From: a bacterium
GTDB lineage: Bacteria; Patescibacteriota; Patescibacteriia; JACPHY01
Assembly: GCA_030647005.1 (NCBI GenBank)
Contig: JAUSKG010000008.1
Span: 1 to 54,468, forward strand
Reading direction: 5' to 3'
DNA: 54,468 nucleotides
Positions within the stretch are counted from its first letter, which is position 1. Every line of letters begins with the position of its first letter. Shown here one piece after another: positions 1 to 54,468 of the stretch. The translations under genes were made by a program, and so were the position numbers. The notes beneath the pieces are model-generated. The model ran no database searches, was not told the DNA's origin, and saw only the letters and a list, made by a program, of their open reading frames with translations.

Positions 1-15
1 AGTCGCCCACACCCT

Positions 16-76
16 CGGATGGAGGTCTAAAGACCTCCGCTACAATCTTTGACGCTCACGCGCCAGCCGCGGAGAG
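16..76. repeat. Dispersed intergenic repeat, family A (copy 1)
   Basis: A palindrome (GGAGGTCT aa AGACCTCC) followed by GCTAC is joined, through AATCTTTG, to a second module reading GCTCACGCGCCAGCC. The same two modules recur at 42516-42570 (in the other order, as if cut from a tandem unit), and the second module recurs on the opposite strand at about 51052-51092. Degenerate palindromes ending in GTAGCGG lie at 13831-13899. It directly precedes the first gene and may serve as a hairpin. Confidence 0.7.
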
Positions 77-88
77 AGAAGATCCATT

Positions 89-1309
89 ATGTCCGAACGT
101 CCCCCCTCCGAATCCCCCCGCTCCCACATTGCCAGGGAAAACCTCCCCCGCGAGGTCCGTTCCTACGTCCGCAACCTCGAACAGCAAATCCGAGACCACT
201 TCCGCTCCCTCGGATACCAAGGACCCCTCACGAACATTGATGAGGTGGAAACCGCCGTCGCCTCCCTCCGCACCACCGCCACCCCCCGCGACCTCCCGAG
301 CATCACCCACCTCACCACCCTCTCCCACGCCCTCTCCGAGGCATACCGCACGGGAACCATCCCCGAATCCGAATCCTTCTCCCTCCCCATCACCGCAACC
401 GTCCTCCCCCATGAGGACTCCGCCTCCTCCTTTGAGGCAGAGCGCGAGATCACCCTCGATCTCCAAGAAATCCTCGACTCCTCCCTCACCTTCCTCCAGG
501 ACAAAGCCCCACCATCCTGGGTATCCTCCCTAGAAGAAGAGTTCCCCACAGGCCTCCGCCTTACCCCCGAGCAGCGCGAAACCATCAAAACCGCTATCGA
601 GCACGGCTTCACGAGCGCGATCCTCCTCCCCGATGCCAAAACCCAAGGCATCACCCCCACCCCCGAGCACCCGGAAACCCTCGAGGACACCACGAATCAC
701 CTCCTGAACACCTGCTCCAACGCCGATGGCGCTCATCCTGTCCCAGGACTCCCCACCAATGACCCCGATGGCCAGTACGCCGCTCCCTACCTCAGAGGCG
801 AAACCCTCAAAACCCCCACCCTCCCACCGGAAACCACCCCCATCGAGAATACCGACCCTCCCCACACGAGAACCGTCCCCCAACGTACCCGCCCCTACCT
901 CCTCCTCTACCGCAAGGATGGCATCCTCCCCGAGACGAGAAACCAGACCTTCCCCCAGTGTGAGACCATCCTCACACAGCGCGCCACGGACTGGAACCTC
1001 CCCACGCTCACCGGCTTCACCACCCTGGAGCACCTCCTCATCCAGCGCAAGGAGACCGAAGCCCGTGCTCCGCTCGCCCCCACAGAGCGCACCGCACAGT
1101 ACGGTGATCCCCGAGTCCACGGCTTTGATATGTGGAGCACCCAACCCGATGACTCCCGTTGGGCCTGGAATCTCGACTCCCGCGTGTCGGGTGGTTGCGC
1201 GGGTGGCTATTGGAGCTCGGGCACGCGGCAGTCGGGTCTCGTCTGGGATGATGCGGTGCGTCGGCTTGTGGCGCTCGGCGCGCGCCCCGCGGTCGTTGTG
1301 GAGCTTTGA
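89..1309 (+). CDS. Unknown protein with DGR-target-like variable C-terminus
   Basis: This is a 406-residue protein of unknown function with no signal peptide or membrane segment. The first ~350 residues are Pro/Thr/Glu-rich and match nothing I recognise. The last ~60 residues look different: they carry RWAWNLDSRVSGG, GGYWSSGTRQSGLVW and the ending RRLVALGARPAVVVEL, rich in Trp, Gly, Ser and Arg. That resembles the C-type-lectin-like variable ends of diversity-generating-retroelement (DGR) target proteins. Many codons at the odd positions end in C or T (gac, tcc, ggt, tgc, ggc, tat, agc, gat), as expected if they derive from mutated AAY codons. The coding strand is extremely C-rich up to about 1160 and abruptly G/T-rich afterwards. 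No reverse transcriptase or template repeat lies in the window, so the DGR link is inference. The start ATG follows GAGAGAGAAG, a weak SD. Confidence 0.7.
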   Translation: MSERPPSESPRSHIARENLPREVRSYVRNLEQQIRDHFRSLGYQGPLTNIDEVETAVASLRTTATPRDLPSITHLTTLSHALSEAYRTGTIPESESFSLPITATVLPHEDSASSFEAEREITLDLQEILDSSLTFLQDKAPPSWVSSLEEEFPTGLRLTPEQRETIKTAIEHGFTSAILLPDAKTQGITPTPEHPETLEDTTNHLLNTCSNADGAHPVPGLPTNDPDGQYAAPYLRGETLKTPTLPPETTPIENTDPPHTRTVPQRTRPYLLLYRKDGILPETRNQTFPQCETILTQRATDWNLPTLTGFTTLEHLLIQRKETEARAPLAPTERTAQYGDPRVHGFDMWSTQPDDSRWAWNLDSRVSGGCAGGYWSSGTRQSGLVWDDAVRRLVALGARPAVVVEL

Positions 1310-1316
1310 TCTGGTG

Positions 1317-1408
1317 TCATTGCGAGGGAGTCCCGAGGCAAGCTCGGGATTCCGGCTTGCTTCCATCTCGCAACGTCGGAATCCGCGACTGAAGCAATCC
1401 CGGCCATC
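1317..1408. repeat. Dispersed repeat, family B (GTCATTGCGAG...GCAATCCCGGCC)
   Basis: It begins GTCATTGCGAGGGAGTCCCG and ends GAAGCAATCCCGGCC, with an internal inverted repeat (CCCGAGGCAAGCTCGGG). The same ends recur at 4277-4360 and, several times, at 47091-47300. This type of intergenic repeat is common in high-GC bacterial genomes. It sits just after the first gene's stop. Confidence 0.75.
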
Positions 1409-1459
1409 CAAGGTCGCGCGCGTCATCTCTCTCTACTCTTCATTATTCTTCAGCACCCT

Positions 1460-2428
1460 ATGACCACCACCAGTAAGCCCGGGCCCAAGGAAGTCGTCCT
1501 CCAGCTCTTCGTCATTGTCACGCTCTACGTTATTGCCGTTGAGGTGGGGATCCTCCTCCACCAGCTCATCAACGCGTGGATTTCGGATGTCGCGGCGGAT
1601 GCGTATCGCAACCCGATCGAGTACATGAGCCCGCTGCGCCACGCGATTGCGATGCTCATTGTCTTTGTTCCAATCCACGCATGGGCGCGGCGAGCACTCC
1701 ACCGGCTCGTTGATACGTCTGAGGCGGTCCGCGAGCTTCGGTCACGCCGATGGCTCGGGTACTTCACGATCGCCATCGCCGCACTCATCCTCGCGGGTGA
1801 TCTCGTCGCAGTCATCAACCGGTTCCTCGATGGTGAACTCACGTTGCGCTTTGGCCTCAAGGCCATTGCGATCCTCGTCATCGCCGCCGTCGTGCTGTGG
1901 TACGAGCGCGCGGAACTTCACCGCGACACAAAACCAGCACTCCATCGGACGATGCACGGTGTGGGCATCGGTGCACTCGTCGTCATCAGCGTCGCGCTCG
2001 TCGCAGGATTCACCGTTGCCGGTGCCCCACGCTCCGCGCGGAGTGTAAAGATTGATGAGCAGCGCGCAAACCACCTCATGAGCATCCAGCAAGAAATCGT
2101 CGCGTACTGGGATCTCCGCCGCGTGCGCCCCGCGCGACTCGAAGACCTCAACGACCCCATCCGCGGGTACGCGCTGCCCATTGATCCGGAGACCGGCGCA
2201 TCGTACGAGTACGAGGTGCGCGGCGATCTCTCGTTCTCGCTCTGTGGGACATTCACGACCGATACACTCACGAGCGCTACTCCCACTCCGCAGCTCCCAC
2301 GCAGCGTGTACGGAGACGTTACCGCACAGTACTGGCAGCACGCGCAGGGCCGACACTGCTTCGAACGCACCATTGATCCCACGCGCTACCCCACACCGGA
2401 CTTTATCTCGAAACCACCGATCTACTAA
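1460..2428 (+). CDS. DUF5671 domain membrane protein
   Basis: A 322-residue membrane protein. The N-terminal ~200 residues hold five or six hydrophobic segments, including VVLQLFVIVTLYVIAVEVGI, a stretch after HAIAMLIVFVPIH, and IGALVVISVALVAGF. This arrangement matches the DUF5671 family, frequent in Patescibacteria and of unknown function. The last ~120 residues form a soluble tail starting near RSVKIDEQRANHLMSIQQEI. That tail contains YALPIDPETGASYEYEV, reminiscent of periplasmic pseudopilin-like tails, and two cysteines that could pair outside the cell. Its last four bases overlap the end of the convergent DUF167 gene. The start follows an intergenic repeat with no clear SD. Confidence 0.8.
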   Translation: MTTTSKPGPKEVVLQLFVIVTLYVIAVEVGILLHQLINAWISDVAADAYRNPIEYMSPLRHAIAMLIVFVPIHAWARRALHRLVDTSEAVRELRSRRWLGYFTIAIAALILAGDLVAVINRFLDGELTLRFGLKAIAILVIAAVVLWYERAELHRDTKPALHRTMHGVGIGALVVISVALVAGFTVAGAPRSARSVKIDEQRANHLMSIQQEIVAYWDLRRVRPARLEDLNDPIRGYALPIDPETGASYEYEVRGDLSFSLCGTFTTDTLTSATPTPQLPRSVYGDVTAQYWQHAQGRHCFERTIDPTRYPTPDFISKPPIY

Positions 2429-2667
2429 GCGGGTCGGTGGTTTTCGATGCGTACGATTTTCTCGCGTCCGAGTGCGCCGCGCATGATCGAGAGTTGCCAA
2501 CGCTTGCACCCGAGGTGCTCCGCGAGAAGCGCGATGAGTCGCTCGTTCGCCTTGCCGTCCGCAGGCGGCGCATCAACCCACGCGCGGTACTCGTTGCCGG
2601 AGACGTGCTCCACGCTCCCGCGCTTCGCGTTCGGCTGCACGTGGACCCGAATGGTGCGGATGTTCAC
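2425..2667 (-). CDS. DUF167 (YggU-like) protein
   Basis: An 80-residue protein of the DUF167/YggU family. It has the family's typical beginning (IRVHVQPNAKRGSVE) and the diagnostic DAPPADGKANERLIALLAEH segment around residues 32-51. Length fits the family (70-100 residues). Function is not established in the family. It starts with GTG, and this GTGA overlaps the stop of the upstream membrane protein gene, so the two are probably translationally coupled. Confidence 0.88.
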   Translation of the reverse strand: MNIRTIRVHVQPNAKRGSVEHVSGNEYRAWVDAPPADGKANERLIALLAEHLGCKRWQLSIMRGALGREKIVRIENHRPA

Positions 2668-3149
2668 AGGAGGACACGAAAGACCCCGATGAAAAATGAG
2701 AGTGCCGCGAATTGTGTCACCATCCCCAGTGCAAACGGTGTCTCAAAACGAATGATGTCCACGTGAATCCAATCGTGGATACGCTTGAACTCCGCAAGTG
2801 GACGCACGCGCGGAAGCAACGCACCTAGGCCCTGTCCCACATCCGGCAACACCCCGCCAACGATACCGGCGAGCACCGACCACGTCGGCAACGTCACCCA
2901 TGGCATGAGGAGCCACGCGAGCACGCCGAGCATGATCACGCCATCCACGCACGCCAATCGTATGAGGAACCGCACCTCCTCACGGTGCGTGCACGTCGCA
3001 CCCGCGCACGGCGGCGCGAGGTTCTCATCACCATGCGGAATGATATCGAGTGTGAAGTGCGAGATCACCCCAAAGAGAAACCCGAGAATCGGGTTGCCCG
3101 TGAGCGCGCCAACGGCCGCGCCTGCGGTTGCGTGCACCGTAAGAAACAT
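2664..3149 (-). CDS. DUF457-like membrane protein (metal-dependent hydrolase-like)
   Basis: A 161-residue membrane protein with about four hydrophobic segments. Residues around 30-40 read SHFTLDIIPHGDE and a later stretch has KRIHDWIHVD. The His/Asp motif SHxxLDxxPH at the end of a membrane helix resembles the LexA-binding, membrane-bound metal-dependent hydrolase group (DUF457/YdjM-like). Catalytic activity is unproven for that group. It is the first gene of a two-gene unit with the DUF167 gene. Upstream (3150-3356) lie only family C repeats. Confidence 0.65.
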   Translation of the reverse strand: MFLTVHATAGAAVGALTGNPILGFLFGVISHFTLDIIPHGDENLAPPCAGATCTHREEVRFLIRLACVDGVIMLGVLAWLLMPWVTLPTWSVLAGIVGGVLPDVGQGLGALLPRVRPLAEFKRIHDWIHVDIIRFETPFALGMVTQFAALSFFIGVFRVLL

Positions 3150-3192
3150 AGTTCGGGAGCGTAAAAAGATGCGTCATTTTGGGTCCACTTCC

Positions 3193-3352
3193 GTCATTTC
3201 GAGCGGAGCGGGAGCGAAGTCGAGAAATCTTGTTGAGCAGTAGGATGGTGCTTGTACTGTTGGATGAGATTTCTCCACTCCCTCGAAAACTCGGTCGGTC
3301 GAAATGACGGAAGGGGGAGGATTGCGGACTCACTCGGTCGAAATGACGAGGA
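3193..3352. repeat. Dispersed repeat, family C, inverted pair (CGTCATTTCGA...GAGAAATCT)
   Basis: One copy reads GTCATTTCGAGCGGAGCG and ends GAGAAATCT near 3231. A second, inverted copy starts GAGATTTCTCCACTCCCTCG near 3266 and holds GGTCGAAATGACG twice. Related copies end the window at 54391-54468. The whole 3150-3356 gap is occupied by this repeat and no gene is visible in it. Confidence 0.75.
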
Positions 3353-3356
3353 GGAT

Positions 3357-4280
3357 TCATTCGACGATCATCATTTCTACGATTACCTTATCCACCGGAT
3401 GGTCGCGCTGATCGCGCTCGACTTGCTCGATCGTATCCACCACTTCCATACCCACAACGACGCGACCGAACACCGTATGCTTACCGTCGAGCCACGGCGT
3501 TGCGTCGGCGGTGACAATAAAGAACTGGCTCCCGTTCGTGTCCGGGCCGCTGTTCGCCATGGCGAGCGTGCCCCGCACGATCTTCCGCGCATTGATCTCA
3601 TCCGCGAACATTTCTCCCGGTCCGCCGGTACCGTGCATACGGAAGTCATCTGGCTGCGTCCGCGTGAGCGGGTCGCCACCCTGGATCATGAAGTCGGGAA
3701 TCACACGGTGGAACTGCGTTCCGTTGTAGAAGCCCGCGCGCGCGAGCGTGAGGAAGTTCGCGACGGTCTTCGGCGCATCATCTGCGTAGAGCTCGATCTC
3801 GATGCTGCCGTAGTTCGTGCGGAGGGTTACGGTCGGGAGTACTGCTGCTGACATAGATACGATGGCATCACTGAAACGGATCGGTACGCGAACGAGATGG
3901 AGCTCGCGTCCGTCCTTGGCTGAGGATTCATACGCTTCGAGGTAGCCGGTGTCCGTCGTCGGCGACGTGTACGCAATCGTCGCATCCCACGGCCCGGGTG
4001 CGGTGTACTCCGGTGCGTACGCCGTCGTGAACGTCCGCGCGAGCGTTTTTCCATGCATGTCCACCACGCGGAGCGCAATCGTATTCTCAAATGCGATTCC
4101 CAAGCCGCTCGCTACAATGGGGCTCGCGACAAACGCATCGCGCTCCGGCGTTGTAATGGTGATCGGAACCCACGTCGCCGTTGGGGGAACCTCCGGAGCC
4201 GGTGCGGTCGCGGTTGGTGGCACCGCACTCCCGCACCCCGCACCGACAAACACGAGTACACCCAACACAACGCTTGTCAT
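3357..4280 (-). CDS. Lipoprotein: Gmad2 domain fused to cyclophilin-type prolyl isomerase
   Basis: A predicted exported lipoprotein of 307 residues. From the chosen ATG the signal peptide [16 protein letters not shown] ends in a lipobox (VGAG/C). Residues ~35-135 form a Gmad2-like immunoglobulin fold: [28 protein letters not shown], then [17 protein letters not shown]. Residues ~145-307 are a cyclophilin peptidyl-prolyl cis-trans isomerase: [18 protein letters not shown], then [15 protein letters not shown] with the catalytic Arg, then NGSQFFIVT and [12 protein letters not shown]. It likely folds proteins on the outer face of the membrane. An in-frame upstream ATG at 4394 would add 38 residues, but those are encoded by a dispersed repeat and would hide the signal peptide, so I reject it. 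The start codon itself lies at the edge of that repeat and has no SD. Confidence 0.88.
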
Positions 4281-4360
4281 TGCGAGCCGAATCCGTGAGG
4301 CGTGGCAATCCCGGCCACTTGGTTGAACGGGATTGCCGCGTCGAGGACTCCTCGCAATGA
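4277..4360. repeat. Dispersed repeat, family B (copy at lipoprotein start)
   Basis: It begins GTCATTGCGAGCCGAATCCG, passes through GGCAATCCCGGCC, and returns as GGGATTGCCGCGTCGAGGAC then CTCCTCGCAATGACA, giving an inverted arrangement of the same ends seen at 47091-47300. Its left edge supplies the ATG of the lipoprotein gene on the minus strand. Confidence 0.8.
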
Positions 4361-4444
4361 CACCAGTATGGAGTTTGAAGGGTACTCTATCCATAGTCCA
4401 TCTCAGTGTATCAATGTATTAATGCACCACGAAGCGAAACCCCG

Positions 4445-4876
4445 CTACCCCCGCTTCCTATACTTCAACGCAACGCGGTGCTTGGCGAGCTCGCGCTCGA
4501 GCGCGGCGGCCGTCGCGGCAAACGCGGTGTCGTCTGCAAAGCGCTTCTCCGCGAGTGCCTGGCGCGCACGCTCACGCGCCGCTTCGATGGCAACGATATC
4601 CAATTCCTCCACGCGGATGGCCTCGTCTGCGAGAATCGCAATGCGCCCACCCGTCGCTCCCGAATCCCCCGGGAGCACTTCAATGAACCCACCGGCGATG
4701 ACCATCGGCTCCTCTTTTCCATCGCGAACGATGCGCAACTCACCTGGCTTGAGCTCCGCCACATAGGGAATGTGATGCGGAAGCACGGTGATCTCCCCCT
4801 CCGTGGTCTGGAGGGTCACCTGATCAATCGCCGCGTCGTACACCGTTTTCTCGGGTGTGATGATGGAGAGCGTCAT
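4445..4876 (-). CDS. atpC: F1Fo ATP synthase epsilon subunit
   Basis: The epsilon subunit (143 residues) of the F1 central stalk, which couples rotation and can inhibit ATP hydrolysis. The N-terminal beta sandwich is typical: MTLSIITPEKTVYDAAIDQV, then TTEGEITVLPHHIPYVAELK. The C-terminal helical hairpin (IEAARERARQALAEKRF onward) is present. Family members start at MxLxIxTPE, so the second of two adjacent ATGs (4879, 4876) is used. Upstream in-frame residues come from a low-complexity AGCTGCAAGCTGCAAG repeat. It is separated from atpD by ~540 bases that contain an RNA gene on the opposite strand, so it probably needs its own promoter. A TAAAAT box near 4945 is possible. Confidence 0.93.
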   Translation of the reverse strand: MTLSIITPEKTVYDAAIDQVTLQTTEGEITVLPHHIPYVAELKPGELRIVRDGKEEPMVIAGGFIEVLPGDSGATGGRIAILADEAIRVEELDIVAIEAARERARQALAEKRFADDTAFAATAAALERELAKHRVALKYRKRG

Positions 4877-4959
4877 CATAAGCTGCAGGCCGACAGCTGC
4901 AAGCTGCAAGCGTTTAGGTCACATTCTGTGCTCAATGGAGCCATTTTATTCTGACCCAC

Positions 4960-4988
4960 TTGACATTGGAGCAAAACCGTGCTATCGT
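4960..4988 (+). promoter_or_regulatory. Promoter of the structured RNA gene
   Basis: TTGACA (4960-4965), 17-bp spacer, TATCGT (4983-4988). The predicted start near 4994 coincides exactly with the first base of a 13-bp helix in the transcript, which supports the assignment. Confidence 0.7.
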
Positions 4989-4993
4989 ATATA

Positions 4994-5362
4994 GTTGTGG
5001 TGTGGACCAGAGGTGTCGTGGGGTGTTTGCTGAACCCCTCAAGTTGTAGACGCCGGAGGGGCGTTTGCTAAGCCCCTCTCCACACCGCAACATCCCTACA
5101 ACTGCAGAGGCCGGGCAGATGGTGGCGCGTCACGCAGGGAGGAAGCCCTCGAAAGGCAACACCAGCAGTGCGACGGGCCCAAAACCGCACTGCGCCTCTC
5201 CGCGAATAGTCGTCGGCACAACCGCGAGTCCGTAAATGGTGGCGGCTCTCCAAGTGCATAACGACGGCGCGCGCCTCCTGCCCCGCCTCAACCTCCTTCG
5301 GTGCTCACGCACCAAGCAACACCGGAGCACTCGTCCCTCGTGACGAGTGCTCTTCCCTTTGT
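4994..5362 (+). ncRNA. Structured RNA of unknown class between atpD and atpC
   Basis: About 370 nt with no convincing ORF but its own promoter and terminator, transcribed against the atp operon. Its 5' domain is closed by a 13-bp helix: GTTGTGGTGTGGA (4994-5006) with TCCACACCGCAAC (5079-5091), one G-U pair. Inside, GGTGTC (5012-5017) pairs with GACGCC (5049-5054). Two hairpins follow with almost identical 9-nt loops: GGGGT/ACCCC with loop GTTTGCTGA (5020-5038) and AGGGGC/GCCCCT with loop GTTTGCTAA (5057-5077). AGTTGTAG (5042-5049) can also pair with CTACAACT (5096-5103), suggesting a pseudoknot or switch. The 3' part holds further hairpins (e.g. GGTGC TCAC GCACC). Conserved blocks of RNase P RNA, tmRNA and SRP RNA were looked for and not found. 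The class is unknown. Confidence 0.6.
5326..5362 (+). terminator. Terminator of the structured RNA gene
   Basis: Stem AGCACTCGT / ACGAGTGCT (5326-5334 with 5343-5351), 8-nt loop, followed by CTTCCCTTTGTG. The remaining 50 bases to the atpD stop show nothing further. Confidence 0.65.
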
Positions 5363-5413
5363 GAAACGCTCATCCTGATACCACTACTCCCTAGCTTACT
5401 ATCCCCTAGCTCA

Positions 5414-6820
<1,407 letters not shown>

Positions 6821-6841
6821 CTATCTGCGCAGCGATCTCCC

Positions 6842-7762
6842 TCAGTGTGCGAGCGCAGCACTCCCCGCGCTGATTTCTGCAATTTCTTGGGTGATGACGG
6901 CCTGCCGCGCGCGGTTGAATGACAGCGAGAGCGCGTCAATCATCTCCGATGCCGCATCCGATGCGCTCCGCATGGCCACCATGCGCGCGGAGTGCTCCGA
7001 TGCGCCGGTGTCCAGGTACGCCTGGTACACCTGGAGCTCCACGAGTCGCGGCAGCATCGTCGAGAGCACTGCGTGCGGGCTTGGCTCCATGAGGATGGTC
7101 GTGGCACCGCGTGCGCTGGGTGCGCGCTCCGCATTTGCCGGTACGCCCGCCTGCGGCCCGAGCTCCGCGAATCGCTGGAGCGGGAGGAGTGTACGGACGA
7201 TCGGCCGCTGTTGGAGTGCCGACATGAAGTCCGTGAACGCGATGCGGACGCTGGTCACCTCCCCGCGCGTGAACGCGTCCATGGCAAGCCGCGCGGCCGG
7301 ACGGAGCTCTGCAATCTTTGGCGCGACGCTCTTGTCCGTGAACGATGCGACGAGCTCCCAGCCCTGACGCTTGATGAACTGCTCGGCCTTCTTCCCGATG
7401 GTGACAAACTGCACCCGCTGCTCTGCACGCTCCCGCACGTCGCGCTGGAGTGTCCGGAAGAGCTGTGCGTTGAACCCGCCGCAGAGTCCTCGATCCGATG
7501 CCATGACCATATACAGCACGCCGGCATCCGCGTGCGCACCGTCTGATGCCTGCCGGAGGAGCGGGTGCATCGCTTCTGTCACCACCCCCGTGAGCGATGT
7601 CACCATCTCCCACGCGAGATGCGCGTACGCGCGGGACTGCAACGCTGCGGCGACCGCGCGGCGCATCTTTGCCGCCGCGACCATCTCCATGGCGCTGGTG
7701 ATCTTTCGCGTGTTCTGGACGGACGTAATCCGCCGCCTGATGAGTCGGGGTGATACGGCCAT
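6842..7762 (-). CDS. atpG: F1Fo ATP synthase gamma subunit
   Basis: The rotating central stalk of F1 (306 residues, usual 285-300). The N-terminal helix is diagnostic: LIRRRITSVQNTRKITSAME, followed by MVAAAKMRRA. The C-terminal helix ends with ASEMIDALSLSFNRARQAVI then TQEIAEISAGSAAL, matching the family (ITxEIxEIxxGAxAL). It starts 8 bases after the atpA stop, in the operon order A-G-D. No clear SD precedes it. Confidence 0.95.
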   Translation of the reverse strand: MAVSPRLIRRRITSVQNTRKITSAMEMVAAAKMRRAVAAALQSRAYAHLAWEMVTSLTGVVTEAMHPLLRQASDGAHADAGVLYMVMASDRGLCGGFNAQLFRTLQRDVRERAEQRVQFVTIGKKAEQFIKRQGWELVASFTDKSVAPKIAELRPAARLAMDAFTRGEVTSVRIAFTDFMSALQQRPIVRTLLPLQRFAELGPQAGVPANAERAPSARGATTILMEPSPHAVLSTMLPRLVELQVYQAYLDTGASEHSARMVAMRSASDAASEMIDALSLSFNRARQAVITQEIAEISAGSAALAH

Positions 7763-7770
7763 AACACCTG

Positions 7771-9300
7771 CTACGCGGCGCGCTCACATTGCGCGCCGTA
7801 CTCCTCGAGCATCGCCTTGAGCTCGTCCTCACGTCCGTCGTCGAGCGTGCCGGACTCCTCGAGTGCCTTCCAGAGGCCGGCGCGCGTATCGCGGAAAAAC
7901 GGTACGAGGCCGGCAATCCACTCCTGCATGCGTGCAAGCGCGATGTGATCTGCGAATCCCTGCGTTCCGGCGTAGACGTAGGCCACTTGGAGTGGGAGCG
8001 GACGCGGTGCGTACTGACCCTGCTTGAGAATCTCCACCAACCGTTGGCCCCGCTCGAGCTGCTTCCGCGTCGTCTCGTCGAGCTCACTCGCAAACTGTGA
8101 GAACGCTTCGAGTTCACGGAACTGCGCGAGTTCGAGGCGAAGCTTCCCTGCCACTTTCTTCATCGCCTTCCGCTGCGCGGCCGATCCCACACGGGACACG
8201 GACAACCCGACGTTCACCGCAGGACGCACACCCTTATAGAAGAGATCCGGCTCGAGGTAGATTTGACCGTCCGTAATCGAGATGACGTTCGTAGGAATAT
8301 ACGCCGACACGTCGCCCGCCTGGGTCTCGATGATGGGTAGTGCGGTGAGCGAGCCGCCACCGTGCGCGTCGCTGAGCTTCGCGGCGCGCTCGAGCAGACG
8401 CGAGTGGAGGTAGAACACGTCTCCTGGGTACGCCTCACGTCCGGGCGGTCGCTTGAGGAGGAGCGAGACCTGTCGGTACGCCCACGCGTGCTTCGAGAGG
8501 TCATCGTACACGACGAGTGCGTCGCGACCCTGCTGCATGAACCACTCGCCGATCGCGCAGCCGGAGAATGGCGCGACGTACCACAGCGCGGCCGGATCGG
8601 ATGCGCCGGCAAGGACGACAACCGTGTACTCCATCGCACCGGCTGCTTCAAGTCGTGCGACGAGTTTTGCTACCTTGGACTCCTTCTGACCGATTGCGAC
8701 GTAGATGCAGGTGAGATCCTTTCCCTTCTGATTGATGATCGTGTCAATGGCGATGGCGGTCTTCCCGGTCTGTCGGTCGCCAATGATGAGCTCCCGCTGC
8801 CCGCGTCCCACGGGGATCATCGCGTCAATCGCCGTGATGCCGGTCTCCACGGGCTGGTGCACGGACTTGCGCGTGATGACGCCGGGCGCCACGCGGTCAA
8901 CGGGAAGCCGCTCCGTAGATGCGATCGGCCCCTTCCCATCCACGGGGTTGCCGAGCGGGTCAACAACGCGACCAACGAACGCCGGGCCGACCGGAACGGA
9001 GAGGACGGTGCCCGTCCCGCGCACGCGATCGCCCTCGCGCACCCCTGCGGTCTCGCCGAGAATGACGCAGCCCACCGCATCGTCGCCGAGGTTCAACGCG
9101 ATGCCCATCGTGGGTTCCCGCTGATCTCCCGACCCCTCGTGCATGAACTCCACCATCTCCGCCGCCATGACGTTACGGAGTCCGGCAACGCGTGCGACGC
9201 CGTCACCAACATCCATGACCGTCCCGACATTCTCGGGGGTCGTGGTGGGCGTGAATGCGGCGATCTGTGCTTTCAGTTGTTCGACGAGCTGGTGGCTCAT
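7771..9300 (-). CDS. atpA: F1Fo ATP synthase alpha subunit
   Basis: The non-catalytic nucleotide-binding subunit of F1 (509 residues from the chosen ATG, typical length). Walker A is GDRQTGKT at residues 174-181. [13 protein letters not shown] precedes it, and later segments [20 protein letters not shown] and [20 protein letters not shown] are family signatures. The start at 9300 gives the normal N-terminus ([15 protein letters not shown]). A longer frame to 9381 would run into atpH and its residues look unlike the family. It lies 14 bases after atpH. Confidence 0.97.
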
Positions 9301-9314
9301 AAGATGTGAGAGGT

Positions 9315-9845
9315 CTAGCGCGTGTGGAGCGCGAGGTGGCGACGGATCCTCCGGAATCGTCCGGCAACTGTTCCGTCCCAAAGACGCGAGTCATTGATGA
9401 GCACGCGCAGACCGCCGATGATGGCGCGATCCTCGGTGAATTCCGCGCGCACCTCACCGCCAAGCTGCTCGCGGAGCTGTGTAACGATGCGCTCCTGTTG
9501 CTCCGTGCGGAGTGGGATGGCACTCGTCACCATTGCATGCACTACGCCGCCACGCTCGCGCGCGCTCGAGATGATCGCGCGGAGGAGCGACAACGCACGC
9601 CGTGTGACGAGCATCCGGATGACCGCGAACGCGTGCGTACTCACGCGATCCTGTACGACGCCGCGGATCACCTGCTCCCGCTGCGCGCTCGACACACCGC
9701 TCCGCGAGAAAAATGCCGCAATCGCCGGTTCCCGTTCAAGTATTCCCGCGAACGTTTCGAGATCGCCCACTGCACGGTCGAAGCTCGCAGCGTCTCCCGC
9801 GAACTCCCCGAGTGCGCGCGCGTAGTGTGTTGCGGTGATCGTCAC
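9315..9845 (-). CDS. atpH: F1Fo ATP synthase delta subunit
   Basis: The delta subunit (OSCP; 176 residues), which ties the peripheral stalk to the top of F1. It begins [15 protein letters not shown] as the family does (YAxAL). The C-terminal part [20 protein letters not shown] then [19 protein letters not shown] matches the conserved end (DxSIIGGxxIxIGDxxxDGSVxxR). The start is a GTG whose GTGA overlaps the atpF stop, indicating translational coupling. Confidence 0.92.
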
Positions 9846-10351
9846 AGTGTCGCGGTTTTCAATTCTCGGAGTGCCGCATCCACGAGCTTCTCGTGCTCCG
9901 CGGCCGTGAGCGCGTCCGCGGTGGTCTTCTCGGTGACGGCGAGCACGAGGTCGCCGATTTCGCCACGGACGGTCGCGAGCAACGCGGCGTGGACGCGATC
10001 CGCGTCCTCCTGCGCGTTCGCGAGAATGACGCTCGCCTCCTCGGTTGCGGCCAGCGTGCGCGTCTTGCGGAGCGTCTCTACCTCCTCCGCTGCTCTGACG
10101 AGCACCGCGGCCCGCTCTGCTGCCGCTGCGGCCTGGAGCTGCGTGCGCTCCTGCGCGAGGTCCGCCATGACAACTGTCGCACGCTCCGCGTTCGCAACGC
10201 CTTCCGCGATCGTCGCGCGTCGCTTCTCAAGCATGGCCAGCACCGGACGGTAGAGAAACTTCCGGAGGAGAAAAAAAAGCACGAGGAAATTGACGATCTG
10301 CGCGATGAGTAGCCGCCAGTCAATGCCCAAATTGGTGAGCAGCTCGCCCAT
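9842..10351 (-). CDS. atpF: F1Fo ATP synthase b subunit
   Basis: The peripheral stalk subunit b (169 residues). One N-terminal membrane helix (WRLLIAQIVNFLVLFFLL) is followed by RKFLYRPVLAMLEKRRATIA, the usual exit from the membrane, and then a long charged coiled coil. Placement between atpE (2-base gap) and atpH (4-base overlap) is canonical. Only one b-type gene is seen, so the stalk is probably a homodimer. Confidence 0.93.
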   Translation of the reverse strand: MGELLTNLGIDWRLLIAQIVNFLVLFFLLRKFLYRPVLAMLEKRRATIAEGVANAERATVVMADLAQERTQLQAAAAAERAAVLVRAAEEVETLRKTRTLAATEEASVILANAQEDADRVHAALLATVRGEIGDLVLAVTEKTTADALTAAEHEKLVDAALRELKTATL

Positions 10352-10353
10352 GC

Positions 10354-10623
10354 TTACACGAACTTGATGATGAGCGCAATGACGAGCGCGTAGATGGCGA
10401 TGGCCTCCGCGAACGCGATGGAGAGGATCATTGCGGTCTGCACCTTTGACGCGGCCTCCGGATTGCGACCGATGGCCTCCATCGCCGCTGCAGCGAGGCG
10501 ACCGATAGCGAGTGCCGGCGCGATCGCACCAATCGCGATCGTGAACGCAGCAGCGAGCGACTTCACTGCCTCAACATTCTGAAGGAGGCCCGTTGCGGCC
10601 TCGCGAGCAACTTCGGTCGGCAT
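10354..10623 (-). CDS. atpE: F1Fo ATP synthase c subunit
   Basis: The ring-forming c subunit (89 residues). Two membrane helices are joined by the polar loop RNPEA (residues 53-57). The ion-binding carboxylate is Glu73 in [16 protein letters not shown]. At the positions that bind sodium in Na+-type rings (Gln32 and the Ser/Thr after the Glu in Propionigenium) this protein has Ile and Ala, so proton coupling is more likely; that is inference from alignment by eye. It is preceded by a 74-base gap holding a hairpin, unusual in this otherwise tight operon. Confidence 0.95.
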
Positions 10624-10654
10624 ACCTGATGCGTGACTGAACGGCTGGACGAAT

Positions 10655-10674
10655 GAGAAACGAGGGCGTTTCTC
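10655..10674 (-). promoter_or_regulatory. Intercistronic hairpin upstream of atpE
   Basis: An 8-bp stem GAGAAACG / CGTTTCTC with a 4-base loop lies in the atpB-atpE gap, ~30 bases before the atpE start. It could be a processing or stability element that raises c-subunit output. It lacks a U tract, so it is not a good terminator. Confidence 0.5.
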
Positions 10675-10697
10675 GGTGCTCCAACCCTCTCAGTGCG

Positions 10698-11444
10698 TTA
10701 GTGCGCAGCGTGGTGCTGCGCAGCCATGTTCAAATTGACCAAGGTGAGTACTGCGAACACGAGCGCCTGGATGAATCCCACGAACAACTCGAGCAGGAGG
10801 AACGGGAGCGGGATCATGTAGGGCACGAGTGTCGTCACAACGATGAGGAGCACCTCGCCCGCAAAAATGTTCCCGAACAATCGGAAGGAGAACGAGATGA
10901 CTTTCGCAAACTCGGAGATGAGCTCGAGAATGCCAACGAAGAAGCCGATCGGCCCCCGAAAGTTCACAAACTTCCCGAGGTGCGCCATGCCGCCCACCAT
11001 CGTGACGCCGATAATCTGTGTCACCACCACGGAGAACAGCGCGATGGCGAGCGTCACGTTGAGGTCTGCGGAGGCGGAACGAATGAACGGGATGATGATT
11101 CTCTCACCGCGATGTTCACCCCACACACCAATCGTACCAAGTCCCGGGACGAGTTCAATCCAGTTCGACACGATGACGAACAGGAAAATCGTGGCGACGT
11201 AGGGAAAGAACTTCAGCGATCGCTCGCGGTCGTGCGTCACACTATCCATGAAACCGAGGAGTGCCTCCACCACCGCTTCCATGACGTGTGCCATCCCGCG
11301 TGCAGGAATCATCGCCACGCGCTTTCCCGCGCGGGAACCGAGCACCACGAGGACCACCGATACGAACACCGCCATGACGAGCGTGTTCGTCACCGGGAAC
11401 GATCCCACGTGCGCAATCGGTTCTGCCGCGAGCGAGATGACCAT
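10698..11444 (-). CDS. atpB: F1Fo ATP synthase a subunit
   Basis: The Fo a subunit (248 residues), which forms the ion half-channels next to the c ring. The essential arginine is Arg188 in SFSFRLFGNIFAGE. SNWIELVPGLGT (residues 93-104) and the C-terminal FVGFIQALVFAVLTLVNL are family hallmarks. Five or six membrane helices are visible. It follows the AtpZ/I-like gene by 6 bases and has no SD. Confidence 0.95.
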   Translation of the reverse strand: MVISLAAEPIAHVGSFPVTNTLVMAVFVSVVLVVLGSRAGKRVAMIPARGMAHVMEAVVEALLGFMDSVTHDRERSLKFFPYVATIFLFVIVSNWIELVPGLGTIGVWGEHRGERIIIPFIRSASADLNVTLAIALFSVVVTQIIGVTMVGGMAHLGKFVNFRGPIGFFVGILELISEFAKVISFSFRLFGNIFAGEVLLIVVTTLVPYMIPLPFLLLELFVGFIQALVFAVLTLVNLNMAAQHHAAH

Positions 11445-11450
11445 AGCAAG

Positions 11451-11684
11451 CTAGTGCTTACCATCAGCGATCACGTCCTTGGCTTTTCGCACGACGAGGA
11501 TGCTCGAAGCGATGAGCGAGAGGAGGATGCCTCCGAGGAGAAACCACGGTGACGTCCCAAACCGCGCATCGAGCGTGCGCCCGATGAACGCGAAAACAAC
11601 AATCGGGATGGCAACGAGGTACCCCAGCTGAAACGCGAGCCCGAGTGCAGTCCAAGTCCCATCGTTCTTTCCAGTGTCGTCCAT
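11451..11684 (-). CDS. AtpZ/AtpI-like small membrane protein
   Basis: A 77-residue protein with two membrane helices (LGLAFQLGYLVAIPIVVFAF and FLLGGILLSLIASSILVVRK) joined by GRTLDARFGTSPW. This matches the AtpZ/AtpI-like accessory family found first in many atp operons and linked to c-ring assembly or ion transport. The start at 11684 is preferred: the longer frame starting at 11747 would begin within the predicted promoter and adds residues unlike the family. Confidence 0.8.
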   Translation of the reverse strand: MDDTGKNDGTWTALGLAFQLGYLVAIPIVVFAFIGRTLDARFGTSPWFLLGGILLSLIASSILVVRKAKDVIADGKH

Positions 11685-11725
11685 AAACGCAAAATGCGTC
11701 CACAGCGACGTGCTGTGGAATATCC

Positions 11726-11754
11726 ATTGTCCTTGCCGCCGACTCATCCGTCAA
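11726..11754 (-). promoter_or_regulatory. Probable promoter of the atp operon
   Basis: On the minus strand TTGACG (11749-11754), 17-bp spacer, GACAAT (11726-11731). The predicted RNA start, near 11719, is ~35 bases before the AtpZ-like start. A small hairpin, CCACAGC/GCTGTGG, follows. Confidence 0.5.
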
Positions 11755-11774
11755 CGATGAAAACAAAAAACAGC

Positions 11775-12686
11775 TCAACCCAGCATCTTTTTGAATAGAC
11801 GCTCTGTGTTCTCAACGCTCGAACGCGCGACCTCGTTGAGCGAGAGCTTCTTCTGCTCCGCGACTTTCTCTGCAACGTGTCGCACGTATGCTGGCTCATT
11901 ACGCTCGCCGCGATGCGGATCCGGCGTGAGGTACGGGCAGTCCGTCTCCACATGGAAACGATCCATTGGCACATCGCGCACGACGCGCATGAGCTCCTCC
12001 TGGATGGCGAGCTGTTTCTTCGTTGGCCGGAAGGTGATGACGCCGGTGAATGAAATGTTGAATCCCCTATCGAGGTACCGCTGCGCCTGCTCCCACGTTC
12101 CGGAGTAGCAGTGGATGAGCCCGCGCGGCTGCGTGCCGTCCCACGCACCATACGCATCCCCGAGGATCCGGATGGTCTCCTCGTGCGCCGACGCATCGGG
12201 ACCCTCGCCATCCCGCACGTGCACCATGAGCGGCAACTCCTCCTCGCGTGCGAGCGCGATCTGCTGACGGAACGTGTCCTCCTGGGTGCGCCGCACCTCC
12301 TGCGGCGCAAGCCCGTCAGGGATATGATAGAAATCCATACCGCACTCCCCGATCCCCACGGTTTTCGGATGGCGCGCGAGCGCACGGTACGCGTCGAGAT
12401 CAAAAACCTCCTTACGCGTCCGAAACGCGATACCTTCCGCATCCTCACCCACCTCGTGCTGATCCACCAACGTGTCCACGAGGTGAATCGGGTGCAATCC
12501 TACCACCGCCCAAATGTGCTCGTACTGCTCCGCGTACGCCACCGCACGCCGCGACGTATCCATCTGCGATCCGACCGCAAGCATCCACACGCCATCACCA
12601 TCCGCGCGCCGAATTACCTCTGCCGCGTCATCGTGATACGCATTGAAGTTGATGTGCGTGTGCGCATCAATGAGGAACGGGTGCAT
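11775..12686 (-). CDS. tatD: TatD-family metal-dependent DNase
   Basis: A 303-residue TIM-barrel hydrolase of the TatD family (3'-5' exonuclease or related metal-dependent DNase). The metal site is visible: DAHTHINF (His9, His11) at the N-terminus, GIGECGMDFYH in the middle, PLMVHVRDGEGP, LIHCYSGTWEQA, and VETDCPYLTPDPHRGERNEP near the end. Length is slightly above the usual 260. It lies 5 bases after cvpA and just upstream of the atp promoter, so read-through into the atp genes is possible. Confidence 0.92.
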   Translation of the reverse strand: MHPFLIDAHTHINFNAYHDDAAEVIRRADGDGVWMLAVGSQMDTSRRAVAYAEQYEHIWAVVGLHPIHLVDTLVDQHEVGEDAEGIAFRTRKEVFDLDAYRALARHPKTVGIGECGMDFYHIPDGLAPQEVRRTQEDTFRQQIALAREEELPLMVHVRDGEGPDASAHEETIRILGDAYGAWDGTQPRGLIHCYSGTWEQAQRYLDRGFNISFTGVITFRPTKKQLAIQEELMRVVRDVPMDRFHVETDCPYLTPDPHRGERNEPAYVRHVAEKVAEQKKLSLNEVARSSVENTERLFKKMLG

Positions 12687-12691
12687 ACTCC

Positions 12692-13225
12692 CTACAGCAC
12701 CTCCCTCGTCAGCACGCTCTCAAGTTCGCGTACGATCGCGGGCAGGAGCGGGATGATGATACTCGCAACACCAACAAGCCAACGTGCAATGTCAGAACCG
12801 GCAATGGCCTCCGTCAAGCCAACACTGATCGGGAAACGTACCGCGAGCCACAGGACGCCACCGATGACGAGTGCGCCCTCGAGAAACCCGAAAATCGCAC
12901 CCGCGAGCCGATTGATCGTCTTGAGAAATGGAATGATCGCGATGATGCGGAATGTCTTATCAATGAGGTAGAACCCAAACCCCACGAGCCGGTTGATGAG
13001 CACGAAAAGCACAAAGAAGATCACCACCTTCGCGAGGTTCACGTTTCCACCAAACAACCATCCAAAGTACTCCGCGATGGGCACAAAGAGCCGGCCGGCG
13101 AGGAACGCGCCCGCGATAACACCCACGAGCGTCCCCGCCGCGCGGATGAGCCCGGACCACAACCCGTAGAGCACAAAGCCACCGAGGATGATGAGGAGGA
13201 TGAGCTCGAAGAAGGACATAGGCAT
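12692..13225 (-). CDS. cvpA: CvpA-family membrane protein
   Basis: A 177-residue protein with four hydrophobic segments. The start FFELILLIILGGFVLYGLWS followed by GLIRAAGTLVGVIAG is the CvpA signature; the family is named for colicin V production and its role is unclear. ATGs at 13225 and 13219 are both plausible. It sits 20 bases after the GreA-type gene and 5 before tatD, an apparent operon. Confidence 0.82.
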   Translation of the reverse strand: MPMSFFELILLIILGGFVLYGLWSGLIRAAGTLVGVIAGAFLAGRLFVPIAEYFGWLFGGNVNLAKVVIFFVLFVLINRLVGFGFYLIDKTFRIIAIIPFLKTINRLAGAIFGFLEGALVIGGVLWLAVRFPISVGLTEAIAGSDIARWLVGVASIIIPLLPAIVRELESVLTREVL

Positions 13226-13245
13226 TCAGTATAGCACGCTCCCTA

Positions 13246-13755
13246 TTACGTCACCGCGACGATGCGGTAGTGCTTCACGGTTCCGTTGATAGTGACGGAC
13301 ACCTCGTCGCCAGCTGCACGCCCCAGGAGCGCAGCACCGAGTGGTGAACTGTAGGAGATGCGTCCGCGCCCGGGGTTTGTCTCCGAGGACCCAAGGATGG
13401 TGTACGTCCGCGGAACGCCGTCGCGCTCGATCGTCACCGTCGAACCAATGCTCACGCGCCCGCGCACCATGGGCTGGTCCTCGATGATGATGGCGTGATC
13501 CAGGCGATGTTGGAGCGAGAGGATGCGATTCTGGATGCGCGTGAGCTCCGCCTTGGCCACCGTGTAGCCCACGTTCTCCGACCGATCCCCCATCTCCGCC
13601 ATGCGGTTGGCCTCATCCGCGGCCTCGCGGAGCTTGCGCGTACGCAAGTCCTCCAGCTCACGTCGAAGTCGCGCCGCTTTCTCTGCGGTGATGACGTAAT
13701 CGCGCCGCTCCCGCGAACGCCGCTCCGCCTCGCTCTTCCGCTGTGGCACACGCAT
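13246..13755 (-). CDS. greA: GreA/GreB-type transcription elongation factor
   Basis: A 169-residue RNA polymerase cleavage factor. The N-terminal coiled coil carries MAEMGDRSENVGYTVAKAEL, with the acidic tip (GDxSEN) that reaches the active site. The C-terminal FKBP-like domain ends with YSSPLGAALLGRAAGDEVSV, a clear family hallmark. About 20 basic residues precede the usual start (YVITAEKAARLRRELEDL), more than in E. coli GreA. It heads the greA-cvpA-tatD run. Confidence 0.9.
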   Translation of the reverse strand: MRVPQRKSEAERRSRERRDYVITAEKAARLRRELEDLRTRKLREAADEANRMAEMGDRSENVGYTVAKAELTRIQNRILSLQHRLDHAIIIEDQPMVRGRVSIGSTVTIERDGVPRTYTILGSSETNPGRGRISYSSPLGAALLGRAAGDEVSVTINGTVKHYRIVAVT

Positions 13756-13830
13756 AGAGGTTTCCCTTGTCTCATCCCGTCACTCTCCGCGTACTCATCA
13801 TCAGCCCCCCCAACACCTCGAGTTCCATCG

Positions 13831-13899
13831 TAGCGGAAACCATTAGGTTTCCACGTTTTCTGAAGGAGGTGGCGACCTGAAGGTACGCCGCTACGGGTC
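13831..13899. repeat. Degenerate family A repeats, inverted pair
   Basis: GTAGCGGAAACCATTAGGTT faces, in inverted orientation, GGTGGCGACCTGAAGGT...GCCGCTAC. Both end in the GTAGCGG/CCGCTAC boundary shared with the copies at 16-43 and 42543-42570. The 13756-13921 gap holds only this. Confidence 0.5.
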
Positions 13900-13921
13900 C
13901 CGCAGATGTCTCTAGGGTACC

Positions 13922-14287
13922 TCAATACTTCCCCAACTCCTCAAGCGTATCATCCGACGTACCAAAGTGGTGAGCAATCTCATGGCGGAGCGTGTGGGCG
14001 ATCTCGCGCTGCAATAGTTCAGGGTCATGCCCAAAATCCTGTTCCAACACCTCCTGGAACAGAACAATACGATCCGGAAGCATCGGCTCGTCAATGGTGC
14101 GATCCACCTGCGCGACACCTTCGTAGCACGCGTACATGGTCTCGCCGTCCGGCACCGCGCACTCCCGCAACTGCTCCACGGTCGGCGCGACCTCAATAAC
14201 AACCGCCACATTCCGTAACCGCACACGAAACTGCTCCGGAATATCCTCCATGGCGCAAGCGACAAGTTGATCAAATGAGGAGCGCAT
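13922..14287 (-). CDS. Zincin-like metallopeptidase (DUF1025-type)
   Basis: A 121-residue minimal zinc peptidase-like protein. The C-terminal motif HEIAHHFGTSDDTLEELGKY is the HExxH zinc signature with the family's typical HHFG continuation. The N-terminal half has the expected IPEQFRVRLRNVAVVIE and FQEVLEQDFG segments. There is no signal peptide, so it is cytoplasmic. The start ATG at 14287 (RSSFDQLVACAMEDIP) is favoured over one 11 codons upstream because the extra residues do not fit the family. Substrates are unknown. Confidence 0.85.
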   Translation of the reverse strand: MRSSFDQLVACAMEDIPEQFRVRLRNVAVVIEVAPTVEQLRECAVPDGETMYACYEGVAQVDRTIDEPMLPDRIVLFQEVLEQDFGHDPELLQREIAHTLRHEIAHHFGTSDDTLEELGKY

Positions 14288-14400
14288 AGATGTGTTGGGG
14301 CGTCTACAAAACCGTGTCACCTGTATTGGTGTGCCGCCCCATGTTCTCTCACGATTTCTCCAACACGATTTCTTGAGATATCACATCCGACTGTTTTTCT

Positions 14401-14664
14401 CTACCGACGTTTGCGGCGTACAAACCAAACAACCGCGAACACGAGAGCAGCAATTCCGATCATCGCTATGATAATCGGAAGGACGATCAAAACGTAATGC
14501 CACCACTCCCACTGTTCGATCGGCGTAGACACGACATCAGAAAGTCCCGGTCTCCGAAAAAGAGGCCGGCGCGGCCGCCATGCAAGCGCATCATGCGCAA
14601 AGCTCGCCCACAGGACGAACACACTCCCCATCACCATCCACGATCGCCGTATACGTCTCATCAT
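14401..14664 (-). CDS. Small exported membrane protein, unknown function
   Basis: An 87-residue protein. Residues 1-28 look like a signal peptide (RRSWMVMGSVFVLWASFAHD then ALA-W). A short Arg/Pro-rich stretch follows (RPRRPLFRRPGLSDVV), then a membrane helix (VLIVLPIIIAMIGIAALVFAVVWF) ending in RRKRR. A type I topology with the short middle segment outside is likely. No family is recognised. It stands alone between the zincin and dus genes. Confidence 0.6.
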   Translation of the reverse strand: MMRRIRRSWMVMGSVFVLWASFAHDALAWRPRRPLFRRPGLSDVVSTPIEQWEWWHYVLIVLPIIIAMIGIAALVFAVVWFVRRKRR

Positions 14665-14685
14665 ACGTTCATGGAGAGCAACATC

Positions 14686-15690
14686 CTACGTGCTCAGCGG
14701 AGACACTTCCGGGGAGAATCCGGCAGTGCGCACTACTGCTGCAACCTCGGCCGACGATTCCGTTTCCATGAGTGCGGCGCGGAGCTCTGCTGCGCCGTGG
14801 AAGCCGGAAACATACGCCTTGAAGTGCCGCCGCATGACGGCGAAGCTCTTGTGCGGGAGAATCTGCTCGAAGAGTTGCGCGTGCTCCACCATGACGCGCA
14901 AGCGCTCGGCGAGTGGTACATCCTCAATGAGCACATCATGACTGAAGCACCACGGGTTCCCAAAGATGGCACGCCCGAGCATCGCGCCGTCGGCATGCGA
15001 GGCGATGACGCGTTCCCGTGCATCCGCAAGGTCGTCCACATCTCCATTTCCGAGGATGACGGTGGAGACGCCCAACGCATCGCGCAGCCGCACGGCTTCC
15101 GCAACATGTTCCCACCGCGCCGGAACCAGCGACATCTCCTTCCGCGTCCGCGCATGGAGCGTCACCGCGGCGAGATCCTCCGCGAGGAGCGCGGGCAGCC
15201 ACGTCGCCACCTCGTCGCGCGCGTACCCAATGCGCGTCTTCACGGAGACGGGCAGTCCCCCCGCCCCACGCTTTGCCGCGCGAATGATCTCGCGCGCGAG
15301 CGTGGGGTTCTTCATGAGTGCCGCACCTGCGCCACACGCCTCCACGGTACGATCCGGACACCCCATGTTGATATCCACGCCGTCAAACCCAAGCTCCACT
15401 GCTACCGCAGCAGCGTACTCCATCATAGCAGGATCCGCCGTGAAGAACTGCGCGACGATGGGCCGCTCGCTCGCACTGAACATGAGGTCGAACATGAGCG
15501 GATTCTCCGCATCCGGTACCCCACGCTTCACGCGCGTGTGCCACAGCCCATCCGCCGAACAGAACTCCGTCCACAGCACATCCGGCTTCCCATACCGCGC
15601 GATGACACGCCGAAACGCCGCGTCCGTGACATTCGCCATCGGTGCGAGTGCCATGATCGGCCGCGCGAGTTTCTCCCAGAATGATTCCAT
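14686..15690 (-). CDS. dus: tRNA-dihydrouridine synthase
   Basis: A 334-residue FMN enzyme that reduces uridine to dihydrouridine in the tRNA D loop. The barrel start IMALAPMANVTDAAFRRVI is the flavin-binding Dus signature. FDGVDINMGCPDRTVEACGA holds the catalytic cysteine region (GCP), VSVKTRIGY and VTLHARTRKEM follow, and GNGDVDDLADARE plus GAMLGRAIFGNPW bind FMN phosphate. Which uridine it modifies cannot be told. The VF530-type gene lies 6 bases upstream on the same strand, so the two probably form a unit. Confidence 0.92.
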   Translation of the reverse strand: MESFWEKLARPIMALAPMANVTDAAFRRVIARYGKPDVLWTEFCSADGLWHTRVKRGVPDAENPLMFDLMFSASERPIVAQFFTADPAMMEYAAAVAVELGFDGVDINMGCPDRTVEACGAGAALMKNPTLAREIIRAAKRGAGGLPVSVKTRIGYARDEVATWLPALLAEDLAAVTLHARTRKEMSLVPARWEHVAEAVRLRDALGVSTVILGNGDVDDLADARERVIASHADGAMLGRAIFGNPWCFSHDVLIEDVPLAERLRVMVEHAQLFEQILPHKSFAVMRRHFKAYVSGFHGAAELRAALMETESSAEVAAVVRTAGFSPEVSPLST

Positions 15691-15696
15691 ACCCCT

Positions 15697-15924
15697 TCAC
15701 CTCCCCGCACGCCTCACCACATCGAGGTAATACCGCTCCACCTTCGCCCGCGCCCACGGCGTCTTCCGCAAAAATGTCAAGCTCGACTTCACGCTGGGCT
15801 CACTCAAAAAACACTTCACCCGAACCCGCCGCCCCAACTCCTCCCACCCCACATGCTCGACAAGATACTCCAGCATCACCTGGAGCGTTTTCCCATGGAG
15901 TGGATCGCGAGGAGGGGCATTCAT
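15697..15924 (-). CDS. VF530-family (DUF2132) DNA-binding protein
   Basis: A 75-residue protein almost identical in pattern to the VF530 family: DPLHGKTLQVMLEYLVEHVG, WEELGRRVRVKCF, then PSVKSSLTFLRKTPWARAKV. The family is described as small DNA-binding proteins. The ATG at 15924 is favoured over a GTG two codons upstream. It lies just before dus. Confidence 0.88.
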   Translation of the reverse strand: MNAPPRDPLHGKTLQVMLEYLVEHVGWEELGRRVRVKCFLSEPSVKSSLTFLRKTPWARAKVERYYLDVVRRAGR

Positions 15925-16018
15925 GAGCACTGATGATACGAACAGCGCCTATACAGTTTTTTTCCGAAACCGCGAAACCGTGTCAAGTCCACTTATCTTA
16001 GAATCTTTTTCTGAGAGA

Positions 16019-16045
16019 AGCACCCCGACATGCTGTCGGGGTGCT
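16019..16045 (-). terminator. Terminator of the small zinc-ribbon-like gene
   Basis: A 12-bp stem AGCACCCCGACA / TGTCGGGGTGCT (loop TGC), followed on the minus strand by TCTCTCAGAAAAAG. It sits 23 bases after the stop of the 16069-16335 gene. Confidence 0.65.
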
Positions 16046-16068
16046 GAAGACGGGACCGCTTGAGAGCC

Positions 16069-16335
16069 CTAGTAACCCCGAAGCGGGACATCCGTCCGCA
16101 AGAAGTCCTTGAGCTCGCGCGTCCCGTCATCACCGAGACGCAAATTCGGAACCTCCGTGGTGATGTGCGCGCCACCTCCGGCGAACGTGACGTGCGAGTT
16201 CCCCGAGCCCCTGAAGACAGTCCCTCCGTCGAAACGGCTCACCACCATCTCGTCGCGCAGGCGTGCCGCTCCGGCACAGTGCGTCCCTGGATGTGGGGCC
16301 CCACATGTGAAGCAGATTCCACCGACACCTCCCAT
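16069..16335 (-). CDS. Small Cys/His-rich protein, unknown function
   Basis: An 88-residue protein with an N-terminal CFTCGAPHPGTHC segment (CxxC plus His and Cys), which could bind zinc. The rest (SRFDGGTVFRGSGNSHVTFA, then LRLGDDGTRELKDFLRT) looks like a small beta-rich fold. No family is recognised. It has a strong SD (AAGGAGGAGTAAG before ATG) and its own terminator, so I regard it as real. Confidence 0.6.
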   Translation of the reverse strand: MGGVGGICFTCGAPHPGTHCAGAARLRDEMVVSRFDGGTVFRGSGNSHVTFAGGGAHITTEVPNLRLGDDGTRELKDFLRTDVPLRGY

Positions 16336-16465
16336 CTTACTCCTCCTTGTTCACCCCTCGAGATCAATCTCAGATGAACGCTATCATCATCTCATCTTCA
16401 CGCATCGCTCGTCAATGGGAACCGTAGAAATCGAGAGTAAGAGGAGTGAACGGGGTTATGAGTGG

Positions 16466-16494
16466 TGGACACGCGCAGAGGTTGGTGGTATGTT
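16466..16494 (+). promoter_or_regulatory. Promoter of the 16546 gene
   Basis: TGGACA (16466-16471), 17-bp spacer, TATGTT (16489-16494); predicted start near 16501, about 45 bases before the ATG. Confidence 0.55.
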
Positions 16495-16545
16495 CATCAT
16501 GTGACGGACACGCACCTTCCACGCTCGATCCAACGGAGGAACATC

Positions 16546-17244
16546 ATGGGCAGTATCGAGAAACAGATCCGAGAGTACATCGCGAGTCATTTTCACGACC
16601 GCACCATGCCATTTCCGGGGTACCTCGACGAGGTCATGGGGGTACTGCGGCCGCTCTGCATCATCGCGGCAACGGGTGAATACCCGCTGGCACAGGCAGA
16701 TGCGGTGAATCTGGAGCATGTTTCAGACGCCATCGCCACGGCAATGGGGCGCGCAGTGAAGAGCGTCGTGATGGCTTCCGTATCTCGTCCGTTCCCACCA
16801 CCCGATTGGATGAGCGCCGCGGTGTACCAAGACCATTGCGTGAGCACGTTCTGGGACGAGATCCTCGCATCCCTCCAAGGAACCCTCGGCGGTATCCTTG
16901 GAGCACAGTACAGTGCTCGGTATGGGTACGATCGCCTCGCAGCCATCCGTGACGTCTGGCAGGAACATGTAGGAGTTTCCATCGGCGTTGCGGCCATACG
17001 AAAGCTCGGGTGGGGAAATGCCCTCTCGTCGGGAGCGCAGATCCGCGTTCCTACCCTCGAACAGCGCATTGCGGAGCTCGGCGTCATCCAGGGAGGTGTG
17101 CTCGTTCCGTACCTGGCTGCAGCGACTGTCGGCGATACCGATGTACTCGAGAATCTCTACCAACTCGTCCTCCTGCTCCCAGAGGTGCTCGTACTCGGGG
17201 AGCGAAGCGATGCGCCGGGTGTCTGGATCGCACTCGCTGCCTAG
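16546..17244 (+). CDS. Unknown alpha-helical cytoplasmic protein
   Basis: A 232-residue protein with no signal peptide or membrane helix and no family I recognise. The start is set by a strong SD (ACGGAGGA, 5 bases before the ATG); a longer frame from 16462 would overlap the promoter. It begins MGSIEKQIREYIASHFHDRT. The middle holds DWMSAAVYQDHCVSTFWDEI and a glycine-rich GTLGGILGAQYSARYGYDRL. It stands alone with its own promoter and terminator, like the other unknown genes of this window (29882, 30126, 53221). Confidence 0.65.
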   Translation: MGSIEKQIREYIASHFHDRTMPFPGYLDEVMGVLRPLCIIAATGEYPLAQADAVNLEHVSDAIATAMGRAVKSVVMASVSRPFPPPDWMSAAVYQDHCVSTFWDEILASLQGTLGGILGAQYSARYGYDRLAAIRDVWQEHVGVSIGVAAIRKLGWGNALSSGAQIRVPTLEQRIAELGVIQGGVLVPYLAAATVGDTDVLENLYQLVLLLPEVLVLGERSDAPGVWIALAA

Positions 17245-17282
17245 CGACGGATCCGAGCAAAGCCCATGACGGAAACATCAGC

Positions 17283-17308
17283 GTCCCGCCCCTTCACAGG
17301 GGCGGGAC
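17283..17308 (+). terminator. Terminator of the 16546 gene
   Basis: 10-bp stem GTCCCGCCCC / GGGGCGGGAC with a 6-base loop, followed by TACTTTTAC. Confidence 0.75.
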
Positions 17309-17431
17309 TACTTTTACAGCAATGGCGTCGGTCCTACTCTCAGTCATCCATGGCTGTCATTTTTGTATCTGTTGGCAATCAAAATTCGCTCTTACGTATT
17401 GACGGGCTATACGGGGAGTACTGTTCAGTCC

Positions 17432-18253
17432 TTAGATTTTTCGTACTGCGAAGTCACTTCCGGGTTCTGGATTTCCGAACACCGCGCCTGCGGATGCGGA
17501 ACAATCGCCAGCGTAGCGCAGCGAGAGCTCAAAACCGGGATTCGCCGGATCGCCACTGCTTCCTGGAGCGAATACGAGCGACCCCGCAGATTTTGCGAAG
17601 ATGTTTTCGACGACAGGAACGCGCATCGTTTTTGCGCCGAGCTGCAGTTCGATCTCCGCGCCCCATGCGATGCCAAGCGTGATACGATCCCGTTCCGTGA
17701 ACGAAGTTTTCACGTTGCCGTAGTTGTCAATGTGCAGCACAATGAACTCCGGCGGCATGAACGGAACATGGTCAAGAGAGAGCGTCGCACCCGTGACCGC
17801 GGCGACGTTGCCATCCATAACCGCACCGACGACCGCAGGAAATACGTCCCGTGATCGAAACTGGCTTCCCTCTGCGCTACACTGTGCGAGTGCAAGCGCG
17901 GTGATCCGTTCGCGAACGAGCGACAAGCAGTTGCCGGCGTTTGGCGTGACCACGCGTGCGCCCGTGTCCAGTGTTGCGATGACGAGCGGCGCGCCCGCTG
18001 CAGCAACGACACCGTTTTCGGTCTGCGTACGCGGGTCAGTGTTCAGGAAAAACGTCGTATCCGCCCCGCGACCCGCAGGGATACCGCGGTGGAGCTGTGC
18101 GAGGAGAAATGCGGTATGGATGGTGTTAAATGGTCGCGTCGCAACAAGATCCACCGTGAACGGGGTGGTTGTAGCGCGGCGCACTGCGAGGATGGCCTCC
18201 GTGGAAGCGAGACCGTCACTTCCGTAGTCGGCAATGAGGATGAGGTGTGGCAT
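17432..18253 (-). CDS. SAM hydrolase / SAM-dependent halogenase-family protein (DUF62)
   Basis: A 273-residue protein of the SAM hydroxide adenosyltransferase family (relatives: chlorinase, fluorinase). Most members hydrolyse S-adenosylmethionine to adenosine and methionine. The N-terminus LILIADYGSDG carries the conserved Asp. RPFNTIHTAFLLAQLHRGIP and PLVIATLDTGARVVTPNAGN are in the expected places, and the C-terminal domain has IVLHIDNYGNVKTSF (family: IDxFGNxxTN). Specificity cannot be read from sequence, though the hydrolase is by far the commonest type. The start at 18253 gives the usual N-terminus; an upstream ATG at 18313 is only ~6 bases from the predicted RNA start. Its context with tRNA-Met, two MetRS genes, metK and a Met gamma-lyase-like gene is striking. 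Confidence 0.85.
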   Translation of the reverse strand: MPHLILIADYGSDGLASTEAILAVRRATTTPFTVDLVATRPFNTIHTAFLLAQLHRGIPAGRGADTTFFLNTDPRTQTENGVVAAAGAPLVIATLDTGARVVTPNAGNCLSLVRERITALALAQCSAEGSQFRSRDVFPAVVGAVMDGNVAAVTGATLSLDHVPFMPPEFIVLHIDNYGNVKTSFTERDRITLGIAWGAEIELQLGAKTMRVPVVENIFAKSAGSLVFAPGSSGDPANPGFELSLRYAGDCSASAGAVFGNPEPGSDFAVRKI

Positions 18254-18325
18254 GAATATCACTGTACGTGAAACGAAAAGCGGCGACAACACAGCCGTGT
18301 GCGTCTCCGCCATCCATCTCCATCG

Positions 18326-18354
18326 AGCGTAGCAGGGAGATCATCTGGTTGCAA
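18326..18354 (-). promoter_or_regulatory. Promoter of the DUF62 gene
   Basis: On the minus strand TTGCAA (18349-18354), 17-bp spacer, TACGCT (18326-18331). The -10 box TACGCT is the same as at metG (20241) and at 29964. Confidence 0.5.
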
Positions 18355-18375
18355 ATGCCAATTCTTTGGATGGAA

Positions 18376-18405
18376 AACACCCCCCGACGATGGTCGGGGG
18401 GTGTT
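18376..18405 (-). terminator. Terminator after tRNA-Met
   Basis: A 13-bp stem AACACCCCCCGAC / GTCGGGGGGTGTT (4-base loop) four bases beyond the tRNA 3' end, followed on the minus strand by TTCCATCC. It probably ends a metG-tRNA transcript. Confidence 0.75.
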
Positions 18406-18408
18406 TGA

Positions 18409-18484
18409 TGGTGGTGGGAACGGGACTTGAACCCGTGGCCTAGGGATTATGAGACCCTCGCTCTACCAGCTGAGCTATCCCACC
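18409..18484 (-). tRNA. tRNA-Met (anticodon CAU), CCA encoded
   Basis: A complete 76-base cloverleaf: acceptor GGTGGGA/TCCCACC fully paired, D stem GCTC/GAGC, anticodon stem AGGGT/TCCCT with loop CTCATAA (anticodon CAU), T stem ACGGG/CCCGT with loop TTCAAGT, discriminator A and an encoded CCA. The last anticodon-stem pair is a U-U mismatch (31-39). G1-C72 pairing excludes an initiator tRNA. Elongator tRNA-Met is most likely given its position 38 bases after a MetRS gene on the same strand. The alternative is a tRNA-Ile2 whose CAU is modified by TilS. Confidence 0.93.
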
Positions 18485-18521
18485 GGTTCCGCCCTGATCG
18501 TGCCAGAGAGGAAAAAACCTG

Positions 18522-20189
18522 TCAAGGTGCGGGCGGGGCGAGCTTTGCCAGCTCCGCTTCGATGAGCGCGTCGTCGATGTGCCGAATGAGCGGCGTCGGC
18601 GGTGCAGTCGGAGAGGGTACCGTAGTCGGCATGCACCAACGAACATCATCGCAGCCGAGGTAGGTGCCGAGCGCGTCCGCGATGTGCGGCGTGAACGGCG
18701 CCATGAGCCGGCGAAGCGCGTCACCAAAGATGGCCGCGGTGGTAATCGCCTCAGCAGCATCGGACTGCGTTGCGGGATCGCGGATCAGTTTCCATGGTTG
18801 GCGTGCGTTCAGGTACTGGTTGCACTGTTTCGCGAGTGCGAGGATACGCTGCAGCGCGACACGAAACTCCGTACGCTCGATCGCCGTACCCACATCGGTG
18901 AACGCTGCTGCTGCCGCACCGAGGAGTTTGGCACTGTCGTCTGCGACGACAGCAGGCCGTGCACTACCGATGATGTCGCGATGTTGGTACACCAGCGTGT
19001 ACGTACGGTTCCAGAGGTTGCCGATCGTCCCAATGAGGTCGCCATGGACACGCGCCTGGAATTCCTTCCAGGAGAACGACGTGTCGTGCGTCTCCGGGCC
19101 GTTCAGCACGAGGACGAATCGTAGCGCATCCGGATCGAACTTCGCCAACGCTTCTGGTAGCCAGAGTGCCATGCCCGCGCTCTTCGAGAGCTTCACGCCC
19201 TCAAAGTTGAGGTACTCGCTGGATACGATCGCGTCCGGTAGCTTGTACCCGAGCGCCATGAGCATTGCCGGCCAGATGATGGTGTGGAATGGGATGTTGT
19301 CCTTGCCGTGCACGTAGTAGTGCAACGCATCATCGTTCTCCCACCACTGGCGCCACCCCTCGGGGTTGTCCGTGGATGCCGCCCACTCCTTGGAACAGGA
19401 GAAGTAGCCCATGACGGCCTCGAACCAGACGTACATACGCTTTGCCACGTAGGCATCCACGGGAACCGGAATGCCCCAGGTGAGATCGCGCGTAATAGGG
19501 CGATCGTGCAGCCCGCGCGTGAGCCAGCTCGCCGTTACCGCGGATGCGTTCGATCGCCATGCGACGCTGCGCTCCTTGATCCACGCCGTGAGCCGCGCCT
19601 CGAACGCCGAGAGGCGGAAGTAGAGGTGCGTCGAGCGACGACGTTCCGGTTTGGTGTGACAGATCTTGCACTGCGGGGTGACGAGGTCGCCGGCATCGAG
19701 CGTCTGCCCGCACTGGTCGCACTGGTCGCCACGCGCACCCCTTGCGGCGCAGTAGGGACAGGTTCCTTCGACGTAGCGGTCCGGGAGGAAGCGTGTACAG
19801 GTGACGCAGTAGAGCTGTTCCTCCTCGCGCTCCACCATGTGCCCGCCGTCGTAGAGACGGCGGAAGAGGTCTTGCGCGGTTCGCTGGTGGAACGCACCCA
19901 TGGTTTTCGAGTACAGCGAGTAGCTGAACCCGAGCTTGTGAATGAGCATCTCCACGACCTCATCGTGGTAGCGGCCGGCGATGATCTCCGGCGCGACACC
20001 TTCGCGCTCCGCAGAAACGAGAATGGGCGTGCCGTGGCAGTCGCTTCCAGAGACATAGAGGACGTGATCCCCATGTGCGCGGAAGTACCGCGCAAGAATG
20101 TCTGCCGGCAGGAGTGCCGCAACATGACCGAGATGGAGCGAGCCGTTGACATACGGCCACGCTGCTGCGACGAGAACGTTGCGATTCAC
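18522..20189 (-). CDS. metG: Methionyl-tRNA synthetase, archaeal/E. coli type (two zinc knuckles)
   Basis: A 555-residue MetRS, first of two in this window. The class I motifs are WPYVNGSLHLGHVAALLPAD (HIGH variant HLGH) and GVKLSKSAG (KMSKS variant KLSKS). The connective peptide carries two Cys pairs of zinc knuckles (CVTC...CPYC and CDQC...CKIC), the arrangement of E. coli and archaeal enzymes. The anticodon-binding helical domain follows, and there is no C-terminal tRNA-binding (EMAP-like) domain. The start is a GTG with a strong SD (AAGGAGG, 5 bases away) at 20189; an extra 109 residues of open frame upstream is leader sequence. Its own promoter lies at 20241-20269, and tRNA-Met(CAU) follows in the same transcript. 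A second, unlike MetRS is at 23171-24694. Confidence 0.93.
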   Translation of the reverse strand: MNRNVLVAAAWPYVNGSLHLGHVAALLPADILARYFRAHGDHVLYVSGSDCHGTPILVSAEREGVAPEIIAGRYHDEVVEMLIHKLGFSYSLYSKTMGAFHQRTAQDLFRRLYDGGHMVEREEEQLYCVTCTRFLPDRYVEGTCPYCAARGARGDQCDQCGQTLDAGDLVTPQCKICHTKPERRRSTHLYFRLSAFEARLTAWIKERSVAWRSNASAVTASWLTRGLHDRPITRDLTWGIPVPVDAYVAKRMYVWFEAVMGYFSCSKEWAASTDNPEGWRQWWENDDALHYYVHGKDNIPFHTIIWPAMLMALGYKLPDAIVSSEYLNFEGVKLSKSAGMALWLPEALAKFDPDALRFVLVLNGPETHDTSFSWKEFQARVHGDLIGTIGNLWNRTYTLVYQHRDIIGSARPAVVADDSAKLLGAAAAAFTDVGTAIERTEFRVALQRILALAKQCNQYLNARQPWKLIRDPATQSDAAEAITTAAIFGDALRRLMAPFTPHIADALGTYLGCDDVRWCMPTTVPSPTAPPTPLIRHIDDALIEAELAKLAPPAP

Positions 20190-20240
20190 GAGCACCTCCT
20201 TCAGGTGATAGGGACACCGAAGCATCCGTTTCGCACTAAA

Positions 20241-20269
20241 AGCGTAGAGGATATGTGGTGCGCCGTCAA
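20241..20269 (-). promoter_or_regulatory. Promoter of metG (18522-20189)
   Basis: On the minus strand TTGACG (20264-20269), 17-bp spacer, TACGCT (20241-20246); predicted start ~45 bases before the GTG. The rest of the 20190-20482 gap is the divergent metK leader. A TTGACA with a poor TAAAGC 15 bases later (about 20322-20348) is the only promoter-like pair seen for metK. Confidence 0.6.
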
Positions 20270-20482
20270 TAGAGCGCATTGTTGAGCCATGGAATCTTCG
20301 TGATGTGAGCGACGTTTGACAGTTCTCGTGAGGGTGTAAAGCTTGAGGTGGAATGGTTCCATGCAGTGTTGCATGAGACCGCTCGGCATCACCAGCGATG
20401 ATCGAGATTCGGGGTGTCCTGGATTCCGCAACGGTTCTTTTCCAACAGAGTAACCATTCTCTACGTTGGAATGAGGTTTGCG

Positions 20483-21664
20483 ATGTCAGTCGAAAAGAGT
20501 GGAATGCGATCGGCAATGGCGATGCGTGGCGCCCGTTCGTCGGCGAGTGAGTTCGTCACGGATGGGCATCCGGACAAGGTGTGCGATCAGATGGCGGACG
20601 CCATCGTTGACGCCGCCATGGAGCAGGATCCGAAGTCGCGAGTCGCGATGGAGGTCACGGGCGGACACGGCGGGGTCGTCGTGATCGGCGAGATGACCAC
20701 GAAGGCGATCTTCGATGTCGGCGAGGTGTGTCGCAAGAAGTACCGCGAGATCGGGCACGCGGACGCGCTCGGCGTGTTCACGAACATCGTGCGGCAGTCG
20801 CCGGACATCTCCCAGGGCGTGGACGAGGGCAGGGGCATGGACCTCGAGCAGGGCGCTGGCGATCAGGGCATCATGACCGGATACGCCGTCGCGGACGGAC
20901 CGATGCTCATGCCGCTCTCGCACACGCTCGCGCGCGCGCTCTGCGTGCGGATGCGTGAACTCGGCACGACCGGCCAGCTCCCCTGGATGCGGCCAGACGG
21001 CAAGAGCATCGTCGTCGTGAACACGGAGGGTTTGGTGACGCACGTCACGCTCGCCGCGCATCACTCGTCCATGGTCAATGGCGTGGAAATTCGGCCGGAT
21101 GATCCCCAGAGCGAGAAGCGTGTGCTGGAGATGATTCGCGAGGAGCTGACCACGCACTGCGTGCGCGAAACGCTCCGCGATCGCCTCGTTCCGGATGCGT
21201 GGATCGTCGTCAACGGCACCGGCAAGTTCGTACAGGGCGGCTTCGAGGCCGACGCGGGCACGACCGGGCGCAAGCTCGCCGTGGACAACTACGGGCCGAA
21301 CATCGAGATCGGTGGCGGCGCGTACTCGGGCAAGGACCCCTCGAAGGTGGATCGCTCGGCCGCGTACTTCTGCCGCATGGTCGCAAAGTCCATCGTCGCG
21401 GGCGGACACGCGCAGGAAGCACTCGTGAAGGTCGGCTACGCCATCGGGCAGTCGCGCCCGGTGTACATCTCGGTCGAGACCCCGCTCGTGCCGCAGTGCG
21501 CATCGCTCGAGGCGAAGGTGCGCGAGAAGTTCGACTTCCGTCCGAAGGCGATCAACGAGCAGCTCGGCCTGCTCACGCCCAAGGGCTGGTGCTACCAGGA
21601 CACGGCGGCGATGGGTCACTACGGTGACGCGCGCTTCCCCTGGGAGCAGGTCGTCGAGCTGTAG
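20483..21664 (+). CDS. metK: S-adenosylmethionine synthetase
   Basis: Makes SAM from methionine and ATP (393 residues, normal length). Motifs: TDGHPDKVCDQMADAI (residues 26-41, ATP and metal site), QSPDISQGVD, GAGDQGIMTGYA (124-135; usual GAGDQGxMFGYA, with Thr for Phe), and GGGAYSGKDPSKVDRSAAY (usual GGGAFSGKDPxKVDRSAAY). The ATG at 20483 is chosen because GAGG lies 8 bases before it; later ATGs (20504, 20516, 20522) would also keep the core. It is transcribed divergently from metG and ends in a strong terminator. SAM made here is the presumed substrate of the DUF62 protein. Confidence 0.95.
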   Translation: MSVEKSGMRSAMAMRGARSSASEFVTDGHPDKVCDQMADAIVDAAMEQDPKSRVAMEVTGGHGGVVVIGEMTTKAIFDVGEVCRKKYREIGHADALGVFTNIVRQSPDISQGVDEGRGMDLEQGAGDQGIMTGYAVADGPMLMPLSHTLARALCVRMRELGTTGQLPWMRPDGKSIVVVNTEGLVTHVTLAAHHSSMVNGVEIRPDDPQSEKRVLEMIREELTTHCVRETLRDRLVPDAWIVVNGTGKFVQGGFEADAGTTGRKLAVDNYGPNIEIGGGAYSGKDPSKVDRSAAYFCRMVAKSIVAGGHAQEALVKVGYAIGQSRPVYISVETPLVPQCASLEAKVREKFDFRPKAINEQLGLLTPKGWCYQDTAAMGHYGDARFPWEQVVEL

Positions 21665-21672
21665 GACGCCAA

Positions 21673-21709
21673 GGGGTGCCGCGGATAATCCGCGGCACCC
21701 CCTTTCTTT
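21673..21709 (+). terminator. Terminator of metK
   Basis: 13-bp stem GGGGTGCCGCGGA / TCCGCGGCACCCC, loop TAA, then CCTTTCTTT. Confidence 0.85.
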
Positions 21710-21746
21710 CAACCCACACCTCCAGTGCGCACAAGGAGTTTGGCCA

Positions 21747-23003
21747 ATGGCAACGCGAGAAACGAGAAAAAACCTCCACCCCACCACGGCAGCATTCCAT
21801 GCGGGGTACGATCCGCTCTTGTCTGAGCAGTCCGTAAAGGTTCCGGTATTCCGGACATCGACGCACGGATTCACGCACGCACGCGACGGCGAGAAGTCCT
21901 TTCAACGCGCCTACCACCTCCCGGGCGATGATGGCAGAGCCCCTGGGTTGATCTACGCGCGCGTCAACAATCCGAGCATCGAGATCTTCGAGGACAAGAT
22001 CACGGCGATGGAACGCAGTGCGATGTCGGCGATGCTCTTCCCCTCGGGGATGAGTGCCATCAGCACGACGATCCTCGCGCTCGTTCCCCACGGCGGCCGC
22101 ATCCTCTACTGTGATCCGGTGTATGGCGGATCGTACTTCTTCCTGAAGACGTTTTGCCCCGCACGATTCGGCACGCAGACGATGTGCGTCAACACGTGTG
22201 ATCTCACTGCAGTCGAGACGGCGCTTCGGGAGCATGGCCCGTTCGACATGGTGTACCTCGAAACCCCGGCGAATCCAACGCTGTCCCTGACGGACATCGG
22301 TGCAGTCGTCGCGCTCACAAGGAAGTACGGGAAGCCGGACACGATCGTCGCCGTGGACAACACGTTTCTCGGCCCGGTGTTCCAGCATCCCTTCGAGCTC
22401 GGTGCGGACATCGTGCTGTACTCGGCGACGAAGTTCATCGGTGGCCATTCGGACCTCATGGCCGGAGTCACGCTGCTTCCATCCGACAGGCATCGGCAGG
22501 CGCTCGAGGACTATCGAACGATTCTCGGCGACACGCCGGCACCAGATACGGCATGGATGCTCACGCGATCGCTGGAGACGCTCTGGATTCGCATGGAAGC
22601 GCAGGCCAAGCACGCGATGGCCGTTGCCCATGCGATCGCCGAACATCCGAAGGTCGAACGCGTGCTATTCCCTGGCCTGCTCACCCCTACCAATGGTGTG
22701 CCATACGAGGTGTACAAGCGGCAGTGCAGCGGGCCGGGATCGGTAATGAGCTTCGTACTCAAGGATGCCACGCGCGATGGAGCATTTCGCGTGCTTGATG
22801 CGATGCAGATCGCGCGACTTGCGGTGTCGCTCGGTGGCACGCAGACGCTGATCTCACATCCGCGGAGCATGACGCACAGCGACATGACCATCGAGGATCT
22901 TGATCGGTGTGGCATCACGGAAGGCATGATCCGTCTGTCGGTCGGCCTCGAGTATCCCGATGATCTGATCGAGGACCTGCTGTGGTCTATCGATCAGGCG
23001 TAG
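21747..23003 (+). CDS. Cys/Met-metabolism PLP enzyme, methionine gamma-lyase-like
   Basis: A 418-residue fold-type I PLP enzyme of the cystathionine gamma-synthase/methionine gamma-lyase superfamily. The PLP lysine is Lys229 in LYSATKFIGGHSDLMAG. VAVDNTF holds the ring-binding Asp204, YCDPVYGGSYFF the stacking Tyr126, and IYARVNNPSIEIFEDKI the dimer-partner phosphate site. The position equivalent to Cys116 of Pseudomonas methionine gamma-lyase is Gly here, so cystathionine or O-acylhomoserine chemistry cannot be excluded. A good SD (AAGGAG) sets the start, and a strong terminator follows. Sitting directly after metK, it may break down methionine, or process a methionine-cycle intermediate. 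Confidence 0.85.
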   Translation: MATRETRKNLHPTTAAFHAGYDPLLSEQSVKVPVFRTSTHGFTHARDGEKSFQRAYHLPGDDGRAPGLIYARVNNPSIEIFEDKITAMERSAMSAMLFPSGMSAISTTILALVPHGGRILYCDPVYGGSYFFLKTFCPARFGTQTMCVNTCDLTAVETALREHGPFDMVYLETPANPTLSLTDIGAVVALTRKYGKPDTIVAVDNTFLGPVFQHPFELGADIVLYSATKFIGGHSDLMAGVTLLPSDRHRQALEDYRTILGDTPAPDTAWMLTRSLETLWIRMEAQAKHAMAVAHAIAEHPKVERVLFPGLLTPTNGVPYEVYKRQCSGPGSVMSFVLKDATRDGAFRVLDAMQIARLAVSLGGTQTLISHPRSMTHSDMTIEDLDRCGITEGMIRLSVGLEYPDDLIEDLLWSIDQA

Positions 23004-23023
23004 TGGCAACGCTCGGAAAATAG

Positions 23024-23054
23024 ACCCCCGTCCCAGAGTGGGACGGGGGTTTTA
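23024..23054 (+). terminator. Terminator of the PLP-enzyme gene
   Basis: 11-bp stem ACCCCCGTCCC / GGGACGGGGGT, loop AGAGT, followed by TTTACTT. Confidence 0.85.
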
Positions 23055-23170
23055 CTTCGTCTTGGTACGATGAGATAATCACATGTGCATTGGCACACTC
23101 CACGACGACACGTTTGACGATAAGATGCTTCCCTTTTTTGGAAGAGGGGGGGGAATGATGCGGCGGTCGC

Positions 23171-24694
23171 TTACTGCAAGGGTGGGAAGAGGTGGGGGAG
23201 GTTGGCGATGGGGGTGCCTTGGGTGATGCCCCAGCGTTGGAGGTCGGTGAGGGGTTGGGTGCGCCAGTCGGTTTGGCCGAGAGCGAGGAGGATGTTGTTG
23301 GCGGTATCGGGGAGGAAGGGGGCGAGCATGAGGGCGATGTGGCGGAGGAGCTCGGAGGTGTTGCCGAGTACGGTGAGGAGGTGGTCGCGCTTTGTGGGGT
23401 CTTTTGCGAGCACCCAGGGTTGCTCGCGCTCGATGTACTGGTCGGCACTGCGGATGCAGTCCCAGATGGCGGTGAGGGCTTCGTGGGGGAGGAGCGCGTC
23501 CATGGCGGCGGTGTAGGCAGTCCAGGCCACTTCGTGCATGGGGGTACTTCCGGTTGCGGGAACCTTGCTGTCTGCGTACTTCCCGACCATGGTGAGCGTA
23601 CGCGCGGCGAGGTTGCCGATCCCCTTCTGGAGGTCGGACTCGTAGCGCAGACGCAGGCGGTCTTCGGAAAAATCGCCATCGCCGCCAAAGGGAATCTCGC
23701 GCATGAGGAAGTAGCGCAGAGCATCAATGCCGTAACGCTCTGCGAGGAGGACGGGGTCTGCGACGTTGCCGCGCGACTTGGACATCTTGGCACCGTCAAT
23801 GGTGAAGAAGCCGTGGGCGAACACGCGCTGCGGGAGCGGGAGGCCGGCACTCATGAGCATGGCGGGCCAGAGCGCACAGTGGAACTTGAGGATGTCCTTG
23901 CCTACGAGCTGGACACTCGCCGGCCACCGCGCTGCGTAGGCGGCATCATCCGTGCCGTAGCCCATGGCGGTCATGTAGTTGGTGAGCGCGTCGAACCAGA
24001 CATACACGACGTGGTCGGGATCACCCGGGAACGGAATCCCCCACTCCTTGCGCGGGCGCGAGATACTCACGTCCTCCAGGTGGTCACGGACGTATGCGAT
24101 GATCTCGTTGCGCCGTGCGACGGGTTGCACGAAGTCCGGGTGGGCATCGTAGTGCGCGAGGAGCTGATCGCGGTACTTAGACAGCTTGAAAAAATAATTC
24201 TGCTCTTCAATCTGCTCGACTGCGCGCGTGTGGAACGGACACATACCACCATCGAGTTCCTTCTCGGGGAGAAACGCCTCGCACTCCACGCAGTACCATC
24301 CGCGATAGGTGCCAGGGACGATGTCGCCGTTCTTACGGACGGCGTTGATGAGCTTATTCACGCCAGTGATGTGCGCGTCCTCCGTAGTGCGGATGAAACG
24401 GTCGTAAGTGATGTCGAGCGTGTCGAATGTCTGCTGCCAGACCGCGGACATCGCATCCACATACCCCTGGATCTCCGCCCGCGTGATCTCGCCGTGCGCT
24501 TTGCCGAGTTTTTTTGCTGCGGCCTCGGAGTTTTTCTGCGAGTTCTCGTCCGTGCCGGTCACGAAAAACGTCGCATCACCGACCATGCGATGCCACCGCG
24601 CGAGCGCGTCCGCCACGAACGTGGTGTACGCGTGCCCGATGTGCGGCTTGTCGTTAACGTAGTAGATGGGCGTGGTGATGGAGAACGTGGACAT
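23171..24694 (-). CDS. metG: Methionyl-tRNA synthetase, bacterial (Bacillus/Thermus-like) type
   Basis: A second MetRS (507 residues). It has a canonical HIGH (TPIYYVNDKPHIGHAYTTFV) and KMSKS (TIDGAKMSKSRGNVADP). Its connective peptide is short with one Cys set (WYCVECEAFLPEKEL...MCPFH), unlike the two-knuckle enzyme at 18522-20189. FVTGTDENSQKNSEAA, GIPFPGDPDHVVYVWFDALT and YFLMREIPFGGDGDFSEDRL are typical of bacterial MetRS2. There is no C-terminal tRNA-binding extension. Both enzymes look intact, so this genome can charge tRNA-Met in two ways, or one enzyme has a specialised tRNA. Its 3' end lies ~120 bases past the PLP-gene terminator, convergent; msrA follows upstream on the same strand. 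Confidence 0.95.
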   Translation of the reverse strand: MSTFSITTPIYYVNDKPHIGHAYTTFVADALARWHRMVGDATFFVTGTDENSQKNSEAAAKKLGKAHGEITRAEIQGYVDAMSAVWQQTFDTLDITYDRFIRTTEDAHITGVNKLINAVRKNGDIVPGTYRGWYCVECEAFLPEKELDGGMCPFHTRAVEQIEEQNYFFKLSKYRDQLLAHYDAHPDFVQPVARRNEIIAYVRDHLEDVSISRPRKEWGIPFPGDPDHVVYVWFDALTNYMTAMGYGTDDAAYAARWPASVQLVGKDILKFHCALWPAMLMSAGLPLPQRVFAHGFFTIDGAKMSKSRGNVADPVLLAERYGIDALRYFLMREIPFGGDGDFSEDRLRLRYESDLQKGIGNLAARTLTMVGKYADSKVPATGSTPMHEVAWTAYTAAMDALLPHEALTAIWDCIRSADQYIEREQPWVLAKDPTKRDHLLTVLGNTSELLRHIALMLAPFLPDTANNILLALGQTDWRTQPLTDLQRWGITQGTPIANLPHLFPPLQ

Positions 24695-24706
24695 AGATGA
24701 AAGATG

Positions 24707-25174
24707 CTAGCACACACCGCCGTGCTTCTCGTGATAGTGTTGGTGCTCGTCTTCGGCGCGAGAGAATGTCTGGGCGGGTTCGATGGTAGTGGCGACGAGA
24801 CGCTGATGGGTTCCGGATTGCTCGAGCGCGACTTTGGATGCTCGCGCGGTGCGCTCCTGCTCCGGCGAGTGCGCGAAGATGACCGAGCGGTACTGGCGAC
24901 CAACGTCCGGACCCTGCCGATCCACCTGCGTGGGATCGTGCATCTTCCAGAACGCCGTGAGGAGCTGCTCGTAGGTGACACGCGTGGGATCGAACTGCAC
25001 TTGACACACCTCTGCGTGGCCGCTGTCACCTTGACACACGCGCTCGTACGAAGGGTTTGGTACCGTGCCGCCCATGAACCCTACCGCAGTGTCGGTCACC
25101 CCGTCAACGGCACGGAATGCGGCTTCCACGCCCCAGAAACACCCGGCACCGAAGGTTGCTGTTTGTGGTTGCAT
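24707..25174 (-). CDS. msrA: Peptide methionine-S-sulfoxide reductase
   Basis: MsrA (155 residues) repairs the S form of methionine sulfoxide. The catalytic motif GAGCFWG has Cys12, followed by [43 protein letters not shown] and [11 protein letters not shown], all family hallmarks. An extra Cys at the very C-terminus (HGGVC) could be the resolving residue. The ATG at 25174 gives the standard start ([12 protein letters not shown]). It lies 12 bases upstream of the bacterial-type metG on the same strand, so the two are probably co-transcribed. Confidence 0.95.
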
Positions 25175-25207
25175 AGCACCATCATTGTAGCAGATATACA
25201 AAGGAAG

Positions 25208-25228
25208 AGCGGCCCGGGAGGGGCCGCT
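25208..25228 (-). terminator. Terminator of the Cys-rich lipoprotein gene
   Basis: Stem AGCGGCCC / GGGCCGCT with a 5-base loop, 8 bases past the stop, followed on the minus strand by CTTCCTTTG. Confidence 0.65.
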
Positions 25229-25236
25229 TCTTGGCT

Positions 25237-25599
25237 TCAGCAAACGCAGGCGCAACCTGACGGGACGCACGCGCACTCGAACTTCCACTCGGTGCAGTGA
25301 CCCGACTTGTTGGACTTCAGGCAGGTGCTCTTGTACCGCTTCGCGAAGCACTTCTTCTTGGGCGGGTCTTCCTTCTTGGGAGGATCGTCCTTCTTCGACT
25401 CGTCGCCCTGCTCGGCCTGCGCGAGCAACCCTTCGTCCGGCGACGGTGCGACGTAGCCGATGCGCTCCGCGCCGCCGGCCATCGCGTAGAGGTTGAAGGC
25501 GATCCCCGATGTCGTTTCAGGAACCGTTGGTACCGATGTGCAACTCAACCACGCAGCTCCAGCGATGATGAATGCACAACTCGTCACGATCGTTCTCAT
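25237..25599 (-). CDS. Small cysteine-rich lipoprotein, unknown function
   Basis: A 120-residue predicted lipoprotein. The signal peptide [19 protein letters not shown] ends in the lipobox AWLS/C. A spacer with repeated Lys/Asp/Pro ([17 protein letters not shown]) leads to a C-terminal knot of eight cysteines: KKKC, KSTC, SGHC, KFEC, AC, SGC, AC and VC at the very end. Such a pattern suggests a disulfide-rich or metal-binding module displayed on the cell surface through a flexible linker. No family is recognised. GGAG precedes the ATG, and its own terminator follows. Confidence 0.7.
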
Positions 25600-25626
25600 G
25601 ATTGCTCCATTCCGAAAGAACCATCT

Positions 25627-25643
25627 CCCCGCGACGTGCGGGG
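25627..25643 (-). terminator. Weak hairpin after the DUF4173 operon
   Basis: A 6-bp stem CCCCGC / GCGGGG with a 5-base loop, 28 bases beyond the DUF4173 stop. Its tail is only moderately T-rich (GAGATGGTTCTTTC). Confidence 0.4.
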
Positions 25644-25670
25644 ATTCCTACAGGGAGGATAGCACCGCGC

Positions 25671-27143
25671 TCACGGGAGCGTCAAGGGTGCGGCGATCTT
25701 CCGACACGCGTGGCTGGCGAGGAGGTGGTAATTTTGCCAGGGCGTGCGGAGGACATCGCACTTCCACTGTCGCCGCTCGCGCTGCTCCTCGCTCGGTGAG
25801 ATGGAAACGGGGAGTGCATCGAGGGCGCTCCAGGCGTCCGGGCTGAGCGCGAGGATGTACAATGCGTCGAATTCGGGGTCTTGCGCGTTACCGCTGAGCT
25901 CGCGGCGCACATTCCAGGTGGCAACGGTGTACTCCATCGGCACACTCATGGTGAGCGTGAACACGATGACACCAAGGATGGCGATCGTGCGCGCGACGTA
26001 CGCGAGCGGGCGCATGCGCCAGAGGGACGCGAGGACGATGCCGAGGGTGACACCGAGTGCGATCGTCGCGATGAACGCGTACACGCGGTCGAGCGTGAGC
26101 CCGTACACGGAGACGTAGCGCACGATGCGCGTGATGGCACTCACGGCGACGACGAGCGTGAGGAGCGTGAAGATCGTGCTCGCGATGCGCGTGACGGCGT
26201 GCTGCGCGCGCTCCGCCGACTGCGTCATCGTCGGGTACCAGAGGAGCACGGTGAGGAGCGCGAGCGCGCCCGCGAAGAGGAGCGAGAAGAAGCTCTCGCG
26301 CGCGAGCGTCGCGTAGGTGAAGTCGTGCGCGCGCATCCATGCGTCGCTCGCGAAGAACTCGGGGAGCTGGAATGCCACGAAGGTGGCGAAGAGCGCGTCG
26401 AGGAGCACGAAGAACGTCGCAGCGGTCACCGGGCGCATGCGCGGGTCAAACGGCGCGTGATGCTTCGCGGGGAGCACGATGAGCCCCACGAGGAACCCGC
26501 CGAGGAGTACCGCGATGGCGACGCGAAAGGCCCATGCGATGAGTTCGCCGTTGAGCCGGAAGGAGGTGAGGACGTACTCCAGGAATGACTCGAAGGCACC
26601 GTTCGCATCGGAGAGGATCGCCCCGAAAACGAAGAGGAACGGCAGCGCGATGAGTACGCCGAGGATGCCGCTGCGGAGGTGCTGCGCCCGGATGCTCCGG
26701 TGCTCGCCGAGCGCGTCTTGCACCATGTGCTGTGTTCCACGCACACCCAGCGGAAGGAGCGCGAACGGCCCAAGGACGGCAAGCCACACCGCGTTCCGTA
26801 CCGTGAGTCGGGTACTCAGGAGGTGCACGGCGAACGCGATGAGGAGCACACCGGTGGCAACGAGGCCAAAGGCCATGACGAACGGATTGGCGTAGAGTGT
26901 GAGATCACCGGCGAGGATGATGGTGGGAACAAGAAGCCAGTACGCAACCGGATGCACGCTGCGCTTGCTCAGGCGCGCGAAGAGCGCGAGGAGCCCCGCG
27001 ATGCCGACGATGAACACGCTGGTACCGAACCCGGGCTCCTGGTAGCCCGTGCGCGTCCATTCGCGGAGCACGAAGTAAAAGAGCGCAACGCCGATAGCGT
27101 ACCACGCGATGCGCTGACGCTCGTGGGGGTGGAAGGTGATCAT
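25671..27143 (-). CDS. DUF4173-family integral membrane protein
   Basis: A 490-residue protein with about 12 hydrophobic segments and a small soluble C-terminal end. The stretch ITRIVRYVSVYGLTLDRVYA is typical of the DUF4173 family, and length fits. Function is unknown. The start overlaps the rsmI stop by 4 bases (ATGA), so it is the last gene of a CBS-rsmI-DUF4173 unit. Confidence 0.78.
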   Translation of the reverse strand: MITFHPHERQRIAWYAIGVALFYFVLREWTRTGYQEPGFGTSVFIVGIAGLLALFARLSKRSVHPVAYWLLVPTIILAGDLTLYANPFVMAFGLVATGVLLIAFAVHLLSTRLTVRNAVWLAVLGPFALLPLGVRGTQHMVQDALGEHRSIRAQHLRSGILGVLIALPFLFVFGAILSDANGAFESFLEYVLTSFRLNGELIAWAFRVAIAVLLGGFLVGLIVLPAKHHAPFDPRMRPVTAATFFVLLDALFATFVAFQLPEFFASDAWMRAHDFTYATLARESFFSLLFAGALALLTVLLWYPTMTQSAERAQHAVTRIASTIFTLLTLVVAVSAITRIVRYVSVYGLTLDRVYAFIATIALGVTLGIVLASLWRMRPLAYVARTIAILGVIVFTLTMSVPMEYTVATWNVRRELSGNAQDPEFDALYILALSPDAWSALDALPVSISPSEEQRERRQWKCDVLRTPWQNYHLLASHACRKIAAPLTLP

Positions 27144-27847
27144 ACGGATGAGCGTGATGATGAAGCACGCCGCGCGCCGGCGATGCCGATAACGAACTCG
27201 CCTTTGTTACTCCCGCGGGTGAGCGCATCGAGGACATCGCGCGCCGTGCCGCGGTAGATAGTTTCAAATTTCTTCGTGAGCTCGCGACCGACGACGATCG
27301 GACGGGTGCCGAGGAGCGGGAGGAGCGCGGTGAGTGTCTTTACGATGCGATGCGGCGACTCGTAGAAGAAGACCGTCTCTTCCGACTGCGCGATGCGCTC
27401 AAGGATTGCCTTTCTCCCGCTCTTGAGTGGGAGGAATCCTAGGAAAAGAAAACGATCCGTAGGGAATCCGGTGACACTCGCGAGCGTCGTGAGCGCGGAT
27501 GCACCCGGGATGGGCTCGATATGCACGTCCGGCAGGAACTCCGCCACACGCGCGACGAGGATGCCTCCGGGGTCGCTCACGCCAGGCGTTCCCGCATCGG
27601 TGACAAACGCGACGTGCTTCCCCACGCGCAACGCATCGAACACCGCGTCCATTGTGCGCTGCTGCGCGTGCTGATCGAGACGGTGGAGCGGCGTGCCGGA
27701 GATCTCGTACCGCGCGAGAAGCTTTGCGGTCTGGCGCGTGTCCTCGCAGAAGAGCACATCGCACGCGCGGAGCGTCTCGAGCGCGCGGAGCGTGATATCC
27801 TCAAGGTTCCCAATGGGGGTCCCGATGATGCTCAGCTTAGCCGACAT
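27140..27847 (-). CDS. rsmI: 16S rRNA 2'-O-methyltransferase RsmI
   Basis: Methylates the ribose of C1402 in 16S rRNA using SAM (235 residues, slightly short). The start LSIIGTPIGNLEDITLRALE is diagnostic, as are CEDTRQTAKLL, VTDAGTPGVSDPG, IPGASALTTLASVTGFPTD and RFLFLGFLP. The last ~30 residues of E. coli RsmI are missing or changed. The ATG at 27847 is inside the preceding CBS gene (11-base overlap); an alternative start 36 codons upstream gives residues unlike the family. Confidence 0.94.
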   Translation of the reverse strand: MSAKLSIIGTPIGNLEDITLRALETLRACDVLFCEDTRQTAKLLARYEISGTPLHRLDQHAQQRTMDAVFDALRVGKHVAFVTDAGTPGVSDPGGILVARVAEFLPDVHIEPIPGASALTTLASVTGFPTDRFLFLGFLPLKSGRKAILERIAQSEETVFFYESPHRIVKTLTALLPLLGTRPIVVGRELTKKFETIYRGTARDVLDALTRGSNKGEFVIGIAGARRASSSRSSV

Positions 27848-28325
27848 GCGCCTGCTCGTGATCGCGCTGCGTCTCCTCGAGCCCGAAGTGCACGCGGAGG
27901 ATCGTGCGGAAGATCGTGTGACGAGACACCATGCCGACGAGCTTCCCGCGGTCAACCACCGGAACGCGATGGATGCCGGTCGCGACCATGAGCGCGCCGA
28001 TTTTGAGGACGGGTGTGTCGGATGGAACGCTCTTCACGCGCGTGGACATGAACTGCTCGACGGTCTTCCCCTGCGCCGCGCGTGCTTCCTCCTCGAACGC
28101 GAGGAGGTCTGTGTACGCCTGCGGCCCCGCGTACCATTCCTCGTAGCTCGGATAGATGGCACGAAAAACATCCTTCTCCGACACCACGCCCACGACGGTA
28201 CCGCTCGCGTCCACGACCGGCGCACCGGTGATATGGTGGAGGAGCAACAATTCCACCACCCGACGCCACGGGGTGCCAACCGGAATCGTGACGACGTTTC
28301 GCTGCATGAGGTCGCGGACGATCAT
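27837..28325 (-). CDS. Tandem CBS-domain protein
   Basis: A 162-residue protein made of two CBS domains: one from VRDLMQRNVVTIPVGTPWRR to GTVVGVVSEKDVFRA (residues ~3-57), the other from VEQFMSTRVKSVPSDTPVLK to KLVGMVSRHTIFRTIL. CBS pairs bind adenosine nucleotides or SAM and act as energy sensors. No catalytic domain is attached, so its partner is unknown. It overlaps rsmI by 11 bases. Confidence 0.9.
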   Translation of the reverse strand: MIVRDLMQRNVVTIPVGTPWRRVVELLLLHHITGAPVVDASGTVVGVVSEKDVFRAIYPSYEEWYAGPQAYTDLLAFEEEARAAQGKTVEQFMSTRVKSVPSDTPVLKIGALMVATGIHRVPVVDRGKLVGMVSRHTIFRTILRVHFGLEETQRDHEQAHVG

Positions 28326-28374
28326 AGGGTGATGAGATTGGCGGAAAATGGCTTCCTGTGGTGAGTATAGCGTG

Positions 28375-29085
28375 CTAGCGGGACACTGTCACGCCGCGGC
28401 GTTTGCACTGATCACGGAGGGGGCACTGAGAGCACTTTGGCGAGATGGGCGTGCAGGTATTCTGCCCGAGCACGACGAGGAGCGGGTTCCAGGACGCCCA
28501 GAGCCGCTTGGGGAGCGTGTCCATGAGCTTGTGTTCCGTTTCTGCGCGGGACTTCGATCGGATGACACCAAGCCGATTAGAGATGCGGTGCACATGTGTG
28601 TCCACGGTGATACCGACCGAAATACCGAGTCCTTCGGTGAGCACGAGGTTCGCGGTCTTGCGCCCCACACCTGGGAGCCGGAGGAGCTCCTCCATCGTGT
28701 GCGGCACCTTCCCATCGAACTCGCGCAGCAGCAGCTTGGATAGTGCGATGAGGTGCTTCGCCTTCGTGTTGTAGTAGCTAATCGGGTAGAGGAACTGCTG
28801 CAACCGCCCGAGCGGCATCGCTGCGAGCTGCTCCGGCGTGTTCGCAATCGCGAAGAGCTTGACCATGATCGGGTACGTCGTTGCGTCTCGTGCCTGCGCC
28901 GAGCACACGGTGGAGACGAGGAGCTCAAAGAGCGATCGCTGCTCGAGCACCATCGTGGTGCCGAGCGGAATTGCAAACCGCTTCGTCGTGCGCTTGAGGA
29001 TGCGCACGATCAACGCAGGATCCGGCTCATGCGCCGCATCGTCCCTGCTCGGTGATCTCCATGTGCGCGCGTCCTCGCTCGGCAT
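28375..29085 (-). CDS. nth: Endonuclease III (DNA glycosylase/AP lyase)
   Basis: A base-excision repair glycosylase for oxidised pyrimidines (236 residues). The helix-hairpin-helix is LPGVGRKTANLVL with catalytic Lys143, and catalytic Asp162 is in VDTHVHRISNRLG. The 4Fe-4S cluster ligands are Cys211, 218, 221 and 227 (C-x6-C-x2-C-x5-C). An N-terminal extension of ~22 residues precedes the usual start. Confidence 0.95.
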   Translation of the reverse strand: MPSEDARTWRSPSRDDAAHEPDPALIVRILKRTTKRFAIPLGTTMVLEQRSLFELLVSTVCSAQARDATTYPIMVKLFAIANTPEQLAAMPLGRLQQFLYPISYYNTKAKHLIALSKLLLREFDGKVPHTMEELLRLPGVGRKTANLVLTEGLGISVGITVDTHVHRISNRLGVIRSKSRAETEHKLMDTLPKRLWASWNPLLVVLGQNTCTPISPKCSQCPLRDQCKRRGVTVSR

Positions 29086-29111
29086 AGCGTGTGTTCATCA
29101 TAGCAAGGAAA

Positions 29112-29135
29112 CACCACCCCGTGGGGGGGGTGGTG
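29112..29135 (-). terminator. Terminator of the 29157 gene
   Basis: 9-bp stem CACCACCCC / GGGGTGGTG 22 bases after the stop, followed on the minus strand by TTTCCTTGC. Confidence 0.65.
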
Positions 29136-29156
29136 CTCGGCGTCCACGTCGCAACG

Positions 29157-29882
29157 CTACGTTTCGACGGTGATGGTGCGCACGTCGGGACGCGGTGTTG
29201 GAACGACGTGGAGGTCACCAATGACGACCGACCGTTGCTTCTGCTTTGGAAGTTTACGACGATACCGCAGGACTGCATGGATCGCCTCCCGCATGCTCGA
29301 TACCCCGTGGACGAGGTAGACGGGCCCGTGCTCGCCATTGCGCAACGCGTACGTTGCGGGCTGCGCAGAAACTTCCTCGTCATCCGTCACGCGCTCCGCA
29401 CTGCGCACCGTGAGTGAGGGATCCCTGATCACCCACTCGGTTCGTGTGCGATGCCGACCGATATGCGACCGCGCAATCCCGTCGAGGAAGGACGAACGGA
29501 GTGGATGATTCCAGTTCGGCCTCACGAGGTACGCGATCTCCGTGTCACCGCGATGGACCGGGTGTTTCACGAGCAGGGCGGAGTGCAGCAGCGGACGGTA
29601 AAGACGGGAGGTTCGTCTCGGGGTGAGCACTGCGCGATCACGTCCGGAGACCACGAACATGTCAATGAATGCCCTCAGCTCGTTACCGGACATGGGGTCC
29701 ACCCCCCACTGGATGAGGTAGACGCGAAATAGCGTGCGTACGAACCGCACGACCACGGGCGATACAACCTTCGCCCGAGCGATCGCATCGCGCTCCTGTC
29801 CGCGGATGGCGCGTCTGAGGATGTTGATGGCACGGTGAAAGTCATTGACATGCGAAACCGATGTTTCGGATGATGCGTTCAC
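29157..29882 (-). CDS. Unknown basic protein, divergent partner of the 30126 gene
   Basis: A 241-residue cytoplasmic protein rich in Arg and His, with no family I recognise. The start is a GTG with an excellent SD (AGGAGGA, 6 bases upstream); the open frame continues to an ATG at 30065, but that crosses the predicted promoter. Segments include NILRRAIRGQERDAIARAKV, RRTSRLYRPLLHSALLVKHP and, near the end, YLVHGVSSMREAIHAVLRYR followed by SVVIGDLHVVPTPRPD. The basic profile suggests nucleic-acid contact, which is only a guess. Own promoter (29964-29992) and terminator; divergent to another unknown gene. Confidence 0.6.
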   Translation of the reverse strand: MNASSETSVSHVNDFHRAINILRRAIRGQERDAIARAKVVSPVVVRFVRTLFRVYLIQWGVDPMSGNELRAFIDMFVVSGRDRAVLTPRRTSRLYRPLLHSALLVKHPVHRGDTEIAYLVRPNWNHPLRSSFLDGIARSHIGRHRTRTEWVIRDPSLTVRSAERVTDDEEVSAQPATYALRNGEHGPVYLVHGVSSMREAIHAVLRYRRKLPKQKQRSVVIGDLHVVPTPRPDVRTITVET

Positions 29883-29963
29883 GTTGTTCCTCCTGTGCTT
29901 TGGTGCTTGGACCAAAAGCGAGGGCTCGTTGGTTATCAAAGGACGATTCCACACTCGTCTCCT

Positions 29964-29992
29964 AGCGTAGAACAATCGCGCTCCGTCGTCAA
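29964..29992 (-). promoter_or_regulatory. Promoter of the 29157-29882 gene
   Basis: On the minus strand TTGACG (29987-29992), 17-bp spacer, TACGCT (29964-29969). Its -35 box forms a perfect inverted repeat with that of the opposite promoter: CGTCAA tgg TTGACG. Confidence 0.65.
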
Positions 29993-29995
29993 TGG

Positions 29996-30024
29996 TTGAC
30001 GGGAGATGCCGCGTATGGTACGGT
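29996..30024 (+). promoter_or_regulatory. Promoter of the 30126-30995 gene
   Basis: TTGACG (29996-30001), 17-bp spacer, TACGGT (30019-30024). The ~95-base leader holds a hairpin, AGCAGGC/GCCTGCT. Confidence 0.65.
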
Positions 30025-30125
30025 CGTGGTGGCAAGCAGGCGTGGTGCCTGCTCTCTGCCAGCACCTTGAAAACCCCTCACGTACTGGCCCTCCAATGCC
30101 TGGGCCACCTGAAGAGGAGAGGACA

Positions 30126-30995
30126 ATGGACGAGATGACACAGGAGCAAGGACCGCTCACCGCAAACGATTACTTCCGCCGCATCTTCAACCCCGACAAC
30201 ACGTTCGAGGATCGCATGGGCTGGGTCAAGGTCATGCCGACCAACGCTTTTGCGACGAGGGAGGATAGGACCAATCACGTCGCGATCCTCATGTACATCG
30301 GAGATGAACGAGAGCCGGAGGAATTTCGTGCCTCGCTGTCGACCTTTTTCTCGCTGTCGACGGCGATCATCTCCACGAACCGTGAGCTGTGTGTCGCAGA
30401 GCTCCGCGCGGAGGCCCGAAAGATGCTCGTCCGACACTACGCGAACAGGGAATGCTGCGGAGTGCTCTCCGACGATACGACGTGGAATCTCGTGGAGTTC
30501 TTCGCGGCGGATCGGCGGCACTGCAACTTCACCGCGCGCGACCTCCGTCGGCTCCAGGGCTTCCTCATGAACGCGTGGACGGACGTGAGTAAGAATATCC
30601 GCACGCACGGTGCGTGCGTCAGCACTCACACCTTCGCGCGCGTCCTCATCTTTGCACGATGCTACGCGTTCCTGCGTAAGATCGCGCTCCGCGAGGCGAT
30701 TCCGCTGTTGTTCGAGGAGCTCTGCAGGAAATACGACTCCGACGCGCAGCAGCGTCGCATCGTTGACGATCGCGTCCTCGTTGACCGGTGTGGCTCGCAC
30801 GCACCGACCGATGTCCTGCGCATGATCATCGTTGCCGGTGATGCCCTGCGCCACGGACTCGGCATCGGAAACCTCGACGATCACCCGGAGAGCGAGACCG
30901 CGCGTACGCTCCTGGCACTCCTTGCCGCGAGCGCGCACTACTACGCAGACGCGCTCCTCCCGGACCTCGCGTCATCCGTAAGAGCGAGTGCATAG
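30126..30995 (+). CDS. Unknown alpha-helical protein
   Basis: A 289-residue cytoplasmic protein with no signal peptide. It begins MDEMTQEQGPLTANDYFRRI after an SD-like GAGGAGAGGACA. Segments such as LRAEARKMLVRHYANRECCG, FTARDLRRLQGFLMNAWTDV and LLFEELCRKYDSDAQQRRIV suggest a mostly helical fold. No motif or family is recognised. It is divergent from the 29157-29882 gene, with which it shares a palindromic promoter region, and it ends in a strong bidirectional terminator. Confidence 0.65.
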   Translation: MDEMTQEQGPLTANDYFRRIFNPDNTFEDRMGWVKVMPTNAFATREDRTNHVAILMYIGDEREPEEFRASLSTFFSLSTAIISTNRELCVAELRAEARKMLVRHYANRECCGVLSDDTTWNLVEFFAADRRHCNFTARDLRRLQGFLMNAWTDVSKNIRTHGACVSTHTFARVLIFARCYAFLRKIALREAIPLLFEELCRKYDSDAQQRRIVDDRVLVDRCGSHAPTDVLRMIIVAGDALRHGLGIGNLDDHPESETARTLLALLAASAHYYADALLPDLASSVRASA

Positions 30996-31016
30996 ACCCC
31001 TCGCGCCGTGCACACC

Positions 31017-31048
31017 AGACCCCTTCGATCCATGGATCGAAGGGGTCT
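31017..31048. terminator. Bidirectional terminator
   Basis: A 15-bp perfect stem AGACCCCTTCGATCC / GGATCGAAGGGGTCT between convergent genes, followed by CTCTATG on the plus strand. It serves the 30126 gene and probably the O-antigen ligase-like gene. Confidence 0.8.
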
Positions 31049-31050
31049 CT

Positions 31051-32490
31051 CTATGCGTCTGCGGTTGTACTGTACAGGAGCAGGATGAGTCCGAGCCCGA
31101 GCGGGTGGTTGAGGTATGGGGAGGTGGCGTGAACGACAAGGAGAGCGAGGAGCGCGAGCGCGAACGGCGTTGATGCGCGACGACGCCGTGAGCAACCGCA
31201 CGCGATGAGTGCGCCGATGAACCAGAGCTGGAACGCGACACCGACAATCCCCCGCTCGAGGAGGTCATCGAGGAAGCCCCACTCGAACGCGGTGGCGGTG
31301 TACATGCCATCGGGATGCGCGGCGAGCGTGCGCGGGTCCTTCGTGGCGTAGGTGACCGTCGCGCCAAAACCGTTGCCGAAGATGGCGTGGGCTCGCATCG
31401 CTGTCGCGAGCGGGCCGATCTGCTGCCAGCGGTTCCCTACCGCTTCGTCCTGCTGGAACCGCGCTGCAAATGTCGCGCCGAATCCGGCGGTCGTGAGCGG
31501 ATGCGGGTACGGTATCCGCACAAGCACGAGCGCGACGAGGAGACCGATCGCGATGGATGCGGCTCCGCTTTTTATGCTCCGCGTATGCGTGCGGATGAAC
31601 GCAGCACGCTTCCGGATCGTTGGCGGCCAGAGGAGCCAGAGTGCACCGATCCCCGCGAGTGCCGCGAGGCCAACCCAGAAGCTCCGCGAGAGCGAGAGGA
31701 GGAGGACGGTGACGGAGCCGCCAAAGACCGCGTAGCGCATGAGATGACCGCGTCGCTCCGCTTGTTGTATCGTCCCGAGGGCAACGAGCAATGCCGGGAA
31801 GAGCCAGACCATGCTCTGGAGGAAGATGCGCGGGAAGCCGCCGGGGAACACCGTCACCTCGCCGAGGCGCGTGTCGCGCACCCACTGGTAGAGGGCGATC
31901 CACAGGCCGCCGAGGTCGTGCGTGAAGAGGAAGAGGAGTGCCGCGGTACGGAGGATGAGGAAGAGTGCGCCCGCGAGCACCGTTTCCGCGAGCCACGTGG
32001 TGCCGCCGCGCGTGGCGAGCACGAACGCGGGGAGGAGCGCGAGGAAGAGCCAGGCGTTTGCATCTTGGAAAACGAGGGGGAATGGATGGCGCGCGACACC
32101 AAGGATGACACCGAGGATGAGCGACAGCGCAAACGCTGCGACCGCCCAACGCGTCGGGTGCGATGTCACCGTGCACACGAGTTGCTCGCGCGCGACGCGC
32201 GTCCGCAGATGCCATGCGGAGGCAATGAGCATCACCGCGAAGATACCCATGCGCAGCGAGAGCGTCACCTCACCAACCTCGAGCACGAGCAATTGTCCAA
32301 AACTCCCCCACAGGAGCTCCAGGAGCACGGCGGCGACACCGATGCGGAGATCCCATAGTGCGCCAACCGCAACGACGAGAACCACAAGAAGGTACGCCGG
32401 CACCGCGAACGGCGCGTACCCCCACGCGTTCATCGAGAGGAGGTCGAGCGTGAGTCCGGCGAGAAGGATGGCGAGCGTGCGTCGGTGCAT
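31051..32490 (-). CDS. O-antigen ligase / polymerase-like membrane protein
   Basis: A 479-residue protein with about 12 membrane helices and one large outer loop. The loop region reads FAARFQQDEAVGNRWQQIGP, AIFGNGFGATVTYATK and then GMYTATAFEWGFLDDLLERG. The pattern (RxxxW... GxGFG... N/E..hhLxxxGhhG) is that of the Wzy/WaaL O-antigen ligase family. It would join glycan units or transfer them to a carrier at the outer membrane-facing side of the cell membrane. The flippase and two glycosyltransferases 2 kb upstream on the same strand support a surface glycan role. Confidence 0.8.
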   Translation of the reverse strand: MHRRTLAILLAGLTLDLLSMNAWGYAPFAVPAYLLVVLVVAVGALWDLRIGVAAVLLELLWGSFGQLLVLEVGEVTLSLRMGIFAVMLIASAWHLRTRVAREQLVCTVTSHPTRWAVAAFALSLILGVILGVARHPFPLVFQDANAWLFLALLPAFVLATRGGTTWLAETVLAGALFLILRTAALLFLFTHDLGGLWIALYQWVRDTRLGEVTVFPGGFPRIFLQSMVWLFPALLVALGTIQQAERRGHLMRYAVFGGSVTVLLLSLSRSFWVGLAALAGIGALWLLWPPTIRKRAAFIRTHTRSIKSGAASIAIGLLVALVLVRIPYPHPLTTAGFGATFAARFQQDEAVGNRWQQIGPLATAMRAHAIFGNGFGATVTYATKDPRTLAAHPDGMYTATAFEWGFLDDLLERGIVGVAFQLWFIGALIACGCSRRRRASTPFALALLALLVVHATSPYLNHPLGLGLILLLYSTTADA

Positions 32491-32515
32491 GTACTTCTAC
32501 ACTACCAAAATCAAA

Positions 32516-32539
32516 CCCCTCCGATGTACATCGGAGGGG
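32516..32539 (-). terminator. Terminator of the first tiny acidic ORF
   Basis: A 24-base perfect palindrome centred at 32527-32528 (12-bp stem starting CCCCTCCGATGT), 7 bases after the stop and followed on the minus strand by TTTGATTTTGG. Confidence 0.8.
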
Positions 32540-32546
32540 CCGATGA

Positions 32547-32663
32547 CTACAGGTCGTCATCGTCGCTGTCCTCGTCATCAGAGTCCGAGTCCTCCGACTC
32601 CTCACCGTCCTCCGGGGTGTCCTCTGACTCCTTCTCCTCTGCGTCTACATTCCAATCGGCCAT
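32547..32663 (-). CDS. Tiny highly acidic protein (38 aa)
   Basis: A 38-residue ORF. It begins MADWNVDAEEKESEDTPEDG and ends SDDEDSDDDDL; about 60% of residues are Asp or Glu and only one is Lys. The frame starts with ATG after a GGAG about 10 bases upstream, and a strong terminator follows 7 bases after the stop, so it is a self-contained unit. Function is unknown. Such polyacidic peptides can mimic nucleic acid or bind basic proteins, which is a guess. Confidence 0.55.
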   Translation of the reverse strand: MADWNVDAEEKESEDTPEDGEESEDSDSDDEDSDDDDL

Positions 32664-32800
32664 AGATAGTAGCTCCGTGGGAAAAACCGCGCACGGTCCA
32701 TTGCATGTTCATAGGGAACGACGACCTTTCACGGCCAGTGTACCCGCTTGGAACGCATCGGCAAATCACTGTCAAGTGTTGCGTGCTGTGGATAGAAACT

Positions 32801-32829
32801 AACTCCCCCGAACATGATTCGGGGGAGTT
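32801..32829 (-). terminator. Terminator of the second tiny acidic ORF
   Basis: 12-bp stem AACTCCCCCGAA / TTCGGGGGAGTT, 5-base loop, 26 bases after the stop; minus-strand tail AGTTTCTATC. Confidence 0.75.
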
Positions 32830-32854
32830 AGTGCTGTCGCGAAAGCGACCGGTG

Positions 32855-32950
32855 CTACGCGGCTGCCTCACCGGTTTCCTCGCCTGCTTCCTTGGGAGCT
32901 TCCTCGCCCTCGGGAACCTCCACGTCTGCATCCTGATTGAGCATTTCCAT
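32855..32950 (-). CDS. Tiny acidic protein (31 aa)
   Basis: A 31-residue ORF starting MEMLNQDADVEVPEGEEAPK and ending EAGEETGEAAA; acidic and Ala/Gly-rich. It has its own strong promoter (33023-33051) and terminator. Together with the 38-residue neighbour it forms two consecutive miniature units in a 550-base gap between surface-glycan genes. Function unknown. An alternative is that the transcript acts as RNA. Confidence 0.5.
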   Translation of the reverse strand: MEMLNQDADVEVPEGEEAPKEAGEETGEAAA

Positions 32951-33022
32951 AGTGTATGTTCCAAACAAAAATACTCGCCACGACGGAGAGTACCGATTCA
33001 TCACCATTTCGACCTTAGCAAC

Positions 33023-33051
33023 ACAATAGCACAGAACGCATTACGTGTCAA
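33023..33051 (-). promoter_or_regulatory. Promoter of the 31-aa acidic ORF
   Basis: On the minus strand TTGACA (33046-33051), 17-bp spacer, TATTGT (33023-33028). The -35 box lies inside the last codons of the GT2 gene. Confidence 0.75.
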
Positions 33052-33727
33052 TGCCATGCTTCTCAAAAATACGAACCCGGGCGCGCTCATACGCGAGGAC
33101 GCGCGCCGTCTTCCACGGTATGCGGTAGAGCAGCGATGGCACCCAGCGGCTCATCGTACCGCGTGTGCTCGTGATGGTGAAGAGCATTTCCGGAATCGCA
33201 ACACCCGTATGACCGCGTTCGAGCATCGTGAGCCAGAGATCCCAGTCCTGAAATCGCGCGAGCGTGGGATCGAAGCGTGGGAAGTGCTCGCGCCGCAGGA
33301 GTGCGGTCGTATGGATGAATGGCATGCGACGCAGACGCTCCGGATCAAACGGAAGCGCGGGAAATCGCTTCCACCCAAATCGGAACGACGGATACGCGAA
33401 GCTTACCTCCGGGTGCTCGCGGAGCGCGTGGTACATCGTTGCCAGTGCGTGCGAACGTAGTACGACGTCCGCGTCGCAGAAGAGGAGGAGCTCGCCGCGA
33501 GTTGCATCCGCGCCACGATTGCGCGCAGCGGGCGCACCCGCGTGCTCCTGACGTACCCACCGCAGACGGCCCGAGAGCTCGGGGATATCCACGGGAATGA
33601 GGGGCTCCGGAGAACCATCATCCACGACGATGACTTCGATGTCGCGGAGTGTCTGTGCAGCGATCGCAGCGAGGCACGCATGGAGTGTCGCGGTGCCGTT
33701 ATAGACAGGAATGACGATAGAGATCAT
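33041..33727 (-). CDS. Family 2 glycosyltransferase
   Basis: A 228-residue GT-A glycosyltransferase. ISIVIPVYNGTATLHACLAA opens the fold, VIVVDDGSPEP holds the nucleotide-binding Asp pair, and LLLFCDADVVLRSHAL carries the DxD-type metal site. FQDWDLWLTMLERG is the acceptor-side ED/DW motif. No membrane helices, so it acts at the inner face of the membrane. The start at 33727 overlaps the GT4 stop by 4 bases. It probably adds a sugar during surface glycan assembly. Confidence 0.9.
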   Translation of the reverse strand: MISIVIPVYNGTATLHACLAAIAAQTLRDIEVIVVDDGSPEPLIPVDIPELSGRLRWVRQEHAGAPAARNRGADATRGELLLFCDADVVLRSHALATMYHALREHPEVSFAYPSFRFGWKRFPALPFDPERLRRMPFIHTTALLRREHFPRFDPTLARFQDWDLWLTMLERGHTGVAIPEMLFTITSTRGTMSRWVPSLLYRIPWKTARVLAYERARVRIFEKHGIDT

Positions 33728-34776
33728 AGGACGACCGACAGTGCTGCGCGAAGCGACGCGGCAAACGCACGTGGGCCAAACTGTGACAGTGCGCGCGTGC
33801 ATCCAACGGTACCGAGCGCACGAGCGCGGTGATGATCCTCGAGCAGCGAGGTAATCGCCTGTGCTGCGGCCAGGGGGTCTCCTGGCGCAACGAGGAGCCC
33901 GGTTGTTCCATGGACGACGGCATCCGGCACGCCGCCGCTCTGCGTGCCAACGACGGGGAGTCCGAATGCACCGGCTTCGATGTACACGATGCCGAATCCC
34001 TCGATGTCACCGTCCGCACGTTCCTCCGGAAGCATCGCGAAGACATCCGCCGCAGCGTACCACTGCGCGAGTGCTGCATCATCGGCAGTGGTGACAACGC
34101 ACGGTACGCGCACGCGCTCCGCGTGCGCCACGAGCGTCTGCGCGAGCGGCCCACTGCCAACGATGGTGAGATGTGCACGCGGGACGTGCTGTCGCACACG
34201 TACCATCGCGTCAATGAGCGACTCCATGCCCTTGCGCGGGATGAGGCGACCGACGGAGAGGACGAGCGGGACATCGCCGACACCGAGTGCATCGCGTGCT
34301 GCACTGCGCGCGATGCCTGCGCGAGATGCGATGGGGCCGAGCGGGGGCGACACGATGACCACCTGCTCCGACGATGCGCCGACGCGACGCGCGAGCCCAG
34401 CGGTTGCCGCACTGTTCACGATGACGCGCGTTGCACCGCGAAGGATGCGCGCGGCTAACCACCGCTTGCGAGGAGTCCGCAGCGCATTCGCGAGGTCAAG
34501 CCCGTGACAGATGACGCTGTACGCCCCGCGGAAGGTCCGTGCGCGGGTCCACGCGACGGTCCCGAGTGGGAGAATCTCGCCCACGATGAGGTGCGTGCGC
34601 GGGTCGAGGCGCAGGGCTTTGGGGATGAGCGTCGTCCAGCGCACCGTGGGGTTGCAAACCTCCACGGTGCAGCCATCGCCACCGAGCGCATCGGCTACGG
34701 CTCCATGGTAGCGCGCAGCACCGCCAACCCGCGGCGGGTAGTCAAACGTGAGGAGATGGAAAGATGGGTACGTCAT
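33724..34776 (-). CDS. Family 4 (GT-B) glycosyltransferase
   Basis: A 350-residue GT-B enzyme. The N-terminal domain has FDYPPRVGGAARYHGAVADA (glycine-rich acceptor loop) and VICHGLDLANALR. The C-terminal domain begins LVLSVGRLIPRKGMESLIDA and carries ADGDIEGFGIVYIEAGAFGL, the EGFGxxxxEA nucleotide-sugar motif. It overlaps the flippase stop (ATGA) upstream and the GT2 start downstream, so flippase-GT4-GT2 form one coupled operon. Confidence 0.92.
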   Translation of the reverse strand: MTYPSFHLLTFDYPPRVGGAARYHGAVADALGGDGCTVEVCNPTVRWTTLIPKALRLDPRTHLIVGEILPLGTVAWTRARTFRGAYSVICHGLDLANALRTPRKRWLAARILRGATRVIVNSAATAGLARRVGASSEQVVIVSPPLGPIASRAGIARSAARDALGVGDVPLVLSVGRLIPRKGMESLIDAMVRVRQHVPRAHLTIVGSGPLAQTLVAHAERVRVPCVVTTADDAALAQWYAAADVFAMLPEERADGDIEGFGIVYIEAGAFGLPVVGTQSGGVPDAVVHGTTGLLVAPGDPLAAAQAITSLLEDHHRARALGTVGCTRALSQFGPRAFAASLRAALSVVL

Positions 34777-36293
34777 ACGGACGCCGGACGAAACGTGCGA
34801 CGAATTTTTTGGATATCAGCGAACGAGATACCGCCAAGGAGGACGAGCGCGACAACGTAGAGCACCACACCCACGCCAATGAGCGCAGCGAGGGGGAGTT
34901 CATGGAGGAGCGCGATACCCGCAGTCATCACGAGGCACGCTGCCGTCGTGCGCAGAAACGGATCCAACACGGCATGCGCAGCATAGTGCACGTTGCGCCG
35001 GAGTGCGACGAGATTCACCGCAAAGAGCGTTACCGAGGAAACGAGCGCGGAGATCGCGGCACCCACTGCCGCGAATGGCGGAATGAGCACGATATTCGCG
35101 ATCACATTCACGACCGTCGCGATGGCGAGGAGCTTCGTGTTGAGCGTCTGGCGGTCAATCGCATTGAGGAGATTCCCCGCTGGAAAATTTGCAAAGATGA
35201 ACGGGAGTGCTGCGATGAGGATGATGAGCGGGACGACCGAGGCGCGAAAGGCCTCTCCGTAGAGGAGTGGGATGATGCGGTACGCGAGTGTGCCGATGCC
35301 GAATGCGATCGGAAGCGCAACGATCCAGAGCACACGGAGTGCCTGTGTGAAGAGCGTGCTGAGTTGCTGCCGATTACGCGTTGCGAGCGCACTCATCGCC
35401 GGATAGAGCGCGCCCATGAACGCGAGGGGAATGAACTGGAACGCGAACGTAATCTTAAACGCCACGCTGTAGATCCCCACCGTCGCAACGGCGACACCGC
35501 TCGCCGCGAGGAGCGTCCGGAGGAGGAACGTGTCCATGTACGTGTAGACCCGTGCGAGACCGCCCGCGATCGCGAACGGCGTTGCCATCGCGAGGATACT
35601 CCGCCAGGTCTCACCGAGTGAACGACGTGCACGCGCGCGCCACGCTCGCTCACGCACCGTGCCGAACACCGCAATGGCGATGTGTGCGATGCTCGCGACA
35701 AGATACGGCACGAGGAGCCAGATCGGCGCGATGGGCCTCCCGATCGTGAGGAGTGGCGTCGCTCCCGCGTTGATTCGGAGATCAGCGAGGAGGACGAGGA
35801 TGCCGATACCGGTCACCGCGAGCACGAGCTGCCCCACCGCGAGGCCGATCGCCTCGTAGCTCACCCGCTGCAACCCGCGCAGGACGGCGTAGCACCCGAG
35901 ATGGATGGAATCGAGCACCATGACGACGGTCGCAAGGCCGATCATCTGCCGCGTCGCATCATCGTGATTGAGGACGTACGAGAAGAGCGTGACAACACCG
36001 ACAACCACCACGGTGGACATCGCCCTGAGCGCGAATGCACTCACGACGTACGACGCGGTCCCTTCGCGATCCTTCGCGGTCTCGCGCGTGAGCACGGGTG
36101 CGATCCCCCAGTCGGCGGCGACCGCGAAAAGCGCAGTGAATGCGAGTGCGAAGAAGTACTGCCCCGTCCCCTCCTGCCCAAAGGCCATCGCGACGACCGT
36201 GAAGTAGCCAAAGGAGATGAGCTTCTGGAGGATGGAGCCAATCGTGAACCACGCAGTGTTCCGCGCGATACGTTGTGCGGCGTGCTCGTCCAT
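34773..36293 (-). CDS. Oligosaccharide flippase (Wzx/MOP family)
   Basis: A 506-residue membrane protein with about 14 helices. It starts RIARNTAWFTIGSILQKLIS as polysaccharide-biosynthesis flippases do, followed by FGQEGTGQYFFALAFTALFA and LLTIGRPIAPIWLLVPYLVA. YGEAFRASVVPLIILIAALP and NFPAGNLLNAIDRQT fall in the usual places. It should move lipid-linked glycans across the membrane for the ligase/polymerase-like protein. The ATG at 36293 is chosen; the open frame continues 108 codons upstream but runs across the rpsI terminator. Confidence 0.88.
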   Translation of the reverse strand: MDEHAAQRIARNTAWFTIGSILQKLISFGYFTVVAMAFGQEGTGQYFFALAFTALFAVAADWGIAPVLTRETAKDREGTASYVVSAFALRAMSTVVVVGVVTLFSYVLNHDDATRQMIGLATVVMVLDSIHLGCYAVLRGLQRVSYEAIGLAVGQLVLAVTGIGILVLLADLRINAGATPLLTIGRPIAPIWLLVPYLVASIAHIAIAVFGTVRERAWRARARRSLGETWRSILAMATPFAIAGGLARVYTYMDTFLLRTLLAASGVAVATVGIYSVAFKITFAFQFIPLAFMGALYPAMSALATRNRQQLSTLFTQALRVLWIVALPIAFGIGTLAYRIIPLLYGEAFRASVVPLIILIAALPFIFANFPAGNLLNAIDRQTLNTKLLAIATVVNVIANIVLIPPFAAVGAAISALVSSVTLFAVNLVALRRNVHYAAHAVLDPFLRTTAACLVMTAGIALLHELPLAALIGVGVVLYVVALVLLGGISFADIQKIRRTFRPASV

Positions 36294-36318
36294 GTACCCA
36301 CAGCGTAGCAGAATACGA

Positions 36319-36348
36319 ACGACCGCGCCGAGATGTCGGCGCGGTCGT
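36319..36348 (-). terminator. Terminator of the ribosomal protein operon
   Basis: A 13-bp stem ACGACCGCGCCGA / TCGGCGCGGTCGT with a 4-base loop, 9 bases after the rpsI stop; minus-strand tail TCGTATTCTG. Confidence 0.7.
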
Positions 36349-36357
36349 GGTGCTGTC

Positions 36358-36774
36358 CTAGCGCTTGGACCACTGTGGTGCGCGACGTGCCTTCTTGAGA
36401 CCGGGCTTCTTGCGCTCCTTGATTCGTGCATCACGGGTGAGGAATCCGACCTTCCGCAGCGCACGGTGAAACGTCGGGTTGAGCTTCTGGAGACCGCGCG
36501 CGATGCCGAGCCGTGTCGCATCCGCCTGTCCACGCAATCCGCCTCCGCGGACGAGTACCGAGATGTCCAGTTTATCGCTCTGGCCAACCGCCTCGAGCGC
36601 CTGCGTACAGACCGCACGCGCGGCGATGGTCGTGAAGTACTCGGTGTACGGCTTGCCGTTCACCGTCATGGTCCCGGACCCGTTCTTCGTGATGCGCACG
36701 CGCGCGGTCGCGGCCTTCCGACGTCCAACGGACTGGAGCGGAAGATCCTGAATGGGAGTAGGTGTGATACTCAT
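36358..36774 (-). CDS. rpsI: 30S ribosomal protein S9 (uS9)
   Basis: 138 residues. SVGRRKAATARVRITKNGSG is the family start, GGGLRGQADATRLGIARGLQ the conserved middle, and LTRDARIKERKKPGLKKARR with the terminal SKR the tail that reaches P-site tRNA. It overlaps the rplM stop by 4 bases and ends the operon. Confidence 0.97.
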   Translation of the reverse strand: MSITPTPIQDLPLQSVGRRKAATARVRITKNGSGTMTVNGKPYTEYFTTIAARAVCTQALEAVGQSDKLDISVLVRGGGLRGQADATRLGIARGLQKLNPTFHRALRKVGFLTRDARIKERKKPGLKKARRAPQWSKR

Positions 36775-37139
36775 ACGTCAATGCGGAGCCGCCGGAGCAT
36801 GTGCCGACGCAGCGTGTTCGCCGGCAGCATGAGACGAACCGCGTCATGGAGCACGCGAGCTGGATCGCGATCCCACCGCGTCTGGAGGAGCTCGCGCTTG
36901 AGACCGCCCGGGTAGTGCGAGTGTTTCATGTACTCCTTCTGCTCGAGCTTCTTGCCGGTGAACCGCGCACTGCGGAGGTGTACGATGCGCACGAAATCAC
37001 CCGCATCAATATGCGGCGTAAACGTGGGCTTATGCTTCCCACGGAGGAGATGCGCAACCTCCGTCGCAATACGTCCGATGGTTCGACCGGTTGCGTCAAT
37101 CGTGTGCTCGCCGCGAGTGATGGGATACTGCTTTGCCAT
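36771..37139 (-). CDS. rplM: 50S ribosomal protein L13 (uL13)
   Basis: 122 residues from the ATG at 37139, shorter than the usual ~142. TIDATGRTIGRIATEVAHLL and LRGKHKPTFTPHIDAGDFV are diagnostic, and YMKHSHYPGGLKRE matches the central loop. The C-terminus stops after LPANTLRRHMLRRLRI, lacking the usual final ~15 residues. A TTG 5 codons upstream, overlapping the rplQ stop, is a less likely start. Confidence 0.96.
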   Translation of the reverse strand: MAKQYPITRGEHTIDATGRTIGRIATEVAHLLRGKHKPTFTPHIDAGDFVRIVHLRSARFTGKKLEQKEYMKHSHYPGGLKRELLQTRWDRDPARVLHDAVRLMLPANTLRRHMLRRLRIDV

Positions 37140-37150
37140 ACGCGTCGTAA

Positions 37151-37501
37151 TCAAACGAGTTCGATAACGGACTCCTCAGCGCCGTCGCCCGCACGCTGCC
37201 CGATCTTTGTGATCCGCGTGTACCCGCCTGCCCGCGTCTGGTACTTCGGGCCGAGTACCTCGAGGAGCTTCGCAACAACCTTCGGGTGGCGCAGCGATGC
37301 GAGGAGCCGTCGGCGCGTCGCGAGGCCCGGCGTCCGCGCGAGCGTGATGCTCTCCTCCACAATGGGACGCACCGCCTTTGCCTTCGCCGTGGTGGTACGC
37401 ACGCGCTCGTGGAGCAGAACACTCTCCGCGAGGTTGCGTAGGAGCAACCCTCGCGGTCCGGTCTTCCGATCGAGCGTGATTTTTGATTTCCGGTGGCGCA
37501 T
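37151..37501 (-). CDS. rplQ: 50S ribosomal protein L17 (bL17)
   Basis: 116 residues. The start MRHRKSKITLDRKTGPRGLL and LRNLAESVLLHERVRTTTAK are characteristic. YTRITKIGQRAGDGAEESVI matches the conserved C-terminal strand. The ATG at 37501 is preferred to a GTG two codons upstream. It directly follows rpoA, the usual order. Confidence 0.97.
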   Translation of the reverse strand: MRHRKSKITLDRKTGPRGLLLRNLAESVLLHERVRTTTAKAKAVRPIVEESITLARTPGLATRRRLLASLRHPKVVAKLLEVLGPKYQTRAGGYTRITKIGQRAGDGAEESVIELV

Positions 37502-37506
37502 ATCCA

Positions 37507-38334
37507 CTACACGGTTTCCGATTCATCATCACCCGCAGATGCCGCAGGGCCTTGCAGCGTATCCTCAACGATGGACTCGCCTCCCACCGGCTCCAGAACA
37601 CGTTGTTCCGATTCCATGAGAGATTCCACAGGTGCCTCCGTCTCCTCCGGTGGGTGTACGATGAGCGCAAAGTGATTGATGAGCACCTCTGCACCGCGTC
37701 GCACCGCCTCCTCGGGCGTGATCGTCCCGTCGGTCTCGACGGTGAGGACGAGGCGGTCGTAGTTCGTGATCTCGCCGACGCGGGTATTCTCCACACGGAA
37801 CCCAACGTTGCGCACCGGAGAGAACACCGAATCGAGCGTCATCGTGCCGAGCGGTGCGCGCTCCTTTCCACGGACATCCGCCGCGACGTAGCCGCGGCCG
37901 CGCTCGGCCGAGATCTCCATGCGCAGTGTTGCTCCATCTGCGGTCAGCATTGCAATCTGGAGCTCCGGGTTCACAATCTCGACATCGGCCTGCGGTGTAA
38001 TCGCCGCAGCAGTCACCGGTCCCTTCCCTGATGCTTCGAGGACGAGGCGGACGGGTTCGTCCGAGAAAATCTTCAAACGGAGCTGCTTGAGGTTCATGAG
38101 GAGCTCGAGCGCATCCTCCTGGACATGCGACAGCGCCGCGAACTCATGGGAGATGCCGTCAATCTTCACCGCAGTGACGGCTGCGCCCTCAAGGGACGAT
38201 AGGAGTACACGTCGCAACGCGTTGCCGAGCGTCGTTCCATACCCAAAGTAGCACGGTTCGATCGTCACCGTGGCCTCGTTAGGTTGCTCACCGGGCTGCC
38301 AGTGAAATGTGGACGGGAGAATGAATTGATCCAT
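37507..38334 (-). CDS. rpoA: RNA polymerase alpha subunit lacking the C-terminal domain
   Basis: 275 residues against ~330 in E. coli. The N-terminal dimerisation domain is complete: EPCYFGYGTTLGNALRRVLL, LLSSLEGAAVTAVKIDGISH, EFAALSHVQEDALELLMNLK, and EVLINHF near residue 225. After that comes an acidic tail (PPEETEAPVESLMESEQRVL ... DDESETV) with no trace of the helical alpha-CTD that binds UP elements and activators. No frameshift is visible, and rplQ starts immediately, so the short form looks genuine. The ATG at 38334 gives the normal start. Confidence 0.95.
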   Translation of the reverse strand: MDQFILPSTFHWQPGEQPNEATVTIEPCYFGYGTTLGNALRRVLLSSLEGAAVTAVKIDGISHEFAALSHVQEDALELLMNLKQLRLKIFSDEPVRLVLEASGKGPVTAAAITPQADVEIVNPELQIAMLTADGATLRMEISAERGRGYVAADVRGKERAPLGTMTLDSVFSPVRNVGFRVENTRVGEITNYDRLVLTVETDGTITPEEAVRRGAEVLINHFALIVHPPEETEAPVESLMESEQRVLEPVGGESIVEDTLQGPAASAGDDESETV

Positions 38335-38429
38335 ACGGTACGTCAGGGAACAAAGAACCGTTGGGCGGAGAACCGGGGTGCTGCTGGAGCACGACACCGT
38401 TCTCTGTCCATCGGTGCGAAGTTCACGCG

Positions 38430-39041
38430 CTAGCGTGAGTAGAACTCAACGATGCTCTGTGTGCGAAAGACCGGCTGTGCGTCCTTGATCTCCGGCATGC
38501 GAATGACCCGTCCAGAATGCGTCGCGGGTTCTGCCGCGAGCCACGCCGGAATGGAAATCGCCGCCGCAACCTGCGCGTAGTCCTGGAACATACTCGATGC
38601 CTTCTTCCGCTCACGGATACCGATGACATCATCAACCTTCACGGTGTAGGACGGAATATTCAGTTTCTTTCCGTTGACGGTGATGTGTCCGTGGCTCACG
38701 GCCTGACGAGCAGCGGCGCGCGTCTTCACGAAACCGAGCCGGAAGACGACGTTGTCCAGCCGACGCTCGAGCTTGGCGACGAGGAGCTCAGACGTGTTCC
38801 CCTCAACGCGCAGCGCGTCATCGTAGTACTTCCGGAGCTGTCGCTCCATAATGCCGTAGATCATCCGCAGCTTCTGCTTCTCGAGGAGCTGTGCGCCGTA
38901 CTCCGTCACCTTCTTCCGAAGGCGCGGCCCGTGCATGCCGGGCGGGTAGGATCGACGCTGCGATGGACAGCGAGCCGCATCGCAGAGTTTTTCCCCTGCG
39001 CGACGGCAGACACGATGTTTTGGTCCGAGGTAGCGACCCAT
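38430..39041 (-). CDS. rpsD: 30S ribosomal protein S4 (uS4)
   Basis: 203 residues. GRYLGPKHRVCRRAGEKLCD opens the protein, KQKLRMIYGIMERQLRKYYD follows, and RLDNVVFRLGFVKTRAAARQ then VSHGHITVNGKKLNIPSYTV is the S4 RNA-binding domain. Three cysteines near the N-terminus do not form the four-Cys zinc site of some homologues. A TTG five codons upstream is an unlikely start. Confidence 0.97.
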   Translation of the reverse strand: MGRYLGPKHRVCRRAGEKLCDAARCPSQRRSYPPGMHGPRLRKKVTEYGAQLLEKQKLRMIYGIMERQLRKYYDDALRVEGNTSELLVAKLERRLDNVVFRLGFVKTRAAARQAVSHGHITVNGKKLNIPSYTVKVDDVIGIRERKKASSMFQDYAQVAAAISIPAWLAAEPATHSGRVIRMPEIKDAQPVFRTQSIVEFYSR

Positions 39042-39077
39042 AGGAGACAGTGACAAACTGACTACTTCAAAAAAACA

Positions 39078-39596
39078 CTAAATCCGACGTGGCTTGGGCG
39101 GACGACACCCGTTGTGCGGAATCGGCGTGGTGTCAGCAATGCTCAGAACGTTGATCCCATTCGCATGCAACGCGCGAACCGCCGACTCCCGGCCCGAACC
39201 GATTCCACGAACAAAGACATTCACCTCCTTGAGTCCGATCTGCTCGATCTTGCGGACGACATCACGCACGACGATGCTCGCAGCGTAGGGCGTTGCCTTC
39301 TTTGGGCCACGGAAGCCGCACACGCCAGCACTCGACCACGCGATGGTGTTCCCGAGCGGATCGGTGAGTGTGACGACCGTGTTGTTGAACGATGCCTTCA
39401 CGTACAGGTTTCCCCGCGGCGTCTGCTGACGCGGTTTCCGCGAGCGACTCCGCACCTTCGCTTTCTTCGCCGGTGCCTTCGCATCGCGTGCGTCAAGCAA
39501 CTCATCCGCCGCGGCCTGCTCCGTCGCCGGATCAGGACGTGTGGGGATATCGTCCTGCTGCTCCGGCGCTGCTTCTTGGGTGATAGGATCTTCCAT
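39078..39596 (-). CDS. rpsK: 30S ribosomal protein S11 (uS11) with acidic N-terminal extension
   Basis: 172 residues; the usual length is ~130. The core is normal: GNLYVKASFNNTVVTLTDPL, AWSSAGVCGFRGPKKATPYA, VFVRGIGSGRESAVRALHA and the end TTPIPHNGCRPPKPRRI. The first ~45 residues (EDPITQEAAPEQQDDIPTRP onward) are acidic, then become Lys/Arg-rich (AKKAKVRSRSRKPRQ) where the core begins. The ATG used is the only one upstream of the core, so the extension is real. Confidence 0.96.
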   Translation of the reverse strand: MEDPITQEAAPEQQDDIPTRPDPATEQAAADELLDARDAKAPAKKAKVRSRSRKPRQQTPRGNLYVKASFNNTVVTLTDPLGNTIAWSSAGVCGFRGPKKATPYAASIVVRDVVRKIEQIGLKEVNVFVRGIGSGRESAVRALHANGINVLSIADTTPIPHNGCRPPKPRRI

Positions 39597-39611
39597 GTGT
39601 CCAATGATCCG

Positions 39612-39998
39612 TTAGGTCTTGTCGAGCTTCTTACGGCCGCTTCCCATCGTTGAACGCTTGTTGCCGCGTACGGTGCGCGAGTTCGTCTTGGTGCGCTGTC
39701 CGCGAGCCGGCAACCGTCGCGCGTGCCGCATCCCGCGGTAGCACCCGATGTCACGCAACCGCTTCACGTTGCCCATCTGCTCACGACGGAGTTCTCCCTC
39801 GACGCGGTACTGCTTCTCGATCAACCCGCGGAGGGTCTGCACCTGACTGTCCGTGAGGTCCTTCGTTTTTGTCTGCGGTGCGATGCCGGACTCCGTGAGG
39901 ATACGCGCAGCACGCGAGTGGCCGATCCCAAAGATCGACGTCAGTGCGATGCAAATGTGCTTCTCGTTCGGAAGTGTGATTCCAGCAATGCGTACCAT
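39612..39998 (-). CDS. rpsM: 30S ribosomal protein S13 (uS13)
   Basis: 128 residues. VRIAGITLPNEKHICIALTS then IFGIGHSRAARILTESGI, RLRDIGCYRGMRHARRLPAR and GQRTKTNSRTVRG are family signatures. The ATG at 39998 gives the standard N-terminus. It lies 38 bases after rpmJ. Confidence 0.97.
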   Translation of the reverse strand: MVRIAGITLPNEKHICIALTSIFGIGHSRAARILTESGIAPQTKTKDLTDSQVQTLRGLIEKQYRVEGELRREQMGNVKRLRDIGCYRGMRHARRLPARGQRTKTNSRTVRGNKRSTMGSGRKKLDKT

Positions 39999-40036
39999 AG
40001 GTTTCACGTGCGCAGTCCCGAGGGGTGCCTCATGCA

Positions 40037-40150
40037 CTATCCCTGTCGCTGCTTATGCCGTTTTGTCGCGCAGATAACATACAGCCGTCCTCTCCGGCGG
40101 ACGAGCTGGCAATCCTTGCATCGTTTTCGGACGGACGCCTGTACCTTCAT
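40037..40150 (-). CDS. rpmJ: 50S ribosomal protein L36 (bL36)
   Basis: 37 residues, exactly the family length. [20 protein letters not shown] followed by [17 protein letters not shown] has the zinc ligands Cys11, Cys14, Cys27 and His32. It starts 4 bases after the infA stop, its usual partner. Confidence 0.95.
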
Positions 40151-40154
40151 ACCA

Positions 40155-40460
40155 TCAGTACCGATAGATGATGCGCCCACGTCGCAGGTCATACGGCGTG
40201 AGCTCGACCCGTACCTTATCACCCGGGAGAAGACGGATGCGGTGCATACGCATGCGACCTGCAAGGTACCCGTTCACCTCATGTCCATTGTCTAGCTCAA
40301 CACGGAACGTGGTCGAAGGGAGTAATTCCCGCACAATGCCGTCCACGGTGATGAAATCCTTGCTCGGCATCGGTACGGACTCCACCTGCGTTGCACCTTT
40401 CCGTCCGCGTCGTTTCTTCGGTGACGACGAGCGACCCCCGCCGGAGCGTCTCTGTGCCAT
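40155..40460 (-). CDS. infA: Translation initiation factor IF-1
   Basis: The S1-like OB fold of IF-1 occupies residues 31-101: [60 protein letters not shown] and GRIIYRY. From the ATG at 40460 the protein has a 30-residue basic extension ([20 protein letters not shown]). A second ATG at 40370 would give a normal 71-residue IF-1. Neither has an SD. The extended form is kept because the extension is strongly biased to Arg/Lys, as expected of a real tail, and starts ~95 bases after the promoter. First gene of the ribosomal operon. Confidence 0.92.
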
Positions 40461-40560
40461 AGGTACGACTCGTGAACCGCAATACCGTGAAGTACGTGAA
40501 CATTCCACTGTGCTCAACGTACAGAAAAAAACTCGGATACCGCTATCCGTCGTTACCCAC

Positions 40561-40589
40561 AGAATACGTGTCTGCGTTATACATGTCAA
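40561..40589 (-). promoter_or_regulatory. Promoter of the infA-rpmJ-rps/rpl-rpoA operon
   Basis: On the minus strand TTGACA (40584-40589), 17-bp spacer, TATTCT (40561-40566). It lies just beyond the alaS stop and gives a leader of ~95 bases. The strongest promoter-like match in the window. Confidence 0.8.
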
Positions 40590-40623
40590 CACTTCCAATA
40601 TTTTGGCTCCACTGAGCACTTTC

Positions 40624-42471
40624 CTATGCTTCCACTCTACTACCGGCAACTTCCACATGCGGACCTCCTTGTGTCACCACTGCGCGGATTCTCCGCACTC
40701 CCCTACTCACTGCCTCCTCCTTCGTGATGGTGAATGTACCGATCATACTCGTACGCGCCACGTGTGGCCCTCCGCAAATCTCGCGAGAGTACGCGCCATC
40801 AGCACTGCCGATCGTGTAGACCTTTACACGTTCCCCGAGTGCCGCATACGTATCGTCGAAAAGACCGATTGCACCCCGCGTTCTCGCCTCATCTGCAGTG
40901 AGGAGCTCATAGGAAACCGGAAGGTCGTCTACAATCTGCTGCTGCACGAGCTGCTCCACCACGCGGAGGTCTTCCGGCCGCACCTTCTCCGGGTGTGTGA
41001 AATCAAAACGCATGCGCTCCGGCGTGATGTTTGATCCCCGCTGCTCGACGTGCGCACCGAGCACACGACGGAGTGCCTCATGGAGGAGGTGTGTCGCGGT
41101 GTGGTAGCGGATGGACTGATCCGAGTGATCCGCGAGCCCGCCGATGAAGCGTTGCCCCTGCGCACTACGCGAACGTTCGGCGTGTGCTTCCGCCGCCAGA
41201 GCAAACGCTGCGCGGTCGAGCGTGAGCGGCGGATCGTGCTCGGTCGCAACATCCACCATCACCTCGAACGGGAACCCGTACGATTCGTAGAGCGTGAACG
41301 CATCGGCACCGGAAATCTTCGTCTCCCCGGATGGGAGCGCATCCGCGATCCTCGCGAACTGCCGCTCACCACGCACGAGCACTTCCCGAAATCGCTCCTC
41401 CTCCTCGCGCAGCTCAAAGAGGATGCGACTCCGATGCTCCTCAAGCTCCGGGTAGGCCGCGCGATAGTGCGCGATGATCTCCTCGGCGACCCGCACGGTC
41501 CATGCGGGTGCCTCAATCCCGAGTCGCTTCCCGGAACGTACCGCCCGACGAATGAGCTTCCGTACGACGTACCCCTGATCCACGTTCGATGGTGCCACCC
41601 CGAACGGATCGCCCACGATGAAGGTGGCGGCGCGCAGGTGATCCGCAACGATGTACCGCGCCCGCTCGTCCTGTTGCGTCGCGAGCGCGTCAATGACGCG
41701 GAGGATCGGACGGAAGAGATCTGTCTCGTACACGTTCCGCTTTCCCTCGAGCACCGTGAGGATACGCTCGAGACCCATGCCGGTGTCCACGTTGCGACGC
41801 GCGAGCGGTTCGTAGGTGCCGTTCGGCGTGCGACTAAACTCCATGAAGACGTTGTTCCAAACCTCCACCCACCGCTTGTCCTCGGGGTCAAATCGTTCCG
41901 GTGCCGCGCCATCTCCGGTCCAGACGAAAATCTCCGTGTCCGGACCCTGCGGTCCCGGGTTCTTCCCTCCGGCGGGCCACCAGTTCTCCCCCTTATCGAG
42001 CTGCACGATGCGCTCCTCGGGAATACCAAGCGAACGCCAAACCGCTGCGGACTCCTCATCGCGCGGACAATCCGCGTCGCCTGCGAACACGCTCACCGCG
42101 ATGCGCCGCGCATCAATACCAAACCACTCCGCACCGGTGAGGAGCTCAAAACTCCACCGAATGGCATCGGCCTTCCAGTAATCGCCGAGTGACCAGTTGC
42201 CGAGCATCTCAAAAAACGTGAGGTGCGTTGCATCACCCACTTCATCAATATCACCGGTGCGCACGCACTTCTGCACGTCCGCGAGTCGCGTCCCCGCCGG
42301 GTGCTCCTGCCCCATGAGGTACGGGACAAGCGGGTGCATGCCCGCGGTCGTGAAGAGCACCGAGGGATCATGCTCCGGGATGAGCGACGCAGACGCGAGG
42401 ATAGCGTGCCCGCGTTCTCGGAAGAATCGGAGGTACGTCTGTCGGAGGCGATCAGCGGTCCATGGTTCCAT
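40624..42471 (-). CDS. alaS: Alanyl-tRNA synthetase, short form without C-Ala domain
   Basis: 615 residues against ~875 in E. coli. The catalytic domain ([20 protein letters not shown] is its region; [20 protein letters not shown] and [20 protein letters not shown] are class II motifs) and the tRNA-recognition domain are complete. The editing domain is present: [16 protein letters not shown] (HxxxH) and [15 protein letters not shown] (Cys and His of the zinc site). The protein ends with the strand after that site ([11 protein letters not shown]), so the coiled-coil and C-Ala domain are missing. The start ATG at 42471 gives the standard N-terminus ([19 protein letters not shown]). Confidence 0.95.
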
Positions 42472-42515
42472 ACAGCTCCCAGCGTATGCCATGCGACGAC
42501 GGTTTGCAACTATTC

Positions 42516-42570
42516 TTCGGCGCTCCCGCGCCAGCTTCGGAGGGATGGAGGCCTGAAGGCCTCCGCTACG
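42516..42570. repeat. Dispersed repeat, family A (copy 2)
   Basis: CTTCGGCGCTCCCGCGCCAG, then the palindrome GGAGGCCT ga AGGCCTCC and GCTACG. The stop codon of mnmA (TAG on the minus strand, 42566-42568) lies inside its GCTAC boundary, and the palindrome may act as the gene's 3' hairpin. Confidence 0.75.
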
Positions 42571-43606
42571 CCATAATAACTGCGCCGCCAATGATGCGCG
42601 CACCGTCGTTGAAAACGATGGCCTGACCTGGTGCGACCGCAAGCTGTGGGCGGTCGAAATCCACGACGACGCGATGAGCGGTGGTGCGGATGGTGCACGG
42701 CTGCGGCTCCTGTCGGTGGCGGATGCGTGCGAACAACGCGCCATCTGCCGGTGGCATACCACCGATCCAGTTCGCGTGCGTCGCCGTGAGGACACGCGTG
42801 AAGCGCGCGGGGTCCTCCGGCGATGCGGTGACGGTGATTTCCTGGCGCACGGCATCACGCGCCACGACGTAGCGCGGAGCTGGCTGACCGCCAATGCGTA
42901 CCCGCTGGCCGATCGTGTAGGCCTGCCCCATGGGGACGGTGCCGAGGTGACGACCATCGGTGGTGACGACTGCCGCGGGAATCGGCTGTTCGTGCGTGGC
43001 GAGATACCCTGAAAAATCCTGCGTGCCGAGGAAGCACACCCCTCGCGTAGACGGACGATCCCAGTTGGGGAGTCCGCGGAAGCGCGCCATCGCACGCACC
43101 TGTGGCTTCGCGTAGCACCCGATGGGGAACACCACCGTAGCGAGCTGTCGCGTCGTGCACTCCCAGAGGAAGTACGATTGATCCTTCTCGCCGTCCGCAC
43201 CGCGGAGGAGCTCGATACGACCGCGCGCGGAGCGCCGGATGCGCGCATAGTGCCCCGTGGCCACCGCATCGGCACCGTGCTCTGCTGCGAGCGCGGAGAG
43301 CTCCGCGAACTTCACGCGCCGATTGCACGCTGCGTCAGGGTTGGGCGTCACCCCTTGCGTGTAGCCGCGACGCATGGGCGCGAGGACCTCGCGCTCGTAG
43401 AGCGCACTCACATCGCGTACGATGAAGGGGATGTCGAGCACTGCCGCGACGCGACGCGCGATCGCGATATCCTCCTTCGCCGGACACGTCGCACTCCCGT
43501 CGTCAAACTTCAGGTACGCGCCCACGACGGTACACCCGCGCTCGACGAGGAGCGCGGCCGCGACCGCAGAATCAACACCACCCGAGAGTCCGAGGATCAC
43601 CCGCAT
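42566..43606 (-). CDS. mnmA: tRNA-specific 2-thiouridylase MnmA
   Basis: Puts sulfur on U34 of tRNAs for Lys, Glu and Gln (346 residues). The PP-loop ATP site is GLSGGVDSAVAA (residues 6-17). The catalytic cysteines are Cys94 in TPNPDAACNRRVKF and Cys191 in GVCFLG. TGHYARI, DQSYFLW and the C-terminal QEITVTASPEDP region match the family. It would need a sulfur relay (IscS-like), not seen here. Divergent from the methyltransferase gene with only a few bases between them. Confidence 0.95.
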   Translation of the reverse strand: MRVILGLSGGVDSAVAAALLVERGCTVVGAYLKFDDGSATCPAKEDIAIARRVAAVLDIPFIVRDVSALYEREVLAPMRRGYTQGVTPNPDAACNRRVKFAELSALAAEHGADAVATGHYARIRRSARGRIELLRGADGEKDQSYFLWECTTRQLATVVFPIGCYAKPQVRAMARFRGLPNWDRPSTRGVCFLGTQDFSGYLATHEQPIPAAVVTTDGRHLGTVPMGQAYTIGQRVRIGGQPAPRYVVARDAVRQEITVTASPEDPARFTRVLTATHANWIGGMPPADGALFARIRHRQEPQPCTIRTTAHRVVVDFDRPQLAVAPGQAIVFNDGARIIGGAVIMA

Positions 43607-43632
43607 ACGCTATGCGTCATACTAAGACCTCC

Positions 43633-44958
43633 ATGGACTGTACCATCAACGCCCTCGATCATCAAGGGCGTGGCGTGTGTCACCCGAACGGCAAGACGGT
43701 TGCCGTTCCGTTTACGCTCCCCGGCGATGTTGTGCGCGTTGCGCTGCGCGGCAAACAGAAGGGCGTCCACCGTGGTGCAATCGAGGAAATCATCACCCCG
43801 TCTCCGGATCGTGTGCAACCGCCATGCCCGTTCGCGGGACGATGTGGCGGTTGTCCGTGGCAGATGATGGACGGTGCGGCGCAGATCCGACACAAACGCG
43901 ACCGCATCGCTGACGCGCTCCGCGACATTCCCCACCCGCCCATCCCCGACCCGATCCCCTCACCGGACCAGTGGTACTTCCGCAACCGCATGGACTACGC
44001 CGTCGGTGCCGATGGCTCGCTCGGGCTCCGCGAGCCCGGAAAGTGGTGGGAAGTCCTCAACCTCGAAACATGCCTCCTCATGTCCCAGCCGGCGGTCGCG
44101 TGTATGGATGCCTTCCGCGCGTGGATGCGCACGAACGCCATCGCACCGTGGAACACACGAACGCACGAGGGCTTTGCACGCGCCCTCGTGCTGCGCGAGG
44201 GCAAGCACACGGGCGAACGTATGGCCGTCGTCATCACCGCAGCGCCGCCGCAGTCCACAGCAGCGGGAACATTCCCGGGAAGCGATGCACTCGTGCGCGC
44301 ACTCGCCCCACACTGCACCTCCGTACTCTGGGGCGTGCAGTCCCGCGTGGCTGATGTCTCGTTCGCCTCGCACTACGAGACGCTCCTCGGCAGTCCCGTG
44401 CTCCACGAGGAGCTCCACATCGCCGACGATCCCCCGCTCACGTACACCATCCCGCCCAACGCATTCTTCCAGACGAACACACGCGCGGCCGAGCAGCTCG
44501 TGGCGACCGTACGCGAGTACGCGGCACTCACACCAACCGAGACGCTCGTGGACCTCTGCTGCGGCGTCGGCACGTTTGCGATTGCGCTCGCGCGCGATGC
44601 CGGACGCGTCATCGGTGTCGAGCTTGAGGAGAGCGCGGTCGCCGTCGCACAGGAGAACGCCCACCGCAACGGAGTAGAGCACGCCGAGTTCCATCACCTC
44701 CCTGCGGAGCAGTGGTTGTTCCCCAATGCGACGGTGGACTGCCTCATCGTGGACCCACCGCGCAGCGGCCTGCACCCGAACACCCGCGCGAGCATCCTCG
44801 CGAATCCGCCACGTCGCATCGTGTACGTCTCGTGCAACCCCCACGCGCTCGCCGAGGATCTCCGCGTGCTCGGCGAACGGTACAAAATCGCGCGCATCCA
44901 GCCCATTGACCTCTTCCCGCACTCCCCGCACGTCGAGACAGTTGCCCTCTTGACCTGA
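43633..44958 (+). CDS. rlmD: 23S rRNA uracil-5-methyltransferase, RlmD/RumA type
   Basis: A 441-residue SAM-dependent m5U methyltransferase. It has an N-terminal TRAM domain (INALDHQGRGVCHPNGKTVA), a 4Fe-4S motif CPFAGRCGGCPW plus a later Cys (ETCLL), the substrate stretch IPPNAFFQTNTRAAEQLV, SAM-binding LVDLCCGVGTFAIALA, and the catalytic pair LIVDPPRSGLHPN / IVYVSCNP. Whether the target is rRNA or tRNA cannot be settled by eye. An upstream ATG at 43612 is possible but leaves 5 bases to the divergent mnmA start. Confidence 0.9.
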   Translation: MDCTINALDHQGRGVCHPNGKTVAVPFTLPGDVVRVALRGKQKGVHRGAIEEIITPSPDRVQPPCPFAGRCGGCPWQMMDGAAQIRHKRDRIADALRDIPHPPIPDPIPSPDQWYFRNRMDYAVGADGSLGLREPGKWWEVLNLETCLLMSQPAVACMDAFRAWMRTNAIAPWNTRTHEGFARALVLREGKHTGERMAVVITAAPPQSTAAGTFPGSDALVRALAPHCTSVLWGVQSRVADVSFASHYETLLGSPVLHEELHIADDPPLTYTIPPNAFFQTNTRAAEQLVATVREYAALTPTETLVDLCCGVGTFAIALARDAGRVIGVELEESAVAVAQENAHRNGVEHAEFHHLPAEQWLFPNATVDCLIVDPPRSGLHPNTRASILANPPRRIVYVSCNPHALAEDLRVLGERYKIARIQPIDLFPHSPHVETVALLT

Positions 44959-44979
44959 GTATGCTATGGTGCACACAGT

Positions 44980-45828
44980 ATGCGATCAGGTTTCGTCACC
45001 CTCGCCGGCCGATCGAACGTGGGGAAATCCACGCTCCTGAACGCGCTCTGCGGCACGAAAGCGGCAATCACCTCTCCGCTGCCACAGACAACGCGAACGC
45101 CGATCCGAGGTATCATCAACGACCCCCGTGGCCAGGCCGTCGTCATTGACGCGCCGGGGATTTTTGAGTCCGCCCATGGGCCGCTCACGCGCCAGGTAAA
45201 CGCCGCAGCGCGCGATGCGCTCCATGGCGTGGACCTCATCCTCTACGTCGTGGACCCCACGCGCGATGTCGGCACTGAGGAGCATCGCATCGCCACGCTC
45301 ATCCGCGCGACCGGTGTTCCGGTCGTACTCGTTGTCAACAAGGCGGACCTCCCGAGTCACAAACGGAAGTGGCGCCACCAGTACCTCGACATCATCCCGA
45401 ACGTCGTCGGGGTCCACGATGTTTCCGCGGGCAAGAACCAGCACCTCACACCGCTCGTTGATGCGATCTTCGCGCACCTTCCCGAAGGCGAGGCGCACTA
45501 CCCGACCACGCAGCGCGCGGATGTCCCCAAGGACTTCTGGATCGCGGAGATCATCCGCGAGAAGATCTTCCTCACGATGACCGATGAGATCCCCTACACG
45601 ACCGCGGTACGCGTGGACGACATCGCGGAGCGCGAGAATGGGACGCTCGCGATCGCCGCGCGCATCCTCACGACAAACCCACGCTACCGAAAGATGCTCA
45701 TCGGCAGCGGCGCAACGCGCATCAAGCAGATCGGCCAGATGGCTCGGAAGGACCTCGAGATCGCGCTCAGCCGCCCCATCTACCTCGAGCTCCATGTCCA
45801 TGTGGACGAAAAATGGGTGCAACGGTGA
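44980..45828 (+). CDS. era: GTPase Era
   Basis: A 282-residue 16S rRNA-binding GTPase for 30S assembly. The G domain has GRSNVGKSTLLNALCG (G1), TTRTPIRG (G2), VVIDAPGIFE (G3) and LVVNKADLP (G4). The C-terminal KH domain follows: DFWIAEIIREKIFLTMTDEI, ARILTTNPRYRKMLIGSGAT and RIKQIGQMARKDLE, then YLELHVHVDEKW. A TTGCCC/17/TATGGT pair (44942-44970) would put the RNA start ~3 bases before the ATG, an almost leaderless message. Confidence 0.95.
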   Translation: MRSGFVTLAGRSNVGKSTLLNALCGTKAAITSPLPQTTRTPIRGIINDPRGQAVVIDAPGIFESAHGPLTRQVNAAARDALHGVDLILYVVDPTRDVGTEEHRIATLIRATGVPVVLVVNKADLPSHKRKWRHQYLDIIPNVVGVHDVSAGKNQHLTPLVDAIFAHLPEGEAHYPTTQRADVPKDFWIAEIIREKIFLTMTDEIPYTTAVRVDDIAERENGTLAIAARILTTNPRYRKMLIGSGATRIKQIGQMARKDLEIALSRPIYLELHVHVDEKWVQR

Positions 45829-45836
45829 CGCGCCGG

Positions 45837-45865
45837 TTGACAACCCGCGAGAAGTTCCCTACAGT
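45837..45865 (+). promoter_or_regulatory. Promoter of the 45927 gene
   Basis: TTGACA (45837-45842), 17-bp spacer, TACAGT (45860-45865); predicted start ~55 bases before the ATG. Confidence 0.75.
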
Positions 45866-45926
45866 ACGAATAGCATCGGGGCGTGGTGCGCCGATGGGAA
45901 ACCGTTTTTGGAGGAATGGTTCATTG

Positions 45927-46196
45927 ATGGCCAAAAAAGCAAGAAGAACGACCCGGACTGCTGCGGACTTCGTTGCGTACCTGCGGGAGCTGCAGCTCGA
46001 CCGCAAACGCGCGTTCGCGAACGCGCTCGCCACGAGCAACGAACGCTTCGGTGTTCCGCTCGAGATCATCGCGGGAAGTGCGCACGTCGCGACCGATGCG
46101 GCCCGCTGGAAGCAAGGCAGGGCACTCCCGCAGAACGGCGACCGCGTCAAGATCATCACGCGCATCTGCGAGTACCTCGGCCACGCCGCCGCGTAG
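45927..46196 (+). CDS. Small helix-turn-helix-like protein
   Basis: An 89-residue basic protein beginning MAKKARRTTRTAADFVAYLR. The second half (FGVPLEIIAGSAHVATDAAR, then WKQGRALPQNGDR and IITRICEYLG) has the rhythm of an XRE-type helix-turn-helix ending in W-x-x-G-R-x-x-P, so DNA binding is plausible. A strong SD (GGAGGA) and its own promoter and terminator mark it as an independent unit right after era. Confidence 0.6.
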   Translation: MAKKARRTTRTAADFVAYLRELQLDRKRAFANALATSNERFGVPLEIIAGSAHVATDAARWKQGRALPQNGDRVKIITRICEYLGHAAA

Positions 46197-46205
46197 CAGC
46201 GCACG

Positions 46206-46243
46206 AACGCGCCCCGACACCTTGTGATCGGGGCGCGTTTTCA
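46206..46243 (+). terminator. Terminator of the 45927 gene
   Basis: 12-bp stem AACGCGCCCCGA / TCGGGGCGCGTT, then TTCA. Confidence 0.85.
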
Positions 46244-46274
46244 TTGTGAACGCAATCATTCTATGCGGGGGAAT

Positions 46275-46352
46275 CGCGTAGGGGCGGGTATTATACCCGC
46301 CCGTCCGAATGAGGGGGAACGCGGACGGGAGGGGATAAACCCCTCCCCTACC
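46275..46352. repeat. Dispersed repeat, family D (two GC-rich palindromes)
   Basis: TAGGGGCGGGTATTATACCC continues to CGCCC, then after a spacer GGGAGGGGATAAACCCCTCC with CCTACC. Both are inverted repeats around AT-rich centres. Known-type intergenic repeat; no gene in 46244-46400. Confidence 0.6.
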
Positions 46353-46400
46353 CTCCCATGCTGTCTCACACGAAGTCGGACACCGCGAGGGCGTGTCTTC

Positions 46401-47054
46401 TTACACCTGCGCCGCGATCCATGCGACGACATCCGGCAGGAGAGCTGCATCTCGGTTGAACATCTCCGTGCCGTGCGATGCATCGTCGAGCACGCGCACG
46501 GTAGCACGGTCGGCGAGTGTTTCGCCGAGTGCGGCGATGGTTTCCGTGGAGTAGGCATCGTTCGCGCCGCCCGCGACGAGGTACACGCGCTGGTGGGGCG
46601 CAACGGCACCCGCGAGGGCATCCGCGCTGATGCCATGGTAGATGTGCCCGGGAGACAGGAGTACGGCTGCGGGAATCGCGAGGTCGCCGGTGAGTGCGTC
46701 GAGTGCGAGGTTTGCGCCGATGGATGCGCCGACGACGACAAGGTGTTCCGAAGTCATGCCGCGCTCGTGCAGGAACGCAATCGCCGCACGGACATCTTCA
46801 CGCTTCTCCTGCTGCTCGGCATTGGAGAACGAGGCGTACCCATCGGGCCCACCGGTGGATGCACCGTGGCCGCGCTGATCGAATGCGAGCGATGCGATGC
46901 CAACGCGCTGGAGCTCCGCCGCAAGCTCACGGTACGATTCCTTCGTTGCTGGCATCATGTGGAGGAGGAGTACCCACCCGCGCGGCGCATCCACGGAATA
47001 CCAATCAGCGGCCAAGTGCTTCCCATCCGCAGTGGTGAGCGTGATGTGCTCCAT
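46401..47054 (-). CDS. Alpha/beta hydrolase
   Basis: A 217-residue serine hydrolase. The nucleophile elbow is VVGASIGANLAL (Ser in GxSxG). GWVLLLHMMPATKESY is the oxyanion region, LAFDQRGHGASTG the following strand and turn, and RVLDDASHGTEMF carries the catalytic His; an Asp before it (AGGANDAYS) completes the triad. There is no signal peptide. The substrate is unknown. The ATG at 47054 gives the usual start. The gene lies alone between repeats. Confidence 0.88.
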   Translation of the reverse strand: MEHITLTTADGKHLAADWYSVDAPRGWVLLLHMMPATKESYRELAAELQRVGIASLAFDQRGHGASTGGPDGYASFSNAEQQEKREDVRAAIAFLHERGMTSEHLVVVGASIGANLALDALTGDLAIPAAVLLSPGHIYHGISADALAGAVAPHQRVYLVAGGANDAYSTETIAALGETLADRATVRVLDDASHGTEMFNRDAALLPDVVAWIAAQV

Positions 47055-47090
47055 AAGGAGAGAGCTCCAATCATGGGTCATGCGAGGAAC

Positions 47091-47300
47091 CCCGGTATGA
47101 CCGGGATTGCCGCGTCGCGGACTCCTCGCAATGACATGTTCCTGTCATTGCGAGGAGTGAGTCCGCGAGCGACGTGGCAATCCCGGCCATTGAGAGTAGT
47201 CGGCTTTCACCTTGTACTGATATGACCGGGATTGCCGCGTCGCGGACTCCTCGCAATGACAGGGGGGGGACGCGGACTCCTCGCAGTGACAGAGGCGCGT
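47091..47300. repeat. Cluster of family B repeats
   Basis: ATGACCGGGATTGCCGCGTC followed by GCGGACTCCTCGCAATGACA occurs at about 47097-47135 and again at about 47222-47261. An inverted copy (CTGTCATTGCGAGGAGTGAG to GGCAATCCCGGCCATTGAGA) lies between, and a partial copy (GCGGACTCCTCGCAGTGACA) ends the array. The 47055-47307 gap holds nothing else. Confidence 0.85.
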
Positions 47301-47307
47301 GACTCCC

Positions 47308-48048
47308 CTACCGCTTGCTGAGACCCTCGAACGCGCGGAGCACTTCGAGCGGGACTGCAAAGATGACGGTGTTCGACTGGTCGGACGAGATATCGTTGAT
47401 TGACTGGAGCGTGCGGAGGTGGAGTGCACCAGGGGATGCGCTGAGTATCTCGGCGGCCTTTGCCATGTTCGCGGCTGAGGCCACCTCGCCCTCGGACTTG
47501 ATGATGACGGCGCGCTTCTCGCGCTCGGCCTCGGCCTGCTTTCCGATCGTACGCTCCATGTCGCTCGGCAGCGAGACATCCTTGAGCTCGACGTTGCGCA
47601 CCTTGAGGCCCCACGCGTCCGTTTCCTTGTCCACGATCGCGCGGATGCGCTCCGCGAGCTGCTCGCGGTTGGCGAGGAGCTCATCGAGTGTCACCTCGCC
47701 CACGATGTTGCGCATGGTCGTCTGCGCGAACTGCGAGATCGCAAAGCGGAAGTTCTCTACCTCGATGAACGCCTTGCGCGCATCGGACACGTTGTAGTAG
47801 ATGACCGCGTTCACCGTCACGGAGACGTTATCGCGCGTGATGGCCTTCTGGTCGGGGACATCCACGGCCTTGATGCGGAGATCCACCTTCACCATCCGCT
47901 GGAAGACCGGCACGACGATCCGCCAACCAGGGTTTTTCACCGCGCTGAACCTTCCCATGGTGAAGAGCACGCCACGCTCGTACTCGTTGACCTGCTTGAG
48001 GGTCACGACGAGGAGGACAATGATGGCGATGATTGTCGGGATGGACAT
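47308..48048 (-). CDS. Slipin/stomatin-like SPFH protein
   Basis: A 246-residue membrane-anchored SPFH (band 7) protein. One N-terminal helix (IPTIIAIIVLLVVTLKQV) is followed by NEYERGVLFTMGRFSAVKNP and PGWRIVVPVFQRMVKVDLRI. DVPDQKAITRDNVSVTVNAV, IYYNVSDARKAFIEVENF, WGLKVRNVELKDVSLPSDME and an Ala/Glu-rich helix (EREKRAVIIKSEGEVASAAN) follow as in prokaryotic slipins. These form membrane microdomain cages, often with a partner NfeD protein, absent here. The start at 48048 fits homologues. Confidence 0.92.
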   Translation of the reverse strand: MSIPTIIAIIVLLVVTLKQVNEYERGVLFTMGRFSAVKNPGWRIVVPVFQRMVKVDLRIKAVDVPDQKAITRDNVSVTVNAVIYYNVSDARKAFIEVENFRFAISQFAQTTMRNIVGEVTLDELLANREQLAERIRAIVDKETDAWGLKVRNVELKDVSLPSDMERTIGKQAEAEREKRAVIIKSEGEVASAANMAKAAEILSASPGALHLRTLQSINDISSDQSNTVIFAVPLEVLRAFEGLSKR

Positions 48049-48109
48049 AGCGTTGATGGTGATAATTTCGTACCCCCAGCATAGCACAGGGATGCGATGC
48101 ACGGGCAAA

Positions 48110-48142
48110 ACACCACGCCAGCCGGTCGGGCTGGCGTGGTGT
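48110..48142 (-). terminator. Terminator upstream of the slipin gene
   Basis: 14-bp stem ACACCACGCCAGCC / GGCTGGCGTGGTGT, 5-base loop, then TTTGCCCG on the minus strand. It ends transcription coming from 48305-49036, or a short transcript in 48143-48304. Confidence 0.75.
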
Positions 48143-48194
48143 CTATGAGCGAGCGCTCGTTGCGGGAACTCGCGCTCCCCCGCCGCTCCACCGG

Positions 48195-48263
48195 TCACAT
48201 GCCAAACCGGTGGTGGTCAATGCGACAGGGAACATCTCGCATCGAGGAAAGGTGGCCTTTCAT
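48195..48263 (-). CDS. Possible 22-aa ORF before the terminator
   Basis: MKGHLSSMRDVPCRIDHHRF then GM. It sits between the stop of the membrane protein gene and a strong terminator, in a 160-base stretch otherwise without a gene. No SD is visible. It may equally be an untranslated 3' region or a small RNA. Confidence 0.2.
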   Translation of the reverse strand: MKGHLSSMRDVPCRIDHHRFGM

Positions 48264-48304
48264 GAGGTACTACAATCGATCTGCTCGCAATATTTCATTC
48301 GCCA

Positions 48305-49036
48305 TCACGGTGTGAGAATCATGGTATCGGAAAAAATCGAACGCGCCAGAATTGGCCGAACACCGTAGGCGCGCACGATGCCGTTCTCGATCTCTCCAAC
48401 GACGAATACCTGCGAGCCAATATGTATGGACATACCGAACGGCCACCGTGTTTCCGGGACCGTCCGCACGGTGATTGCGCCCGCAGTCGTCATGATCTCC
48501 AATGTGTCCGCGCTCGCGAAGGTGACGGTACCGCGATACGCACCGCGCACGTCCGTGCTGCCGCCGTGCTCGTAGAGCTCGCGCACGAGTGGCGCGGATC
48601 CCCGAGCCGTGCGGGCGCTCAGAATCGGGTGGAGTGGTGTCTGATCAAGTGCGAGCCCGAACGAACCCGAGAGTGCGAGAGCGGCGATGACTGCGACGAC
48701 AATCGGTCGTCGGTACAGGAACGGGAGCAGTCGCGCCATCCGCGCGAGGATGAGAATGAGTACGGCCGACACGATGACGAGCCCCCACGGGAACGCGCGG
48801 AAAAACAGCACGAGCCCGTGTGTACCAAAACCCGGGAGGAGGAGCACGCCAGAGGTCCGAAGGGAGAAGATGCCAAAGCTGATGAGGTAAATTGCCAGGA
48901 TGAACACGAACGCCGACACGAGCGCGAGGAGGATCGTGCCGAGGAGGATACGCGCCTTTGAGCGCATGTGGAGCTCTCCGCGTTCGATCTGCTCGAGCAC
49001 GCGCGTAATGGGATCTCGGGGGCTTCCGTTCGTCAT
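48305..49036 (-). CDS. Membrane protein coupled to the ECF sigma factor
   Basis: A 243-residue protein with no family I recognise. It starts with a short cytoplasmic segment (DPITRVLEQIERGELHMRSK), followed by three or four membrane helices (ARILLGTILLALVSAFVFIL onward) and a ~100-residue soluble end with strands such as GAYRGTVTFASADTLEIMTT and QVFVVGEIENGIVRAYGVRP. ATGA overlap with the sigma factor gene indicates coupling, so it is a candidate anti-sigma or sensor, although no zinc-binding anti-sigma motif (HxxxCxxC) is present. Confidence 0.7.
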   Translation of the reverse strand: MTNGSPRDPITRVLEQIERGELHMRSKARILLGTILLALVSAFVFILAIYLISFGIFSLRTSGVLLLPGFGTHGLVLFFRAFPWGLVIVSAVLILILARMARLLPFLYRRPIVVAVIAALALSGSFGLALDQTPLHPILSARTARGSAPLVRELYEHGGSTDVRGAYRGTVTFASADTLEIMTTAGAITVRTVPETRWPFGMSIHIGSQVFVVGEIENGIVRAYGVRPILARSIFSDTMILTP

Positions 49037-49596
49037 ACGGATGGACGCTGTGCGAGGAGCTGTTGCTTCGCGCGGCGGAGTCGCACACCCACCGTCGCGA
49101 CGGGGATGTGCATGATGTCTGCAATCTCGCGATACGAACGCTCCTCAAGGTAGTAGAGCACCACCGGCTCGCGGTACTTTGGATCGAGGACGCTGAGCGA
49201 TCGCTCGACCATGCTCTGCAGCTCTCGCCTCTCCACGTAATCCGCCGGCGTCTCCTTCGCAACAGGGTGCGGAAAGAGCGTGTCCGGATCGAAGAACGGC
49301 AACGGCTCGCGCTTCTTGCGCTTGATCGTGTTGATGCACTCGTTATGCGCGATGCGGTAGAGCCACGTTGAGAACGACCGCGACGCGTCGAACGTATTGA
49401 GGTGCGTGTACGCCTTCACGAATACCTCCTGAACGACATCGTCGCCATCCTCGCTCCCGAGGAGGAAACGACGGACGTACCGCTGGAGTTTCGCCGCGTA
49501 GCGCTCCATGAGTGCACCGTACGCCTCCGCGTCACCGCCTCGCACCCGCACCACGAGCTCCTCATCGGTGGATCGTTCCTGTTCAACGGTCATCAT
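49033..49596 (-). CDS. ECF-type RNA polymerase sigma factor
   Basis: A 187-residue sigma-70-family factor. Region 2 runs from DEELVVRVRGGDAEAYGALM to DDVVQEVFVKAYTHLNTFDA and SFSTWLYRIAHNECINTIKR. Region 4 is SLSVLDPKYREPVVLYYLEE followed by RSYREIADIMHIPVATVGVR, the -35-recognising helix-turn-helix. The linker between them is short, so no region 3: an ECF factor. Two adjacent ATGs (49596, 49593) are possible starts. It overlaps the downstream membrane protein gene. Confidence 0.93.
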   Translation of the reverse strand: MMTVEQERSTDEELVVRVRGGDAEAYGALMERYAAKLQRYVRRFLLGSEDGDDVVQEVFVKAYTHLNTFDASRSFSTWLYRIAHNECINTIKRKKREPLPFFDPDTLFPHPVAKETPADYVERRELQSMVERSLSVLDPKYREPVVLYYLEERSYREIADIMHIPVATVGVRLRRAKQQLLAQRPSV

Positions 49597-49679
49597 ACCT
49601 ATCCTACTGCAACATCGCGTCGGTTCTTTCATGGCACCCCCGACGACCAACATCCGTGCTCGTCGCACGGATGTTTGCG

Positions 49680-50249
49680 TTATCGCTCTCCTCGACCGAT
49701 CTCCGAGAGGAGGACGTTCTCCACGATGATGCCGCGTGGGAGGAAGATGCGCGAGAGCTCATCGCGCATGTCGAGCTCCACGGCATCGCGCTTCGTCGAA
49801 AGGATATCTTGCATCGTGTAGCGCGACGCGATCATCCGGAAGCGGCTCCGGATCGTCGGACGGATGATCTTCTCGACGAAATCCTCACCGATCGCCTGCC
49901 AGATGGTGGGAATCTGCTCCTGATCCAACCGGAGGAGCACCGTCCCCTCGATGGAGATCGTATCACCGTCGGTCGTTATCGCCTTCACCGACTGGTCGCC
50001 GAGCGCGGCGGATCGTTCAAGTGAGAACCCGTGCTGGATGGTGTACTCGAGCGTCTGCGTGTTGAAGAGCTTCGCGCGCTGCCAGAATGGAATCTTGAAG
50101 TGGAGCCCGGGCGTCAGGACCTTCTTGAGCACGCCACGACCGAGGTCGTAGACGCATGCGACGTACCCGGGTGGAACGTTCACAAAAAAACCCTTGAGGA
50201 CGTCCTCCACGACGAACGTGTACATGAGCTTGTCAATGTGGTCGGCCAT
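49680..50249 (-). CDS. Band-7/SPFH-like protein without membrane anchor
   Basis: A 189-residue prohibitin-like protein. VNVPPGYVACVYDLGRGVLK followed by KVLTPGLHFKIPFWQRAKLF is the SPFH start, TTDGDTISIEGTVLLRLD the second strand set, and MRDELSRIFLPRGIIVENVL the end. It lacks both a clear N-terminal membrane helix and the C-terminal coiled coil, so it is shorter than usual. It lies immediately after yidC (the yidC stop and this start are 1-2 bases apart), suggesting a joint role at the membrane. Confidence 0.8.
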   Translation of the reverse strand: MADHIDKLMYTFVVEDVLKGFFVNVPPGYVACVYDLGRGVLKKVLTPGLHFKIPFWQRAKLFNTQTLEYTIQHGFSLERSAALGDQSVKAITTDGDTISIEGTVLLRLDQEQIPTIWQAIGEDFVEKIIRPTIRSRFRMIASRYTMQDILSTKRDAVELDMRDELSRIFLPRGIIVENVLLSEIGRGER

Positions 50250-50250
50250 A

Positions 50251-50937
50251 TTACGCATCCGCGGTCATACCCTGACGCAATCCAAAGATGACTGCGCTAA
50301 AGGCCATCGTCGTGAGGATGAAGAGCGACTTCACCATGGGGAGGTACGCGAGGAGTACCGCTGCGGCGATCGGGAAGAAGTAGCGGTAGAACACATCACG
50401 CCGCTCGAGCGCGTGTCGGCGCGGCGCCTGCGTGATCGCGATCTCTAGGAAGAGCATAGCACCAACACCCACCGCCCACCAGGTGTTGCGAAGCGCGACG
50501 TCAAACCCGAGGAACATCGTGTTGATGATATCCGGTCGCCGGACACCGTCATAGAGGTCTACGAGCTTCGCGGGATCAATGCCGCCGAGGAAGACCTGGT
50601 AGAGGACGAGGAGGACGAGCACCTGGACACCGAGCACGACGATCTTCGCCCACGGATTGATCTTGTGCTGCCGGAGGAGTTTCCGCGCCTCCACGCGCTG
50701 CTTGATCGGATCGTTCTTGAACTGACGCTTAATCTCCTCGATGGCGCGCGAGAGCGTTTCGAGCTTCCCGCGCTTGTGCTCCGCGAGCACGCTGAACGGC
50801 AGGAGCGCGAGGCGCATGATGACCGTGAGTTCGATGACTGCAATCGCGAGGTTCTCTCCCGCTGCGCGGTCATACAGAAAAAACAGCGCGTTGAGGAGCG
50901 GCTGGTAGAGTGCATCATGCCAGAGAGTTGCGAGCAT
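50251..50937 (-). CDS. yidC: Membrane protein insertase YidC/Oxa1 family
   Basis: A 228-residue insertase of the short YidC/Oxa1 type. The first segment LWHDALYQPLLNALFFLYDR leads to NLAIAVIELTVIMRLALLPF, with the conserved Arg in the groove (MRLALLPF). KRQFKNDPIKQRVEARKLLR is the cytoplasmic hairpin, followed by INPWAKIVVLGVQVLVLLVL, and ALERRDVFYRYFFPIAAAVL closes the core. There is no large periplasmic domain. The start at 50937 gives the usual N-terminus; the frame continues upstream into the shared promoter region. Confidence 0.9.
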   Translation of the reverse strand: MLATLWHDALYQPLLNALFFLYDRAAGENLAIAVIELTVIMRLALLPFSVLAEHKRGKLETLSRAIEEIKRQFKNDPIKQRVEARKLLRQHKINPWAKIVVLGVQVLVLLVLYQVFLGGIDPAKLVDLYDGVRRPDIINTMFLGFDVALRNTWWAVGVGAMLFLEIAITQAPRRHALERRDVFYRYFFPIAAAVLLAYLPMVKSLFILTTMAFSAVIFGLRQGMTADA

Positions 50938-50969
50938 AGACGTGCAGTAGTTCCATCGTACCTGATGGC

Positions 50970-50998
50970 TTGACAGTCGGGCAACTGCTGCGTACTCT
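50970..50998 (+). promoter_or_regulatory. Promoter of the helicase gene
   Basis: TTGACA (50970-50975), 17-bp spacer, TACTCT (50993-50998). On the other strand a TTGCCC / 18 bp / TACGAT pair could drive yidC from overlapping sequence. Confidence 0.65.
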
Positions 50999-51051
50999 GA
51001 CACTGCACGGCTCTTTTGTCAACCGAGGGAGAGGCAAACCATTTTTTCCTA

Positions 51052-51092
51052 ATGCTCCCTCTGCAGCTGGCGCGGGAGCGCCAAAGATTGGA
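51052..51092. repeat. Family A repeat, second module (opposite strand)
   Basis: GCAGCTGGCGCGGGAGCGCC followed by AAAGATT is the reverse complement of the AATCTTTGGCGCTCCCGCGCCAGC module in copies 1 and 2. It lies between the helicase promoter and the favoured GTG start. Confidence 0.6.
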
Positions 51093-51099
51093 GGCAATC

Positions 51100-53115
51100 G
51101 TGGTGAAACGACGGAACGACCGATACACCGGAGACCTCCTCGCGTGGGCTGCGACCCAGACGGAGGTGCCGCTATCATGGAGGCCGCCAGTCCTCCGCAT
51201 GATTCATCCCGAAACCATCGAGGTCCGGCCGTATGTGGATATCGTCTTTCACGCATGGGAGCAACACCGACGCTTCGGCGTTGTCGCGGCGACCGCGAGC
51301 GGGAAAACGTACATGGCGTACCTCCTGGCCGACGATCCGCTCGCGAGCGGGCTCCGCGTGCTCATGACCGCGCCAACCTCGACGCTCTGTGAGCAACACG
51401 CGGCGCTCGCGCGACGGGTGTTCCGACTTGATGCCGAGGCGATCTGCCTCATCCCGGGTCGCCTATCGCCCAAGCGACGCGCGATACTCTGGGCGCAGGG
51501 ACGCATCTCCATCGCAACGCCACAGACGCTCGCGAACGATATCGAGCGCGGGATCGTCCCACTCGACGACGTGGGCCTCGTCATCATTGACGAGTGCCAC
51601 CACGCGGCAAAGACGCACGCGTCCATCGCGGTCGCACAGGCAATCGCCGCGCGCGACGGGCGACTCGTCGGCCTCACCGCGTCGCCGGGGAGCACCTACG
51701 AACGCATCGAGCGCGTGCGCGCAAACCTCCACCTCGCGGCGTGGATTGACATCGCGGACGAGGAGACGAGCGCGTTCCGACCGCCGGTGCGTCGCGAGGC
51801 GCACACGGTGCCGCTCCCGCCTGATGTACGATCCGTTGTGGACGGCATGGAGAATGTCCTCGAGCGTGTGACGGGTGTCCTCGCGCGTCATCGCATTCTC
51901 GAACGCGCGGAGCGCACGCCGTCGCTCAAATGCCTCAAGCATGCTGCGGGCCTCAAGGAGCTCCCGGGTGCTTGCCGCGATGCCGACGCGCAACGACGGC
52001 TCCGCGACCTCCAACCGTACCTCAGCGTCGCGTTTCAGCTCACCGCGATCCTCACGAGCATCGTCTCGGACGACTACCGCGTCGCGCTCGCGCGCATAAA
52101 ACGCGCGTGCACGAAGCGATGGAAGCTCGGCAATGGCAAGCCCGGTGGCCTCACCCGCGCTGCGCGACGGCTACGCATCACGCCGGAAGTGGAGCGCGCG
52201 CGTGAGCTCCTCGCATCGCTCGCGGCCGCAGATGCGCTGCACCCGAAGCAGCAGGCGCTCCTCACCCTCATCGGCGAGGCACGTCGCAACGCACGCACGG
52301 TGCGCGGGCTCATCTACAACCGGTTTGCCGCAGGATGCCGGGAGCTCGTGGAGCTCCTCAACACGACGTTCGGCGCAAACACCGCCGTCGCGGTGCTCGG
52401 GCAGCAGTACATGCGTCCCGCAGATGCCATCGCGGCGCTCCAGATGCTCGCAGATGGTACGGTCTCGTTCGTCGTTGCCACCGATGTCATCCGCGAGGGC
52501 GTCCACATCCCCGCGGTGGATCTCCTCGTGCTCTACTCGCCGCCGCGGAACGCGATCGAGCTCATCCAGCTCGAGGGGCGGACGGGGAGGACCGCACCCG
52601 GGACCATCGTCGGCATCGTGGCGGATCACCCCGCGGACAGCCGGTACACGATCATCGCGCGCACCGCGGCCGCACGCATGCGGACGCTCCTCGAGCGGCG
52701 AGTGCACCGCGCCACCATTGGCGACGGCATCCACCGCTCACGGTTCTCCGGTGCACCGGAGAAACCCGCCGGCTCGTTCGTCCGCGACTTGAGCGCGGGG
52801 TTCGTGTTCGAGCGCTTCCGCGTTGAGGAGGCGCACGTCATCGCCAAGCCGAACGCACGACCCTACGCACGGTTCGTGCTCGCGGACCGTACGGGCCGCA
52901 TCCCCTGCTTCCACTGGTGCCCGGACGGTCTCGCCGCAGCAGAACGCATCGTCAGCGACCTCACCGCCGGCACGATCGTCATTACCGCCGGCATCGCTGA
53001 CGAGTACCGCGGAGACCTCCGCATCACCATCAACCCGCGCGAGGGTCAGCACCTCACGCGGTGCCCGGATGAAGACCTCACACCAAACGACTACATCGAA
53101 ACGCTGCCCTTCTAA
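51100..53115 (+). CDS. Hef/RIG-I-like SF2 helicase with C-terminal OB-fold domain
   Basis: A 671-residue helicase. Domain 1 has motif I VVAATASGKTYM, motif II VIIDECHHA (DECH), and motif III LTASPGS, the DECH/LTASP pair typical of archaeal Hef, FANCM and RIG-I-like enzymes. An inserted helical region (residues ~235-400) resembles the Hef insertion. Domain 2 has RGLIYNRFAAGCRELVELL, motif V VATDVIREGVHIPAVDLLVL and motif VI IQLEGRTGR. The end (ARPYARFVLADRTGRIPCFH, then TAGIADEYRGDLRITI) is an OB fold of the tRNA_anti/RecG-like type instead of a nuclease. The GTG at 51100 has a good SD (TTGGAGG); a TTG at 51016 or ATG at 51052 would add 28 or 16 residues partly encoded by a repeat. A role in replication-fork or recombination processing is likely. 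Confidence 0.82.
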   Translation: MVKRRNDRYTGDLLAWAATQTEVPLSWRPPVLRMIHPETIEVRPYVDIVFHAWEQHRRFGVVAATASGKTYMAYLLADDPLASGLRVLMTAPTSTLCEQHAALARRVFRLDAEAICLIPGRLSPKRRAILWAQGRISIATPQTLANDIERGIVPLDDVGLVIIDECHHAAKTHASIAVAQAIAARDGRLVGLTASPGSTYERIERVRANLHLAAWIDIADEETSAFRPPVRREAHTVPLPPDVRSVVDGMENVLERVTGVLARHRILERAERTPSLKCLKHAAGLKELPGACRDADAQRRLRDLQPYLSVAFQLTAILTSIVSDDYRVALARIKRACTKRWKLGNGKPGGLTRAARRLRITPEVERARELLASLAAADALHPKQQALLTLIGEARRNARTVRGLIYNRFAAGCRELVELLNTTFGANTAVAVLGQQYMRPADAIAALQMLADGTVSFVVATDVIREGVHIPAVDLLVLYSPPRNAIELIQLEGRTGRTAPGTIVGIVADHPADSRYTIIARTAAARMRTLLERRVHRATIGDGIHRSRFSGAPEKPAGSFVRDLSAGFVFERFRVEEAHVIAKPNARPYARFVLADRTGRIPCFHWCPDGLAAAERIVSDLTAGTIVITAGIADEYRGDLRITINPREGQHLTRCPDEDLTPNDYIETLPF

Positions 53116-53137
53116 AACCCCGCTTTTGCGGGGTTTT
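53114..53137 (+). terminator. Terminator of the helicase gene
   Basis: 10-bp stem AAAACCCCGC / GCGGGGTTTT around a TTTT loop, ending in a U tract. Confidence 0.9.
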
Positions 53138-53149
53138 CTTCGCTTCTCC

Positions 53150-53178
53150 TTGACAAAATCACAAAAATGCGCTATGGT
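53150..53178 (+). promoter_or_regulatory. Promoter of the 53221 lipoprotein gene
   Basis: TTGACA (53150-53155), 17-bp spacer, TATGGT (53173-53178). Confidence 0.8.
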
Positions 53179-53220
53179 GAGGAGACGCATTTCGCGTCCG
53201 AGAAAAAGGAGGGAGAAACG

Positions 53221-54336
53221 ATGCGTAGGATCTTTTCCATCATCACCACCGTGCTGCTGTTCGCAGCAAGTTGTTCCGAGGATCGCGTCGAAGAGCGCGA
53301 GTTCGAGCATACCACGATCCATGCCGTGGTGGCTCCGACACCGACACCCGCCGCGCAGCCATGCACTGTCGAGACCGCGCTCGAGGCATTTCCGAGAGCG
53401 ATGGATGGCATCACCGCGGCTCGCGACGAACGCGCACGCCGCTACGTGGAGGATGATGCGGCTATGGTGGCTGCCGGACGCGCAATCACGCCGCAACCGC
53501 GGATCAAAATGCCGACCACGCCACCGGTCGCGGCCACCATCGAGCATGTGGGGTATGACCTGAAGGCCGAGCAGTTCTCGGGCTCATGCGCACTCCGAGA
53601 GGATGTCGATACCCGACGGACACTCGGAACGACGACGCTCGATCTCACGGACAACTGGCCGGGTATCATCGCGCTCGTCGGCTCGACGTTCAACGCTGTC
53701 ATCGCGCGAGAGACACGGGCCAGATGGAACACCATCGACGCCGATGCAAAAGGCATCTACGGGTTCGTCATCTTCACCGCTCGTCATCTCGAGCATGGGG
53801 CCGCCCGCGCGCTCGTCCATGCAACGCTCGGTGCGATAGACGCGGACAGCATGGTTGCAACGGCCTTCATCAGCTGGGCCATCCGCGAGTTCCAAGCAGC
53901 CACGACGGAAAATGCCAACCAGGTGCGCATTGACATCGAGGCCTACCTCAAGGCAGCCGAGGAGGCCAACATGATCCCGATCCACGCCGATCGGCTGATC
54001 GCGGAGACAGAAGAGGACAGCTGGGACAACGCGGGCACTCCGACCGGCATGCTCTATCGCCTCTGGCTTCCGGTGTTCCAGAGCGCGGGAACAGAAAAGG
54101 CGGACGCACGGCTCCTCCGCATCCGCTTCGTCCTCGTTCGAGCGTTGGCGGCCTATGACCCCATGAACGCACCCCTCCGGGCCGCAGTGCTCAGCACCGA
54201 TGTACGAGCAGCTTCCAACGCGACGCTGAGCGAAAAGGAACGCACGTTCCTCCTCTCGCAACTCGCGATCATCCCCCCCTTCCAGGCCACAACCCCCGCA
54301 CCTGCGGCGGTCGTTCCCGCCGGAGAGTGGCGGTAG
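53221..54336 (+). CDS. Predicted lipoprotein, unknown function
   Basis: A 371-residue predicted lipoprotein. The signal peptide MRRIFSIITTVLLFAASC ends in the lipobox FAAS/C; an acidic and then Pro/Thr-rich linker follows (PTPTPAAQP). The rest is mostly helical: CTVETALEAFPRAMDGITAA, GIYGFVIFTARHLEHGAARA, VATAFISWAIREFQAATTEN and a Pro/Ala-rich end. The start is fixed by a strong SD (AAAGGAGGGAG) and the signal peptide. No family is recognised. Own promoter and terminator. Confidence 0.75.
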   Translation: MRRIFSIITTVLLFAASCSEDRVEEREFEHTTIHAVVAPTPTPAAQPCTVETALEAFPRAMDGITAARDERARRYVEDDAAMVAAGRAITPQPRIKMPTTPPVAATIEHVGYDLKAEQFSGSCALREDVDTRRTLGTTTLDLTDNWPGIIALVGSTFNAVIARETRARWNTIDADAKGIYGFVIFTARHLEHGAARALVHATLGAIDADSMVATAFISWAIREFQAATTENANQVRIDIEAYLKAAEEANMIPIHADRLIAETEEDSWDNAGTPTGMLYRLWLPVFQSAGTEKADARLLRIRFVLVRALAAYDPMNAPLRAAVLSTDVRAASNATLSEKERTFLLSQLAIIPPFQATTPAPAAVVPAGEWR

Positions 54337-54347
54337 ATAGACCCCAG

Positions 54348-54375
54348 AGACCCCTCGGCAGATGCCGAGGGGTCT
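54348..54375 (+). terminator. Terminator of the 53221 gene
   Basis: 12-bp stem AGACCCCTCGGC / GCCGAGGGGTCT, loop AGAT, then TGATCTTTCC. Confidence 0.8.
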
Positions 54376-54390
54376 TGATCTTTCCATTTT

Positions 54391-54468
54391 CGTCATTTCG
54401 ACCGACTGAGTCCGCAACTTTTTCCGTCATTTCGACCGACAGAGTCCGCGAGGGAGTGGAGAAATCTC
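54391..54468. repeat. Family C repeats at the right edge
   Basis: CGTCATTTCGACCGACTGAG and CGTCATTTCGACCGACAGAG occur in tandem, the second running to GAGTGGAGAAATCT. Same family as 3193-3352; it runs off the window. Confidence 0.75.

Follow-up and report, generated by a model that had tools for sequence, protein, structure and literature searches.

An orphan structured RNA gene in the atpD-atpC gap of an Uhrbacteria-like Patescibacteria genome

In an uncultured member of the Patescibacteria with an Uhrbacteria-like genome, the gap between atpD and atpC of the ATP synthase operon carries a gene for a structured RNA that runs antisense to both genes. This RNA gene is real, orphan and new as a family; its general kind is already known. 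The best explanation, to which we assign a probability of about 0.6, is a stand-alone structured RNA gene of about 365 nt that belongs to an undescribed, narrow family and acts mainly in trans. Position, promoter, terminator hairpin, core and base pairing are conserved between two species, the second being represented by a genome of the same genus (G001), and the structured strand could be identified as well. Patescibacteria genomes are small, and here selection has maintained a 365-nt RNA gene in a genome of 1 Mb, between two genes of a core energy operon. RNA-seq and structure probing can be aimed at it directly, and the pair of sequences can serve as the seed alignment of a new RNA family. 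Searches of open-access literature gave no paper on this RNA or on non-coding RNAs of Uhrbacteria.

The locus, its promoter and its terminator

The window, i.e. the whole stretch of 54,468 nt that was analysed, is contig 8 of a genome of 1.06 Mb that is 98% complete (G000). Among named records, its atpC is closest to a MAG contig (JAUSKM010000040.1) and to a Candidatus Uhrbacteria sequence (JACPHY010000016.1). The RNA gene region comprises positions 4960-5357 on the plus strand, with the following features:

4445-4909, minus strand: atpC (epsilon subunit), next gene in the atp operon; likely start at 4876 (MTLSIITPEK)
4960-4988, plus strand: promoter TTGACA-17-TATCGT, TG-extended (TTGACA 4960-4965, TATCGT 4983-4988)
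4994-5091, plus strand: domain 1, with helix P1 (4994-5005/5080-5091, 13th pair 5006-5079) around two hairpins (loops 5025-5033 and 5063-5071)
5042-5103, plus strand: possible pseudoknot of 8 bp (AGTTGTAG 5042-5049 / CTACAACT 5096-5103)
5107-5289, plus strand: domain 2, the conserved core of 183 nt, with a closing helix, a GGCGCGU helix and two arms (35 modelled pairs)
5107-5118/5278-5289, plus strand: closing helix of domain 2
5124-5130/5269-5275, plus strand: GGCGCGU helix of domain 2
5133-5142/5195-5204, plus strand: first arm of domain 2, carrying the hairpin 5165-5172/5186-5193
5230-5239, plus strand: CCGUAAAUGG, held in the second arm of domain 2, which was added by RNAalifold
5289-5313, plus strand: linker CAACCUCCUUCGG, similar to the anti-Shine-Dalgarno tail of 16S rRNA, then hairpin GGUGCucacGCACC (5300-5313)
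5325-5357, plus strand: terminator-like hairpin (5325-5335/5342-5352), strong, with a weak T-run
5414-6775, minus strand: atpD (beta subunit)

The atpD-atpC gap is unusual here, because in 47 of the 78 loci compared the spacing is below 80 nt. An initial reading of the DNA, made from the sequence only, had proposed that the RNA cuts atpC off from the rest of the operon; as a matter of gene order only, this holds for each of the family's three genomes. In other Patescibacteria (L050, L054, L061 and L091) the gap contains long, near-perfect hairpins that are apparently unrelated in sequence. Elsewhere in the window, inverted repeats with GTCATTTCGAG / GTCATTGCGAG ends and a MITE-type look (3185-3348 and 4275-4362) sit either side of, and overlap, a cyclophilin-like ORF. 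A palindrome, GCTCAATGGAGC (4930-4941), lies upstream of the RNA promoter and is kept in opposite orientation in G001 (L002 near 1833-1846).

The elements of the original reading were all recovered, displaced by no more than one or two bases. The promoter was found as originally read. It is the sole sigma-70-like site between 3500 and 6500, for a chance expectation of 0.8, and G001 has an identical TTGACA-17-TATCGT around a diverged spacer sequence. A strong hairpin is likewise present where the terminator had been placed, and its position is kept in G001 with a different sequence and a better T-run; the window's own tail TTCCCTTTG, however, is a weak T-run, and the hairpin is missing from the list of the terminator scan. 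With a sigma-70 promoter of its own and a hairpin of terminator type, the locus is probably transcribed independently. On its plus strand we found no plausible ORF, the longest frame being 56 aa from a TTG start, in line with the earlier view. One conserved-looking ORF (MV...HNDGARL) was rejected, as it has no Shine-Dalgarno sequence and no synonymous changes and its frame is not kept. The frame is broken between the window and G001 by indels of 1 and 2 nt. This loss, together with identical blocks that lack synonymous changes, argues against a protein product.

Fold and covariation between two species

Conservation in G001 is the foremost reason why the RNA gene is more than a chance product. 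There, a DNA search of 95 relatives detected a homologue in the same gap and the same orientation (E 4.4e-9); beyond G001 this search gave no convincing homologue. The plus strand from 4994 to 5362 folds at -173.3 kcal/mol (z -5.6), which none of 100 shuffles equalled, and the opposite strand folds more weakly (z -2.2). For the G001 copy a z of -5.8 was obtained. The plus strand is the structured one since it is marked by G-U pairs, which in P1 and in the arms turn into A.C mismatches on the other strand.

Domain 2 carries most of the comparative evidence. A covariance model built from the window sequence of this domain alone recovered the G001 copy with 90.4 bits (E 5.2e-16). All 35 modelled pairs are intact in both species, and 12 of them have changes on both sides, versus a mean of 6.1 for shuffled controls and at most 1 after sliding the partners by 1-3 columns, all counted on an alignment of only the window and G001 that was fitted to the structure. 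Nine of the 12 double changes fall in the closing helix (GAGGC.GGGCAG / CUGCCC.GCCUC vs AACCG.AUAGUG / CACUAU.CGGUU in G001) and three in the hairpin 5165-5193. With RNAalifold, 48 pairs were obtained in all, 14 of them with double changes. Both cores share the fixed blocks GGCGCGUCACGCAGGGAGGAA, CCGUAAA and AACGACGGCGCGCGCC. Judged from these alignments, the covariation evidence appears strong but narrow, the latter because it comes from two sequences.

In domain 1 the 13-pair helix (4994-5006/5079-5091) starts, as had been noticed, at the predicted first base; a helix of at least 13 pairs from the first 5 nt arose once in 1000 composition shuffles. Covariation had been suggested as a check on this helix and on the two hairpins. 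P1 does covary, being maintained in G001 through two G-U swaps and a double change; the twin loops are absent there. The near-identical 9-nt loops themselves (GTTTGCTGA and GTTTGCTAA) are present in the window and occur in 0.03% of shuffles. The additional 8-bp pairing is present too (P about 0.01) but, like the loops, has no equivalent in G001. Both elements may be real in the window. The proposal that the loops form a binding module used twice finds no comparative backing because they and the pseudoknot are missing from the sole homologue, and on the sequences at hand they cannot define a module. At the place of the twin loops, domain 1 of G001 (L002:1730-1780) contains a tandem 18-nt duplication, GTGTGGCACTGCTGTTTT twice. 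Downstream of domain 2, the linker is unpaired in the window prediction and mostly paired in that for G001; the 16S tail of G000 reads GGATCACCTCCTT.

Known RNA families and distribution

A scan with all Rfam models, proposed as a further check, left the RNA without a family. In the window the Rfam 15 covariance models found only a tRNA at gathering score, and at E<=10 the single match in 4800-5500 was an irrelevant one of 11.8 bits on the opposite strand; the G001, G002 and L050 loci returned nothing usable. The statement that the RNA is not RNase P RNA, tmRNA or SRP RNA was borne out. RNase P RNA (RF00010) has no match at the locus, and the genome has its own at G000:C12:4935-5388 (141.8 bits). 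For tmRNA (RF00023), also without a match at the locus, the genome has a gene at G000:C17:18154-18515 and a second match on C1. SRP RNA (RF00169, RF01854) gave no match at the locus at E<=10 and none in the genome at E<=1. 6S RNA (RF00013) had no match in the genome at E<=10, and the core is branched with kept arms, not a single long bubbled hairpin.

Two observations concern these families in the genome at large. With both bacterial Rfam models, SRP RNA was undetected at E<=1 in G000 and in nine other genomes of the class, while most control genomes gave a match. The second tmRNA-like gene (G000:C1:4926-5326, L033:1501-1901) scores 106 bits with RF00023 (cut-off 47) but was not called by ARAGORN. 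It keeps the G3.U70 acceptor pair, encodes ACUG in place of ACCA and has a candidate 25-codon tag frame, VNAFHRAKEAVANAFRMPMLASAIA, with a stop in the expected loop; the tag of the usual tmRNA is ANDNVAFARAA. This gene may be a paralogue, or a contaminant introduced by binning.

Searches of 381 genomes of the class (model R1) and 380 of the phylum (model R2), both run with stricter filters at which weak relatives may be lost, gave no other convincing member. A match in G598 (19.6 bits, E 0.03) was dismissed as chance-level, and a weak R1 match in the window (47416-47532, 23.7 bits) was dropped since its sequence looks like coding DNA. No viral contig contained an exact copy of the 21-nt core block, and plasmids searched for distant similarity gave no match to the RNA. 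Because the core was not found in these class and phylum genomes or in the other genus of the family, the RNA is not an old housekeeping RNA.

That other genus, represented by G002, has at the same place and in the same direction an antisense-oriented promoter (TTGACG-17-TATTGT). By eye, a hairpin followed by TTTTCTTTT adjoins the atpD stop, although the terminator scan does not list it. The antisense-oriented strand of the gap folds at z -3.25. No sequence similarity to the RNA was detected, and R2 with its filters off reached at most 5 bits. The G002 element may be a relative that diverges rapidly, or else an independent gene.

Competing explanations and known systems

The locus thus offers what a stand-alone non-coding RNA would have: a promoter, a terminator (with a weak T-run), a conserved covarying structure and no conserved ORF. 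Conservation in G001, covariation and the missing Rfam match uphold the sequence-only reading of an independent structured RNA gene from a class without known family. We propose that it is transcribed from its own promoter opposite to the atp genes and forms two domains, a 5' one closed by P1 and the 183-nt core, whose closing helix would be free in sequence as long as pairing is kept. The helices would present the fixed core blocks for binding by a partner, either a protein or an RNA, such that the RNA would act in trans through fixed blocks on a freely changing scaffold. Such trans action, which we infer from the anatomy of the RNA, appears most likely; transcription, partner and function are likewise inferred.

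The main rival, though unlikely, is cis-acting antisense control of the atpD-atpC junction, in which epsilon-subunit expression is reduced or uncoupled by opposing transcription or by pairing of the RNA with the complementary spacer of an mRNA spanning atpD and atpC. It would account for the presence, in the atpD-atpC gap of all three family genomes, of a promoter and a terminator pointing this way, for G002 keeping position and direction without detectable sequence similarity, and for the unusual gap. Inheritance alone can, however, explain the shared position; the RNA overlaps neither a coding sequence nor the atpC start region, and an antisense role could do without the maintained pairing and the invariant core blocks. 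Clearly less probable is a trans-acting sRNA whose C-rich linker (CCUCCUU, 5292-5298, similar to the 16S tail) covers Shine-Dalgarno sequences of mRNAs, as is reported for RNAIII and RsaE in Staphylococcus aureus (PMC9217828). The stretch is largely unpaired in the window prediction and G001 has CUCCUU at the equivalent place; but in the G001 prediction it is mostly paired, CCUCC is not exactly kept, and most of the RNA is far too elaborate for such a role.

We regard it as very improbable that Rfam models missed a diverged housekeeping RNA, i.e. 6S or SRP RNA. Both are undetected in the genome and domain 2 has about the size of 6S RNA, yet neither gave a match at the locus at E<=10, the core is a branched junction and not a single long hairpin with bulges, no SRP apical motif is seen in both species, and the RNA was not found outside the genus. 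MITE-like inverted repeats nearby and the long hairpins in the gaps of other relatives could hint at a functionless mobile hairpin repeat or a chance fold of GC-rich spacer. This is scarcely credible given the conserved place, promoter and terminator hairpin and the compensatory changes between window and G001; the locus is not a repeat, since it occurs as a single copy in the genome. The preferred reading, a stand-alone RNA acting mainly in trans, could be extended: the RNA may represent a novel class of large, structured RNAs in Uhrbacteria-like Patescibacteria, built around a conserved ribonucleoprotein core. From its place opposite the ATP synthase operon, it might couple epsilon-subunit expression with some other process. 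We consider this extension doubtful.

Among known RNAs, 6S RNA is stand-alone with a closed domain of about 180 nt. The RNA described here is likewise stand-alone, with a closed domain of similar size, but differs in its branched core and the lack of an RF00013 match. RNAIII is a long, multi-domain RNA, in which it resembles the present one. As in RNAIII and RsaE, a C-rich stretch is able to pair with Shine-Dalgarno sequences; unlike there, this segment is not clearly unpaired and not exactly conserved in G001, and there is no homology. There is also a likeness in kind to the orphan structured non-coding RNAs of bacterial comparative screens (e.g. PMC2864571, PMC6429828, PMC8632094), which are reported as GC-rich, intergenic, stand-alone, covarying and without a family, as is this RNA. 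Compared with them, it is distinguished by its origin in uncultured Patescibacteria, its occurrence in two species only, its antisense placement inside the atp operon and the lack of an Rfam match.
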